The notes beneath the pieces are model-generated. The model was not told the DNA's origin. It ran no database searches and was given only the letters and a program-made list of their open reading frames with translations. Below are positions 1 to 41,660 of a stretch of DNA of 41,660 nucleotides, one piece after another. Origin of the DNA: a virus; the IMG/VR virus record IMGVR_UViG_3300025846_000005, positions 1-41,660 of that record; one strand, written 5' to 3'. The stretch's first letter is position 1. Each line of letters begins with the position of its first letter. A program made the translations under genes and the position numbers.

Positions 1-127
1 ATCAGTTACAGATGCAATGGAAACTTACTATAAGATTAAACTTCAACTCATGCTCGTAAATTATGATGAAGACCACTGGTTTACCTGTAAGGGTGCAGAC
101 GGAAAGTATATCTTTATCCTACTCAAT
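1..127. repeat. Terminal direct repeat, left copy (circular assembly overlap)
   Basis: Bases 1-127 are identical to 41534-41660. The repeat lies inside the portal gene, and joining 41533 to base 1 restores one uninterrupted reading frame. The length of 127 equals a common assembler k-mer, so this is most simply the overlap of a circular contig and not a biological terminal redundancy. Confidence 0.95.
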
Positions 128-748
128 AGTGATGCAATCGATGCAAACGTTAAGATAGGTGTACAAGCCGAATCTAACTTACCACTCGATAAAGCCCAAA
201 TCCGTAATACTTCAATGGACTTATGGAAAGCTGGCAATGCCATTGATTATCGTACATTAATGGAAGACTTAGGCTTACCTGACCCTGAACAACGTGCAGA
301 ACGCTACCTCAAAGAAAAGACAGACCCTATCAACTTCTTGCGCTCACTTGAAGTTAGTCAGATTAACTCAGATGCCGAAGCTGATATTCAGTTACTGCTT
401 GCTAAAAAGAAACCAGAGGAAAAAGATGATTACGATGCTGAATACCTAAACTACTACAATAAAGTAGTGGCAAGTAATCGATTCCAAAAGATGAAGCCAG
501 ACGCACAACAAAGAGTTATGGCTTACTTGATGATCGTTCAGCACGTTGCCCAACAATCTGCTAACTTACAAGCTTTATCGCTTGATGCTGCTGATTTATT
601 AAGCCCACTACCTCAACCAATGGCACAACCCGGCGCACCTAGTCCAGCACCCAACGAAGCACCAACTCAACCAATGACAGGTCAACAAGCCACAGGTAAC
701 TTACCTACGCCACCAGTTCAAGCACAAACACCATCACCCGTGTTATAA
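2..748 (+). CDS. Portal protein, C-terminal part (continues from 40203-41533)
   Basis: This is the 3' part of the portal gene that begins at 40203. Across the circular junction the gene is 2079 nt and encodes 692 aa. The portal forms the dodecameric ring at the head vertex through which DNA is packaged and ejected. This part is mostly helical and acidic, and it ends in a Pro/Gln/Ala-rich tail of about 45 residues, typical of flexible portal C-termini. The first internal ATG at 17 is only a downstream methionine, not the true start. The stop codon overlaps an extended -10 box (741-749). The scaffold gene follows 25 bp later. Confidence 0.85.
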   Translation, partial: SVTDAMETYYKIKLQLMLVNYDEDHWFTCKGADGKYIFILLNSDAIDANVKIGVQAESNLPLDKAQIRNTSMDLWKAGNAIDYRTLMEDLGLPDPEQRAERYLKEKTDPINFLRSLEVSQINSDAEADIQLLLAKKKPEEKDDYDAEYLNYYNKVVASNRFQKMKPDAQQRVMAYLMIVQHVAQQSANLQALSLDAADLLSPLPQPMAQPGAPSPAPNEAPTQPMTGQQATGNLPTPPVQAQTPSPVL

Positions 749-749
749 T
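741..749 (+). promoter_or_regulatory. Extended -10 promoter at the portal stop codon
   Basis: TGTTATAAT is a perfect extended -10 box overlapping the last codons of the portal gene. A Shine-Dalgarno sequence (AAGGAG) and the scaffold start follow within 25 nt. No convincing -35 is seen. It would give the scaffold gene its own transcript with a very short leader. Confidence 0.5.
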
Positions 750-773
750 GTAAACATAATTAAGGAGAAGTCT

Positions 774-1649
774 ATGCCCGATATACAGGATGACAAAACT
801 AATGAACGTGAAGTTAAACTTGACCCAAGCCAACAACTTGATTGGGGCGATGTCGATATTCGTATTGACGGTAAAGAACCAATCGTTGAAGATAAAAAAG
901 AAGATGACAAATCAGCAGATGGGGATGATTCCCAAGATGATGGCGAAGAAATCGAACAGTTTAACGAACCTGATCCTATCGTCCTACCAGCCGACCCAGG
1001 AACTTATGCCCCAAGTGATTATTCATTTGAAGTTGAAACACTAGATGGCGTAAAGACTAAGATTAATACACCTGATGAAGCCGAGGCATTTATTAATAAA
1101 GAATCTGACAACTTATCCGTTGCCCAACAACTATCTTTGATGCGTAAGACTACAGCAATGGAGTCTAAGTTAGAAAAAGACAAGTCTGATTATGATAAGA
1201 AAAAGACTGACTTTGATTCAAAGAAAACCGAATTAGATGGACGCATAGAAACGATTAATAGTATTGCCTCTGAAATAAACTACCTTATATCTAAAGGTAA
1301 ACTTCCAGCAGTCGATGAAAAGTATATGAATACCGATTGGACCGACCCACTTGTTTCTAAACAAACAGGTGTTAAAGAACAACTAGCTTTACTTACTTAT
1401 ATGCGCGATGAAAATGATGCTAGGGCTAAAGCTGGTATTAAACCATTTAGTTCAGTCATGGATGCCTATAACCAGATGGAACTTGAGAAGCGAGACAATA
1501 CAGAGGTTGATGTTAAAAAGCAACAGGCCCAAGCTCGTAAAGATGCCAGTGCTAGAGTTGCAGGTAGTTCACCAAACCCAGTAAACATGGCACCAAAAGG
1601 TATTGCAGTTGGACGCGCGCTATCACTAGATAGTCTTGAAAGTTTCTAA
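774..1649 (+). CDS. Probable scaffolding protein
   Basis: This encodes 291 aa between portal and major capsid genes, the usual place for a scaffold in podoviruses. The first 75 residues are strongly acidic (many D/E). A charged helical stretch with coiled-coil character follows at about 120-165 (rich in K/D/E), and the C-terminal half is basic and Ala-rich. Scaffolds of this type bind coat protein through a basic C-terminus and leave the procapsid before packaging. The start is preceded by AAGGAG at a normal distance. No enzymatic motif is visible. The assignment rests on position and composition. Confidence 0.7.
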   Translation: MPDIQDDKTNEREVKLDPSQQLDWGDVDIRIDGKEPIVEDKKEDDKSADGDDSQDDGEEIEQFNEPDPIVLPADPGTYAPSDYSFEVETLDGVKTKINTPDEAEAFINKESDNLSVAQQLSLMRKTTAMESKLEKDKSDYDKKKTDFDSKKTELDGRIETINSIASEINYLISKGKLPAVDEKYMNTDWTDPLVSKQTGVKEQLALLTYMRDENDARAKAGIKPFSSVMDAYNQMELEKRDNTEVDVKKQQAQARKDASARVAGSSPNPVNMAPKGIAVGRALSLDSLESF

Positions 1650-1671
1650 CCTATTGCATAAATAAAACATA

Positions 1672-1721
1672 TATAATATTATGTTAGTAATGGCCTCCCT
1701 AGACGGAGGCTTTTTATTTTT
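1672..1721 (+). promoter_or_regulatory. -10 box followed by hairpin/U-tract before the capsid gene
   Basis: TATAAT (1672-1677) is followed 15 nt later by a hairpin, GCCTCC/GGAGGC (1693-1698 and 1705-1710, loop CTAGAC), and then TTTTTATTTTT. The hairpin is a good intrinsic terminator for the upstream unit. The -10 box lies in front of it, so a transcript starting here would carry the hairpin near its 5' end. AAGGAG and the capsid start follow. Confidence 0.6.
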
Positions 1722-1762
1722 ATAAGCTACCGAGCAACTAACTAATAATAAAAGGAGTCATT

Positions 1763-2827
1763 ATGACAGCAACAGCCCAAAATGACCGAGTCAATAACAT
1801 TACCTTAGAGGACATTAACTCTAGTATTGTTGACACGGTAAACAAATCAAGCCAAATTATGAAGAGGATTGTGGCTAATCCTAAACCTTGGAATGGTCGT
1901 GTATTCCGAAGTCCTATCTTCACTAACAACTCAAGCCTAGGCAAGAGTTTTAAGGGTGCAGAGACTTTCGATACTACTATCGATTTCAATACACAGCAAA
2001 TGAGTTGGTATCCAACCGGATATGCACAACCAGTCGGTGTCAGTTTAGTAGAGCAATCTATTAACAAAACTCCAGCCGGTGTTATCAGCCTAACCGATGG
2101 TTCATACCAATACTCACAAAACTCGATGATTACAGCCCTTGGCTCAATCTTCTACGGTTTTGGTGTTGGCAATGACTTTGACGGTCTTGGTAACATTGTT
2201 GATGATGGTACAAGCACATCAACATACGCAGGTTTAACCCGAGCAAGTTTCCCAACCATCAATGCTTTCTTAGTAAACGCTACTGCCAACACGCTTGACT
2301 TAGCTACTATGTACGCAGCTGATGACGGTTCAACAATCTCTGGTGACCAGAGCGAAACGACAAACCTATTACTATCAGACCCTACAGTATGGAGCTACTA
2401 CTCAAGCCTATTGCAATCTGCACAGTTTGCAACTTACAACGCTATGGGTGGTTCATTCACTACTGCAGATAACGCTGTTAAACAAGCTGGCACTGGTCTT
2501 AACCTTGCTGGTGGTTCTACAAGTGTTACATTCCGTGGTAAAGACTTTGTTCGCGACCAAAAAGCTCCATCAGGTACGATCAACTTCATCAACGAGAAAT
2601 GGTTCCAATTCCGTAGCCTACCTATTAACACGCTTAATATGGTTGCTACAACTGAAACCGTTACAAATGGTGCATACGATAACTACAAAGTTAGTGCCTT
2701 CCAATTCCGTAAGTATATCCAACCAGTTGGTCAACTTGCAGAAGTCGGTATCTTCGTTATGTACGGTAACTTAATCTGCTTAAACCCAAATCGTTGCGCT
2801 AAAATTAGCGGCATCACTGGCGTTTAA
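1763..2827 (+). CDS. Major capsid protein
   Basis: This encodes 354 aa directly downstream of portal and scaffold, with its own promoter/hairpin leader and a strong AAGGAG Shine-Dalgarno sequence. The protein is rich in Ser, Thr, Asn and Gly with regularly spaced aromatics and almost no Cys, as expected for an HK97-fold coat protein. The order portal-scaffold-coat supports the call. I do not see a family signature by eye. The gene uses C-ending codons more than the small early genes do, consistent with high expression. Confidence 0.75.
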   Translation: MTATAQNDRVNNITLEDINSSIVDTVNKSSQIMKRIVANPKPWNGRVFRSPIFTNNSSLGKSFKGAETFDTTIDFNTQQMSWYPTGYAQPVGVSLVEQSINKTPAGVISLTDGSYQYSQNSMITALGSIFYGFGVGNDFDGLGNIVDDGTSTSTYAGLTRASFPTINAFLVNATANTLDLATMYAADDGSTISGDQSETTNLLLSDPTVWSYYSSLLQSAQFATYNAMGGSFTTADNAVKQAGTGLNLAGGSTSVTFRGKDFVRDQKAPSGTINFINEKWFQFRSLPINTLNMVATTETVTNGAYDNYKVSAFQFRKYIQPVGQLAEVGIFVMYGNLICLNPNRCAKISGITGV

Positions 2828-2857
2828 TAATAAATAAAGTATAAAGGAGAAAATAAT

Positions 2858-3592
2858 ATGTCATTAGCAGCAACAATTCAGATAACAGACCAAGACATCC
2901 AAAGTACTTCTGCCTCACAAGGTTGTGAAGCTCTTGGACAAATCGCAGGCACATCAGATGGTCGTACATTCGCTTACGCATTGAACGGTGCAGCTATTCT
3001 AGCCGGTGGTAAGATTACTCAAGCCCCAGCAGTTGTAGCAAATAGCGTTTCACAGACAATCGGCACAGCACAGACAATCGGTTCAACAACCATTAGTTAC
3101 ACAATCGGTGCAACTGCAATCGCTCAAGATCAATACAAAGGTGGCTACTTCGTAGTTGTCTCTGGCACTGGTCTTGGTCAAATGATGAGAGTTACTGGTA
3201 ACACAGCAGCAACAGCAGCTGGTAGTTATGCAATCATTGTTAAATTAGACCGCCCACTAGCAGTCGGTTTGGCAACGACAAGTGTTGTTTCCCTAGTTCC
3301 TAACCAGTTCGCTGGCTCAGTAATTATGGCTAGCAACGCCGCTCCAGCAATGCCCGTAACAGGCGCTCCAGTTGCAGCAATCCCAGCAAATGCTTACTAC
3401 TGGTCACAAATCGGTGGTATGGCATCTATCTTAAGTGATGGTGCTATTACAAAGAATGCAGGTGCTATTCCTTCAAACGGTGTAGACGGTGCAGTCGAAA
3501 TACTAGTAGATGCAACTGTTACTAAAATCATTGGATATGCTCCAGAACTAACAGTTACTGCAACTTACAGTCCATTAATACTAACTATCTAA
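2858..3592 (+). CDS. Structural protein, likely capsid-associated (decoration/stabilising)
   Basis: This encodes 244 aa and starts 30 bp after the capsid gene behind AAGGAG. It is Ala/Gly/Ile/Thr-rich with alternating hydrophobic and small residues throughout, indicating an all-beta fold. Proteins of this kind next to the coat gene are commonly virion components attached to the head. No catalytic motif or signal peptide is seen. A different structural role cannot be excluded. Confidence 0.5.
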   Translation: MSLAATIQITDQDIQSTSASQGCEALGQIAGTSDGRTFAYALNGAAILAGGKITQAPAVVANSVSQTIGTAQTIGSTTISYTIGATAIAQDQYKGGYFVVVSGTGLGQMMRVTGNTAATAAGSYAIIVKLDRPLAVGLATTSVVSLVPNQFAGSVIMASNAAPAMPVTGAPVAAIPANAYYWSQIGGMASILSDGAITKNAGAIPSNGVDGAVEILVDATVTKIIGYAPELTVTATYSPLILTI

Positions 3593-3602
3593 GGAGAATT
3601 AT

Positions 3603-4130
3603 ATGACACAATATATTGAAGACTCCGTAGTTGGACAGTTTGTAAAGCAGAATGGTTTGAACACAAAAGAACCAGTTAAGTTTACAAGCACACTAGCAGT
3701 TACAGGAGCATCTACCCTCACAGGTGTTGCTACTTTTACGGCTGCCCCAGTATTTACAGCAGGAGTTCCATCAGGATCTGTTCTTAGAACTATTACCGAT
3801 AGTGCTGCAGCAGGAGCAACAGTTGTTCTAACCGCAGCAAAATCAGGTCAGACGTTTAATAACGCTTCAACGAGTGGTAGCCCATCATGGACATTACCAA
3901 CAGCAGCAAATGGTTTGTGGTACACTTTCACAACATCAAATGTTACTGCAGGGTTTACGGTTACAGGCGGAACAATGAAAGTTAAGACCAGTGCGACTGG
4001 TACAACTCTATCTGGTACGACTTTGACGAATACTCAAGGTACAGCCGTAGTCAATGACACTATCACATTAGTTTGTGATGGAACTGTCTGGCGCATGGTT
4101 GCTCAATCAGGTATCTTTGCCTGCGCTTAA
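3603..4130 (+). CDS. Fibre-like structural protein, possible head fibre
   Basis: This encodes 175 aa. An N-terminal region of about 20 residues is followed by a short repetitive beta stretch (TLAVTGASTLTGVATFTA, about residues 29-46) and a Gly/Thr/Ser-rich beta domain of about 120 residues. The repetitive stretch recurs almost unchanged in the protein at 7763-8674, suggesting a shared shaft or trimerisation element. The gene follows the capsid and presumed decoration genes by 10 bp and ends at a strong terminator, so a head-surface fibre is likely. Confidence 0.45.
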   Translation: MTQYIEDSVVGQFVKQNGLNTKEPVKFTSTLAVTGASTLTGVATFTAAPVFTAGVPSGSVLRTITDSAAAGATVVLTAAKSGQTFNNASTSGSPSWTLPTAANGLWYTFTTSNVTAGFTVTGGTMKVKTSATGTTLSGTTLTNTQGTAVVNDTITLVCDGTVWRMVAQSGIFACA

Positions 4131-4149
4131 TAAAACCAAAACTATAACT

Positions 4150-4185
4150 CAGACCCTTGAAACTCAGGGGTCTGTTTTGTTTTTA
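4150..4185 (+). terminator. Intrinsic terminator after the capsid operon
   Basis: The stem CAGACCC/GGGTCTG (4150-4156 and 4168-4174) is followed directly by TTTTGTTTTT. It closes the capsid transcription unit 20 bp after the stop codon. Confidence 0.8.
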
Positions 4186-4194
4186 CAATGTTTA

Positions 4195-4203
4195 TGCTAT
4201 ATT
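4195..4203 (+). promoter_or_regulatory. Extended -10 promoter predicting a leaderless mRNA
   Basis: TGCTATATT is an extended -10 box that ends 6 nt before the ATG at 4210. Transcription would begin on or next to the A of the start codon. No Shine-Dalgarno sequence precedes that ATG, in agreement with leaderless initiation. Confidence 0.5.
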
Positions 4204-4209
4204 TAATTC

Positions 4210-4410
4210 ATGAATATGCAATCCCTATCAGAAAGGCGCACAGCAGTCGAAACCAAGTTTTCAGAACTGCAAAAACAGCAACAACAAACTAGTGAAGAGA
4301 TGCTACGGTTACAAGGAGAATACCGTACTATTTTAGACCTTATTAAATTAGAAGATGCCCCAATGGAGGCAAACGAAATTAAAACGCAGGATACAAAGGA
4401 GAAAAAATAA
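4210..4410 (+). CDS. Small coiled-coil protein
   Basis: This encodes 66 aa, almost all helical, with a Gln/Glu/Lys-rich heptad pattern at about residues 5-45. There is no ribosome binding site, and the start appears to coincide with the transcription start from the -10 box at 4198-4203. The stop overlaps the next start (TAATG). Function is unknown. Its position suggests a minor virion or assembly protein. Confidence 0.6.
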   Translation: MNMQSLSERRTAVETKFSELQKQQQQTSEEMLRLQGEYRTILDLIKLEDAPMEANEIKTQDTKEKK

Positions 4411-4994
4411 TGTCGATTAATCCAAAGTACGCAGGCGTAACGTCAGTCGGTGTTGGTACAATTAGCGAAGACCAGACTAACCCAGAAGCTACCCTTAATG
4501 GAGCTAGTGAGTACGAATATATAACTCTAGTAAATCCTTTACCTTTTGACTTTAAGGGTAAAGTAGCCCAGAGTCGACCAGTTAGCGCACCTATTAGAAT
4601 TGTAAATGGCAGAGAGAAGGGCGTTGATGAGGCTTCGCTTCGCGCGGCTGGACTAGATTTACGAAACGCCGATCACCCAAGCAATGCCCATGTTACTAAT
4701 ATTATAGTGATTAAATCGGGTCAAACGATTAATCTAAGAGGTGATGAAGCCCAAGTTATCGTTCGACAGTTAGTCAATGAAATTATGGGTTATGAGAATA
4801 AGACCCTGCAAATCGGCGCACCTACCTATCGTAAAGAAGTTGAGGATAGGGTCATTGTGGGACGTAAAAGCATTGATGACTTATTAGGTGGTTATAAGAC
4901 ACAAACCGAGTTAGTCGATGAAGCTTTAGCACATAAAAATGAAGAAGTAGCGTTTCCTGATGCCCAACCTGAAGTTAAACCAGTAAAGAAATAA
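4410..4994 (+). CDS. Unknown protein of the structural region
   Basis: This encodes 194 aa, starting in a TAATG overlap with the upstream coiled-coil gene behind AAGGAG. It has a mixed alpha/beta composition with an N-terminal beta-rich half, and contains no Cys or TM segment. The C-terminus is charged. No family is recognised. Co-translation with its neighbours suggests a virion-associated or assembly function. Confidence 0.6.
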   Translation: MSINPKYAGVTSVGVGTISEDQTNPEATLNGASEYEYITLVNPLPFDFKGKVAQSRPVSAPIRIVNGREKGVDEASLRAAGLDLRNADHPSNAHVTNIIVIKSGQTINLRGDEAQVIVRQLVNEIMGYENKTLQIGAPTYRKEVEDRVIVGRKSIDDLLGGYKTQTELVDEALAHKNEEVAFPDAQPEVKPVKK

Positions 4995-4995
4995 T

Positions 4996-5805
4996 ATGGT
5001 CGATAAATATAGGTCGATAATTGAAGATTTAGACAATATAATCGACGGCAAAAACTCCGAGATTGATACACTAACTCGTTCGATTAATGCCCTATCACAA
5101 CAACACAAGTCGATGAAACTTGACTTTGACAAAGAATTAGTCACCAAATCAGCCAAGACTGAGGCAGAATTAGACGACAGACTTAAAAATAGGCGTAAAG
5201 ACTTGTCTGATATAGAGAATGATATTTTACGACATAAGGAAATAATCGCTAACCTGACCAAACAATCAATTAGTGAACAGAATAATCTAAAACTAGCCCA
5301 AGAGTGTGGTAAAACGCAGAAAAATGCTATCGATAAAGAGATTACTGGGCTATCAACCACTAAGGATTCCCTAAACTTACAAATATCATCTGCGAAATCA
5401 GAAGTCATAGCTCTGCAAACCGAAAAGACCACAATACAGACTGAAATAGCTAATCTAAACAATAGTATTAATGTAGTAAGCGAGAAATTAGCGTTTGAAA
5501 CTGAGGAAATCAACCAGGTAGACTTCAAACTAGAAGAGTTAAAGCGAACGTACGACTTTGAGAGTGCCAACAACGAAAATAACGAAAAACTAGCGCAGTC
5601 TAGGTTAAATGATATAAATAGACAACTGCAGAACGCTACTCAATCATTGCAGGTATTAAAGTCAGAAGAAGATACGTTAAGGCAAGACTTCGCCGATTGG
5701 TCAATGAAACTGACCGAGAAGGAATCACAACTACGTATGCGCGAGGAAAGAGTCAATGCGCAAGAAAAGCGCGTATTCAACTATGCTAAGTTTACTGGTT
5801 TGTGA
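4996..5805 (+). CDS. Long coiled-coil protein
   Basis: This encodes 269 aa, predicted to be almost continuous alpha-helix with heptad periodicity from about residue 5 to 260 and very few Pro or Gly. It contains no Cys except near residue 112. It starts 2 bp after the previous gene with no strong Shine-Dalgarno sequence, so it is probably translationally coupled. Such rod proteins in a structural operon may be internal or appendage components. No specific function can be assigned. Confidence 0.6.
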   Translation: MVDKYRSIIEDLDNIIDGKNSEIDTLTRSINALSQQHKSMKLDFDKELVTKSAKTEAELDDRLKNRRKDLSDIENDILRHKEIIANLTKQSISEQNNLKLAQECGKTQKNAIDKEITGLSTTKDSLNLQISSAKSEVIALQTEKTTIQTEIANLNNSINVVSEKLAFETEEINQVDFKLEELKRTYDFESANNENNEKLAQSRLNDINRQLQNATQSLQVLKSEEDTLRQDFADWSMKLTEKESQLRMREERVNAQEKRVFNYAKFTGL

Positions 5806-5847
5806 TATGATTTAAATAAAGGATTGCCCTACGGGGCTTTTATTTAT
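5803..5847 (+). promoter_or_regulatory. Extended -10 plus UACG-loop hairpin leader
   Basis: TGATATGAT (-10 at 5806-5811) overlaps the upstream stop codon region. The hairpin GCCC-TACG-GGGC follows at 5826-5837; its loop is a UNCG-type tetraloop, and TTTTATTTA comes next. AAGGAG and the ATG at 5858 complete the leader. The arrangement matches those before 1763, 7211 and 22209. Confidence 0.55.
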
Positions 5848-5857
5848 AAGGAGAATT

Positions 5858-6157
5858 ATGGTAGACCCAATTAGTCCAAACAGTCGTGAGTCAATCGGAG
5901 CGATAGATTCCATATCTAGGGACTTCTTTTATTTAGAAGGCACATCACCAACTGGCGCATTAAATGTTAATGCTAGTGTACAATTCCCTGGTCTTATAGA
6001 GGAACAGTATGATTATGTCTCTGTTGCTTACCCTATTGATACGACTGAGGTCTATACATTTAAGTCAGGTGGCGCAGGTGGTACAACAGTAGCTACTATC
6101 ACCATAGTTTACTTGGATAATACGAAAGCCAACTTAAGCACAGTAACGAGGTCTTAA
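5858..6157 (+). CDS. Small structural-region protein
   Basis: This encodes 99 aa with a good AAGGAG, and its stop adjoins the next start. The second half is beta-rich (alternating V/T/I) and resembles short phage virion proteins. No motif is recognised. It leads the fibre-type operon at 5858-7129. Confidence 0.55.
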   Translation: MVDPISPNSRESIGAIDSISRDFFYLEGTSPTGALNVNASVQFPGLIEEQYDYVSVAYPIDTTEVYTFKSGGAGGTTVATITIVYLDNTKANLSTVTRS

Positions 6158-6946
6158 ATGCCGTATAAATACAACGTCTTCAGCAATAATCTAGATCTTG
6201 TCAATTCATCATCGGCTGGTAGTGGAAATGTAGTCGGACCCGCAACCAATACAGATAACTATATCCCCCAATGGAACGGTGCAGATAGTAAAACCCTAAA
6301 AAATGGCCTAGCTGTACCTGCTGGTGGGTTAGCTGGATTAACGGCACTAGGGTTAAAAGCTGATTTAATCTCCCCAACCTTTACTACCCCGAATATCGGT
6401 ACAGCCACAGGGTCAGCCTCGCTGAATGTTCTCAAGACTGGGGATACGATGAGCGGAACGCTGAATACCTTTACCCTCACGCCTGTTACCAACGCTACCT
6501 ACACGCTAGGCGATTCAACCCACTATAATCTAAACACCTTCACCGACACCCTGACCCTAAACGCCACGGCTTCTTTGAGTGGTGCTAGTGCAGGGGCAGC
6601 GAGTTTAACTGGTAAATTAAATGTTACTGGTGTACAAACTATTTATGTACCGAACCAGACGAATTTCGATGGCAGTATGTTCTTAGGTGATGGTGGGGCA
6701 AACCTATCTCATTCTGCTGGTAATGACGGTCAATTTAACCTAGGGTTTGGTATAGGAACATTGAATGCACTTACAACTGGGCAAAACAACGTGGCGGTTG
6801 GTTCAAGGGCTTTGACTCGTGTAACCACTGGTGTTGAGAATACAGCCATAGGTGGTGGTGCACTATTCCAGATTACTACTGGTAATAGCAAGCGTAGTAG
6901 TAGAGGCAGACTTATAATGCAAATTGAAGGTATTAAAAGGGGGTAA
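6158..6946 (+). CDS. Tail fibre/spike-like protein
   Basis: This encodes 262 aa. The N-terminal region may attach to the virion. The middle is Thr/Asn/Gly-rich beta repeat. Two repeats of the type TGxxNxAxGxxAL (about residues 208-240) match the head repeats of trimeric adhesins and phage fibres. The protein then ends abruptly in a basic, unrelated 20-residue tail (residues 243-262), suggesting loss of the original receptor-binding tip or a frameshift. There is no Shine-Dalgarno sequence; translation is probably coupled to the preceding gene. Confidence 0.65.
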   Translation: MPYKYNVFSNNLDLVNSSSAGSGNVVGPATNTDNYIPQWNGADSKTLKNGLAVPAGGLAGLTALGLKADLISPTFTTPNIGTATGSASLNVLKTGDTMSGTLNTFTLTPVTNATYTLGDSTHYNLNTFTDTLTLNATASLSGASAGAASLTGKLNVTGVQTIYVPNQTNFDGSMFLGDGGANLSHSAGNDGQFNLGFGIGTLNALTTGQNNVAVGSRALTRVTTGVENTAIGGGALFQITTGNSKRSSRGRLIMQIEGIKRG

Positions 6947-6947
6947 T

Positions 6948-7067
6948 ATGGTAACATTTTTATTCTGTTTATTATGCCTAGCTGTAGTAGCTATGTTTGC
7001 ATTGATTATATGGTGGATAATAATGGTTTTTAATATTTATAAGAGGAGATACAGTATATGGAATTAA
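6948..7067 (+). CDS. 39-aa single-TM protein
   Basis: This small gene begins 1 bp after the fibre gene. Residues 3-29 are a continuous hydrophobic segment, followed by a basic tail (IYKRRYS). It overlaps the start of the 23-aa gene at 7058. It could be a membrane-active small protein; no function is recognised. The coding call rests on position, composition and tight spacing. Confidence 0.45.
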   Translation: MVTFLFCLLCLAVVAMFALIIWWIIMVFNIYKRRYSIWN

Positions 7068-7129
7068 GCGATATTAAAACAGTAGAACAAGCTAAAGACC
7101 AAGCCAAAGAATTAAAATCAAAAGAATAA
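7058..7129 (+). CDS. 23-aa peptide
   Basis: This short charged helical peptide (starts MELSDIKTVEQ, ends ELKSKE) has an AGAGGAGA ribosome binding site 7 nt before ATG. It overlaps the 39-aa gene by 10 nt. The strong site is the main support for translation. Function is unknown. Confidence 0.35.
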   Translation: MELSDIKTVEQAKDQAKELKSKE

Positions 7130-7146
7130 TACTATTTATTGAAACG

Positions 7147-7197
7147 TGTTATAATTTAATTAAAGGTAGCCCTAGCAATAGGGCTTTTAATTTTTAT
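7147..7197 (+). promoter_or_regulatory. Extended -10 plus GCAA-loop hairpin leader
   Basis: TGTTATAAT (7147-7155) is followed 12 nt later by a 7-bp hairpin, AGCCCTA-GCAA-TAGGGCT (7168-7185), with a GNRA tetraloop, and then TTTTAATTTTT. AAGGAG (7198-7203) and the start at 7211 come next. It is one of the clearest examples of the recurrent promoter-hairpin module in this genome. Confidence 0.65.
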
Positions 7198-7210
7198 AAG
7201 GAGAATGTAC

Positions 7211-7483
7211 ATGGCGTCAAATGCATATATTTCAACTGGTGCAACTACACAAGTTTATACAGGTAGAGTATATTCTTGTTTTATCCAAGTTAATGCCGTT
7301 TTAACAGGAACTATAACGATTATAGATGGTATTGCAGGTACGACAGGAAATGTAGCAGTTATAACAAACCCAACAGTTGGTTCTTCTTTCCGTTACTGGG
7401 GTCTACAAAATGGTCTTAGAATAGTAACATCTACGACTTGCGACATTACTGTAAGTTTTCAATCTAATCAACAACCGAGGTAG
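7211..7483 (+). CDS. Small beta-rich structural protein
   Basis: This encodes 90 aa. The start at 7211 is preferred over the in-frame ATG at 7205 because AAGGAG (7198-7203) leaves 7 nt to 7211 but only 1 nt to 7205. The sequence alternates Thr/Ile/Val/Gly across its whole length, suggesting a small beta-sandwich virion protein. No family is recognised. Confidence 0.55.
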   Translation: MASNAYISTGATTQVYTGRVYSCFIQVNAVLTGTITIIDGIAGTTGNVAVITNPTVGSSFRYWGLQNGLRIVTSTTCDITVSFQSNQQPR

Positions 7484-7485
7484 TC

Positions 7486-7761
7486 ATGATAAAATTAGCC
7501 TCTACTATTTGGTCAGAGACTAACGCTGACGAAACAATCGTCAAGCCTATTTGGAGTGAAACAAATCCAGATGAAACTATTGTCAACCCGATATATAGAC
7601 CTACAAGTGGTAATGGCGAGGCTACGCAATCTACGTTAGCCTTAATTACTACACAGAGTGGTTCAATATTGACGACACAATCTGGTATATCGTTGATGAT
7701 TCAAAGTGGTTCATACAATAGATTAGCGTCTACATTATGGTCAGAAAGTGAGGGAGAATAA
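7486..7761 (+). CDS. Internally repetitive small protein
   Basis: This encodes 91 aa built from two repeat types. WSETNxDETIVxPI is repeated in tandem at about residues 9-35. (T)QSGSxxx units recur three times at about residues 56-76. The N-terminal LASTIWSE is echoed as LASTLWSE near the C-terminus. Such organisation is common in short fibres or collar proteins. It starts 2 bp after the upstream gene and has no strong Shine-Dalgarno sequence. Confidence 0.5.
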   Translation: MIKLASTIWSETNADETIVKPIWSETNPDETIVNPIYRPTSGNGEATQSTLALITTQSGSILTTQSGISLMIQSGSYNRLASTLWSESEGE

Positions 7762-7762
7762 T

Positions 7763-8674
7763 ATGACACCTACTGAAATGATTACGGATTTACCTACAGC
7801 TACTACTATAGATGGTACGACTGATACATTCCCTATCGTTAATAGTGCGCTGGATGAAACTCAACAAATTAGTCGTAATGTATTTTTAGGGATTACAGGT
7901 AGCCCAGTTGGCACGACAGATCCACAGACAATCACTACTAAAACATTAGATAATACCAATACCATAACTATTAAAGATAATCTATTTACCCTACAAGACG
8001 GTGGTGGAGTTACTCGTCAGGCTCAATTCCAATTATCTGGTATAACAGCAGGACAAACTAGAACTTATACTTTACCAGATGCTTCAAGTACATTGATGGA
8101 TATAGCGACTGCACAATCTGCATCCAATAAGACTTTTATTACGCCAACAATAACTAGTGGCATGAACATTACAAGTGGCACTCTAGCAGTTACAGGCAAC
8201 GAAACAGTTGGTGGCACTCTAGCAGTTACAGGCGTTACTACGTTTACTGCGAACCCAGTCTTACCAGTTGGCTCAACTTCATCTGCCATTTCTAATGCTA
8301 ATCTTAATACTACATCTGGAAACATAGGTGGAGCAAGATTAGCGTGGACACCTACAGTTACATCTGAGACTGGTACATTTACAGCGGCGTCTGGTTCGGG
8401 TCATTACACCATTATTGGTAAAAACTTTATATATGATGCCTCCATTGTTATAACAACTGTTGGTTCTGGTGGTGGGGGAATCAAGTTTACATTTCCTTTT
8501 ACAACAACAGCTAAAGGGTTAGCTGGAGTTGGGAGCGAAGACCAGGCAACGGCATATATGGTTAAAGCAGCATTTCTTTCAACTATAGTCGGTATTATAT
8601 TCAAATATGATGGTACTTCTATGGCTGCTTCTGGACGTACATTTAATATTAGTGGGTGTATTGAACTGGCATAA
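7763..8674 (+). CDS. Tail fibre-like protein
   Basis: This encodes 303 aa. The ATG at 7763 is chosen because GGGAG lies about 8 nt upstream; an in-frame ATG at 7748 lacks a site. The N-terminal 70 residues resemble phage fibre anchor domains (sequence around TTKTLDNTNTITIKDN). Residues about 130-180 form a repetitive shaft with two copies of TLAVTG, shared with the protein at 3603-4130. The C-terminal 110 residues form a Gly-rich beta domain, the likely receptor-binding part. Confidence 0.6.
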   Translation: MTPTEMITDLPTATTIDGTTDTFPIVNSALDETQQISRNVFLGITGSPVGTTDPQTITTKTLDNTNTITIKDNLFTLQDGGGVTRQAQFQLSGITAGQTRTYTLPDASSTLMDIATAQSASNKTFITPTITSGMNITSGTLAVTGNETVGGTLAVTGVTTFTANPVLPVGSTSSAISNANLNTTSGNIGGARLAWTPTVTSETGTFTAASGSGHYTIIGKNFIYDASIVITTVGSGGGGIKFTFPFTTTAKGLAGVGSEDQATAYMVKAAFLSTIVGIIFKYDGTSMAASGRTFNISGCIELA

Positions 8675-8707
8675 GAGATTAACTAATTATGACTAAAGGA
8701 GAATAAA

Positions 8708-9640
8708 ATGGCAACCACATGGACAGATGCAAAACTATCAACACAAAGAATAGCTGGAGATAATGACACTGGCACTATTGGATTGCTCAATCAAGGTTAT
8801 AATACTGGTTATCACTTATTTAACGCTAAATTAGCTCGTTATTATACTCGTAAACAACAATTTACGGACATTATCACTCAAGAGTCTATTTATCAGACAC
8901 CAGTTGACTGTATACGTATTACAGGAATTACCTCACTAGTCGGTGGTAGTAGTACGACATCATATTCATGGCCATTAAAACCTATCCATAGCGAGACAGA
9001 ATGGCGTCAGATTACATCATATAAAGTTGCTAATAACTGGCCAACATGGTTTATGCCGCTAGGAAACGATAAGTTCCAAGTCTGGCCTATTCCATCACAG
9101 ACAGTTACTAACGGTTTTAGGCTTTATTACCAACCTAGAGACCACGATTTAACCATAGACGACATCACAAGTACGTCTACAGTTGCAACAGTTACCGTAA
9201 CTAACGGTTCAACTCTAGTAACTGCTACCAGTGGCGTATTTACACCAGATATGCGCGGATTATCGTTTCAGCTTACTGGTGTGTCAGACGATACCTTTTA
9301 CACAATTACAGATGTACCAACTAACGCAACCTTAACCCTAAAATCGGCTTTTGTTGGTTATAGTGGTAATTTACAGGCATGGAGAATTGGTCAACTTTCG
9401 ATTATTCCACCTGAATATGTTGATGCGCCTATGCACTATGCACTAGGAAACTACTTTATGTCTAAAGGGAATACAGCGCGCGCGCAATTCCACTTAGGTA
9501 CACCAGACAACCCAGGGATGTTCTATAGTATGCAAAAAGACTGCAAACAAGAATACGCAAGTTCACAGACTGGTTCGGTTATCACGACAGAGCAGGCAGT
9601 AACAAATCCTTGGGTGTATCCGCCCAATCCAGCACCATAA
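8708..9640 (+). CDS. Head-tail adaptor/neck protein (P22 gp4-like)
   Basis: This encodes 310 aa. The N-terminal helical region and the conserved-looking core (Trp/Tyr-rich, about 60-150) are typical of podovirus adaptor proteins that bind below the portal ring. A beta-rich insertion (about 155-225, with Thr/Val/Asn-Gly turns) interrupts the helical fold, which resumes to the C-terminus. A good AAGGAG precedes the ATG. The next gene is the large nozzle-like protein, the usual partner. The call rests mainly on order and size. Confidence 0.55.
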   Translation: MATTWTDAKLSTQRIAGDNDTGTIGLLNQGYNTGYHLFNAKLARYYTRKQQFTDIITQESIYQTPVDCIRITGITSLVGGSSTTSYSWPLKPIHSETEWRQITSYKVANNWPTWFMPLGNDKFQVWPIPSQTVTNGFRLYYQPRDHDLTIDDITSTSTVATVTVTNGSTLVTATSGVFTPDMRGLSFQLTGVSDDTFYTITDVPTNATLTLKSAFVGYSGNLQAWRIGQLSIIPPEYVDAPMHYALGNYFMSKGNTARAQFHLGTPDNPGMFYSMQKDCKQEYASSQTGSVITTEQAVTNPWVYPPNPAP

Positions 9641-9652
9641 TGAGGAGTAAAA

Positions 9653-11596
9653 ATGACTAAAATACCATTTGCAAATAGTTCATTCGTCGGAGGGCAAGCC
9701 ACTGATCTAAAGTTGGGAATTGCTAATTCTTTTGCTGCTTCTCAGTCGATTGATTTTCGCAAGTCTCCATCACAATTTACTTTGTTAGGTAGACCAGTTA
9801 GTGAGACTGCAAGTACAATAGTAGACTTGGTCCAGAATGAAGTGATGACTGACGCTGGTGTTATTTATGCTATGGGCGATACTGGTTATATTTATTCAAG
9901 AACTGGCACTACGTGGACCAATTTCGGCAAGATTCGCAATGGTAGGTTCGGTATAACTTACAGACAAGACCAACAGACTATTTATCTAGCGAGCGATACT
10001 ACTGTTTCATCAATCACTACCGTCAACGCTACTCCTACTTTAAACGTAGATTTCTACGGTATTTCACAATCTACTTATAATAATACAGATACAATGGGCT
10101 TCAATGTCAATGCTAATCAATCGACTGGAACTTTAACCACTGCCCTCGGTACTTCAATAAGCGAGACAGTAACTGCACTTCGCTATTTTCAGACTGACAT
10201 CGAACCATTAAATAAGTTATGCGTATGGGTAGTCGCAAAAGGTACTGGCAACTGGACTTTAACTATTCATGATGGGTTAAATAACGTCATCGGTAGCCAA
10301 ACTATTACAAATGCTAGTTTAAATAATGGTGCATTCAATTGTTTCATATTCTCTAGCCCTCTACGAGCCTCTGTAGCGCCTGCTGCGCAAACTTACCACT
10401 TCCATCTCACTTCATCGGTAAACAATGGCACAACGTGTTCTGTGACAGCTAACGATATGCGAACAGCCGATATGCAGTTATGGGCTGACCGTTTAATCAC
10501 TACGGCAAACGGAATACATCCGATTGAGCAAATCCAACAATTCGTAGCAATCGGAAACGGACGTTATTTAAGCGTCTGGGAGCCTCTAGGAAACGCCGCG
10601 CCTGATAATACTGAGTGGCAACGCCATAAACTACAATTTCCTCCTGAGTGGGAAGTATGTGGAATAGCAAAAATGAACGAATATATCGCAATCGCTTGTG
10701 AGAATAAGCAACATGGTGGCATTATATTCTGGTGGGACGGTCTAAGCTCGACTTATAACTCTTTTACTGAAATACCAGAGGGCGCACCTTATGCAATTCA
10801 CTCTTACAATAACGCTGTTTATTATGAGGCTGGTGGTGCATGGTACGCCATAAGCACGGTAGATTCAATGCCTCAGAAAATTAGAACTTTACCTTTTGGC
10901 GAGAACTCTTACGGAAATAGTAATAATTCAACTGTCGTTTATCCTTACGCTGCAACTACTCGTAATGGTATACAGTTAATGGCGTGGCCATCAATTACGA
11001 CTAACGTAAATATCCCTTACGGCGTTTATTCATGGGGTCGTGTCGATACTAACTTCTCTAACTCATTTGGATATTCTTACTTACTATCGACAGGTTCAAC
11101 AAAATGGTCAAATACTAACAATCTAACTATTGGAATGATTAAAAACTTCGGCGATACACTTCATATATCTTGGAGAGATGATAGCAAAACACCTGCCTAT
11201 GGCATAGACGTAGTTAATTCAAGTTCACCGATGCCACGATTTGCTAAGTGGGAAAGTGTCATTATAGATAACGGGTTTATGGGTAAAGACAAACAAGCTA
11301 ATTATATGAATGCGACTTGGTTAGATTTACCAGATGGTGTACAATGCCAACTTAAATACTCCATTAATCGAGGTACTTGGATATATTCGCCCCTATTCAG
11401 TAATACGAATACTTGGTTAGGGAATAGTCAGGCTACCTATGCTAAATTATCTTGTGGTCAATCGATTGCACAATCTAGGTATACCGAGGTACAAATCGGA
11501 CTAGATGTTTATTGTGATGATAATATTTACCTATCTCCTACTATTACGAGTGTTAATCTGATATTTGATGACTTAGGTAATGAGGTACTTCAGTAA
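9653..11596 (+). CDS. Tail nozzle/stabilisation protein (P22 gp10-like)
   Basis: This encodes 647 aa of almost entirely beta-structure, with many Trp, Tyr, Gly and Asn-Gly turns. The N-terminus (about 1-60) and the repeated short blades (for example GVIYAMGDTGYIYSRTGTTW at about 70-90) resemble the beta-propeller nozzle proteins that extend a podovirus tail below the adaptor. It lies between the adaptor gene and small tail genes, as expected for this role. Its stop overlaps the next start (TAATGG). Confidence 0.6.
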   Translation: MTKIPFANSSFVGGQATDLKLGIANSFAASQSIDFRKSPSQFTLLGRPVSETASTIVDLVQNEVMTDAGVIYAMGDTGYIYSRTGTTWTNFGKIRNGRFGITYRQDQQTIYLASDTTVSSITTVNATPTLNVDFYGISQSTYNNTDTMGFNVNANQSTGTLTTALGTSISETVTALRYFQTDIEPLNKLCVWVVAKGTGNWTLTIHDGLNNVIGSQTITNASLNNGAFNCFIFSSPLRASVAPAAQTYHFHLTSSVNNGTTCSVTANDMRTADMQLWADRLITTANGIHPIEQIQQFVAIGNGRYLSVWEPLGNAAPDNTEWQRHKLQFPPEWEVCGIAKMNEYIAIACENKQHGGIIFWWDGLSSTYNSFTEIPEGAPYAIHSYNNAVYYEAGGAWYAISTVDSMPQKIRTLPFGENSYGNSNNSTVVYPYAATTRNGIQLMAWPSITTNVNIPYGVYSWGRVDTNFSNSFGYSYLLSTGSTKWSNTNNLTIGMIKNFGDTLHISWRDDSKTPAYGIDVVNSSSPMPRFAKWESVIIDNGFMGKDKQANYMNATWLDLPDGVQCQLKYSINRGTWIYSPLFSNTNTWLGNSQATYAKLSCGQSIAQSRYTEVQIGLDVYCDDNIYLSPTITSVNLIFDDLGNEVLQ

Positions 11597-12249
11597 TGGT
11601 GTATAAAACTGCATCTATTCCGTCAGTAAGACCATCAGACATCAATGGTGGTAGTTTAGGGCGTGTATTGCCACGTCAGACATCTACAGGAGTTACGCGC
11701 GGTGTACAACAATTAGGAAGTCCAAATGTATATTCAGATGGTGGTAGTAGTCAGATAATTGTTAAAGATACAGTACCACGAGTATTAATGGGAAACCAAA
11801 AAACATTTGGCGAAGGATTTTATGTTTCAAAGCCCACAATAGATGTATTAACTAATATTGATCCTAATCAATTAATATTTAATAGCAACCAGAATGTATT
11901 TAAGATTGTTTCATCTGGTACTACTACTACGCCAGTATATAATGTGACTGGGACAACTGGCCAATGGAATAACTCGGTCGGTGGTGGTCCAGGTATAGTA
12001 ACCCATAATTTAGGATATATACCGGGAGTTATCGCCTACGTCGATTACGGTGGACAATATGTCCTATTGCCTACGACTTTTCAATCAATCAGTGGATTTT
12101 CAGCAGCAATTTTTAACCGAGTGTCGATTAATGTCACATCTACGAGTTTGTATATATTGGATACGACTATTACCAATGGTGCTGTTGCTACATACGCCTC
12201 AGGCGGATTAAATATTAGATATTATTTATTACAGGAAACAGCTAGTTAG
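11596..12249 (+). CDS. Tail-associated beta protein
   Basis: This encodes 217 aa, starting inside the stop of the nozzle-like gene. The C-terminal 90 residues (containing IVTHNLGYIPGVIAY, about residues 134-148) resemble a domain frequently found at the end of phage tail and fibre proteins, where a His-Asn-Leu-Gly turn is followed by beta strands. The N-terminal part is low in structure and may bind the tail. A receptor-contact role is plausible. Confidence 0.5.
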   Translation: MVYKTASIPSVRPSDINGGSLGRVLPRQTSTGVTRGVQQLGSPNVYSDGGSSQIIVKDTVPRVLMGNQKTFGEGFYVSKPTIDVLTNIDPNQLIFNSNQNVFKIVSSGTTTTPVYNVTGTTGQWNNSVGGGPGIVTHNLGYIPGVIAYVDYGGQYVLLPTTFQSISGFSAAIFNRVSINVTSTSLYILDTTITNGAVATYASGGLNIRYYLLQETAS

Positions 12250-12272
12250 TTGATTATTTAATAATTTAACTG

Positions 12273-12316
12273 TATTATTTAATTATAGGTTTCCCTCAAC
12301 AGGGATTAATTTTATT
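12273..12316 (+). promoter_or_regulatory. -10-like box plus short hairpin leader
   Basis: TATTAT (12273-12278) is followed by the hairpin TCCCT-CAAC-AGGGA (12292-12305) and TTAATTTTATTTT. GGAGAT and the ATG at 12333 follow. It is weaker than the other modules but has the same order and spacing. Confidence 0.45.
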
Positions 12317-12332
12317 TTATGGAGATATACTA

Positions 12333-13157
12333 ATGCAAAACCCATCCACATCAGCAGAGGCATTGACGCAATTACAACAAGCACAACAGGCATCTAAAAA
12401 TCCTAATGATTATCTCGCAGGTCAAGAGGCTACTTTAGGTGTTGGCACTGCTCGTAATACCGTAACTGGTCTACAGGGTGCGATAGATAGTACTACTCGT
12501 CTTTTATCCCAAGTAGCACCATCTGTTATGGGTCGGACTGCTAATTCTCTCGTAACGTCTGCACAAGCTACCCGACAAATTGGTAATGAACAGGCTCCAC
12601 TAAATGAAACTCTTACAAAGCAGGGTGGTGAATATAATAAAGCTGCTACTAATCTTACCAACTTACAAAATCAGGCACAGACTGCTGCATCTGGTCAATA
12701 TACTGGTGAACAAAATAAACTTAGTTATATGCAAAATCTTTACAACACGATGTACACTAAGGAACAAAATGCCGCTCAAGCTGCTGCTCAAATTGCTGCT
12801 GACGCTGAAAATAAGAGACGATTCGAGATACAGCAAGCTGAAAGTACCCGACAATTTGCTGAAAGTACCCGACAATTTAATGTCCAACAAGCACAAAGTA
12901 GCGCAAAAGCAAGTACTCCATCTGCATCTGATACAAAGAGCGCTGACCAAAAAGCTATCGCTCAAGCTCTTAACGATGCATCTGGTAAAGATAATTACGT
13001 CTCTCCATACAGTTATAAGATGGCTAAAGATGACTGGGTAAGTTCAGGTTATAGTTCAGATGAGTTCGATAAGATATTCAGCAATAAACGAAATCCATAT
13101 AGCGGAGACAGTGAAAACGGAGCAAAAAGAAGTAAAGCAGACTACGGGATAGCTTAA
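12333..13157 (+). CDS. Internal virion (ejection) protein 1
   Basis: This encodes 274 aa, rich in Gln, Ala, Thr and Ser, with a long helical coiled-coil segment at about 90-190 and a disordered C-terminus. It is the first of three genes after the tail proteins, the place where podoviruses encode proteins carried in the head and ejected with DNA. Residues about 169-182 contain a perfect tandem duplication (AESTRQF twice). No enzymatic motif is visible. Confidence 0.55.
   Translation: MQNPSTSAEALTQLQQAQQASKNPNDYLAGQEATLGVGTARNTVTGLQGAIDSTTRLLSQVAPSVMGRTANSLVTSAQATRQIGNEQAPLNETLTKQGGEYNKAATNLTNLQNQAQTAASGQYTGEQNKLSYMQNLYNTMYTKEQNAAQAAAQIAADAENKRRFEIQQAESTRQFAESTRQFNVQQAQSSAKASTPSASDTKSADQKAIAQALNDASGKDNYVSPYSYKMAKDDWVSSGYSSDEFDKIFSNKRNPYSGDSENGAKRSKADYGIA
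12837..12878 (+). repeat. Perfect 21-bp tandem duplication
   Basis: Two identical 21-bp units (12837-12857 and 12858-12878) encode AESTRQF twice in the ejection protein. Identity at the DNA level indicates a recent slippage event that kept the frame. Confidence 0.85.
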
Positions 13158-13158
13158 T

Positions 13159-15921
13159 ATGCCCGAATATATTAGTATCTTTGCTAAGAAAGATAAAAAA
13201 ACTACCTCATCAGGTGGATATGTTAGTCCTCTTGCTGGTCGCGATTATAAAGAACCTAAAATCGAGACAGCACCAGTTGTTAAACCAGTTAGCAACGCCT
13301 CTACTGGTCCAATTGATGCAGTCAGTAAGACTATGCCAAAAGCACCATATCCAGTACAACCGAATACAGTTCCTAAAATACCAGTTGTAGATAATAGACC
13401 ATTCCCAATGCGAGTACCTGGAACTACTCCGACTAAAGAGGAACAGATTAAATATGCGCCAAAACCTATTTCTAACTTAAAAGTCCCAGGAATTGATTTA
13501 TCACTTACAACTGGCACTGGACTTACTCAAGAGAAACGAATACAACAAAATCAGGTTAATGCTAAATTAGCGGCAGACACTAAAGCAAAGCAACTTGCCG
13601 AGGCTAATAAGTTTTATGATACCGAATACGAAACGGCAACTGGTAAGGTTAAAGGTAAAGATATACCAGTACAATCTAAAATATTTGAGCCAGTTGATAC
13701 TAGTAAAAATAAACCAGGAGTTATTACCTTTCAAAGTCCATTAGCTAAAGGGTCTAAAACTTATGGTGAAATTGTAGACAAATATAATGGCATGTCGGCT
13801 GCCGATCAACACGCATTTCTATCGTCATTATCAAAGGTCGCATCAAGTAATCCATTGAACTCACCAGAATTACAGAATAACGTAAATGATGCCTCTATCG
13901 CGTTATCTTTATTAGATGAAAAAGGTAAGAATAAAACAAGTACAATAGGGTCATTCTTAAAAGATTTAGTTAGTGGCACTGTTGATTCTGCATTAAAGGG
14001 TAGTTCAGCCATCAGTGCGCTCGCAGAAGCTGGTATGAACACTGTTGCAGGCAAAGAAGCTGGAACAACCTATTCAGAACAAAAAGCTGAACAAGATTTT
14101 AAAGATGGCAAGATAAGCGCATCTGAATTAGCTTCTGCAAGAAATCAAGGTCAATTGACTAGACAAGAATTAATCGGCACTAAACCTAAAAGTGGTTTTG
14201 AGGGTGTGATAGATAAAGCCCTTAGATTAGGTGGCGCAGTTGCTAATACAGCAGGGTTAGTAATGCCACTTGAATCATTCTGGTCAGCCTCCACTAAGAC
14301 TATTGCTGGCATGACTGCTAAAGAAATTGCTATTACCTATTTTAAAGAAGGACTCAATAACGCTATTACAAATGCGCTAAGTGCCTTTCAGAGTACTGGA
14401 ACTGATACCAAGTGGGAAGATGTGTTAACACAAGGTGCAATGGGCGCTGGCTTTGGTCTAGGCGGTAGAGCGTTAGGTGATGTCGTACAGTATCTGACAA
14501 GAGCAAAGATGACACCTAAGATGTTCTCGGAACTACCGCCTGAAATACAATTAGATTATATTAAAAAAGCTACTGAAGGTTTGCCAATCGCTGATGTTAA
14601 AGAAGTGGCTGATGCTGTTAAGACTGGGACTAAAAATATTGAGGAAGCGCCAACTCCACAGGCTAAAGTTATCTCTAATCTTGAAGAGTCCACTGGCACT
14701 AAAATACCAGAACGTCAGGCTGCTAATTTGGCTGAGAACGCACCTGAAGCCCCACAAGCGCCTGTAGTAGGAAAAACTCCATTGCATGATGAAGCATTAA
14801 AATATAATAACCCAGACGAGTTTATAAAATCACAAGGACAACCACTTTATCACGGCACTAACGCTAATTTTGACACACTAGATAGTAAAATGGCAGGCAC
14901 TAGTAATGATTACGGAGTTTGGGGTGAGGGAACTTATGTTACACCACATAAAGACACTGCTGTAAATTATGGTAAAAATATACATGAAGTATATGGCACT
15001 CCCAAAAATCCACTTGATGTAAATAGTTTTAAATCTGTTGATGAAGCAGCCGACTATTTAGATATGTCACCTGACGCACTGAGGATGGATGAAGATGGTT
15101 CAATACGACCAGTCGGTAATCAGGCATCACAATTTAGTAGCCATGTAAAAGAAAAAGGTTATGATGGGATAATTAAAAATCGTGGCGATAAAAGTACTGA
15201 AATTGTATTATTCGATACTAATAACATTAAAACTAAACAACAACTCACTGACATTTACAATGAAGCTCACTCTCTCGCCCCACAAGTAAGTAAGACACCA
15301 GAAATCAGCACTCCAAAAGTTGAGACGCCAGTTATTGAAGCGCCTAAAGTTGAAGTCAAAAAGCCCAAAGTTACTACAACGTCAACAGTCGGTACTTCTA
15401 AGTTGGCTACACGAGTTAAAAAAGCCGCCATGCGTAAAAAAATGATATATGGTTTTGATAAGACTTTTAATGACTTACCAGAATATGATAGAGTAACCCG
15501 TAAAGAACAGATGACAAAGGCCACAGATTTTATATTGAATGACCGAGAGAATGCTATTAAGGTCGCTATGGGTAAACAGGCAGCACCTGATGGAATATTA
15601 AATAATAGTGTATGGATGGCCGTTAAGGAATACGCCGAAAACACTGGGGACGTCGAGTTAATGAGACAACTAGCACAATCTGAAATTGTTACTCGCGCTA
15701 CTGGAATGGGTCAAGAAATCAGTATGTTAGCGGAGAAGAATCCTCATTCTGCAGTTGAAAATATTAGACAAGTTCGCGAAACTCGTGCAAAAGCGATGGA
15801 AAAGAAATATAGGACTACAATAGACAAAGAGGTTAAAAAGGCTAAGGTGTCAGTTGACAAGGTAACCCCTAAAGCTTCTAAGGAGACGTGGGCATCATTT
15901 ATATCGGGGCTAGAATGCTAG
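13159..15921 (+). CDS. Large ejection protein with ADP-ribosyltransferase-like domain
   Basis: This encodes 920 aa. The first 150 residues are Pro/Lys-rich and disordered. A helical part with hydrophobic segments (about 265-460) follows and could help cross the membrane. Residues about 563-695 look like an ART domain of the polyvalent-protein type: LYHGT with His565, a GEGTYVTP strand, and a final strand STEIVLFD with Glu681, giving an H-Y-E-like set. A charged helical C-terminal region ends shortly after TWASFISGLEC. The HNH gene begins at once, so the reading frame may have been interrupted and this protein may once have been fused to 16610-18880. ADP-ribosylation of host proteins by an injected enzyme (as T4 Alt does) is an inference. 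Confidence 0.65.
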   Translation: MPEYISIFAKKDKKTTSSGGYVSPLAGRDYKEPKIETAPVVKPVSNASTGPIDAVSKTMPKAPYPVQPNTVPKIPVVDNRPFPMRVPGTTPTKEEQIKYAPKPISNLKVPGIDLSLTTGTGLTQEKRIQQNQVNAKLAADTKAKQLAEANKFYDTEYETATGKVKGKDIPVQSKIFEPVDTSKNKPGVITFQSPLAKGSKTYGEIVDKYNGMSAADQHAFLSSLSKVASSNPLNSPELQNNVNDASIALSLLDEKGKNKTSTIGSFLKDLVSGTVDSALKGSSAISALAEAGMNTVAGKEAGTTYSEQKAEQDFKDGKISASELASARNQGQLTRQELIGTKPKSGFEGVIDKALRLGGAVANTAGLVMPLESFWSASTKTIAGMTAKEIAITYFKEGLNNAITNALSAFQSTGTDTKWEDVLTQGAMGAGFGLGGRALGDVVQYLTRAKMTPKMFSELPPEIQLDYIKKATEGLPIADVKEVADAVKTGTKNIEEAPTPQAKVISNLEESTGTKIPERQAANLAENAPEAPQAPVVGKTPLHDEALKYNNPDEFIKSQGQPLYHGTNANFDTLDSKMAGTSNDYGVWGEGTYVTPHKDTAVNYGKNIHEVYGTPKNPLDVNSFKSVDEAADYLDMSPDALRMDEDGSIRPVGNQASQFSSHVKEKGYDGIIKNRGDKSTEIVLFDTNNIKTKQQLTDIYNEAHSLAPQVSKTPEISTPKVETPVIEAPKVEVKKPKVTTTSTVGTSKLATRVKKAAMRKKMIYGFDKTFNDLPEYDRVTRKEQMTKATDFILNDRENAIKVAMGKQAAPDGILNNSVWMAVKEYAENTGDVELMRQLAQSEIVTRATGMGQEISMLAEKNPHSAVENIRQVRETRAKAMEKKYRTTIDKEVKKAKVSVDKVTPKASKETWASFISGLEC

Positions 15922-15953
15922 TTTATTCATACAATGAAGTGTATAATATGTTC

Positions 15954-16610
15954 ATGATTAAAAAACGTATTGTATCTCCAGAAACTAGAATTAAAATGCG
16001 TCTTGCACAAAAAAAACGTATGGACGAAGGCAGGCATAATTTTTATAAAGGTCATATATTATTTGGTGGTGGTATAGTTAATAATACAAAGGGTTTATTG
16101 CCAAATCGTATAGGTATACCACACACAGAAGAATCTAAACAAAAAATTAGAGATTTTAATTTGAATATGTCAGTTGATGAGAGAAATATTAGGTCTGCTA
16201 TTATTAGGAAATCTCTACTCGGTAAAAAGCAATCACCAGAAACAATAACTAAAAGAGTTGCTTCCAGAAAAGGATACAGACATTCAGAAGAGACAAGAAA
16301 AAAAATATCTCAATCTCAAATGGGCGAAAAAAGTCATTTGTGGGTGGGTGGTAAAACTAATATAAATAAACAAATAAGGAAATCTGTTGATTTTAAATTA
16401 TGGCGTGAATCAGTGTTTAGACGTGATAACTACACATGTAAATTATGCGGTACAAGAGGTTGTGAACTACATCCTCACCACATTAAATCTTTTTGTGATT
16501 ACCCCGAATTAAGATTTGAGATAGATAATGGTATGACTCTATGTAGAGAATGCCATTTAAAAACTGATTCATGGGGTCATAAACCATTAAAGATACTGGA
16601 GTGTAAATAA
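15954..16610 (+). CDS. HNH homing endonuclease with NUMOD3-type repeats
   Basis: This encodes 218 aa from the ATG at 15954. Several DNA-binding helix repeats of the NUMOD3 type (SPETRIKMR, HTEESKQKI, SPETITKR, HSEETRKKIS) precede a C-terminal HNH domain. That domain has CKLC, HPHHIKSF and CRECH, with an Asn in the middle strand, so it appears catalytically complete. TATAAT at 15942-15947 ends 6 nt before the ATG, so the mRNA may be leaderless. The gene lies exactly between two large ejection-protein genes, a typical invasion site. Codon use is more AT-rich than its neighbours. Confidence 0.85.
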   Translation: MIKKRIVSPETRIKMRLAQKKRMDEGRHNFYKGHILFGGGIVNNTKGLLPNRIGIPHTEESKQKIRDFNLNMSVDERNIRSAIIRKSLLGKKQSPETITKRVASRKGYRHSEETRKKISQSQMGEKSHLWVGGKTNINKQIRKSVDFKLWRESVFRRDNYTCKLCGTRGCELHPHHIKSFCDYPELRFEIDNGMTLCRECHLKTDSWGHKPLKILECK

Positions 16611-18880
16611 TGGCTAATTTCTGTCTTATAAAGAAAAAGGTTAATGACTTTAAAAAAGGTTTAATGTCTGGCGAGTTAGACCCTGTTAAGATGTCAACTA
16701 TGGCATCTGCTGATAGACGCACCTTATTAGAGAAATATGTCGGAGTTGACCAAGCTAAAAACGTCAATGCCGAGTTCGAGTCTAAACTTTTACTTAAGAA
16801 TCAACAGCAAGGTATGCTTACTTGGGCAAAACAAGTTACAGGTATTAAACCTAACGTCAGACGAGACATCATTACCAGAATAAGTAAAATGACGGAAGTA
16901 TTAGACCCTGCCGATAAGGATATGTTCTTGCAGGATTTAGTTGAACGTAGGTTAGAAGTATCTGTAACAGTTGATGAAGCGTCAAATATAGCAAGAATGT
17001 CAAAAGATATTACTGACACAGGTGATGTTTGGACCAAAAAATTAGATGAAAACAAAACTTGGTCAGATAATTCTACAAAGACTCGTACGGAATGGATAAA
17101 AGATACTGATAGATTAGAATATGGTCTGAAACAAGTTCAACTCAAAAATTATGTAGAAGATTTAAAACTACAAGCCAAAAAGATAACATGGAAACAACCA
17201 GTTAGAAAGATTATTAGTATTCCAAATGCCACGATGGGTGTTATGAAATCAGTGATAGCTTCACTTGATGATAGCTTTTTTGGACGGCAAGGTATTAAAA
17301 CCATTCTTACTGGTTTAAACAATAGAGGCAATTATAAAATATGGGGTAGCGCGTTTATAAAATCTTTTGTAGATATTAAAAGACAACTACTGGCTAGCGG
17401 TAAGTGGTACAAATCAGGAGATGATGCAGTAATGGATATGATAAAAGCTGACATATTATCACGACCAAATGCTATGAGTGGTAAATATAAAGTAGGTGGT
17501 TATGGACTTGATATTTTATCAGAAGAAGCGTTTCCATCATCATTTCCAGAAAAGATTCCTTTATTTGGTAGAGTATTTAAAGCGTCAGAAGTGGCATATA
17601 ATGCCGGGGCATTGCGTATGCGCGCTGACTTGGCTGATAACCTGATAACAAGAGCTGAAAAGAATGGCGTTAATACGTTGAATAAGGCTGAGGCCGAAGG
17701 ATTAGGGCATCTAGTTGGTTCAATGACTGGACGTGGTAGTTTAGGAAAAGGTGAAGTATTAGGAAAAGAAGTCAATGTATTACTATTCTCTGGTAAGTTT
17801 TTAAAAGGCAATATAGACTCTTTGACTGCTCATATATTTGATAAAGCAGTACGGGAGAATCCTGTCGCGCGCAAAGAAGCCGCAAAAAACCTTTTAAGTA
17901 TCATCACTACGATGGCTGGTGTTATGACTATCTCCAATATATTAAGTCCTGGTAGTGCAGAAACAGACCCACAGGGTACAAACTTTGGAAAAATTAAAAT
18001 ATTTGGTCATCCGACAGATATAAGTGGTGGCATGGGAGCAATTGTAGTTCTTGCATCAAGGTTAGTACCAACCTTCCATGATGGTAAATGGAGTAACTGG
18101 TCAAAGAATACAAATGGTAAGTGGACAGATTTAAATGCGAAAACATCAACTGGAAAACCAGTTTATGGCGCTCAGACTGCAATGGATGTTTTTGATAGTT
18201 TTTGGCAAGGAAAATTATCTCCTGGTGCTGGTGTTGTAAGAGATTTGTGGAAAGGTCAAAATTATAACGGTCAACCAGTCACACCTAGTAGTGTAATCGC
18301 TGGACAGATACCATTACCTATGCAAAATGTCGTACAATTTAGCAAAGACCCTAACTCATCGTTTGTATTAGGATCATGGATTCTTGATGCGTTAGGATTC
18401 TCGGTAAGTAGTACAGTACCAAGCAACGAAAAGTCCGGCTATATTCCAGTCGGTCAGAAGATGAGCAATGATAACTTCATTGATGCAGTATCGATTTATG
18501 CTAATGCAATGGGTACAGACCCAGTAACAGCGTTCAATAGAATATTTACAGGCCAAAAGATTACTAAGGTAACTAATGGAACAGTGATAGTCGAGAGAAT
18601 GCCACTTGACGCATCCCAGGATATAAAGAAAAAAGCCAATGCAGATAATCCGACTATGAAACTAGAACACCTTGTACCACTTGAGATAGGTGGTTCTAAT
18701 GATAAAAGTAACTTAAGGGTCGTTACAACTTCTCAGTGGACTCAGTACACAAAGGTCGACAATACCCTTGGTAAGGCATTAAAAGCTGGCACTATTAATA
18801 AATCAACCGCCCAAAAATTGGCATTAGACGTTAAAAATGGTAAAATATCAGCACAAAGTGTTATAGATAAGTATAAATAA
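16610..18880 (+). CDS. Large ejection protein with C-terminal HNH-like domain
   Basis: This encodes 756 aa. The N-terminus (NFCLIKKKVNDFKKGL) starts abruptly with a helical region and no lead-in, as if it were the continuation of the 920-aa protein upstream. A GGAG lies 8 nt before the ATG, so independent translation is possible. The central part contains hydrophobic segments (about 425-445, 470-490). The last 100 residues contain LEHLVPLEIGGSNDKSNL, an H-N pattern typical of HNH nuclease domains (His about residue 685). A virion-carried nuclease is therefore possible. Part of the T7-like or P22-like internal protein group by position. Confidence 0.6.
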   Translation: MANFCLIKKKVNDFKKGLMSGELDPVKMSTMASADRRTLLEKYVGVDQAKNVNAEFESKLLLKNQQQGMLTWAKQVTGIKPNVRRDIITRISKMTEVLDPADKDMFLQDLVERRLEVSVTVDEASNIARMSKDITDTGDVWTKKLDENKTWSDNSTKTRTEWIKDTDRLEYGLKQVQLKNYVEDLKLQAKKITWKQPVRKIISIPNATMGVMKSVIASLDDSFFGRQGIKTILTGLNNRGNYKIWGSAFIKSFVDIKRQLLASGKWYKSGDDAVMDMIKADILSRPNAMSGKYKVGGYGLDILSEEAFPSSFPEKIPLFGRVFKASEVAYNAGALRMRADLADNLITRAEKNGVNTLNKAEAEGLGHLVGSMTGRGSLGKGEVLGKEVNVLLFSGKFLKGNIDSLTAHIFDKAVRENPVARKEAAKNLLSIITTMAGVMTISNILSPGSAETDPQGTNFGKIKIFGHPTDISGGMGAIVVLASRLVPTFHDGKWSNWSKNTNGKWTDLNAKTSTGKPVYGAQTAMDVFDSFWQGKLSPGAGVVRDLWKGQNYNGQPVTPSSVIAGQIPLPMQNVVQFSKDPNSSFVLGSWILDALGFSVSSTVPSNEKSGYIPVGQKMSNDNFIDAVSIYANAMGTDPVTAFNRIFTGQKITKVTNGTVIVERMPLDASQDIKKKANADNPTMKLEHLVPLEIGGSNDKSNLRVVTTSQWTQYTKVDNTLGKALKAGTINKSTAQKLALDVKNGKISAQSVIDKYK

Positions 18881-18891
18881 AAGGAGATAAT

Positions 18892-19050
18892 ATGGACAAA
18901 GGTATCAAAGGCGTAATCGCAAAAAATATGTTCGGTAAAAAGAGAATGCTAAAAAAAGCTGTCAAGAAAGACAACGAAAAAGATAATGGCAAAAAAGAGA
19001 CTAAGGGTCACGAAAAAGCAGAGTCTAAAAGTTTTGAAGTCGCAGAATAG
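18892..19050 (+). CDS. 52-aa Lys-rich protein
   Basis: This small basic protein (about one third Lys) has a perfect AAGGAG site and follows the last ejection gene by 11 bp. Its stop codon directly abuts the stop codon of the convergent zinc-ribbon gene at 19051, leaving no room for a terminator. It may be a small DNA- or capsid-binding protein. No family is recognised. Confidence 0.6.
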   Translation: MDKGIKGVIAKNMFGKKRMLKKAVKKDNEKDNGKKETKGHEKAESKSFEVAE

Positions 19051-19320
19051 TTAGATACTATTTTTGCGAGTAAAATCATCGCCATATCGTTTACGAGCAT
19101 CCTCAGGATAGGCTTTTATGTATTCTCTAGGCTCAAATGGTTGGGTTATCTCGCGTTTAAATTGTCTCTGTTGTTCTTGACGGTAGTATTTACTGCTCCT
19201 ATCAGAACCTTTTTGTAGATTACTTAAACACCTATTGCAACCAGTAATAATCTCGCCCTTAGAGATGATACTTTTAATCGAGTCTGCCTCTCTGCCACAA
19301 TTAGGACATAGTCTTTTCAT
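19051..19320 (-). CDS. Zinc-ribbon protein
   Basis: This encodes 89 aa with CPNC and CNRC pairs in the first 35 residues, a four-Cys zinc site, followed by a charged helical tail. The start at 19320 is chosen because its ATG overlaps the TGA of the upstream HNH gene (ATGA), with GGGG upstream. A longer in-frame start at 19335 is possible. It is the last gene of the groES-groEL unit. Function is unknown; RNA or DNA binding is plausible. Confidence 0.6.
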   Translation of the reverse strand: MKRLCPNCGREADSIKSIISKGEIITGCNRCLSNLQKGSDRSSKYYRQEQQRQFKREITQPFEPREYIKAYPEDARKRYGDDFTRKNSI

Positions 19321-19826
19321 TTTAGCCATCCCCATCTATCACCAGATACAATATGCATAATAGCGCTACGGCTAACGTCATATTCTAAAGCTAGTTTATA
19401 TTGTGAATATACAAATTGTTTGTATTTATCTCTTATTTCTAATACTTGTATTTCACTAAGTTTTGATAAACCATGTCTTTCGCCTTTATTATTAGGCCAC
19501 TTATGTAGTGTGTTTAATGAATGCAACGAATTTTCAGATTGAGTACACCACTCAAGATTTTCAACTCGATTATCGCATCTAATCCCATTTTTATGGTTTA
19601 CTTCCAACTTATTATCATCATTTGGTATAAACTCTTGCGCGATAAGACGATGAACAAGGACATATTTATGTTTGTTATTAGATAGATAATGCAGTGTACA
19701 ATAAACATCTTTATCTCTACGATTGCATAATATATGTTTATTTTCCCTATTTCTTATAAGGCCGACATTGCTTACCTCATAACGACCATCTATAACTGAC
19801 CTCCATATTGCATCATCTATTTTCAT
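19317..19826 (-). CDS. HNH homing endonuclease (NUMOD4-HNH-HTH)
   Basis: This encodes 169 aa. It has an N-terminal NUMOD4 motif (IWRSVIDGRYEVSNVGLI, residues 8-25). The HNH core has VHRLIAQEFI, EVNHKNGIRCDN and NLEWCTQSEN (about 57-103). A C-terminal helix-turn-helix covers about 120-165. All key residues appear present. It is wedged between a TM protein gene and the zinc-ribbon gene and overlaps both, which suggests a mobile insertion in the chaperonin operon. Confidence 0.85.
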   Translation of the reverse strand: MKIDDAIWRSVIDGRYEVSNVGLIRNRENKHILCNRRDKDVYCTLHYLSNNKHKYVLVHRLIAQEFIPNDDNKLEVNHKNGIRCDNRVENLEWCTQSENSLHSLNTLHKWPNNKGERHGLSKLSEIQVLEIRDKYKQFVYSQYKLALEYDVSRSAIMHIVSGDRWGWLK

Positions 19827-20052
19827 ATGACCCTGGATTTAATCTTTCCATCATCTCATTATGCTCTTCTTGGGCCTTATGGATTGGGTCGTAAGGGTCT
19901 ATAAGTTCGCTCTTTTTTTCGTCTGGTTTTTCTTTATCTAATTTATCTTTCATATCGACAGTAATTTTAGATATAGAGTCTCGCAGTACCCTATATCTAA
20001 GCCCTGCATAGAATGAGGCAATGATTGCTATAACCAAAGCCAAGATTTCCAT
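19813..20052 (-). CDS. Small single-TM protein
   Basis: This encodes 79 aa with one N-terminal TM segment (about 3-18) and then a highly charged cytoplasmic helix. Its start overlaps the groEL stop, so it is co-translated with the chaperonin. Its last codons overlap the HNH start. It may anchor or regulate something at the membrane. No family is recognised. Confidence 0.55.
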   Translation of the reverse strand: MEILALVIAIIASFYAGLRYRVLRDSISKITVDMKDKLDKEKPDEKKSELIDPYDPIHKAQEEHNEMMERLNPGSYENR

Positions 20053-21614
20053 TATTTCTTTTCGTCCTCTAATAAGATGCCATAACCAGTTGTTATAAGA
20101 TTAGCTACTGTTGATGTCGAGTTAATAATTACCTGTTCGGCTGATAACCTAGCATCCACAATTCCATCTTTGATTATATCGACTATTTTATCGCTTTTTC
20201 GCAGATTGTAACCAAATCCAATCGGAGCATCTAGGGCTTCTTGCAGTTTTAATTCTGACTGTAAATCGGCATTTATCAATAGTTTTTTGAATGTATCTCG
20301 CAATGATTTTCTGCTTATATCACTAATATCTGGAAGTTTACTTAGTTCTAATAATGTGATACCACCACCTGCTACGATACCACTACGACTAGCGTTTCTA
20401 GTTGAGTTAATTGTATCCTCAACCCTAAACTCTAATTCCTCTCTAGCTGAATCTGTTGGCGAACCAATACGGAATAAGGCAATCTTACCTTCAAGTTTAG
20501 CTACTCGGTCTTTTAGTCTCTCAACTACCAAGTCGGAGACTTCTAGTTTAATAGCCTCTTTGATGTCTTTAATGCGCATTTCTAGGTGTTCCGATTGCAC
20601 ATCGCCAAATATAGTAGATTCACTTTTAGTAGTAACGACGCGAGCAACTGAACCTAAGTAACTAGCGTCAAATTGACGCATATTTGTTACATCGGTAATC
20701 GGTTTACAATTAGTGTAAATTGCAATATCTTCAAGTAATTCTTTAGCCATTGAACCAAATGATGGTGGAGGCGTGATAACTATAGCGTCGATAGCACCCG
20801 AATTAATAGCGCTGACGATTGAGACATAAGCTCCCTCTTCAATATTTCCTACAAGTAGTAGTCGAGGTATAACGCTTCCATCATTAGGTATTTGCATAGT
20901 CTTAGCTATGGTTGTTAGAAGTTCAAAGGCATCTGTCTTAGAGCGAACTGGGCGAATACATACTACAACCGTAGGACTAATTATTTCTTTTTTACCAGAT
21001 TGTAGGGCCGTAAAACCAGATTGCAAGTAATATCCATCAACATATTCACGTTCAATACTATTAACGGGGGCTTTTTCAGCGATGATTCCGCCGTCATCTC
21101 CAACGTATTCAATAGCTTCAGATATTAACTTTCCGATTAAAGGATCTCCACAAGATACACTAGCTACTTGTTCGAGTTGCCCCTTGACTACTGGTTTAGA
21201 TAATTCATTAATTCTAGCGGTTAATACGTCGCTGTCTTTTTTTAGTGAATCACTAATATCCATGCAATGAATACCTGATGCCATAGCTTGGACACTATAT
21301 TCAAATAACTTATAACTAACACCTATAGTAGCAGAGGTTGCATCACCAGCATTACGATTTGTAGTTTCGGCAGCTTCGATCATGGCTTGAGCGCCCATAT
21401 TTTTAGCCCTATCTGAAAAGAATATAGCCCTGGCTGCCGTAATACCATCCCTCGTGATGACTGGTCTACCGAATGGTTGCTCAATGATGACATTTTTACC
21501 TTTTGGGCCATAAGTGCTAGATACTACATCATAAACAGCTTTTGCACCTTCAAGCATCTTTGCTAAGATTTCTTTTTCTTGTAATATAACCTTATTTTCT
21601 TTGACATTTGCCAT
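20052..21614 (-). CDS. groEL: Phage-encoded GroEL (group I chaperonin)
   Basis: This encodes 520 aa and aligns with GroEL from end to end. The ATP site has TYGPKGKNVI (34-43), TRDGITAA with Asp56, AGDATSAT with Asp91 (Asp87 of E. coli GroEL), RVEDTINSTR with Asp400 (Asp398) and GIVAGGG (412-418). All catalytic aspartates are present, so it should hydrolyse ATP. The apical domain (about 190-375) is divergent. The Gly-Gly-Met tail is absent; the protein ends in charged residues. It lies 11 bp after the GroES-like gene with a GGAG site. A chamber adapted to phage coat or ejection proteins is the likely use; this is inference. Confidence 0.95.
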   Translation of the reverse strand: MANVKENKVILQEKEILAKMLEGAKAVYDVVSSTYGPKGKNVIIEQPFGRPVITRDGITAARAIFFSDRAKNMGAQAMIEAAETTNRNAGDATSATIGVSYKLFEYSVQAMASGIHCMDISDSLKKDSDVLTARINELSKPVVKGQLEQVASVSCGDPLIGKLISEAIEYVGDDGGIIAEKAPVNSIEREYVDGYYLQSGFTALQSGKKEIISPTVVVCIRPVRSKTDAFELLTTIAKTMQIPNDGSVIPRLLLVGNIEEGAYVSIVSAINSGAIDAIVITPPPSFGSMAKELLEDIAIYTNCKPITDVTNMRQFDASYLGSVARVVTTKSESTIFGDVQSEHLEMRIKDIKEAIKLEVSDLVVERLKDRVAKLEGKIALFRIGSPTDSAREELEFRVEDTINSTRNASRSGIVAGGGITLLELSKLPDISDISRKSLRDTFKKLLINADLQSELKLQEALDAPIGFGYNLRKSDKIVDIIKDGIVDARLSAEQVIINSTSTVANLITTGYGILLEDEKK

Positions 21615-21625
21615 GTTATTCTCCT

Positions 21626-22012
21626 TTATTTACCAACATTAAATCCGCCTGAGCGAATATCATCTATTAAATAAGCTTGTGTTTCATCGTTTTCTTCATA
21701 GGCGATAATATCTGACATATTCAAAAATACATATTCATCTTCGCCATCTTGAAACCTACGACCTCGGTCTTGTAGGGCTTCCCAAAATACAATCTTACCC
21801 ATAAACTTGTTGAAATGATTATAAAGCTTCTCAGCTAACTCTTCATTACATAGTGAATTATCAAAAGCGAATGAGTGATAACCAAAGAATATAATATCCT
21901 CTTTAGATGGTACGGAAACTACTACGCCATGTTCTGAACCACTACCGGCATTTAAACCGAACTGGTCTTTACTTACATGAATCTTTATTTTGTCAGCTGT
22001 GGGTAATAACAT
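21626..22012 (-). CDS. groES: GroES-like co-chaperonin
   Basis: This encodes 128 aa directly upstream of groEL. The fold signature is visible: LLPTADKIKIHV start, a Gly-rich flexible loop (about 16-27), GVVVSVPSKEDIIFFG, then GKIVFWE and a C-terminal DEYVFLNMSDIIAYEE that closely follows the ending of GroES. It is about 30 residues longer than host GroES, with an insertion of about 25 residues near 45-70 where the roof lies. That recalls T4 gp31 as a phage co-chaperonin adapted to larger substrates. Ribosome site GGAGTAAATATG. Preceded by a regulated leader. Confidence 0.75.
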   Translation of the reverse strand: MLLPTADKIKIHVSKDQFGLNAGSGSEHGVVVSVPSKEDIIFFGYHSFAFDNSLCNEELAEKLYNHFNKFMGKIVFWEALQDRGRRFQDGEDEYVFLNMSDIIAYEENDETQAYLIDDIRSGGFNVGK

Positions 22013-22018
22013 ATTTAC

Positions 22019-22133
22019 TCCTTTAAAAAATATAAAAGGCTACACCAGCCGCAGCGCTGAATGTAGCCATTAATGTTTTGTAAGCTGCGGTTATCATGGT
22101 TATACTATAATTTATTTGTTATTTAATTGTCAA
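22019..22133 (-). promoter_or_regulatory. groES-groEL promoter and attenuator-like leader
   Basis: On the - strand, TTGACA (22128-22133) and TATAGT (22104-22109) are separated by 18 bp. About 35 nt downstream lies a hairpin, GGCTACA/TGTAGCC (22038-22044 and 22062-22068) with an inner CAGC/GCTG, followed by TTTTATATTTTTT. This is a strong intrinsic terminator placed between promoter and gene. The leader also has CCGCAGC (22084-22090), perfectly complementary to GCTGCGG (22049-22055) inside the hairpin, giving an alternative fold. The start of groES follows behind GGAG. Confidence 0.65.
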
Positions 22134-22180
22134 TGGTTTATAATTCAAACAAAGGCATCCCTCGAGATGCTATTTTTATT
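22116..22180 (+). promoter_or_regulatory. Lysis-operon promoter with hairpin leader
   Basis: TTGTTA (22116-22121), a 17-bp spacer and TATAAT (22139-22144) are divergent from the groES promoter and share its DNA. The hairpin GCATC-CCTCGA-GATGC (22155-22170) and TATTTTTATT follow 10 nt later. The first start is at 22209. Confidence 0.65.
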
Positions 22181-22208
22181 AATTAATAATTTTAGAAAGT
22201 TGAACAAG

Positions 22209-22670
22209 ATGCCTAAAATCAGTACTGAATGGACAGTAGCAACACTTCACGAATACGACGAGGCTATCAGGAAAGTCGAGAATGAATTTCAGACCGAACG
22301 TGATAGGCGATATACCGAAGTAGCCATTGAACGAGAGAAAGCACTCCGTATTAAAGAAACAGCCGACCTTGCTGCTCTATCACTAGCTCGTGAATCTCAA
22401 ACCTACAAAGAGCAACAAAATGACGCTCTCCGAGATAAGAATCTTAGTGAATCTGGTATTTACGCCACGAACGCTAGTGTCGCTCAAGCAATTGGTAACC
22501 TAGAGAATAAACTTGACTCTGCTTTGCAACCTCTTATCAATTTTGTTGCTAACCAAAAAGGTGCTGCTCAAGGTTCACATTCAACCAAGTTCGGTATGTA
22601 TGCTGCTATTGGTGCTACTGCGACTATTGTGGGATTACTTAGTGTATTATTAAACGCTTTAGCTAAATAA
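22209..22670 (+). CDS. Coiled-coil protein with C-terminal TM segment
   Basis: This encodes 153 aa from the ATG at 22209; upstream in-frame starts lie inside the leader hairpin. Residues about 15-80 form a charged coiled coil, and the C-terminal 22 residues are a hydrophobic TM segment ending in AK. It opens the lysis operon just before the endolysin. It could be a membrane-anchored rod linked to lysis or superinfection control. No family is recognised. Confidence 0.55.
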   Translation: MPKISTEWTVATLHEYDEAIRKVENEFQTERDRRYTEVAIEREKALRIKETADLAALSLARESQTYKEQQNDALRDKNLSESGIYATNASVAQAIGNLENKLDSALQPLINFVANQKGAAQGSHSTKFGMYAAIGATATIVGLLSVLLNALAK

Positions 22671-22680
22671 AGGAGTAAGT

Positions 22681-23469
22681 ATGATTTCTATCGATGAATT
22701 CGTGGATAAGTGGAACGAAGAGTCGATAGATGTTGACGGGTTTCCACCCGATCAACCATACCAGTGCTATGATACTTTTATCCAATATAACCGAGAGTGC
22801 ATCGGTTGCCAACCAGTTATTATTTGTAATTGGTCTGGCTATGTAAAAGATTTTTGGGAACATTTTAATGAGACAATTTTACCCCTATATTATACTCAAG
22901 TCGGTCCACTAGAAAAAGGCCAGAAAGGTGATGTCTGCATTTGGGGAAACGCCCCAGCTACACCATATTCACACATTGCTATTCTATTAGCAGATAACGG
23001 TATCACTCAGCATATATTTGGACAAAATCAACCAAGTCCATATTGTACTATAATAGATTTTACGAGTAACGGTCTTCTCGGTTATTTAAGACCAAAAGGA
23101 GTAGACATGATAGTAGACATTGACAAACTAAAATATTTATATATGGGGATATATGCTCAGATGACGCCACCATTGCCAACTGACCCTAGCATTGGCAAGG
23201 ATTATGCAACCATCGCCGAAGGTTTACTAGATTACGCAAATAGAAATAACGTAGCCTACTGGCAGTACAAACCTCAAGCTGAAGCTAAAATTGCTAGTCT
23301 AACTAAACGAGTTTCTGATTTACAAACTGAACTAGCCAAGAAATTAGAACCAGTCGCTACTCCTACACCACCAGTTACACCCCCAATTACGCCACCAGTA
23401 GTCATATCTCCAGTCGAAACAACTTGGCAGAGGATATGGACTTGGATAACAAAACTAATAAGGAGATAA
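22681..23469 (+). CDS. CHAP-domain endolysin
   Basis: This encodes 262 aa. Residues 1-145 are a CHAP peptidoglycan hydrolase: Cys29 in QPYQCYDT is the nucleophile, and His98 in TPYSHIAIL follows a GDVCIWG strand. A linker with a coiled coil (about 195-225) leads to a Pro/Thr-rich segment and an amphipathic Trp/Arg-rich end (TWQRIWTWITKLIRR) that may bind wall or membrane. There is no signal peptide, so release should need the holins encoded next. AAGGAG start. CHAP lysins without spanins are usual for hosts lacking an outer membrane. Confidence 0.85.
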   Translation: MISIDEFVDKWNEESIDVDGFPPDQPYQCYDTFIQYNRECIGCQPVIICNWSGYVKDFWEHFNETILPLYYTQVGPLEKGQKGDVCIWGNAPATPYSHIAILLADNGITQHIFGQNQPSPYCTIIDFTSNGLLGYLRPKGVDMIVDIDKLKYLYMGIYAQMTPPLPTDPSIGKDYATIAEGLLDYANRNNVAYWQYKPQAEAKIASLTKRVSDLQTELAKKLEPVATPTPPVTPPITPPVVISPVETTWQRIWTWITKLIRR

Positions 23470-23472
23470 GAA

Positions 23473-23673
23473 ATGCTTTCAAGAATAATATTATCAGTAA
23501 TCGTAGCAGTCGTAGTAACACTAGGTTGCTACTTAGTCGGTACAATTTTAGTAACTTTAAGAGTGGACATCGCCATTGCTGTCGGAGGCTTTTTACAGTC
23601 TTGGGGTAGCGTTATAGGAATCCTATCAGGTCTCTGGTATTTCTTTAGCGGCTCAACCCTCTTTAGGAGATAA
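23473..23673 (+). CDS. Holin-like protein 1
   Basis: This encodes 66 aa with two TM segments (about 5-28 and 36-60) and a short basic C-terminus. It starts 3 bp after the endolysin gene behind AAGGAG. Size, topology and position fit a holin that forms the membrane lesion for lysin release. Confidence 0.65.
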   Translation: MLSRIILSVIVAVVVTLGCYLVGTILVTLRVDIAIAVGGFLQSWGSVIGILSGLWYFFSGSTLFRR

Positions 23674-23675
23674 TT

Positions 23676-23945
23676 ATGGACAAAAAAGCACTAATTGAAT
23701 TAGCAAAGTCATTTGGTAGGTTTATCTGGTTTGGAGTTCTAGGACTTATCGTAGCGTTTCTGACTGCTTTAGTAGCAGGTAGTACGTTTACAAATATAGC
23801 GGTAGATATACTAGGACAAACTGTCAATGTCGGGTTTATTATCGTAGCCGTAGTTGCTTTTGTAACTAAGGGCATTGATAGGTACATCCACGAGAACGAA
23901 AGTATTAGAGTCGAGGGCATAGCCCCTAACGTACTCCAGAAGTAA
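23676..23945 (+). CDS. Holin-like protein 2
   Basis: This encodes 89 aa with two TM segments (about 15-36 and 46-64) and a charged cytoplasmic tail. It lies 2 bp after holin 1 with a GGAG site. It may be a second holin or an antiholin partner. Which of the two is the lesion-forming protein cannot be read from sequence. Confidence 0.6.
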   Translation: MDKKALIELAKSFGRFIWFGVLGLIVAFLTALVAGSTFTNIAVDILGQTVNVGFIIVAVVAFVTKGIDRYIHENESIRVEGIAPNVLQK

Positions 23946-23946
23946 T

Positions 23947-24021
23947 ATGGTGGTACTCTGTATTTTGTTCATAATCTTTATGGGCTGGTGCAGTTATAAT
24001 AATTTAACTCGTGAGGAATAG
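23947..24021 (+). CDS. 24-aa hydrophobic peptide
   Basis: The start lies 1 bp after holin 2. The peptide is mostly a hydrophobic segment (VVLCILFIIFMGWC) followed by a polar end. It lacks a strong ribosome site and may depend on coupling. It could be a minute lysis accessory protein; support is weak. Confidence 0.3.
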   Translation: MVVLCILFIIFMGWCSYNNLTREE

Positions 24022-24026
24022 TGGTC

Positions 24027-24233
24027 ATGGAATACAACCCAGAAAAAATCGCACAAGAAGTCGAAGCACTAGAAGAAGATTTTGGTGAACTAGACACTCT
24101 TAGTAATACCGAGATAGTTCAGTTTATTGTGGACGCTTCTAATAATGTTGGTGAAACGTCAGGTTCGATTCAGATGGCTCTACGACTACTTACTAAACGT
24201 GGTATTTATATCGACGAGCAAGGTAATGATTGA
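24027..24233 (+). CDS. Small acidic protein
   Basis: This encodes 68 aa, acidic and helical. The ATG at 24027 is preferred over GTG at 24021 because GAGGA (24013-24017) is 9 nt upstream of it. It overlaps the next gene by 8 nt. No family is recognised. Confidence 0.55.
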   Translation: MEYNPEKIAQEVEALEEDFGELDTLSNTEIVQFIVDASNNVGETSGSIQMALRLLTKRGIYIDEQGND

Positions 24234-24630
24234 ACACTACCCGACAACCTTACACGGTATTCCAGTCAATCCGTTAGACATCTGGCTTCCAGAGACCAAC
24301 TTAAACCCCGAAAAAGACAAAAATTACAATAATCACCATAGCTCTTACTACGCAAGAATGTATGGTGGTTTTTTGTTATATCAAGTCTTTCACGACCTAG
24401 CATCTAATCAACAATACCTTTTAAGAGACGTGCATTCGTGGATTCACGAGCATTACGGTCCGCCTGAGATGCCTAAACCACTAGAAGCCCTAGTTGCGAT
24501 TGAGCAGGCGTGGGACGCTCATGAAGTCTTACAAATCAGAAGAGAGGGCGAGTATATTCGCCGACCAGTTACTACCACTATTTTACAGTGCTGCATAGAT
24601 GATTACGACAATAACAGAGGTAAGATGTAA
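24226..24630 (+). CDS. Unknown His/Tyr-rich protein
   Basis: This encodes 134 aa from the ATG at 24226, which overlaps the preceding stop. It is rich in His and aromatics (HHSSYYARMYGG near residue 38; VHSWIHEHYGPPEMP near 70). The end is charged. The His cluster might bind a metal, but no known site is recognised. Start alternatives further upstream lie inside the previous gene and lack ribosome sites. Confidence 0.5.
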   Translation: MIEHYPTTLHGIPVNPLDIWLPETNLNPEKDKNYNNHHSSYYARMYGGFLLYQVFHDLASNQQYLLRDVHSWIHEHYGPPEMPKPLEALVAIEQAWDAHEVLQIRREGEYIRRPVTTTILQCCIDDYDNNRGKM

Positions 24631-24857
24631 TGGAACGAGAGAAGATGGAACGAACTCCGACACTTTGTCAGGCAGAAAATATGTCAAGAAACTCTGGTAT
24701 TGAACTGACTGATGAAGAATTAAACCTTTACATTTACGCCCGCCAATCCAGAGAACCTGACTATTTTAACAGGAGCGACCAATATCTACTCCATATGTGT
24801 ATCTCGCCAGAAAAACAAGTTGTATTTGAACAGTTCTTCAATAATATATTTTTATAG
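24630..24857 (+). CDS. Small unknown protein
   Basis: This encodes 75 aa, starting in a TAATG overlap. It is acidic and helical with no TM segment. It is the last gene of the lysis operon; the next features on this strand are a promoter and a hairpin at 24858-24895. Confidence 0.5.
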   Translation: MEREKMERTPTLCQAENMSRNSGIELTDEELNLYIYARQSREPDYFNRSDQYLLHMCISPEKQVVFEQFFNNIFL

Positions 24858-24900
24858 TATAATCATTTAGACGGCGTCTATCCCACTAGGCGCTGTTTTA
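24853..24900 (+). ncRNA. Promoter plus short hairpin RNA with no downstream gene
   Basis: Overlapping TATAGT/TATAAT boxes (24853-24863) are followed by a 9-bp hairpin, CGGCGTCTA/TAGGCGCTG (24872-24880 and 24887-24895, loop TCCCAC, two G-U pairs), and TTTTA. The next genes are on the other strand, so a transcript from here would be a minimal RNA of about 30-40 nt. It may equally act only as the operon terminator. Confidence 0.4.
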
Positions 24901-24970
24901 TGTATAAGACGGTAACTTATGCCACTTTGTAGGTTTCGTTGATTCTGGGGCTTGTGGATAGCCACAGACC

Positions 24971-25204
24971 CTATTTAAACCTATTAACTATCGCACTCAA
25001 CGACTCGTTTGCTTTATTATTCCACGCCCTGCGACTAGAATAGAATTCTCGCTTATTTTCAGCAAATAGTTGATTACGAGTAAGTGGTTTCTCTGGTGGG
25101 GTATTATCAAAGCATTTGTCACAGTAATATTCGCCTGATTCGCCATAAACTAAATCACCAGTTGGTATAAGTTTATTGCAGATTAGGCAGGTTATTTTAT
25201 CCAT
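24971..25204 (-). CDS. LIM-like zinc protein
   Basis: This encodes 77 aa with CLIC and CDKC pairs around a 22-residue loop (LICNKLIPTGDLVYGESGEY region), a four-Cys zinc finger, and a basic helical tail. It ends the replication-side operon on the minus strand, 8 bp after its neighbour. It probably binds nucleic acid or protein. Confidence 0.55.
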   Translation of the reverse strand: MDKITCLICNKLIPTGDLVYGESGEYYCDKCFDNTPPEKPLTRNQLFAENKREFYSSRRAWNNKANESLSAIVNRFK

Positions 25205-25212
25205 AAGGTTTA

Positions 25213-25494
25213 TTATAAACTACTCAGAAACTTTTGTTTCATATCTCGTATTCTTTCTACGTTTTTATGTCTCTGTTCGTCAGTTAATGAACTAGTCGGT
25301 AAACACAATGGTTGCATATTAGTAAAAGAATATCTTGATGGCGGAGACTTTTCAACACTCATTATTGAACTTGCTTTGAGTAAAATATCATCAATCTCAA
25401 CATATTCAGCGCCACTTAAAAGTGCTTTTTTAACTGCTTCAGCTCGCTCTTTTGATACTTCTAGGATAAGGTTTCCAGATGTTTTAATTATCAT
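25213..25494 (-). CDS. Unknown protein of the replication operon
   Basis: This encodes 93 aa. The N-terminal half is alpha/beta, with a helix rich in Glu/Lys/Ala and strands around EYVEIDDILLKASSI; the C-terminal half is polar with a charged helix. Its start overlaps the end of the initiator-like gene (4 nt). No family is recognised. Confidence 0.5.
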   Translation of the reverse strand: MIIKTSGNLILEVSKERAEAVKKALLSGAEYVEIDDILLKASSIMSVEKSPPSRYSFTNMQPLCLPTSSLTDEQRHKNVERIRDMKQKFLSSL

Positions 25495-26192
25495 ACCTTA
25501 ACCACCTTTTTAGTACTTCCTGACGATTGACGTTTCCCCCAAGCAATAAGTTCATTAACTTTTGATTGTAACGATACGAAGTCTGATATACGAGGGGCAA
25601 ACTGATCACTTTGAGATACTGCAACGCCACGCATAAGAGCCGACAATTTATCTTTACCGTGTTTCTTAAGTAAATTACTACAAGCATAACGGTTTTTTTG
25701 TTTATTACTTTCAATTTGATAACCGACTATTTCCTCCCATAATGAGAAAATATCATTTATGTCAGTATTACCTTTACTATTACTTGTACATATACTTATA
25801 CTATTACCTATACCTATACACTCATGAACCGTTCCTGAGCCACTCATGAGCGACTCTTGAACAGTTCTAGGTAATATACTAAAGTCTTTTTCATATAATT
25901 TAGCAGTCAATTTTCCTTTAGTCGGTTGTATATAATCCTGATTATTAAAAATATAATACCCGTCAATAACTTTTATGAAGTCCTTTTTTATAAGTTCCTT
26001 TTTGCATAGTTGTATAGTTTCGCTGTTATACCCGGTATATGCTGACATTAGGCGATCACTACATTTTAATGCTTGCGTGCCATTTCTATCGGGATTAGTT
26101 AATAGGCAGATATAAAAATATCTAGCATCTGGTAATAACTCGAATATCCTATCTTGTTTCCAAAAATCTGTTTTTATTATTGCCGTTTTCAC
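25491..26192 (-). CDS. Replication initiator/replisome organiser-like protein
   Basis: This encodes 233 aa. The N-terminal 90 residues (FWKQDRIFELLPDARYFYICL then a winged-helix pattern) match the DNA-binding part of phage replisome organisers of the DnaD/O type. The C-terminal region (about 150-210, IFSLWEEIVGYQI and helical tail) resembles a helicase-loader interaction domain. The start is GTG at 26192. Its only ribosome site (GAGGG) is in the 3' arm of a terminator-like hairpin, so translation and transcription are probably controlled there. The adjacent gene-poor region may hold the origin. Confidence 0.6.
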   Translation of the reverse strand: MKTAIIKTDFWKQDRIFELLPDARYFYICLLTNPDRNGTQALKCSDRLMSAYTGYNSETIQLCKKELIKKDFIKVIDGYYIFNNQDYIQPTKGKLTAKLYEKDFSILPRTVQESLMSGSGTVHECIGIGNSISICTSNSKGNTDINDIFSLWEEIVGYQIESNKQKNRYACSNLLKKHGKDKLSALMRGVAVSQSDQFAPRISDFVSLQSKVNELIAWGKRQSSGSTKKVVKV

Positions 26193-26269
26193 AAAAAAGT
26201 GCCCTCACTTTCATGAGGGCTTGCTCTTGTAACCAATGCTATTGTATCACAAAGAGTACTAACCCTCAA
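26193..26269 (-). promoter_or_regulatory. Initiator promoter and hairpin leader
   Basis: TTGAGG (26264-26269), a 17-bp spacer and an extended -10 TGATACAAT (26241-26249) form a promoter. The leader then folds as GCCCTCA/TGAGGGC (26201-26207 and 26214-26220) followed by six T residues directly before the GTG start. The 3' arm of the hairpin carries the ribosome site, 9 nt from the start. Confidence 0.65.
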
Positions 26270-26310
26270 TACTTAAATTGTTAATGAGTAGCGCTGATAG
26301 TTACAAGAGC
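26223..26310. repeat. 11-bp perfect inverted repeat around the initiator promoter
   Basis: GCTCTTGTAAC (26223-26233) and GTTACAAGAGC (26300-26310) are perfect inverted copies. They flank the initiator promoter, one upstream of it and one in its leader. They could be operator sites or, in a longer transcript from 26323-26351, pair as RNA. Confidence 0.55.
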
Positions 26311-26312
26311 GA

Positions 26313-26328
26313 TACTATCTCTAGTATA
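26313..26328. promoter_or_regulatory. Palindromic operator-like site at a -10 box
   Basis: ATACTATCTCTAGTAT is a 6-bp inverted repeat with a 4-bp centre. It coincides with the -10 box (26323-26328) of the upstream minus-strand promoter, so a dimeric repressor could act here. Confidence 0.4.
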
Positions 26329-26351
26329 CGCCAATCTACTTTTTATTTCAA
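26323..26351 (-). promoter_or_regulatory. Second minus-strand promoter upstream of the initiator
   Basis: TTGAAA (26346-26351), exactly 17 bp, then TATACT (26323-26328): a near-consensus promoter. A transcript would begin with the hairpin GATAGT/ACTATC whose loop holds GCTCTTGTA, and continue through the initiator leader. Confidence 0.6.
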
Positions 26352-26384
26352 CCCGATTATGCCTATGTTCATAAACTGTGTACA

Positions 26385-26524
26385 AATATAAGAAGCCCTA
26401 GGTGTAGAGCTTCTTGAGAGCTAATTCGGAGGAATTAACTTTAGAATTGGAAACGGAAAGTACAATCGTCTCGTCGCTACAATCAGTTTAGTAAACGATG
26501 TTCGATACTGACTGTATTATAACA
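26385..26524 (-). ncRNA. Candidate small RNA C
   Basis: An extended -10 TGTTATAAT (-10 at 26516-26521) would start an RNA near 26509. It has no ORF. It contains a hairpin AATTC-CTCC-GAATT, whose loop is complementary to Shine-Dalgarno GGAG. It ends in a 9-bp stem, AAGAAGCTC/GGGCTTCTT (26390-26398 and 26407-26415), with a weak U-tract. Predicted length is about 120 nt. The anti-SD loop resembles C-rich-loop regulatory RNAs. Confidence 0.45.
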
Positions 26525-26537
26525 TTTATGGTTACAA

Positions 26538-26635
26538 ATAAAAATGAGACTTCCTGTGTACTCCTCAGAAGTCTCATATACCGTTTGATTTGGTAGCTAT
26601 CTCCATTTCTATCGGTTAGCTATTTTATTGTAACA
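26538..26635 (-). ncRNA. Candidate small RNA B
   Basis: An extended -10 TGTTACAAT (-10 at 26627-26632) would start an RNA near 26620. It ends in a perfect 10-bp hairpin, ATGAGACTTC/GAAGTCTCAT (26544-26553 and 26568-26577), followed by TTTTATTT, a strong terminator. The loop contains GAGGAG. No ORF of note. Length is about 80 nt. Confidence 0.5.
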
Positions 26636-26645
26636 TAAGTTGGCT

Positions 26646-26740
26646 AAAAACAAAACAAGCCAGAGCGAAAGGGTAAACCGAAGTTTAAGATTCTCTGACT
26701 TGTTTAAGCGTATTATAGCATTTTAACCGAGTATAATCAA
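26646..26740 (-). ncRNA. Candidate small RNA A
   Basis: The promoter is TTGATT (26735-26740), 17 bp, and extended -10 TGCTATAAT (-10 at 26712-26717). The RNA would start near 26705 and consist of an 11-bp stem, ACAAGTCAGAG/CTCTGGCTTGT (one G-U), enclosing a second stem TAAAC-TTCG-GTTTA with a UUCG tetraloop, then TTTTGTTTTT. It is about 60 nt, self-contained and without an ORF. Confidence 0.55.
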
Positions 26741-26752
26741 TCAGTAATATGG

Positions 26753-26781
26753 TTGCAAAACGTAAGCGACTGTGATAAACT
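26753..26781 (+). promoter_or_regulatory. Early promoter P1 with conserved spacer element
   Basis: TTGCAA (26753-26758), 17 bp, TAAACT (26776-26781). The spacer and first -10 bases are CGTAAGCGACTGTGATAA (26761-26778), identical in promoters P2 (30831-30848) and P3 (34636-34653). The downstream leader also resembles theirs (AAACGAAAGGG before the start). It drives the recombination genes. Confidence 0.75.
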
Positions 26782-26812
26782 AGTTACATAATCTTAAACG
26801 AAAGGGATTTAC

Positions 26813-27361
26813 ATGAAATATAAAACCGATAGTGAATTATTAACAGAATTAAAAGAACCATTTACCTCCAATGAACTAGATTGGAGAGTCCAATTTGCAG
26901 ATAACGGTAAGGATAATAAACCATATGCCTCATTAGTAGCTTATATAGACGCACGAGCTATACAGAATCGTCTTGATAATGTCTGTGGTACTGGTGGATG
27001 GTGGAATCAACCACCACAGTATTCTAGTTCTGGAAAAGGAGTTAATCAGGGTATAACCATCAAATTGCCAGAAGCTGGCGAAATAACTAAATGGGATGGT
27101 GCTGATGAAACTGCTATTGAAGCCGTAAAAGGTGGACTATCTAGCGCCTTCAAACGGTCAGCCGTACTTTGGGGTATAGGCAGATATTTATATGATATTG
27201 AGATCGCTTATGTGAATTTGCAAAAAGACAAACCACAATCAACCGAGGGTTGGGTTAGAACAAAAGTCAAAATTGGTGGCCGTGCTGAAATGTATTACTT
27301 CAAAAAGCCTACATTACCAAAAGAGTTTTTGCCAAAGGAAAATATAAATGTCGCTGCCTGA
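26813..27361 (+). CDS. Rad52-type single-strand annealing protein
   Basis: This encodes 182 aa. The conserved Rad52/Rad22 core is visible: a start helix with ELDWRVQ, YIDARAIQNRLD, a WWNQPPQY strand, and EAVKGGLSSAFKRSAVLWGIGRYLY (about 100-124). Such phage recombinases anneal complementary strands during replication and repair of incoming DNA. The exonuclease partner follows with a 14-nt overlap. It is the first gene behind promoter P1; the ribosome site is AAAGGG. Confidence 0.9.
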   Translation: MKYKTDSELLTELKEPFTSNELDWRVQFADNGKDNKPYASLVAYIDARAIQNRLDNVCGTGGWWNQPPQYSSSGKGVNQGITIKLPEAGEITKWDGADETAIEAVKGGLSSAFKRSAVLWGIGRYLYDIEIAYVNLQKDKPQSTEGWVRTKVKIGGRAEMYYFKKPTLPKEFLPKENINVAA

Positions 27362-28088
27362 CGGTTTATCACCAGTAGTTATAAATGAGACTAATTTAAC
27401 CACTGATGAAATTAAACAACTTCGTTCTATGGGTTTTGAAGTGGCCGAGCAGGGAACAGAAGAATGGTTAGAGGAAAGACTCGGTATGGCTACGGCTAGT
27501 AGATTCTACGATATATACAACTGGACTCAAGGTACTCAGCCTACTAAGAATAATCCAATGGGTACTCCGCCAAAACCACAAATGACATATTATAAATATA
27601 GGAATGAATTAGTAGCTGAACGTCTTAATGGAAAATGCAAACGGTTTAGTTCAAAACCCATGGAATGGGGTAAAACTCACGAACAAGACGCTGCATTAGA
27701 ATATGAACGCATAACTGGGAACGAAGTCAGTACATTAGGTTTTATAAAACATCCCGAATTAGATGCTGGTGCTTCATTAGATAGGACTGTTGGAGAAGAA
27801 GGATTATTAGAGATAAAATGTCCTAATACCGACACTATGGTAGATTATATTATTTCAGACGGTCCGCCACCGCAATATTATTGTCAAATGCAAGGTCAAA
27901 TGTGGATTGCTAATAAACAATGGGGTGATTTTGTAGTATTTGACCCTACACTAGGACAGATATTTATTAAAAGAATCTCAAGAGACGAGGAATATATAAC
28001 AACTTTGATTTACCGAATAGAGAGACTATTATTAGATGTTGATAAATGGGAATTAAAACTTAGAGAAGATGGATATGGCACGATATGA
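27348..28088 (+). CDS. YqaJ-like (lambda-exonuclease family) nuclease
   Basis: This encodes 246 aa. The PD-(D/E)xK core is complete: GTEEWLEERLG with the ATASR motif (about 36-52), a helix MEWGKTHEQDAALEYE with the general Glu, Asp145 in GASLD, Glu155-x-Lys157 in LLEIKCP, and YYCQMQGQMW. It degrades one strand from duplex ends to make substrates for the annealing protein encoded upstream. The start lies in the last codons of that gene. Confidence 0.9.
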   Translation: MSLPDGLSPVVINETNLTTDEIKQLRSMGFEVAEQGTEEWLEERLGMATASRFYDIYNWTQGTQPTKNNPMGTPPKPQMTYYKYRNELVAERLNGKCKRFSSKPMEWGKTHEQDAALEYERITGNEVSTLGFIKHPELDAGASLDRTVGEEGLLEIKCPNTDTMVDYIISDGPPPQYYCQMQGQMWIANKQWGDFVVFDPTLGQIFIKRISRDEEYITTLIYRIERLLLDVDKWELKLREDGYGTI

Positions 28089-28504
28089 GTGAACTAAATC
28101 CTAAAGACTATCCACAACGCACCTTACAACAAAATAAAGCCTTGCATGTTCTATTCCAGTTACTGGCGAATACCCTTAACGATAACGGATTAGATATGCG
28201 TAAAACCCTTAAGCCTGGTGTAGAAATACCCTGGAGTGGCAGGTCGGTAAAAGAGTGGTTATGGAAGCCTATACAAAAGGCTCAACTTAATAAGGACAGC
28301 ACCACTAAATTAACCACAGTAGAGATTGACCAAGTGTTTGATACATTAGTCAGACATCTAGGACATCAGTTCGGAATACAGTTGAACTTTCCGTCAATCG
28401 AGCAAACACTAATTGAAATTGAGGCTGAACGATTGGCAATAAAAGAACGAGAAAAAATATTTAACGACGATTACAAAAAAGATAAATTAGAGGAGACTAA
28501 ATAA
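28085..28504 (+). CDS. NinB-like recombination-associated protein
   Basis: This encodes 139 aa starting in an ATGA overlap. The opening RTLQQNKALHVLFQLLAN and the KEWLWKPIQKAQ segment resemble phage proteins regularly placed beside recombinases and related to NinB. The end is a charged helix. A single-strand DNA-related role is inferred from context. Confidence 0.55.
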   Translation: MSELNPKDYPQRTLQQNKALHVLFQLLANTLNDNGLDMRKTLKPGVEIPWSGRSVKEWLWKPIQKAQLNKDSTTKLTTVEIDQVFDTLVRHLGHQFGIQLNFPSIEQTLIEIEAERLAIKEREKIFNDDYKKDKLEETK

Positions 28505-28729
28505 ATGAGCAACTATGAGGTACACGCATCACCATTTTTTGTAAATGTTTCTTGCCCAAGACATAAAAACTACATGGTTGAGTTAAAAAATGGATTTATT
28601 GGCGAAAAACTGTGGTGGTGTAAAGATTGCGAAAGGCCATACCATCTTAAGCCAACCGCAATGAAAGTAGGCACATTTGATATAGAAGAAATCAATAGAC
28701 AACTTAATGGTGGATTGGATAAGGAATAA
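28505..28729 (+). CDS. Small zinc-finger protein
   Basis: This encodes 74 aa with CPRH and CKDC elements (Cys and His at about 18-21 and 40-43), a probable zinc site. It ends in DKE, the first of four genes with the shared 3' end and junction GGATAAGGAATAATATGA. No function is recognised. Confidence 0.5.
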   Translation: MSNYEVHASPFFVNVSCPRHKNYMVELKNGFIGEKLWWCKDCERPYHLKPTAMKVGTFDIEEINRQLNGGLDKE

Positions 28730-28730
28730 T

Positions 28731-28781
28731 ATGAACGAAGAACATAAATTAGTCAAAGCATATAAGAAAGCAGAATTATGA
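28731..28781 (+). CDS. 16-aa peptide, possible coupling leader
   Basis: It has an AAGGAAT site 6 nt upstream and a stop that overlaps the methyltransferase start (ATGA). The peptide is basic and helical. Its most likely value is in coupling translation of the methyltransferase. Confidence 0.3.
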   Translation: MNEEHKLVKAYKKAEL

Positions 28782-29512
28782 ACTCAGTTATTTGTGGTGA
28801 TTGTTTAGAAGTGATGAAATATATACCAGATAAAAGCATTGATATGATACTTTGTGATTTACCCTATGGAACGACTGCCTGCAAGTGGGATACGATAATT
28901 CCTTTTGAGCCACTATGGGAGCAGTATAAGCGGATTATTAAGGATAATGGGGCGATTGTTTTAACCGCCAGCCAACCTTTTACGAGTGCTTTAGTGATGA
29001 GTAATCCTAAGATGTTTAAGTATGAGTGGATATGGGATAAGAGGCTGCCTAGTGGATTCCAGATAGCAAAATATAGACCGATGCAAAGGCACGAAAATAT
29101 CGTGGTCTTTTCTAACGGAACGCCAAAGTATTATCCTATAATGACAGAACAAAAACCACGCAAGGGCGGTGGGTTTAAGGTTTCCAGTAGTTCATCACCT
29201 ATAAAGAATGTAGACGGGAAATTGAGAGATTACACAGAGAAATACCCTCAATCTATTTTAGAGTTTTATAAAAGAGATAGAGGGGTAACTCACCCCACCC
29301 AAAAACCAGTAGCCCTATTTGAATACCTAATCAAAACCTATACAAACGAGGGCGATACAGTTTTAGATAATTGTGCTGGCTCAGGTACTACTGCTATTGC
29401 TTGCCTAAACACTAACCGAAACTACATCTTAATAGAGAAAGAACCAGAATATATTGAAGTAATAGATAAAAGAATTATGGCAAATAAAACAACAGGGGTG
29501 GATAAGGAATAA
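28778..29512 (+). CDS. DNA methyltransferase (N6-adenine/N4-cytosine type)
   Basis: This encodes 244 aa. Motif IV is DLPYG (27-31), followed by the target-recognition region. HPTQKP (172-177) and the SAM-binding motif I VLDNCAGSGTT (195-205) come last, the order of the beta class. It modifies phage DNA, probably against restriction; no restriction gene accompanies it. The start overlaps the 16-aa peptide. It ends in VDKE and the shared junction. Confidence 0.9.
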   Translation: MNSVICGDCLEVMKYIPDKSIDMILCDLPYGTTACKWDTIIPFEPLWEQYKRIIKDNGAIVLTASQPFTSALVMSNPKMFKYEWIWDKRLPSGFQIAKYRPMQRHENIVVFSNGTPKYYPIMTEQKPRKGGGFKVSSSSSPIKNVDGKLRDYTEKYPQSILEFYKRDRGVTHPTQKPVALFEYLIKTYTNEGDTVLDNCAGSGTTAIACLNTNRNYILIEKEPEYIEVIDKRIMANKTTGVDKE

Positions 29513-29513
29513 T

Positions 29514-29690
29514 ATGAACCATAAACACATAGAAGTTATTATGGAAGACCACGATTTTTGTGGTAAGTATGATACTTGGGACGTTATAAATGATTTAATA
29601 GACTACGTTGAATGTGTGGAAAAAGGCAATATAGAAGACCACTATAAAAAATGTATATCCAACAAAGACATCGAGGGGGATAAGGAATAA
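29514..29690 (+). CDS. 58-aa acidic protein
   Basis: The start follows AAGGAAT. The protein is acidic (many Asp/Glu) with three Cys and is probably helical. It ends in GDKE inside the shared junction. No family is recognised. Confidence 0.5.
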   Translation: MNHKHIEVIMEDHDFCGKYDTWDVINDLIDYVECVEKGNIEDHYKKCISNKDIEGDKE

Positions 29691-29691
29691 T

Positions 29692-29946
29692 ATGACAAAC
29701 CAGATAGAAAAGATAGTTGATGACCATAATAAAGCAATGCGTGAGGATATGGCATCAGAAATTGTTGGCGGTTCAAGAAGTAAAGCTATCACAGACGTTA
29801 TTACAGTAAAAGCAATCGTTAAAGTTATTCGAGAAACACTACTAGAATATAATCAGTTCTTACAGAAAAATGGTTATACCGACAGCGACATAGACCTAGA
29901 AACACCAACAGCTATTGAACGATTTTTAAGTGGGGATAAGGAATAA
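29692..29946 (+). CDS. Small unknown protein
   Basis: This encodes 84 aa, helical, mixed charge, with an AAGGAAT site and the SGDKE ending of the cassette series. No motif is recognised. Confidence 0.5.
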   Translation: MTNQIEKIVDDHNKAMREDMASEIVGGSRSKAITDVITVKAIVKVIRETLLEYNQFLQKNGYTDSDIDLETPTAIERFLSGDKE

Positions 29947-29947
29947 T

Positions 29948-30253
29948 ATGAAAGCATATTTTAAACTAGGTTTTTTATCTGGTTATCAAGATATTCCAAG
30001 TGCAAATGAGTTTATAAAGTTACCGTTACCTTGTCCAATAAATATACGCCAACAGGATTACAGTACCGACAAAGAATATACAGTCAGAAATAACAGTTAT
30101 TATGATGACGATGGCGAATATAAATCAATGCCAGATTATACTGTTAAGCCGGTTGGAATTGATGTTATAAAAACGGTTACCTTTAAATTATATAGAATAA
30201 CTAAGTTTGAGGGAGAAGATATAGCGATTTATGATAGGTGGGAGATTAAGTAG
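29948..30253 (+). CDS. Small beta-rich protein
   Basis: This encodes 101 aa from the ATG at 29948; the upstream in-frame start lies in the previous gene. It is Tyr/Lys/Asp-rich and beta-like. Its stop overlaps the next GTG start. No family is recognised. Confidence 0.5.
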   Translation: MKAYFKLGFLSGYQDIPSANEFIKLPLPCPINIRQQDYSTDKEYTVRNNSYYDDDGEYKSMPDYTVKPVGIDVIKTVTFKLYRITKFEGEDIAIYDRWEIK

Positions 30254-30816
30254 TGATAAAATCTAATCCTTGCAAACTCTGTGGCAGTATTTATCATACT
30301 GCTGCATTTTGTCGAGACCGTAAAACATTGGCCGTTAAAAAAGCCACGTTACAAGGATTTGGCCAAGGGCTAGACGGCATGACTGTTAACGTAGTCTACA
30401 ACAATTATTCGCCTATCAAAAAGACCACTAAACCCAAGAAACCAAGCCGATCTAAAATTAAAAAAGAACTTGATAAGTTAATTAAAGATTACGTTAAAGA
30501 GCGAGACAATTTTGTGTGTCAAAAATGTGGCAAGAAAGTATCCGGCACTAACTGTCATGGCTCACATATATTACCAGTTGGAAGTCACGCCAATATGCAA
30601 TTCGACCCACGCAATATAAAAGTACTATGTTTTCACGACCATAGGCATTTTTGGCATAATAATCCACTCGAAGCTGGTGAATGGTACAGGCGAACATTCC
30701 CAGAGAATTGGGCATACTTAGAAGAGCGAGCAAAGGTCGCGCCAAAACTCATGACTTATCAATTACAAGAGATGATTATCGAATATAAAGCCAAGTTATC
30801 CACAGTTAAACATTAG
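30253..30816 (+). CDS. NinG/Rap-like recombination endonuclease
   Basis: This encodes 187 aa with a GTG start in a TAGTG overlap. It begins with a zinc knuckle (CKLCGSIYHTAAFC, 7-20). The core matches NinG: a basic helix (KKELDKLIKDYVKERDNFVC), CQKCG, CHGSHILPVGSHANMQFD and NIKVLCFHDHRHFWHNNP, with HNH-like residues. NinG/Rap acts on branched recombination intermediates. The zinc knuckle ahead of it is an extra. Confidence 0.7.
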   Translation: MIKSNPCKLCGSIYHTAAFCRDRKTLAVKKATLQGFGQGLDGMTVNVVYNNYSPIKKTTKPKKPSRSKIKKELDKLIKDYVKERDNFVCQKCGKKVSGTNCHGSHILPVGSHANMQFDPRNIKVLCFHDHRHFWHNNPLEAGEWYRRTFPENWAYLEERAKVAPKLMTYQLQEMIIEYKAKLSTVKH

Positions 30817-30822
30817 CGTATG

Positions 30823-30851
30823 TTGACAAGCGTAAGCGACTGTGATAAGAT
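30823..30851 (+). promoter_or_regulatory. Early promoter P2 with conserved spacer element
   Basis: TTGACA (30823-30828), 17 bp, TAAGAT (30846-30851); it has the same CGTAAGCGACTGTGATAA element. The leader (AACAAACGAAGGGGTG) is similar to P1 and P3. A leader of about 115 nt precedes the first clear gene at 30976 and contains only very short possible ORFs. Confidence 0.8.
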
Positions 30852-30975
30852 GGTTGCATCACCAACAAACGAAGGGGTGAAAAACGGACGATAGGATAGA
30901 GATAGACCAACGCCATGACTCTGACAAGGCAATCGCCCACCAAACAAAACAAAAAATAACTAAAAAGGAGTCAAT

Positions 30976-31053
30976 ATGGTTATAACAATAACTGACAACA
31001 CTCAAACATTAAACGGTAAAAAGTTTACAATTACACGAAAGGAAGAAATCTAA
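30976..31053 (+). CDS. 25-aa peptide
   Basis: It has a perfect AAGGAG site and starts MVITITDNTQ. Its stop overlaps the next start (TAATG). It looks like a short beta/turn peptide. The ribosome site and overlap support translation. Confidence 0.4.
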   Translation: MVITITDNTQTLNGKKFTITRKEEI

Positions 31054-31292
31054 TGAGTAAAATAACAGACGAAATGAACGCAGAAATCAAAGCCGAAAAA
31101 AAGGCTAGTAAAGTAGTCAAAAGTTACACCAGTTTCCAAATTGCCAAAGCGGTTTTAGTAATCGTATGGTTACTTGCAACCGGAGCATTTGCCGGTATAG
31201 TAGCTGATCGTTCCATTACAAGTACGATTGACAGCCAAGTCCAAAGCAAGACTGCTGAACAAGTTAAAAGTTTTTTAGCCGACGAAAAATAG
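31053..31292 (+). CDS. Small TM protein, donor of a possible -1 frameshift
   Basis: This encodes 79 aa with a charged N-terminus, one TM segment (about 33-51) and a polar outer region. Near its end lies T_TTT_TTA in the correct phase for -1 slippage (31271-31277). Ribosomes that slip would continue into the lysozyme-like frame, which extends open through this gene's 3' end. Normal termination is at 31292. Confidence 0.65.
   Translation: MSKITDEMNAEIKAEKKASKVVKSYTSFQIAKAVLVIVWLLATGAFAGIVADRSITSTIDSQVQSKTAEQVKSFLADEK
31271..31277 (+). other. Slippery heptamer T_TTT_TTA
   Basis: The heptamer sits on codons AGT-TTT-TTA of the TM gene. Slipping back one base leads into TTT-TTT-AGC and an open frame of 121 further codons. 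The product would be about 196 aa. U_UUU_UUA is a well-characterised -1 site in other systems, including retroviruses. Only weak downstream stem-loops are visible. Confidence 0.5.
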
Positions 31293-31318
31293 TTGCAACA
31301 GTCGCAATTATTATTGAA

Positions 31319-31642
31319 GTGGCATTAGTTTACCAAGCGGAAGCTATCACGCCACAGGAAGCCCTAGAAACAGTCACAGCACCTATTGTCAGTGAACAAG
31401 AAGCCAAACAATATATTTATTACAAGGAAAGTACGAATCGGCTTGACGCGATCAATCCATCATCAGGAAGTTGCGGAATCGGTCAGTCGCTTCCATGCAG
31501 TAAGCTAGAAAGTGTATGCCCTGACTGGCGCACAAATTATGAGTGCAGCGACCAGTTCTTCACAGCCTATGTAACAGCGAGGTATGGCGGCTGGGTAGGG
31601 GCATACGATTTTTGGGTTAACCAAGGACATAATTGGTATTAA
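31319..31642 (+). CDS. Lysozyme-like transglycosylase domain
   Basis: The domain (QEAKQYIYYKESTNRLDAIN, PSSGSCGIGQSLPCSKL, RYGGWVGAYDFW) resembles small soluble lytic transglycosylases, with the catalytic Glu in YYKES. The first canonical start is GTG at 31319, which has no ribosome site. In frame upstream, from 31277, the sequence reads SRRKIVATVAIIIEVALVYQAEA, a secretion signal-like stretch without any usual start codon. This frame is therefore best explained by -1 frameshifting from the TM gene. It lies in the early region, not near the lysis genes. Confidence 0.6.
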   Translation: MALVYQAEAITPQEALETVTAPIVSEQEAKQYIYYKESTNRLDAINPSSGSCGIGQSLPCSKLESVCPDWRTNYECSDQFFTAYVTARYGGWVGAYDFWVNQGHNWY

Positions 31643-31652
31643 AGGAGAGAAC

Positions 31653-31862
31653 ATGAACACATACGACCTAACAGAACGAATAATGGCAGCCGAAACTCCA
31701 GCCGATGGTGAGGCTATCTTAATAGAGTATATTAAACAGGCTAAACCAAAAAAGATTTCACAAAGTGATAGTTTTGGAAATGTTTACGGACCTAGTTATT
31801 ATGGAGCGAACGCAATCGACCAATACGAACAAAACCTATTAAAAGAGAGTGAGAAGAAATAA
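31653..31862 (+). CDS. Small unknown protein
   Basis: This encodes 69 aa with AAGGAG. The first half is an acidic helix and the second half is Ser/Tyr/Gly-rich. No family is recognised. Confidence 0.5.
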   Translation: MNTYDLTERIMAAETPADGEAILIEYIKQAKPKKISQSDSFGNVYGPSYYGANAIDQYEQNLLKESEKK

Positions 31863-31864
31863 TT

Positions 31865-32014
31865 ATGACAACTACATCTACAATTACTATCACGATGGAT
31901 GACTGTATAAACAACTGTATATTAGCTCAACTAGCCCAATATCCATGTAGTAAGATAGAACTTGGCGACATAGGTAGGTTTATCTATGTAAAGTTCAACA
32001 AGGAGGACAATTAA
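31865..32014 (+). CDS. 49-aa protein with three Cys
   Basis: It starts 2 bp after the previous gene. A Thr/Ile-rich beginning is followed by CINNC and PCSK. The sequence ends inside the AAGGAGG site of the next gene. No function is recognised. Confidence 0.4.
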   Translation: MTTTSTITITMDDCINNCILAQLAQYPCSKIELGDIGRFIYVKFNKEDN

Positions 32015-32015
32015 A

Positions 32016-32300
32016 ATGAGTAAAAAGCAAGACATAACAAGAATAGTCTATCGTGATTTTCCATTTGCTACTGTAACTGGCTATTTTAATGGCGATATGT
32101 TTGAGGATTGGCTAAACTGTTCAGACAAGAACGACCCATATAGGGAACTAAAAAAATTCTTCATCATTAGAGACGAGCAGATTTATCAGCAAGCATTAGA
32201 TAAAATAAAGGAACAATTAAATAGTAGTGTAGATAAAAAATGGACTCAAGAGCAGGCGGATAGGTCGTATAACTGGAATGAAGACGTTGGAGATAAATAA
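32016..32300 (+). CDS. Small unknown protein
   Basis: This encodes 94 aa with a strong AGGAGG site. It is aromatic-rich in the first half (YRDFPFATVTGYFNGDMFEDW) with a helical, charged second half. No family is recognised. Confidence 0.5.
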   Translation: MSKKQDITRIVYRDFPFATVTGYFNGDMFEDWLNCSDKNDPYRELKKFFIIRDEQIYQQALDKIKEQLNSSVDKKWTQEQADRSYNWNEDVGDK

Positions 32301-32301
32301 C

Positions 32302-32478
32302 ATGACTTTAGTTAATACAGACGAAAGAATAGTTGTAAATAAAAATAATAGTATATTTAAAAAAATAAAACGCATATTATGCAATCATAGTTTTTTCCCA
32401 GAATTAAATTATGATTTACGAAAGAAAAAGTTTGTATGCAAAAAATGTGGCAAAGTTGTTTACATAAGGAGCTACTAA
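32302..32478 (+). CDS. Small zinc-ribbon protein
   Basis: This encodes 58 aa from the ATG at 32302, with GGAG 10 nt upstream. A basic helix (IFKKIKRILCNH) is followed by CKKCGK near the C-terminus. It is probably nucleic-acid binding. The alternative start at 32278 lies in the previous gene. Confidence 0.5.
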   Translation: MTLVNTDERIVVNKNNSIFKKIKRILCNHSFFPELNYDLRKKKFVCKKCGKVVYIRSY

Positions 32479-32841
32479 ATGACCAATACACCCCAAACCA
32501 GTAACCCTACACTAGATAAACTAAAGGACAGAATATACTTAGCATTAGAAACAATGCATAAAAGCAAACATCTTAAATCTGGCTGCTTTTGCACTACCGA
32601 AGTATCTGGTGCTTTTAGATTTTCACTTGAGGCAATAGATTCCTATATTGAAAGCAAGATAGAACTAGCAAAGATAGAGGCGAAGATTGAAGAATTGAGG
32701 GACACTACCAATATGTATTTTGATGATTCAACAGCCACAAATGGAATTATTAAATTAAAATCTCATAATGTTAACCTATCTTTTAGCAATCGTTTATCAA
32801 CCCTAATAACTAATAAGGACAAGTTAAATGATATTACATAA
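32479..32841 (+). CDS. Small protein with shared N-terminal tag
   Basis: This encodes 120 aa. The opening MTNTPQTSNPTLD recurs as MNNTPQTSNHTLD in the gene at 33949, while the remainder is unrelated. The body is helical with GCFCTT near residue 35 and a charged helix at about 58-78. No function is recognised. Confidence 0.5.
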   Translation: MTNTPQTSNPTLDKLKDRIYLALETMHKSKHLKSGCFCTTEVSGAFRFSLEAIDSYIESKIELAKIEAKIEELRDTTNMYFDDSTATNGIIKLKSHNVNLSFSNRLSTLITNKDKLNDIT

Positions 32842-33034
32842 CTGTATAGAGTGTGATTATTTTGAGATGATACCCATTGCAGATAAATGTCCTGCTTTTC
32901 AAAAATATACTTGTCCTGAGTGCAAAACCGTTCAATGGATAAAACACTCACGAATTGACCCTACGACATATTCAGAAGATATGGTTGAAGTCGATGAAGA
33001 AAATCATAATATTAAATTAAAGGAGCAACTATGA
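32828..33034 (+). CDS. Small zinc-finger protein
   Basis: This encodes 68 aa with CIEC and CPEC pairs (about residues 6-9 and 29-32). It overlaps the previous gene by 14 nt and the next start by ATGA. The ending KEQL is shared with other cassette genes. Confidence 0.5.
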   Translation: MILHNCIECDYFEMIPIADKCPAFQKYTCPECKTVQWIKHSRIDPTTYSEDMVEVDEENHNIKLKEQL

Positions 33035-33171
33035 CCCCTACACTAGATAAGAAAACACTTAGAAAGAAAATACGCAATATCTTAATAGATTGGCGAGATA
33101 CTAACTTTACTGAAAGAGTATCATACCCACTAGACGACATAATGGACTTATTAAAAGCAAAGGAGAAATAG
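33031..33171 (+). CDS. 46-aa basic protein
   Basis: It starts in an ATGA overlap behind AAGGAG. It opens with MTPTLD, a shortened form of the tag in 32479 and 33949, then a basic helix. It ends KAKEK, the same ending as 33342-33599. Confidence 0.45.
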   Translation: MTPTLDKKTLRKKIRNILIDWRDTNFTERVSYPLDDIMDLLKAKEK

Positions 33172-33174
33172 GAA

Positions 33175-33345
33175 ATGATATATAAAGACCCATTCGCAAA
33201 TGCAGAAGCAAAAGAGGGAAAATGGTTTGCTTGGTATCCTGTGCAACTTGACGGAGAAAATAGGACAGCTTGGTTGTGTTATGTTAAGCGTGAATATATA
33301 GAGGCAGGCGGTTATGGTATGTATATTTATAGGAGAATTGTATGA
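33175..33345 (+). CDS. 56-aa Trp/Tyr-rich protein
   Basis: It starts 3 bp after the previous stop with the AGGAGAAATAGG sequence upstream. It is beta-like with several Trp and Tyr. Its stop overlaps the next start. No family is recognised. Confidence 0.4.
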   Translation: MIYKDPFANAEAKEGKWFAWYPVQLDGENRTAWLCYVKREYIEAGGYGMYIYRRIV

Positions 33346-33599
33346 CAACCAAGAATATAGATGAGATACTTGATGTTATACCAATTCATGAACATACGGC
33401 GAGTGACGGAATTACAGATACATATTGGGACTCAATAAATGCCAGGACATACCTAAAGCAAGCCATTAAATCTCTTATCTTAGAAGAACGGATTGATGAA
33501 CTACAACTTGCAGATAAAAGATATTTCATAAAAAATATAGGTTGGGTTAGCTATTTTATAGACCGTATTGACCAATTAAATAAAGCAAAGGAGAAATAG
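33342..33599 (+). CDS. Small unknown protein
   Basis: This encodes 85 aa behind AGGAG. The first 30 residues are polar with two His; then a helical part resembles the middle of 33949-34224 (LILEERID and LILKERID). It ends KAKEK. Confidence 0.45.
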   Translation: MTTKNIDEILDVIPIHEHTASDGITDTYWDSINARTYLKQAIKSLILEERIDELQLADKRYFIKNIGWVSYFIDRIDQLNKAKEK

Positions 33600-33602
33600 G
33601 AA

Positions 33603-33662
33603 ATGAGAAAGAAAGCAAAAGATGTTATTGAAATAACTAGACAAGTAACGAGGTTTTTATGA
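33603..33662 (+). CDS. 19-aa basic peptide
   Basis: It has the same upstream sequence as the gene at 33175 (CAAAGGAGAAATAGGAA). The short basic helix ends in an ATGA overlap with the next gene. It could be a truncated cassette gene. Confidence 0.3.
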   Translation: MRKKAKDVIEITRQVTRFL

Positions 33663-33952
33663 ATAAAGTAAGAGACCCATTAGCTGGCGACCCATATCGA
33701 CAGTACACACCTCTAACAATGCAAGAGTTGCTCTGGGACCAGAATGATAATAACCCAACAACTGAACCTAAGACTGTAGTAGATAAAGAATATTTTTTTG
33801 AACCACAAGAGAATCCACTAAACCAAGTTAAGCGTGAATCAGAGTTAATGGGTAGGAAAATGTTACTTTTGGAATTAATAGCATCAGCTAATCGTGTTGG
33901 AGCAACTGTTGTCACTATTGAATCACTAATAAAATTAAGCGAGCAGTTATGA
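33659..33952 (+). CDS. Small unknown protein
   Basis: This encodes 97 aa in an ATGA overlap. The first half is polar and Pro-rich, then a helical second half (ELMGRKMLLLELIASANR). It ends LSEQL, like 34255-34449. Confidence 0.45.
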   Translation: MNKVRDPLAGDPYRQYTPLTMQELLWDQNDNNPTTEPKTVVDKEYFFEPQENPLNQVKRESELMGRKMLLLELIASANRVGATVVTIESLIKLSEQL

Positions 33953-34224
33953 ATAATACACCCCAAACCAGTAACCATACACTAGATAATGAGATAGATA
34001 AGGCTTTTGCTATTTTAACAGGTGAAACTGGTGAATACGCAAAACTTTACCCAGGATATGACAAAGCCAAGCAATCACTTCACCAACTAATTTTAAAAGA
34101 AAGAATAGATACAGTTAATTCATTATTTAAAGGTTGGGTAGATTTAGAAACTGACGAACACTGGAAATATATGACCATAAAACATAGAGACCAGATTTTA
34201 TCTGAATTGGAGAGTAATTTATGA
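33949..34224 (+). CDS. Small protein with shared N-terminal tag
   Basis: This encodes 91 aa. It begins with MNNTPQTSNHTLD, almost the same as 32479. The remainder is helical and acidic. Start and stop both overlap neighbours (ATGA). Confidence 0.45.
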   Translation: MNNTPQTSNHTLDNEIDKAFAILTGETGEYAKLYPGYDKAKQSLHQLILKERIDTVNSLFKGWVDLETDEHWKYMTIKHRDQILSELESNL

Positions 34225-34253
34225 ATAATACAGACGATAAGAAAGGTAACTAA
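34221..34253 (+). CDS. 10-aa peptide, tag remnant
   Basis: It begins MNNT like the tagged genes but stops after ten residues. It overlaps the stop upstream by 4 nt and lies 1 bp before the next start. It may be a decayed cassette kept for coupling. Confidence 0.2.
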   Translation: MNNTDDKKGN

Positions 34254-34254
34254 T

Positions 34255-34449
34255 ATGAGTAAAATTAAATACCCAAATGATTGGTTAGGCGAAAGTAGTT
34301 TAGGACAGATTGTTAACTTTGCCGAATTAACAAAATTATGTAAGGTAAACGGATTAAACTCTGGTAATATATCTTATATTGTTGACGTAATCAACACTGC
34401 TACTCTGCGAATTATAGATGAAATCACTACCGAAAGCGAACAGTTATGA
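34255..34449 (+). CDS. Small unknown protein
   Basis: This encodes 64 aa, mixed alpha/beta, ending TESEQL, the cassette ending. It has a weak GAAAGG site. No family is recognised. Confidence 0.45.
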   Translation: MSKIKYPNDWLGESSLGQIVNFAELTKLCKVNGLNSGNISYIVDVINTATLRIIDEITTESEQL

Positions 34450-34511
34450 CCATACGTCAATTTAGAAAATATATTAGAGACACTATTAAAGAATATAGGG
34501 AGAAGAAATAA
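34446..34511 (+). CDS. 21-aa basic peptide
   Basis: The start is in an ATGA overlap and the stop is in TAATG with the next gene. The peptide is a basic amphipathic helix. Overlap on both sides supports translation. Confidence 0.3.
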   Translation: MTIRQFRKYIRDTIKEYREKK

Positions 34512-34666
34512 TGCAATCACCATTAGACAATCCAGATACAAAGATAATTAAACCTAATCCCAGGGTCGTTCTGGACGATCAACCGGAAACAGTCCTAGTC
34601 GATATTCTAAACGAGAAACACAAGCTATTGATAAACGTAAGCGACTGTGATAAAATAGAGACATAA
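34511..34666 (+). CDS. 51-aa protein overlapping promoter P3
   Basis: It starts behind GGGAG (34498-34502). It is acidic, with Pro/Asp-rich beginning. Its last 14 codons (LLINVSDCDKIET end) coincide with promoter P3, so the same DNA encodes protein and promoter. Confidence 0.4.
   Translation: MQSPLDNPDTKIIKPNPRVVLDDQPETVLVDILNEKHKLLINVSDCDKIET
34628..34656 (+). promoter_or_regulatory. Early promoter P3 with conserved spacer element
   Basis: TTGATA (34628-34633), 17 bp, TAAAAT (34651-34656), with CGTAAGCGACTGTGATAA at 34636-34653. It lies within the end of the 51-aa gene. A leader with AAGAAGGGG leads to 34691. Confidence 0.75.
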
Positions 34667-34690
34667 CAAACCAAGAAGGGGTAAAAAGTT

Positions 34691-34798
34691 ATGGAAATTA
34701 CAGACCAAGCAGACCAGTACGAATATATAGACTCACTATTCTTAGGCGCATTTACGCCTGACTATGGGGATTGGAGTGAGACTAGCGATGAAAACTAG
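34691..34798 (+). CDS. 35-aa acidic protein
   Basis: First gene behind P3, with AAGGGG 8 nt upstream of the ATG. It is highly acidic with several Tyr and Phe. The end overlaps the next start by 11 nt. A strongly expressed small acidic early protein is a common form of host-takeover protein, but no target can be named. Confidence 0.5.
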   Translation: MEITDQADQYEYIDSLFLGAFTPDYGDWSETSDEN

Positions 34799-35021
34799 AA
34801 AATATGGCCGCCATTTTAACGCTGGTGTTGATAACCAAATCAAGGTTACTAACTTCATGGACGAAATATATAACGATTCGATGTGTGGTCTACAAAAGTT
34901 AACTATCCGACCAATTAAACATCTAAACATTATCGACCAGTCAATCGAATATACAGCCGAGTTCTTAACAGCTAGAGATACACCACATCACGCTACACTA
35001 GCTAATTGGATTGAGGCGTAA
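34788..35021 (+). CDS. Small unknown protein
   Basis: This encodes 77 aa from the ATG at 34788 with GGAG 11 nt upstream; an in-frame ATG at 34764 lacks a site. Basic N-terminus, then mixed. No family is recognised. Confidence 0.5.
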   Translation: MKTRKYGRHFNAGVDNQIKVTNFMDEIYNDSMCGLQKLTIRPIKHLNIIDQSIEYTAEFLTARDTPHHATLANWIEA

Positions 35022-35022
35022 G

Positions 35023-35235
35023 ATGGCACATATTGAAGGTAGAAAACTAGAGGTAACATTACCAGGTGGGCGTATCGTTAGCCACCAAAGAGCTGCACAG
35101 ATTATCAATAAAGACAATAAATATTATCTACAAAAAAGAAAATATCTGACATCTGACGAAGGTAGGAAAATACATAATGCTATTGCAATGAAGTCATGGA
35201 ATAAGATGAAATTATTAAGGAATAGAGAGGTTTAA
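35023..35235 (+). CDS. Small basic protein
   Basis: This encodes 70 aa from the ATG at 35023, with GAGG 6 nt upstream. It is basic (many Arg and Lys), with a possible DNA-binding helix. No family is recognised. Confidence 0.5.
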   Translation: MAHIEGRKLEVTLPGGRIVSHQRAAQIINKDNKYYLQKRKYLTSDEGRKIHNAIAMKSWNKMKLLRNREV

Positions 35236-35236
35236 G

Positions 35237-35521
35237 ATGATTCAATCAACCTCACAAGAAGCCTACGACCTAATTGTTGATAAGCTAGGCGACAGACAGA
35301 TGCAAGTCTTTCACGCCCTAAGACGTATCGAACCAGCCTGTAACAAAGCTATCGCTGCTGAACTTGAATTACCAATTAACGAAGTAACACCACGAATAAA
35401 CGAATTACGTTATAAAGGTGTCGTTGAGCAAGCGTTTAAGGCTGAATACGATGGCCGAACAGTAATCTTTTGGCAAATCAAACACCCTGAAATTAACTGG
35501 ATACAAAAGGAACTAATTTAA
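35237..35521 (+). CDS. Winged-helix DNA-binding protein
   Basis: This encodes 94 aa. Residues 20-80 form a helix-turn-helix with wing (RQMQVFHALRR, CNKAIAAELELPINEVTPRINELRYKGVVE, then a beta wing), as in MarR-like small phage regulators. It is the only clear sequence-specific regulator candidate of the early region. Its stop overlaps the next start. Confidence 0.65.
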   Translation: MIQSTSQEAYDLIVDKLGDRQMQVFHALRRIEPACNKAIAAELELPINEVTPRINELRYKGVVEQAFKAEYDGRTVIFWQIKHPEINWIQKELI

Positions 35522-35730
35522 TGTTTCACCTAGCAGTTGCACCTGACTACCTAGATGATAAAGAAATGGAGAAATATCGCAGAGCATTAAAGGTATGGGA
35601 TAAAAAGCTAGATCGTTGTGATGACGAAGTTTTAATTTACATTAGGGAACGGATAAATTATTTATTAGAAGTAAGAAGCCAGAATTATCTGGCAGAAATG
35701 GAAAGCGATGAAAATAAAACTACAAATTAA
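35521..35730 (+). CDS. Small helical protein
   Basis: This encodes 69 aa, helical, charged. It overlaps the pentapeptide-repeat gene by 23 nt. No family is recognised. Confidence 0.45.
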   Translation: MFHLAVAPDYLDDKEMEKYRRALKVWDKKLDRCDDEVLIYIRERINYLLEVRSQNYLAEMESDENKTTN

Positions 35731-36526
35731 TAACCGATATACTGGCAAGGTTATTTTCGAGTTAGAAACAGCAAACAATACCATTAAGAAAACCCTATTA
35801 GAAGCTATTAAGCAAGACGCAAACCTACAAGACGCAAACCTACAAGGCGCATACCTACAAGACGCAAACCTACGAGGCGCATACCTACAAGGCGCAAACC
35901 TACAAGGCGCAAACCTACAAGGCGCAAACCTACAAGACGCAAACCTACAAGGCGCAAACCTACAAGACGCATACCTACAAGGCGCATACCTACAAGGCGC
36001 AAACCTACGAGGCGCATACCTACAAGGCGCATACCTACAAGGCGCAAACCTACAAGACGCATACCTACAAGGCGCAAACCTACAAGGCGCAAACCTACAA
36101 GACGCATACCTACAAGGCGCAAACCTACAAGGCGCAAACCTACAAGACGCATACCTACAAGGCGCATACCTACGAGACGCAAAAGATGCCGACTATGCAA
36201 TAGCAATGACTCGTATATTGCCAGATGGTGACATAATCGGTTACAAAAAATGTGTTGATAATAAAATAGTTAAACTCTTAATCCCTAAAGAGGCTAAACG
36301 CTCACATGCTTTTGGTCGCAAGTGTCGGGCTGAATATGCACAAGTAATGGAGATAACTAAAAGCGGTAAAAACTATAAGAAAGCCATCAGTAATCATAGC
36401 GATAGTTTTATATATAAAGTCGGTGAGACAATCTACCCAGATAGTTTTGATGAAAATTGGATGGAAGAATGTTCAAATGGGGTGCATTTCTTTATAACTA
36501 AAATAGAAGCTGAAAAATATTTATGA
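35708..36526 (+). CDS. Pentapeptide-repeat protein with C-terminal domain
   Basis: This encodes 272 aa. A 35-residue lead is followed by 24 perfect pentapeptides A-(N/Y)-L-(Q/R)-(D/G) and then a globular domain of about 115 residues (YAIAMTRILPDGDIIGYKKC and a C-terminal NGVHFFITKIEAEKYL), similar to the DUF5758-type domain often joined to such repeats in phages. Pentapeptide helices can mimic DNA and bind gyrase; whether this one does is unknown. Confidence 0.8.
   Translation: MKIKLQINNRYTGKVIFELETANNTIKKTLLEAIKQDANLQDANLQGAYLQDANLRGAYLQGANLQGANLQGANLQDANLQGANLQDAYLQGAYLQGANLRGAYLQGAYLQGANLQDAYLQGANLQGANLQDAYLQGANLQGANLQDAYLQGAYLRDAKDADYAIAMTRILPDGDIIGYKKCVDNKIVKLLIPKEAKRSHAFGRKCRAEYAQVMEITKSGKNYKKAISNHSDSFIYKVGETIYPDSFDENWMEECSNGVHFFITKIEAEKYL
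35821..36180 (+). repeat. 24 tandem 15-bp units
   Basis: Near-perfect 15-bp units differ only at three positions (A/T giving N or Y, A/G giving Q or R, A/G giving D or G). Synonymous variation is absent, which implies recent expansion by slippage or recombination. Confidence 0.95.
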
Positions 36527-36867
36527 TTACTGAATTAAAAGATAACGAGATATTTGTTTTTGGTAGTAATTTACAAGGTTTCCATACTGGCGGTGCAGCC
36601 AAGCAAGCTATAGAACATTTTGGTGCAATCCTAGGCAAAGGGGTTGGTATACAAGGCCAGTCATATGCGATACCTACTATGGGTGGATTACAAGAACTAC
36701 AACAGTACTCATTAGATTTTATAGAATACGCAATATTACGACCAGATTTAACGTTCTTATTGACACCTATAGGTACTGGAATCGCCGGATATGATGTTGA
36801 AAGCATTAGACTGATATTTGCAAAAACACCTGAAAATATAATATTTACCGAGGAGTGGAATAAATAA
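36523..36867 (+). CDS. A1S_2505-type, macro-like protein
   Basis: This encodes 114 aa. EIFVFGSNLQGFHTGGAAKQA and YAIPTMGG are the hallmarks of the phage A1S_2505 family, whose Gly-rich loops resemble ADP-ribose-binding macro domains. The start overlaps the pentapeptide gene (ATGA). Removal or binding of ADP-ribose is plausible but not shown. Confidence 0.65.
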   Translation: MITELKDNEIFVFGSNLQGFHTGGAAKQAIEHFGAILGKGVGIQGQSYAIPTMGGLQELQQYSLDFIEYAILRPDLTFLLTPIGTGIAGYDVESIRLIFAKTPENIIFTEEWNK

Positions 36868-36868
36868 C

Positions 36869-37084
36869 ATGAGCAACACATCAAAGGGTGGTCAGACACT
36901 ACGAGAAAGCAATATTAAAAAGTATGGTACTTACGAGAAGTATGTCGAGTACATGCACGCTATTTCTTCAAGGGGTGGGTCTAAGCTAGGAGTGGAAAAG
37001 GGATTCGCTGCAAGACCTGACTTGGCCGCTGCCTGTGGAAAAATTGGGGGCCGTATATCACGCCGTCGCCCAAAGGCTGTATAA
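36869..37084 (+). CDS. KGG-type small stress protein
   Basis: This encodes 71 aa. RGGSKLGVEKGFAARPDLAAACGKIGG resembles KGG/stress-induced small proteins found in phages and bacteria. Basic C-terminus (RRRPKAV). It starts 1 bp after the previous gene. Confidence 0.6.
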   Translation: MSNTSKGGQTLRESNIKKYGTYEKYVEYMHAISSRGGSKLGVEKGFAARPDLAAACGKIGGRISRRRPKAV

Positions 37085-37085
37085 T

Positions 37086-37211
37086 ATGATAGTCAACACC
37101 AACAGCCACAAAGACATCACCGAGATAGTAATAATCTGGTCATTAACAGTTGCAGCAGCAATTACCTTAGCTATATTATTTGAACTGTACATTGAATCAA
37201 GAATCATATGA
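37086..37211 (+). CDS. 41-aa single-TM protein
   Basis: It starts 1 bp after the KGG gene. A TM segment covers about residues 14-35. It is the last early gene before the structured non-coding stretch. Confidence 0.4.
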   Translation: MIVNTNSHKDITEIVIIWSLTVAAAITLAILFELYIESRII

Positions 37212-37213
37212 AC

Positions 37214-37275
37214 GGTTGCCCTTTGCGCTGAGTTTAGAGTAGCACAACGGCCATAGCATTCACCTGCTGGCAACC
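37214..37275 (+). ncRNA. Structured element with 7-bp closing helix
   Basis: GGTTGCC (37214-37220) and GGCAACC (37269-37275) are perfect inverted copies enclosing 48 nt. The size recalls a tRNA, but D, anticodon and T arms are not met. It may be a leader or a separate RNA. Confidence 0.35.
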
Positions 37276-37429
37276 TGTGATAAGAACTTTGAAAATTATG
37301 CAGAGCAGTTAGGGTAAAAGAGCTAACACGGTTAAACGCATAGTAATGTTTAACAGCCTCGCTTGAGCTGGTCAAGCGCTCGGTAGAACGCTATGGTTGA
37401 AAACCAACCACCCTATCTCATCTGCATAA
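37276..37429 (+). ncRNA. Multibranched RNA candidate before the terminase genes
   Basis: CTGTGATAAG (37275-37284) repeats the end of the early promoter element and can serve as an extended -10; a start near 37293 is 3 nt before the closing helix TTATGCAGA/TCTGCATAA (37296-37304, 37421-37429; 9 bp perfect). Inside are hairpins GTTAG/CTAAC, GTTAAAC/GTTTAAC, GCTTGA/TCAAGC and GGTT/AACC. There is no ORF of note. It looks like a compact four-arm RNA of about 135 nt. Confidence 0.45.
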
Positions 37430-37458
37430 CTACACTTTAACTTAACCTAGGAGGTTAC

Positions 37459-37551
37459 ATTAGTAAACTAAGTACATTCAAACTAGACTACGAGGCAGAT
37501 AAAAGTTACAGAGAAATAAAACTGGAATTGAAAGCGAGAACTGTAAAATGA
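37459..37551 (+). CDS. 30-aa ORF with ATT start
   Basis: AGGAGG (37449-37454) is followed 4 nt later by ATT and an open frame of 30 codons. No ATG, GTG or TTG start exists in the frame. The stop overlaps the next start (ATGA), the junction type used across the early region. The peptide is charged and helical. Confidence 0.35.
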   Translation: MSKLSTFKLDYEADKSYREIKLELKARTVK

Positions 37552-37727
37552 TGACTAGATTTTTATGTTTTATTGGACTACATTATTGTCCAACTAAACA
37601 ATTTAAGTTCTATCAACCTAAAGCTTACAACGGTAATGCATGGTTATATGGAAGTTGTAGATTTATGAGACTTAAGAAGTCTAGATCATATTGCATATAT
37701 TGTGGGCGTAAAGGTTATTTAAGATAA
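37548..37727 (+). CDS. 59-aa zinc-binding protein
   Basis: It starts in the ATGA overlap. It is aromatic and basic with four or five Cys, including CIYCGRKG at the end. A zinc site is likely. No family is recognised. Confidence 0.45.
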   Translation: MMTRFLCFIGLHYCPTKQFKFYQPKAYNGNAWLYGSCRFMRLKKSRSYCIYCGRKGYLR

Positions 37728-37732
37728 AATAA

Positions 37733-37804
37733 ATGATATTACTTATAATCACAATTTTATATATTTTATATGGTATCTATGCAGTTTGCTCTGATATAGA
37801 ATAG
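37733..37804 (+). CDS. 23-aa hydrophobic peptide
   Basis: It is almost wholly one hydrophobic segment (ILLIITILYILYGIYAV). There is no clear ribosome site. It may be a very small membrane peptide or chance. Confidence 0.25.
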   Translation: MILLIITILYILYGIYAVCSDIE

Positions 37805-37807
37805 TGG

Positions 37808-37813
37808 TATAGT
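37808..37813 (+). promoter_or_regulatory. -10 box of the terminase operon, near-leaderless
   Basis: TATAGT ends 9 nt before the terminase small subunit ATG; TTGCTC lies 16 bp upstream. No Shine-Dalgarno sequence precedes the ATG. Confidence 0.45.
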
Positions 37814-37822
37814 ATAGAGATT

Positions 37823-38188
37823 ATGGCTACTATCAAACAGAAAAAAGCAATAGAGAACATCGTGGAAAATCATGGAAACGTTTCTAGAGCTATGTTAGAT
37901 GCTGGTTATGACCCTACAACTGCTAAGAATCCTAAGAATTTAACTGAGTCCAAAGGGTATACAGAGTTACTGGATGAGCTAGGTCTAACAGATGGATTTA
38001 TAATATCTAATTTAGTTACAGATATTAAAGATAAACCAGGTAATCGTATACAAGAACTAAATCTAGCTGCTAAACTGCGTGGTCGTATGACTGAGAAAAT
38101 AGACTTGAATGGTAAATTAGATGTAGCTTCTGGTACTGCTGATCCTATAGTTGCTGCTCAATTTGCCGAATTTCTTAAGAATAAATAG
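37823..38188 (+). CDS. Terminase small subunit
   Basis: This encodes 121 aa. The N-terminal 50 residues form a helix-turn-helix (QKKAIENIVENHGNVSRAMLDAGY) typical of small terminase subunits that recognise packaging sites, followed by an oligomerisation helix (RIQELNLAAKLRGRMTEKID) and a C-terminal tail. It lies 76 bp before the large subunit gene. It appears to be translated from a near-leaderless mRNA. Confidence 0.8.
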   Translation: MATIKQKKAIENIVENHGNVSRAMLDAGYDPTTAKNPKNLTESKGYTELLDELGLTDGFIISNLVTDIKDKPGNRIQELNLAAKLRGRMTEKIDLNGKLDVASGTADPIVAAQFAEFLKNK

Positions 38189-38248
38189 CATAGATGATAT
38201 ATTCTAATGGATATATTGAACAATGGTGCAAAAATTATCGAAGTTATA

Positions 38249-38254
38249 TAAAAT
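38249..38254 (+). promoter_or_regulatory. -10 box before the terminase large subunit
   Basis: TAAAAT (overlapping TATAAA at 38247-38252) ends 9 nt before the ATG at 38264, with GTGCAA 17 bp upstream. No ribosome site is present, so the mRNA would be leaderless or nearly so. Confidence 0.4.
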
Positions 38255-38263
38255 AGGTATATC

Positions 38264-39838
38264 ATGGATAATATAAACAACGAAAACCTCATGGCATCTA
38301 CCCCACTAGCCTGGATATTAATCAATCACCTAGTAAATGAAAATCAGGAAATACTAGAGTTTGATAACCATAGATTTCTCATTGATATTTATGCTGATGA
38401 TTCTGATGATATAGTTTGTCGTAAGTCAGCCCAAATTGGCTACTCAGTCTTGGCTATTTTAAAGACATTGTGGACATTGAAGTATAAGAAGCTGAATGTT
38501 ATTTACGCTTTACCTACAAAGAATGTTGTTAATGACTTTGTAAAGCCAAAGGTTAATCCATTAATAGCGAGTAACCCAGTGATAGCCTCGTCAGTATCAG
38601 ATGATTCAGTATCGCTTAAAAAGGTAGGGGATAGATTCGTATATTTTAAAGGTGGCTTCTCAGACCGAGAGGCTATTTCTATTTCAGGTGATTTGCTTGT
38701 AATTGATGAATATGACCGCATGCCGGACATGGGAGTTGTTAATACCTTTGATTCACGCCTGCAAGCTTCTAAACATCCTATGCGCTGGCGATTCTCTAAC
38801 CCTAGTCAAGTAGGCTTTGGGGTTGACCAACTTTATAACGAGTCAGACATGAGGCATTGGTTTATTAAATGTGAGCATTGTGGACATGACTGGTTTATCG
38901 ATTGGGAAACAGATGGCAAGTGTCATTATGTTAATCGCGAGTTAAAGATGTTTGCTTGTGGCAAGTGTGGCAAAGAAATCAGTGATGAATCAAGGCGCAT
39001 GGGTAGATGGGTTGCTAAGTACCCTAATCGTAAAAGGCATGGCTATTGGATTAGTCAGATGATGGCACCTTGGGTTACAGCCGAACGAATTATTGAGCAA
39101 TACGAGGAATCGGGTATTGAGTTCTTTTACAACTTCGTTTTAGGCAAGGCCTACACTCCAAGTGACATGATTGTGGACCGTACAGCTATTCTAAGAGCTT
39201 GTGCGCCATCTAACATATCTAAGAGGGCTGTTGTTATTGGTGTAGACCAGAATGTAAACAATCAGATATGGGTTGCTGGTACGGTTGATGGTATCTTTGC
39301 TTATGGAAAGTATGAGAGTTGGGAAGAGGTTGAGCGCATGAAACTTATGTACAATAGCTGTATCGTAGTTTGTGACCCTAATCCCTATCCTACTAAACCT
39401 AAACAAATGGCCGAGAAATACTCTAACTGGTATATGTGCTACTTTAGACCACAAGACGGTATGCACATTGTCAAATGGAACGGTCAGGTTGTCTATGCAG
39501 ATAGGACTAGATTACTTGATATGGTGGCTAGTGAGATTAACGAGGCTAAGCTTCTATTTAGACAGCGCCCGAGCGAGCTGGAGGCTTACATTGAGGACTG
39601 GGGTAATATCTATCGAACTACCACAGAAGATGACAAGGGTCATACTAGAAGTGAATGGATTAAAAAAGAGGGTAAGAACTCTGACTATTCATTTGCTACA
39701 GCTTATTACCGGATAGGGCTATCTAAGTTACTCGGAGGCGAAAGTATGTTCTTGGAACCAGGGCAAGAGAAGTCTACAATTATAGGCGATACTGGCATCG
39801 GGAACGCTGTGGCTGATACATTTAATGAAATGAATTAA
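38264..39838 (+). CDS. Terminase large subunit
   Basis: This encodes 524 aa. The ATPase has Walker A RKSAQIGYS (53-61), Walker B LLVIDE (144-149) and a coupling motif near 178. A four-Cys zinc insertion (Cys203, 206, 232, 235) separates the ATPase from the nuclease domain, which begins with GVDQN near 325. The zinc insertion and the SAQIGYS form are typical of the GpA-like group. It powers packaging through the portal encoded next. Confidence 0.9.
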   Translation: MDNINNENLMASTPLAWILINHLVNENQEILEFDNHRFLIDIYADDSDDIVCRKSAQIGYSVLAILKTLWTLKYKKLNVIYALPTKNVVNDFVKPKVNPLIASNPVIASSVSDDSVSLKKVGDRFVYFKGGFSDREAISISGDLLVIDEYDRMPDMGVVNTFDSRLQASKHPMRWRFSNPSQVGFGVDQLYNESDMRHWFIKCEHCGHDWFIDWETDGKCHYVNRELKMFACGKCGKEISDESRRMGRWVAKYPNRKRHGYWISQMMAPWVTAERIIEQYEESGIEFFYNFVLGKAYTPSDMIVDRTAILRACAPSNISKRAVVIGVDQNVNNQIWVAGTVDGIFAYGKYESWEEVERMKLMYNSCIVVCDPNPYPTKPKQMAEKYSNWYMCYFRPQDGMHIVKWNGQVVYADRTRLLDMVASEINEAKLLFRQRPSELEAYIEDWGNIYRTTTEDDKGHTRSEWIKKEGKNSDYSFATAYYRIGLSKLLGGESMFLEPGQEKSTIIGDTGIGNAVADTFNEMN

Positions 39839-39862
39839 TACCTGACCTCTGGTATAAAAGCT

Positions 39863-39940
39863 TTGCATAAACATTATAAGTCGTGTAAAATAATAATGTA
39901 ATAACTACTCTTGACCGCAGCCTAGAGATTTAACGAGGCT
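39863..39940 (+). promoter_or_regulatory. Promoter and SD-sequestering hairpin
   Basis: TTGCAT (39863-39868), 17 bp, TAAAAT (39886-39891). The leader forms AGCCT/AGGCT (39919-39923 and 39936-39940); the second arm contains the GAGG ribosome site of the next gene. Confidence 0.5.
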
Positions 39941-39943
39941 AAT

Positions 39944-40201
39944 ATGGAACAAGAAGTAGATGACTTTCGATACAGAATCCTAGTAATGCTAAGGAAATCA
40001 GACAGACTTAAATACTACGACTTTTATTGTCCTATTTGCACTTGTAAGGTATGTGAATTAAACGGTACTGAAATTAAAGCTATTGATGACGCCACTGACG
40101 TGTCTAATAAAAGGACTGTTGGCGTACGTTGCCCTGGGCGTTATCGTGGTGGACATTGTAATGCTTGGTTTTATTTTGAAGATATGAAAGAAGGGAAATA
40201 A
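39944..40201 (+). CDS. Small zinc-binding protein
   Basis: This encodes 85 aa with CPICTCKVC (29-37) and CPGRYRGGHC (62-71), a probable zinc-ribbon. It lies between terminase and portal; the stop is 1 bp before the portal start. Its ribosome site is in a hairpin. It could be a packaging accessory or regulator. Confidence 0.55.
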   Translation: MEQEVDDFRYRILVMLRKSDRLKYYDFYCPICTCKVCELNGTEIKAIDDATDVSNKRTVGVRCPGRYRGGHCNAWFYFEDMKEGK

Positions 40202-40202
40202 G

Positions 40203-41660
40203 ATGCAACCCCAGTCAGGAGAACAAAATGCATATACTGAACAGTTTGGTAGTTTATATCTAGCACCAGAGGACTTTGAGGCTTTTGATATAGCGTTGCC
40301 TGATGATAAATTGAGACAAATGTTAGTTAAGTCTCTTGAAGAAGATAGAAGCTACTGGAATCAAGCACCTTGGAAACTAGAAGAGACCGACAAAGAGTCA
40401 GTAGCCTATTTCTTTGGCGATCAACTCAATGCCTCCGAATTCGTTAAGGGCGATATTAAATATCAAGACAACCGACTATTCACAAGCGTTAGGGCTATCC
40501 TATCCTATGTAACAGCTCAACTAGCCAAGCCATCACTAACTCCGAGTAAAGGTGACCAAATCTATTTAAAGGCGGCTAGAGACTTACAACTTGCACTCTA
40601 CCAACACTCAATCGACGAGAAAGCTGATAGGAAAGTACGTTCGGCTGTACTTAATCTAATTATTCGTAAACGTGGTTATCTTAAACTTCGTTGGTGTCCT
40701 AATGCTGGCGTAAATGGGGATGTGGTAACAGATATATGCGACCCAGAAGATATTATTATTAGCCGTAATGCGCGCTACCTAGATAATCCAGATAGAATCC
40801 ATCACAGAATTAGATGTTCAGTTGATGAACTTATTGCACACTTTCCTAAGAAAGAAGAAGAGATTAAGACAACCTTTGGTATTATTCAAGGTCGTTATAG
40901 CCAGATGTCTAGGTTTATAACTTACTTTGAGACATGGTTTACATATATTGAAAAAGGCAAGCCAAAAGAGGGTATTTGTTGGTTTATCCCTGAACAAGGT
41001 GTAATTCTAGATAAAGCCCCAAACCCAAACTGGATTTATACAGGTGATGAGACAAAAGATAAGAAAGAAAATCTATTGCCATTTCCACCTAAACCATTTG
41101 TTGCGTTCAACTACATCAATATGGGTAAATCATTTATCGATGAGACTTCATTGTTTGAGCAGGCTAAACCCCAACAAGACATAGTTAATAAGCGTGGACG
41201 TCAAGTCATGGAAAATGCTGACTATGTCAATGGGCGTTGGGTTGCGCGTAAAGACGCCTTTAATGAAGAAGATGCCCAAAAGCTTATCAACAAAGGCCCT
41301 AAGACGGTTGCAATGGTATCGGGCGAGACAGCAGTTGGTGCATTAGTCAACGTGGCTTCACAAGAAATGTCTCAATATGCTGTTAATACAATTTATGATG
41401 CTCGTAATGAAATTGATGCAATCATGGGTACACCATCACAGTTTAAGGGTGCTGACCCTACATCTAAACAAACAGCTACGCGCGATTTAATGGTCAAGCA
41501 GTCAGCTGGTGCATTACAAGATGACATTGTTTCATCAGTTACAGATGCAATGGAAACTTACTATAAGATTAAACTTCAACTCATGCTCGTAAATTATGAT
41601 GAAGACCACTGGTTTACCTGTAAGGGTGCAGACGGAAAGTATATCTTTATCCTACTCAAT
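40203..41660 (+). CDS. Portal protein, N-terminal part (continues at 2-748)
   Basis: The start is behind GAAGGG. The frame is open to the window end and continues in frame from the left end; the unique coding part here is 40203-41533. The complete 692-aa protein has a helical clip/stem region and a wing-type beta domain (about 150-300), and is followed by the scaffold gene. Size and the order terminase-portal-scaffold-coat fit a P22-like portal. Confidence 0.85.
   Translation, partial: MQPQSGEQNAYTEQFGSLYLAPEDFEAFDIALPDDKLRQMLVKSLEEDRSYWNQAPWKLEETDKESVAYFFGDQLNASEFVKGDIKYQDNRLFTSVRAILSYVTAQLAKPSLTPSKGDQIYLKAARDLQLALYQHSIDEKADRKVRSAVLNLIIRKRGYLKLRWCPNAGVNGDVVTDICDPEDIIISRNARYLDNPDRIHHRIRCSVDELIAHFPKKEEEIKTTFGIIQGRYSQMSRFITYFETWFTYIEKGKPKEGICWFIPEQGVILDKAPNPNWIYTGDETKDKKENLLPFPPKPFVAFNYINMGKSFIDETSLFEQAKPQQDIVNKRGRQVMENADYVNGRWVARKDAFNEEDAQKLINKGPKTVAMVSGETAVGALVNVASQEMSQYAVNTIYDARNEIDAIMGTPSQFKGADPTSKQTATRDLMVKQSAGALQDDIVSSVTDAMETYYKIKLQLMLVNYDEDHWFTCKGADGKYIFILLN
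41534..41660. repeat. Terminal direct repeat, right copy (circular assembly overlap)
   Basis: This is identical to bases 1-127. It should be removed once when the genome is circularised. Confidence 0.95.

Follow-up and report, generated by a model that had tools for sequence, protein, structure and literature searches.

Small antisense RNAs encoded opposite the early operon, such as lambda OOP and P22 sar, limit a phage function, and C-rich RNA segments pair with Shine-Dalgarno (SD) sequences in general. In phages P1 and P7, the c4 antisense RNA is a small RNA with loop segments complementary to phage mRNA and blocks the ribosome-binding region (reviewed in PMC12197685). C-rich loops binding SD sequences are also known from the multicopy LhrC sRNAs of Listeria monocytogenes and from other UCCC-motif sRNAs such as RsaE and FsrA (PMC4132741). 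Here, a 41,660-bp IMG/VR phage record (the window, i.e. the whole stretch of DNA analysed) was examined for small RNA genes. Its largest gap would hold an array of sRNA genes, each with an extended -10 promoter and a terminator, on the strand opposite to an early recombination operon. The first member, RNA A, would repress early-gene translation by antisense pairing to an SD; we give this reading a probability of about 55%.

Like c4, RNA A would be phage-encoded and would present complementary segments, its pairing being predicted. However, c4 controls an antirepressor in immunity, whereas RNA A would be a separate gene divergent from the recombination operon, is unrelated to c4 in sequence and shape, and belongs to a multi-unit array. 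With LhrC and the UCCC-motif sRNAs the array has in common several sRNA units and a C-rich, SD-complementary loop, for which binding is here predicted; LhrC copies are mutually similar and chromosomal, whereas the units described here are mutually different, lie in a phage and have a divergent operon as proposed target. In lambda OOP and P22 sar, the RNA and its target overlap in cis, while RNA A does not overlap rad52 and would pair via a short separate segment. RNA A is accordingly best described as a putative phage-encoded, SD-directed antisense sRNA within an array, without an Rfam family. In the literature searched, no paper on regulatory RNAs in Patescibacteria phages was found.

Promoter-terminator units in the gene-free gap

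The gap at 26193-26812 (620 bp) is the sole gene-free stretch of more than 300 bp in the window and lies between a replication initiator gene and a plus-strand recombination operon with Rad52/Erf and YqaJ genes (Table 1). An earlier note on this DNA had described three minus-strand extended -10 boxes in the gap, each with a hairpin. All of them are present (units A, B and C), and a fourth unit on the same strand (unit D, 26316-26195) had been overlooked. The motif TGNTAYAAT occurs seven times in the genome, with eight occurrences expected, and four of the seven are located on one strand in the gap. A promoter-plus-terminator detector returned three units in the gap, a number not reached in 300 dinucleotide shuffles of it (maximum two), and no shuffle folded as well as units A, B, C or D (fold z -4.6, -4.2, -3.4 and -5.3, respectively). 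The clustering of units in the gap is far beyond chance. The units have their own promoter and intrinsic terminator and contain no ORF, the U-tail of RNA C being weak; their transcription is predicted.

Table 1. Positions of the units, neighbouring genes and related elements in the window and, where indicated, in related phages.
Feature	Position	Strand	Remarks
Promoter of RNA A	26712..26740	-	-35 TTGATT, 17-nt spacer, extended -10 TGCTATAAT (26720-26712); same place relative to early promoter in G001
RNA A, putative sRNA of ~60 nt	26645..26705	-	predicted start ~26705; 26704-26693 paired with 26665-26654, UUCG hairpin inside this stem, U-rich end
CCCUUUCG, unpaired segment of RNA A and proposed seed for antisense pairing	26666..26673	-	complement of rad52 SD
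Extended -10 of RNA B, TGTTACAAT	26627..26635	-	from sequence
RNA B, putative sRNA of ~83 nt	26538..26620	-	predicted start ~26620; terminator stem between 26577-26568 and 26553-26544
Extended -10 of RNA C, TGTTATAAT	26516..26524	-	preceded by TTTGTAACCATAAA
RNA C, putative sRNA of ~126 nt	26384..26509	-	predicted start ~26509; AGUUAAUUC-CUCC-GAAUUAGCU hairpin 26440-26419; terminator-like hairpin 26415-26390
Promoter of unit D	26323..26351	-	TTGAAA-17-TATACT; aligns with promoter of fourth unit of G001, score 53.5, shuffle maximum 50
Unit D, probable leader RNA of initiator gene	26195..26316	-	closing stem 26310-26300 with 26233-26223 (11 bp)
Replication initiator / helicase-loader-like protein	25491..26192	-	phrog_6251 (E 3.9e-9), phrog_1701; GTG start directly after unit D terminator
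Early promoter TTGCAA-17-TAAACT	26753..26781	+	conserved spacer AACGTAAGCGACTGTGA, common to 30823-30851, 34628-34656 and G001
SD of rad52, CGAAAGGG, proposed RNA A target	26799..26806	+	complementary to CCCUUUCG; rank 1 of 73 by duplex energy; ATG at 26813
Rad52/Erf-like annealing protein, first gene of divergent early operon	26813..27361	+	protein annotation
cpn60-leader pseudoknot, relatives	G012:9366-9427, G003:4242-4290, G002 ~18842-18910, G029 ~26517-26486, G026		
cpn60-leader pseudoknot, relatives, continued	G001 (L022) ~5055-5110, G006, G014 ~29159-29093, G015		

The Rfam search proposed in the earlier note gave no match at the gathering score in the window, the gap included; at a relaxed threshold, the gap itself gave sub-threshold chance matches only. 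The same was found for the corresponding region of the relative G001, and none at all for that of the relative G002. A plasmid DNA search with the gap sequence gave no match. The phage DNA search matched only the rad52-coding part, in Lactococcus phages; this similarity was rejected as a host clue because of the capsid relationship, which points elsewhere. The major capsid protein has two relatives only among phage records, the better one being that of TM7 phage DolZOral124_53_65 (MG269973; 36% over 98% of the length), and a cpn60 chaperonin gene is present in both the window and MG269973. Relatives of the terminase are found in many IMG/VR contigs, and more distant ones in Patescibacteria bins. 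From these protein relationships the host is likely a member of the Patescibacteria, perhaps of the Saccharibacteria. An ADP-ribosyltransferase (ART-PolyVal) domain (E 9e-14) was recognised in the 920-aa product of 13159-15921 (+), in the structural region of the window.

A count of strict promoter-terminator units in 19 related phage records gave 32, compared to 2.75 +/- 1.6 in shuffled intergenic DNA, so that such units are about ten times as frequent in this phage group as by chance. About five tandem units are located at the same place in G002, divergent from its own rad52, and in G001 and G007 further units lie downstream of the RNA A copy and point the same way. The phage sRNA cluster beside the replication genes that the earlier note had proposed is well supported.

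Structure and conservation of RNA A

RNA A is predicted to fold into a stem of 12-13 bp enclosing the hairpin UAAAC-UUCG-GUUUA, to leave CCCUUUCG unpaired and to end in UUUUGUUUUU, which confirms the nested stem with a UUCG tetraloop described before. An alignable copy is present in G001 (contig L022; terminase about 70%) at L022:361-424, divergent from the early promoter: after the early promoter block CGTAAGCGACTGTGATA, the opposite strand carries TGTTATAAT and an RNA aligning with RNA A. The alignment of this block, promoters included, scores 89 versus 33.5 +/- 3.9. A comparison with relatives for compensatory changes had been suggested earlier; between the window and G001, 9 of 9 pairs of the outer stem are kept with two double changes and one single change, a covariation that rests on few sequences and for which the shuffle control, with two alignment rows, has no power.

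In G007 (contig L004; Rad52 74%), an RNA of about 75 nt at L004:3514-3440 is divergent from the early promoter as well. It retains the ACAA...UUGU base and has an upper stem of seven pairs, all formed although the sequence is rewritten; a GCAA hairpin lies within, CCUUUC is kept as part of CCUUUCC, and the end is U-rich. The covariance model R1, built from the two sequences of the window and G001, does not detect this RNA, which is therefore linked to RNA A by place and architecture only. Run over 287 Patescibacteria genomes without a positive control, model R1 gave no match. The three RNAs share the stem, compensatory changes, an inner hairpin, an unpaired CCYUUUC and the divergent position, G007 being included by position and architecture. 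Judged from these sequences, RNA A is a real structured RNA.

That the hairpins are instead DNA elements of a replication origin, i.e. primer or single-strand initiation sites and not RNA genes, is most improbable. The gap is indeed the largest in the genome and adjoins the initiator gene, and a rise in cumulative GC skew starts there; against this, the hairpins are ordered from promoter to terminator on one strand, the changes in RNA A preserve both pairing and the U-rich end, and the gap showed no iteron-like repeat families.

Additional non-coding elements were observed outside the window. After the array, G001 and G007 have about 420 nt of homologous non-coding DNA (L022:1635-2080 (+) and L004:3207-2750 (-); score 118 versus 31 +/- 5). 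This stretch contains a boxA-like GTTCTTTAACA and a hairpin flanked by two copies of a repeated segment and is a candidate ncRNA or leader. At L028:15399-15564 (+) lies a candidate non-coding RNA of 160 nt, whose long closed stem is very stable (about -65 kcal/mol including the promoter region); it had no Rfam match.

RNA B, RNA C and the region before the initiator gene

The end hairpin of RNA B has 10 bp and a loop containing GAGGAG, as the earlier note had described, and is followed by UUUUUA. Its 5' part shows weak similarity to unit B of G001 and to a unit of G002 (p 0.02 and 0.05). For RNA C, the CUCC loop was seen as described, but the 11-bp end hairpin is followed by AUAUUUGU, a weak U-run. 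A C-rich-loop hairpin beside a terminator is found at the place of RNA C in both G001 and G007, with no significant sequence homology of RNA C to either. A further copy of TTTGTWACCATAAATGTTATA, from the -10 region of RNA C, lies in G001 upstream of the terminase region. The loop of RNA C fits ordinary AGGAG sites, and no outstanding target was found by duplex energy. A pairing of the RNA B and RNA C loops with each other, also put forward earlier, is possible in the window (about 7 bp, one of them G-U, and a loop-loop energy of -11.7 kcal/mol) but is not kept in the corresponding sequences of G001. RNA B and RNA C are probably sRNAs as well; they would be of the same design as RNA A, RNA C carrying an anti-SD-like CUCC loop. 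The sequence CCGATAGAAATGG occurs twice in the genome on the same strand, within RNA B (26603-26615 (-)) and in the initiator coding sequence (26080-26092 (-)).

Unit D has a strong terminator (26220-26201) with a T-run directly before the initiator GTG at 26192, and an internal promoter TGATACAAT on the minus strand (26249-26241). Because the 3' arm of the terminator contains the likely SD of the initiator gene and ends at the GTG, unit D is more plausibly an attenuating leader than an sRNA. It probably is a terminator-controlled leader of the initiator gene, with a role differing from that of units A-C. The initiator protein itself had no relatives among the viral contigs or phages searched.

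All four units face the initiator gene, whose start codon adjoins the last terminator; the whole gap could thus be imagined as one cis-regulatory leader, in which serial promoters and attenuators limit initiator expression without any trans-acting RNA. This is improbable, since each unit restarts transcription and upstream terminators would for this reason not regulate downstream promoters. Moreover, the stretch examined in G007 has no minus-strand gene of note downstream, G001 has an unrelated gene after RNA A, and RNA A is kept in sequence and shape.

A different leader structure was observed before the co-chaperonin-like/cpn60 operon, where an H-type pseudoknot (CCGCAGC..GGCUACA..GCUGCGG..UGUAGCC) is located at 22097-22012 (-) of the window. 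It was found in all ten relatives with that gene, in nine by a strict automatic test, which 13 of 704 upstream regions pass in total, and in G003 by eye. Both helices are rewritten between phages, AUG or GUG often stands just before the first helix, and there was no Rfam match.

Complementarity of RNA A to early Shine-Dalgarno sequences

In the window, the complementarity of CCCUUUCG to the rad52 SD extends over 8 nt; the 8-mer is present at one of 357 ATG start sites, and 20 of 2000 shuffled loops equalled the rad52 match. For the whole RNA A against all start sites in the window, the longest complementarity is not unusual (p 0.4; second test 0.2), so that the 8 nt carry weight only when the test is confined to the conserved unpaired segment and the adjacent gene, a choice made after seeing the data. 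In G007, GAUAAUCCUUUCC is complementary over 13 nt to GGAAAGGATTATC-ATG, the start site of the gene that opens the divergent early operon, a result reached by 2 of 3000 shuffles; all ATG starts were counted here, the ORF caller having placed the start of this gene at an upstream GTG. In TM7 phage MG269973, the RNA of a separate unit before the cpn60 module is complementary to the SDs of four genes over 12, 12, 11 and 9 nt. Three of these genes lie behind a shared early promoter, and none of 1500 shuffles had three matches of at least 11 nt; this RNA, the promoter of which is weak, is analogous rather than demonstrably homologous to RNA A. The longest SD match of the G001 copy is 7 nt, and by duplex energy its best partners are two downstream early-region genes, including the gene behind another early promoter. 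SD complementarity of the accessible segment is beyond chance in G007 and MG269973.

When SD pairing was analysed for all units of all phages, no general pairing was found, and the matches obtained in a scan for any intergenic antisense to SDs were mostly other SDs. The earlier suggestion that the loops could pair with ribosome sites is supported for RNA A, via a segment that had not been singled out, but not for the other units, which show no SD pairing. The early promoters at 26753-26781, 30823-30851 and 34628-34656 (+) and at L022:301-320 (-) have a 17-nt spacer (A/T)RCGTAAGCGACTGTGA in common, which probably is an operator for an early regulator. In IMG/VR, the promoter pattern was found in G001 only, apart from one chance match in the unrelated high-GC contig L031.

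Rather unlikely, but weightier than the alternatives above, is an explanation in which the units are sRNAs and the C-rich segment of RNA A is a general anti-SD or protein-binding element for host mRNAs or the ribosome, the early-SD match following from SD-like sequence. CCUUUC belongs to the usual 16S anti-SD, the tests with the whole RNA A in the window were non-significant, and Firmicute sRNAs turn UCCC motifs on many SDs (PMC4132741). In G007 (13 nt) and MG269973 (11-12 nt), however, the matches run past the SD core into phage-specific letters.

In the preferred reading, antisense repression of early genes, the stem-loop of RNA A would present its unpaired C-rich segment to the SD of the gene heading the divergent operon, here rad52, and by covering it would lower translation of the recombination operon; pairing in the cell and the direction of this effect are predicted from complementarity and position. 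In some phages, RNA A may also repress further early genes with the same SD. The effect would set in once RNA A accumulates, as an early-gene shut-off or a copy-dependent brake. For Patescibacteria phages more widely, a conserved hub can be proposed tentatively, namely a colinear four-sRNA array divergent from the early operon, whose first RNA would be fast-rewriting, co-evolve with the SD of the operon and shut off early genes. An antisense sRNA linked to the early operon by both place and sequence would provide these phages with a switch open to direct testing. It would also suggest how similar RNAs might be traced elsewhere, namely by searching for divergent hairpin RNAs with complementarity to early SDs.
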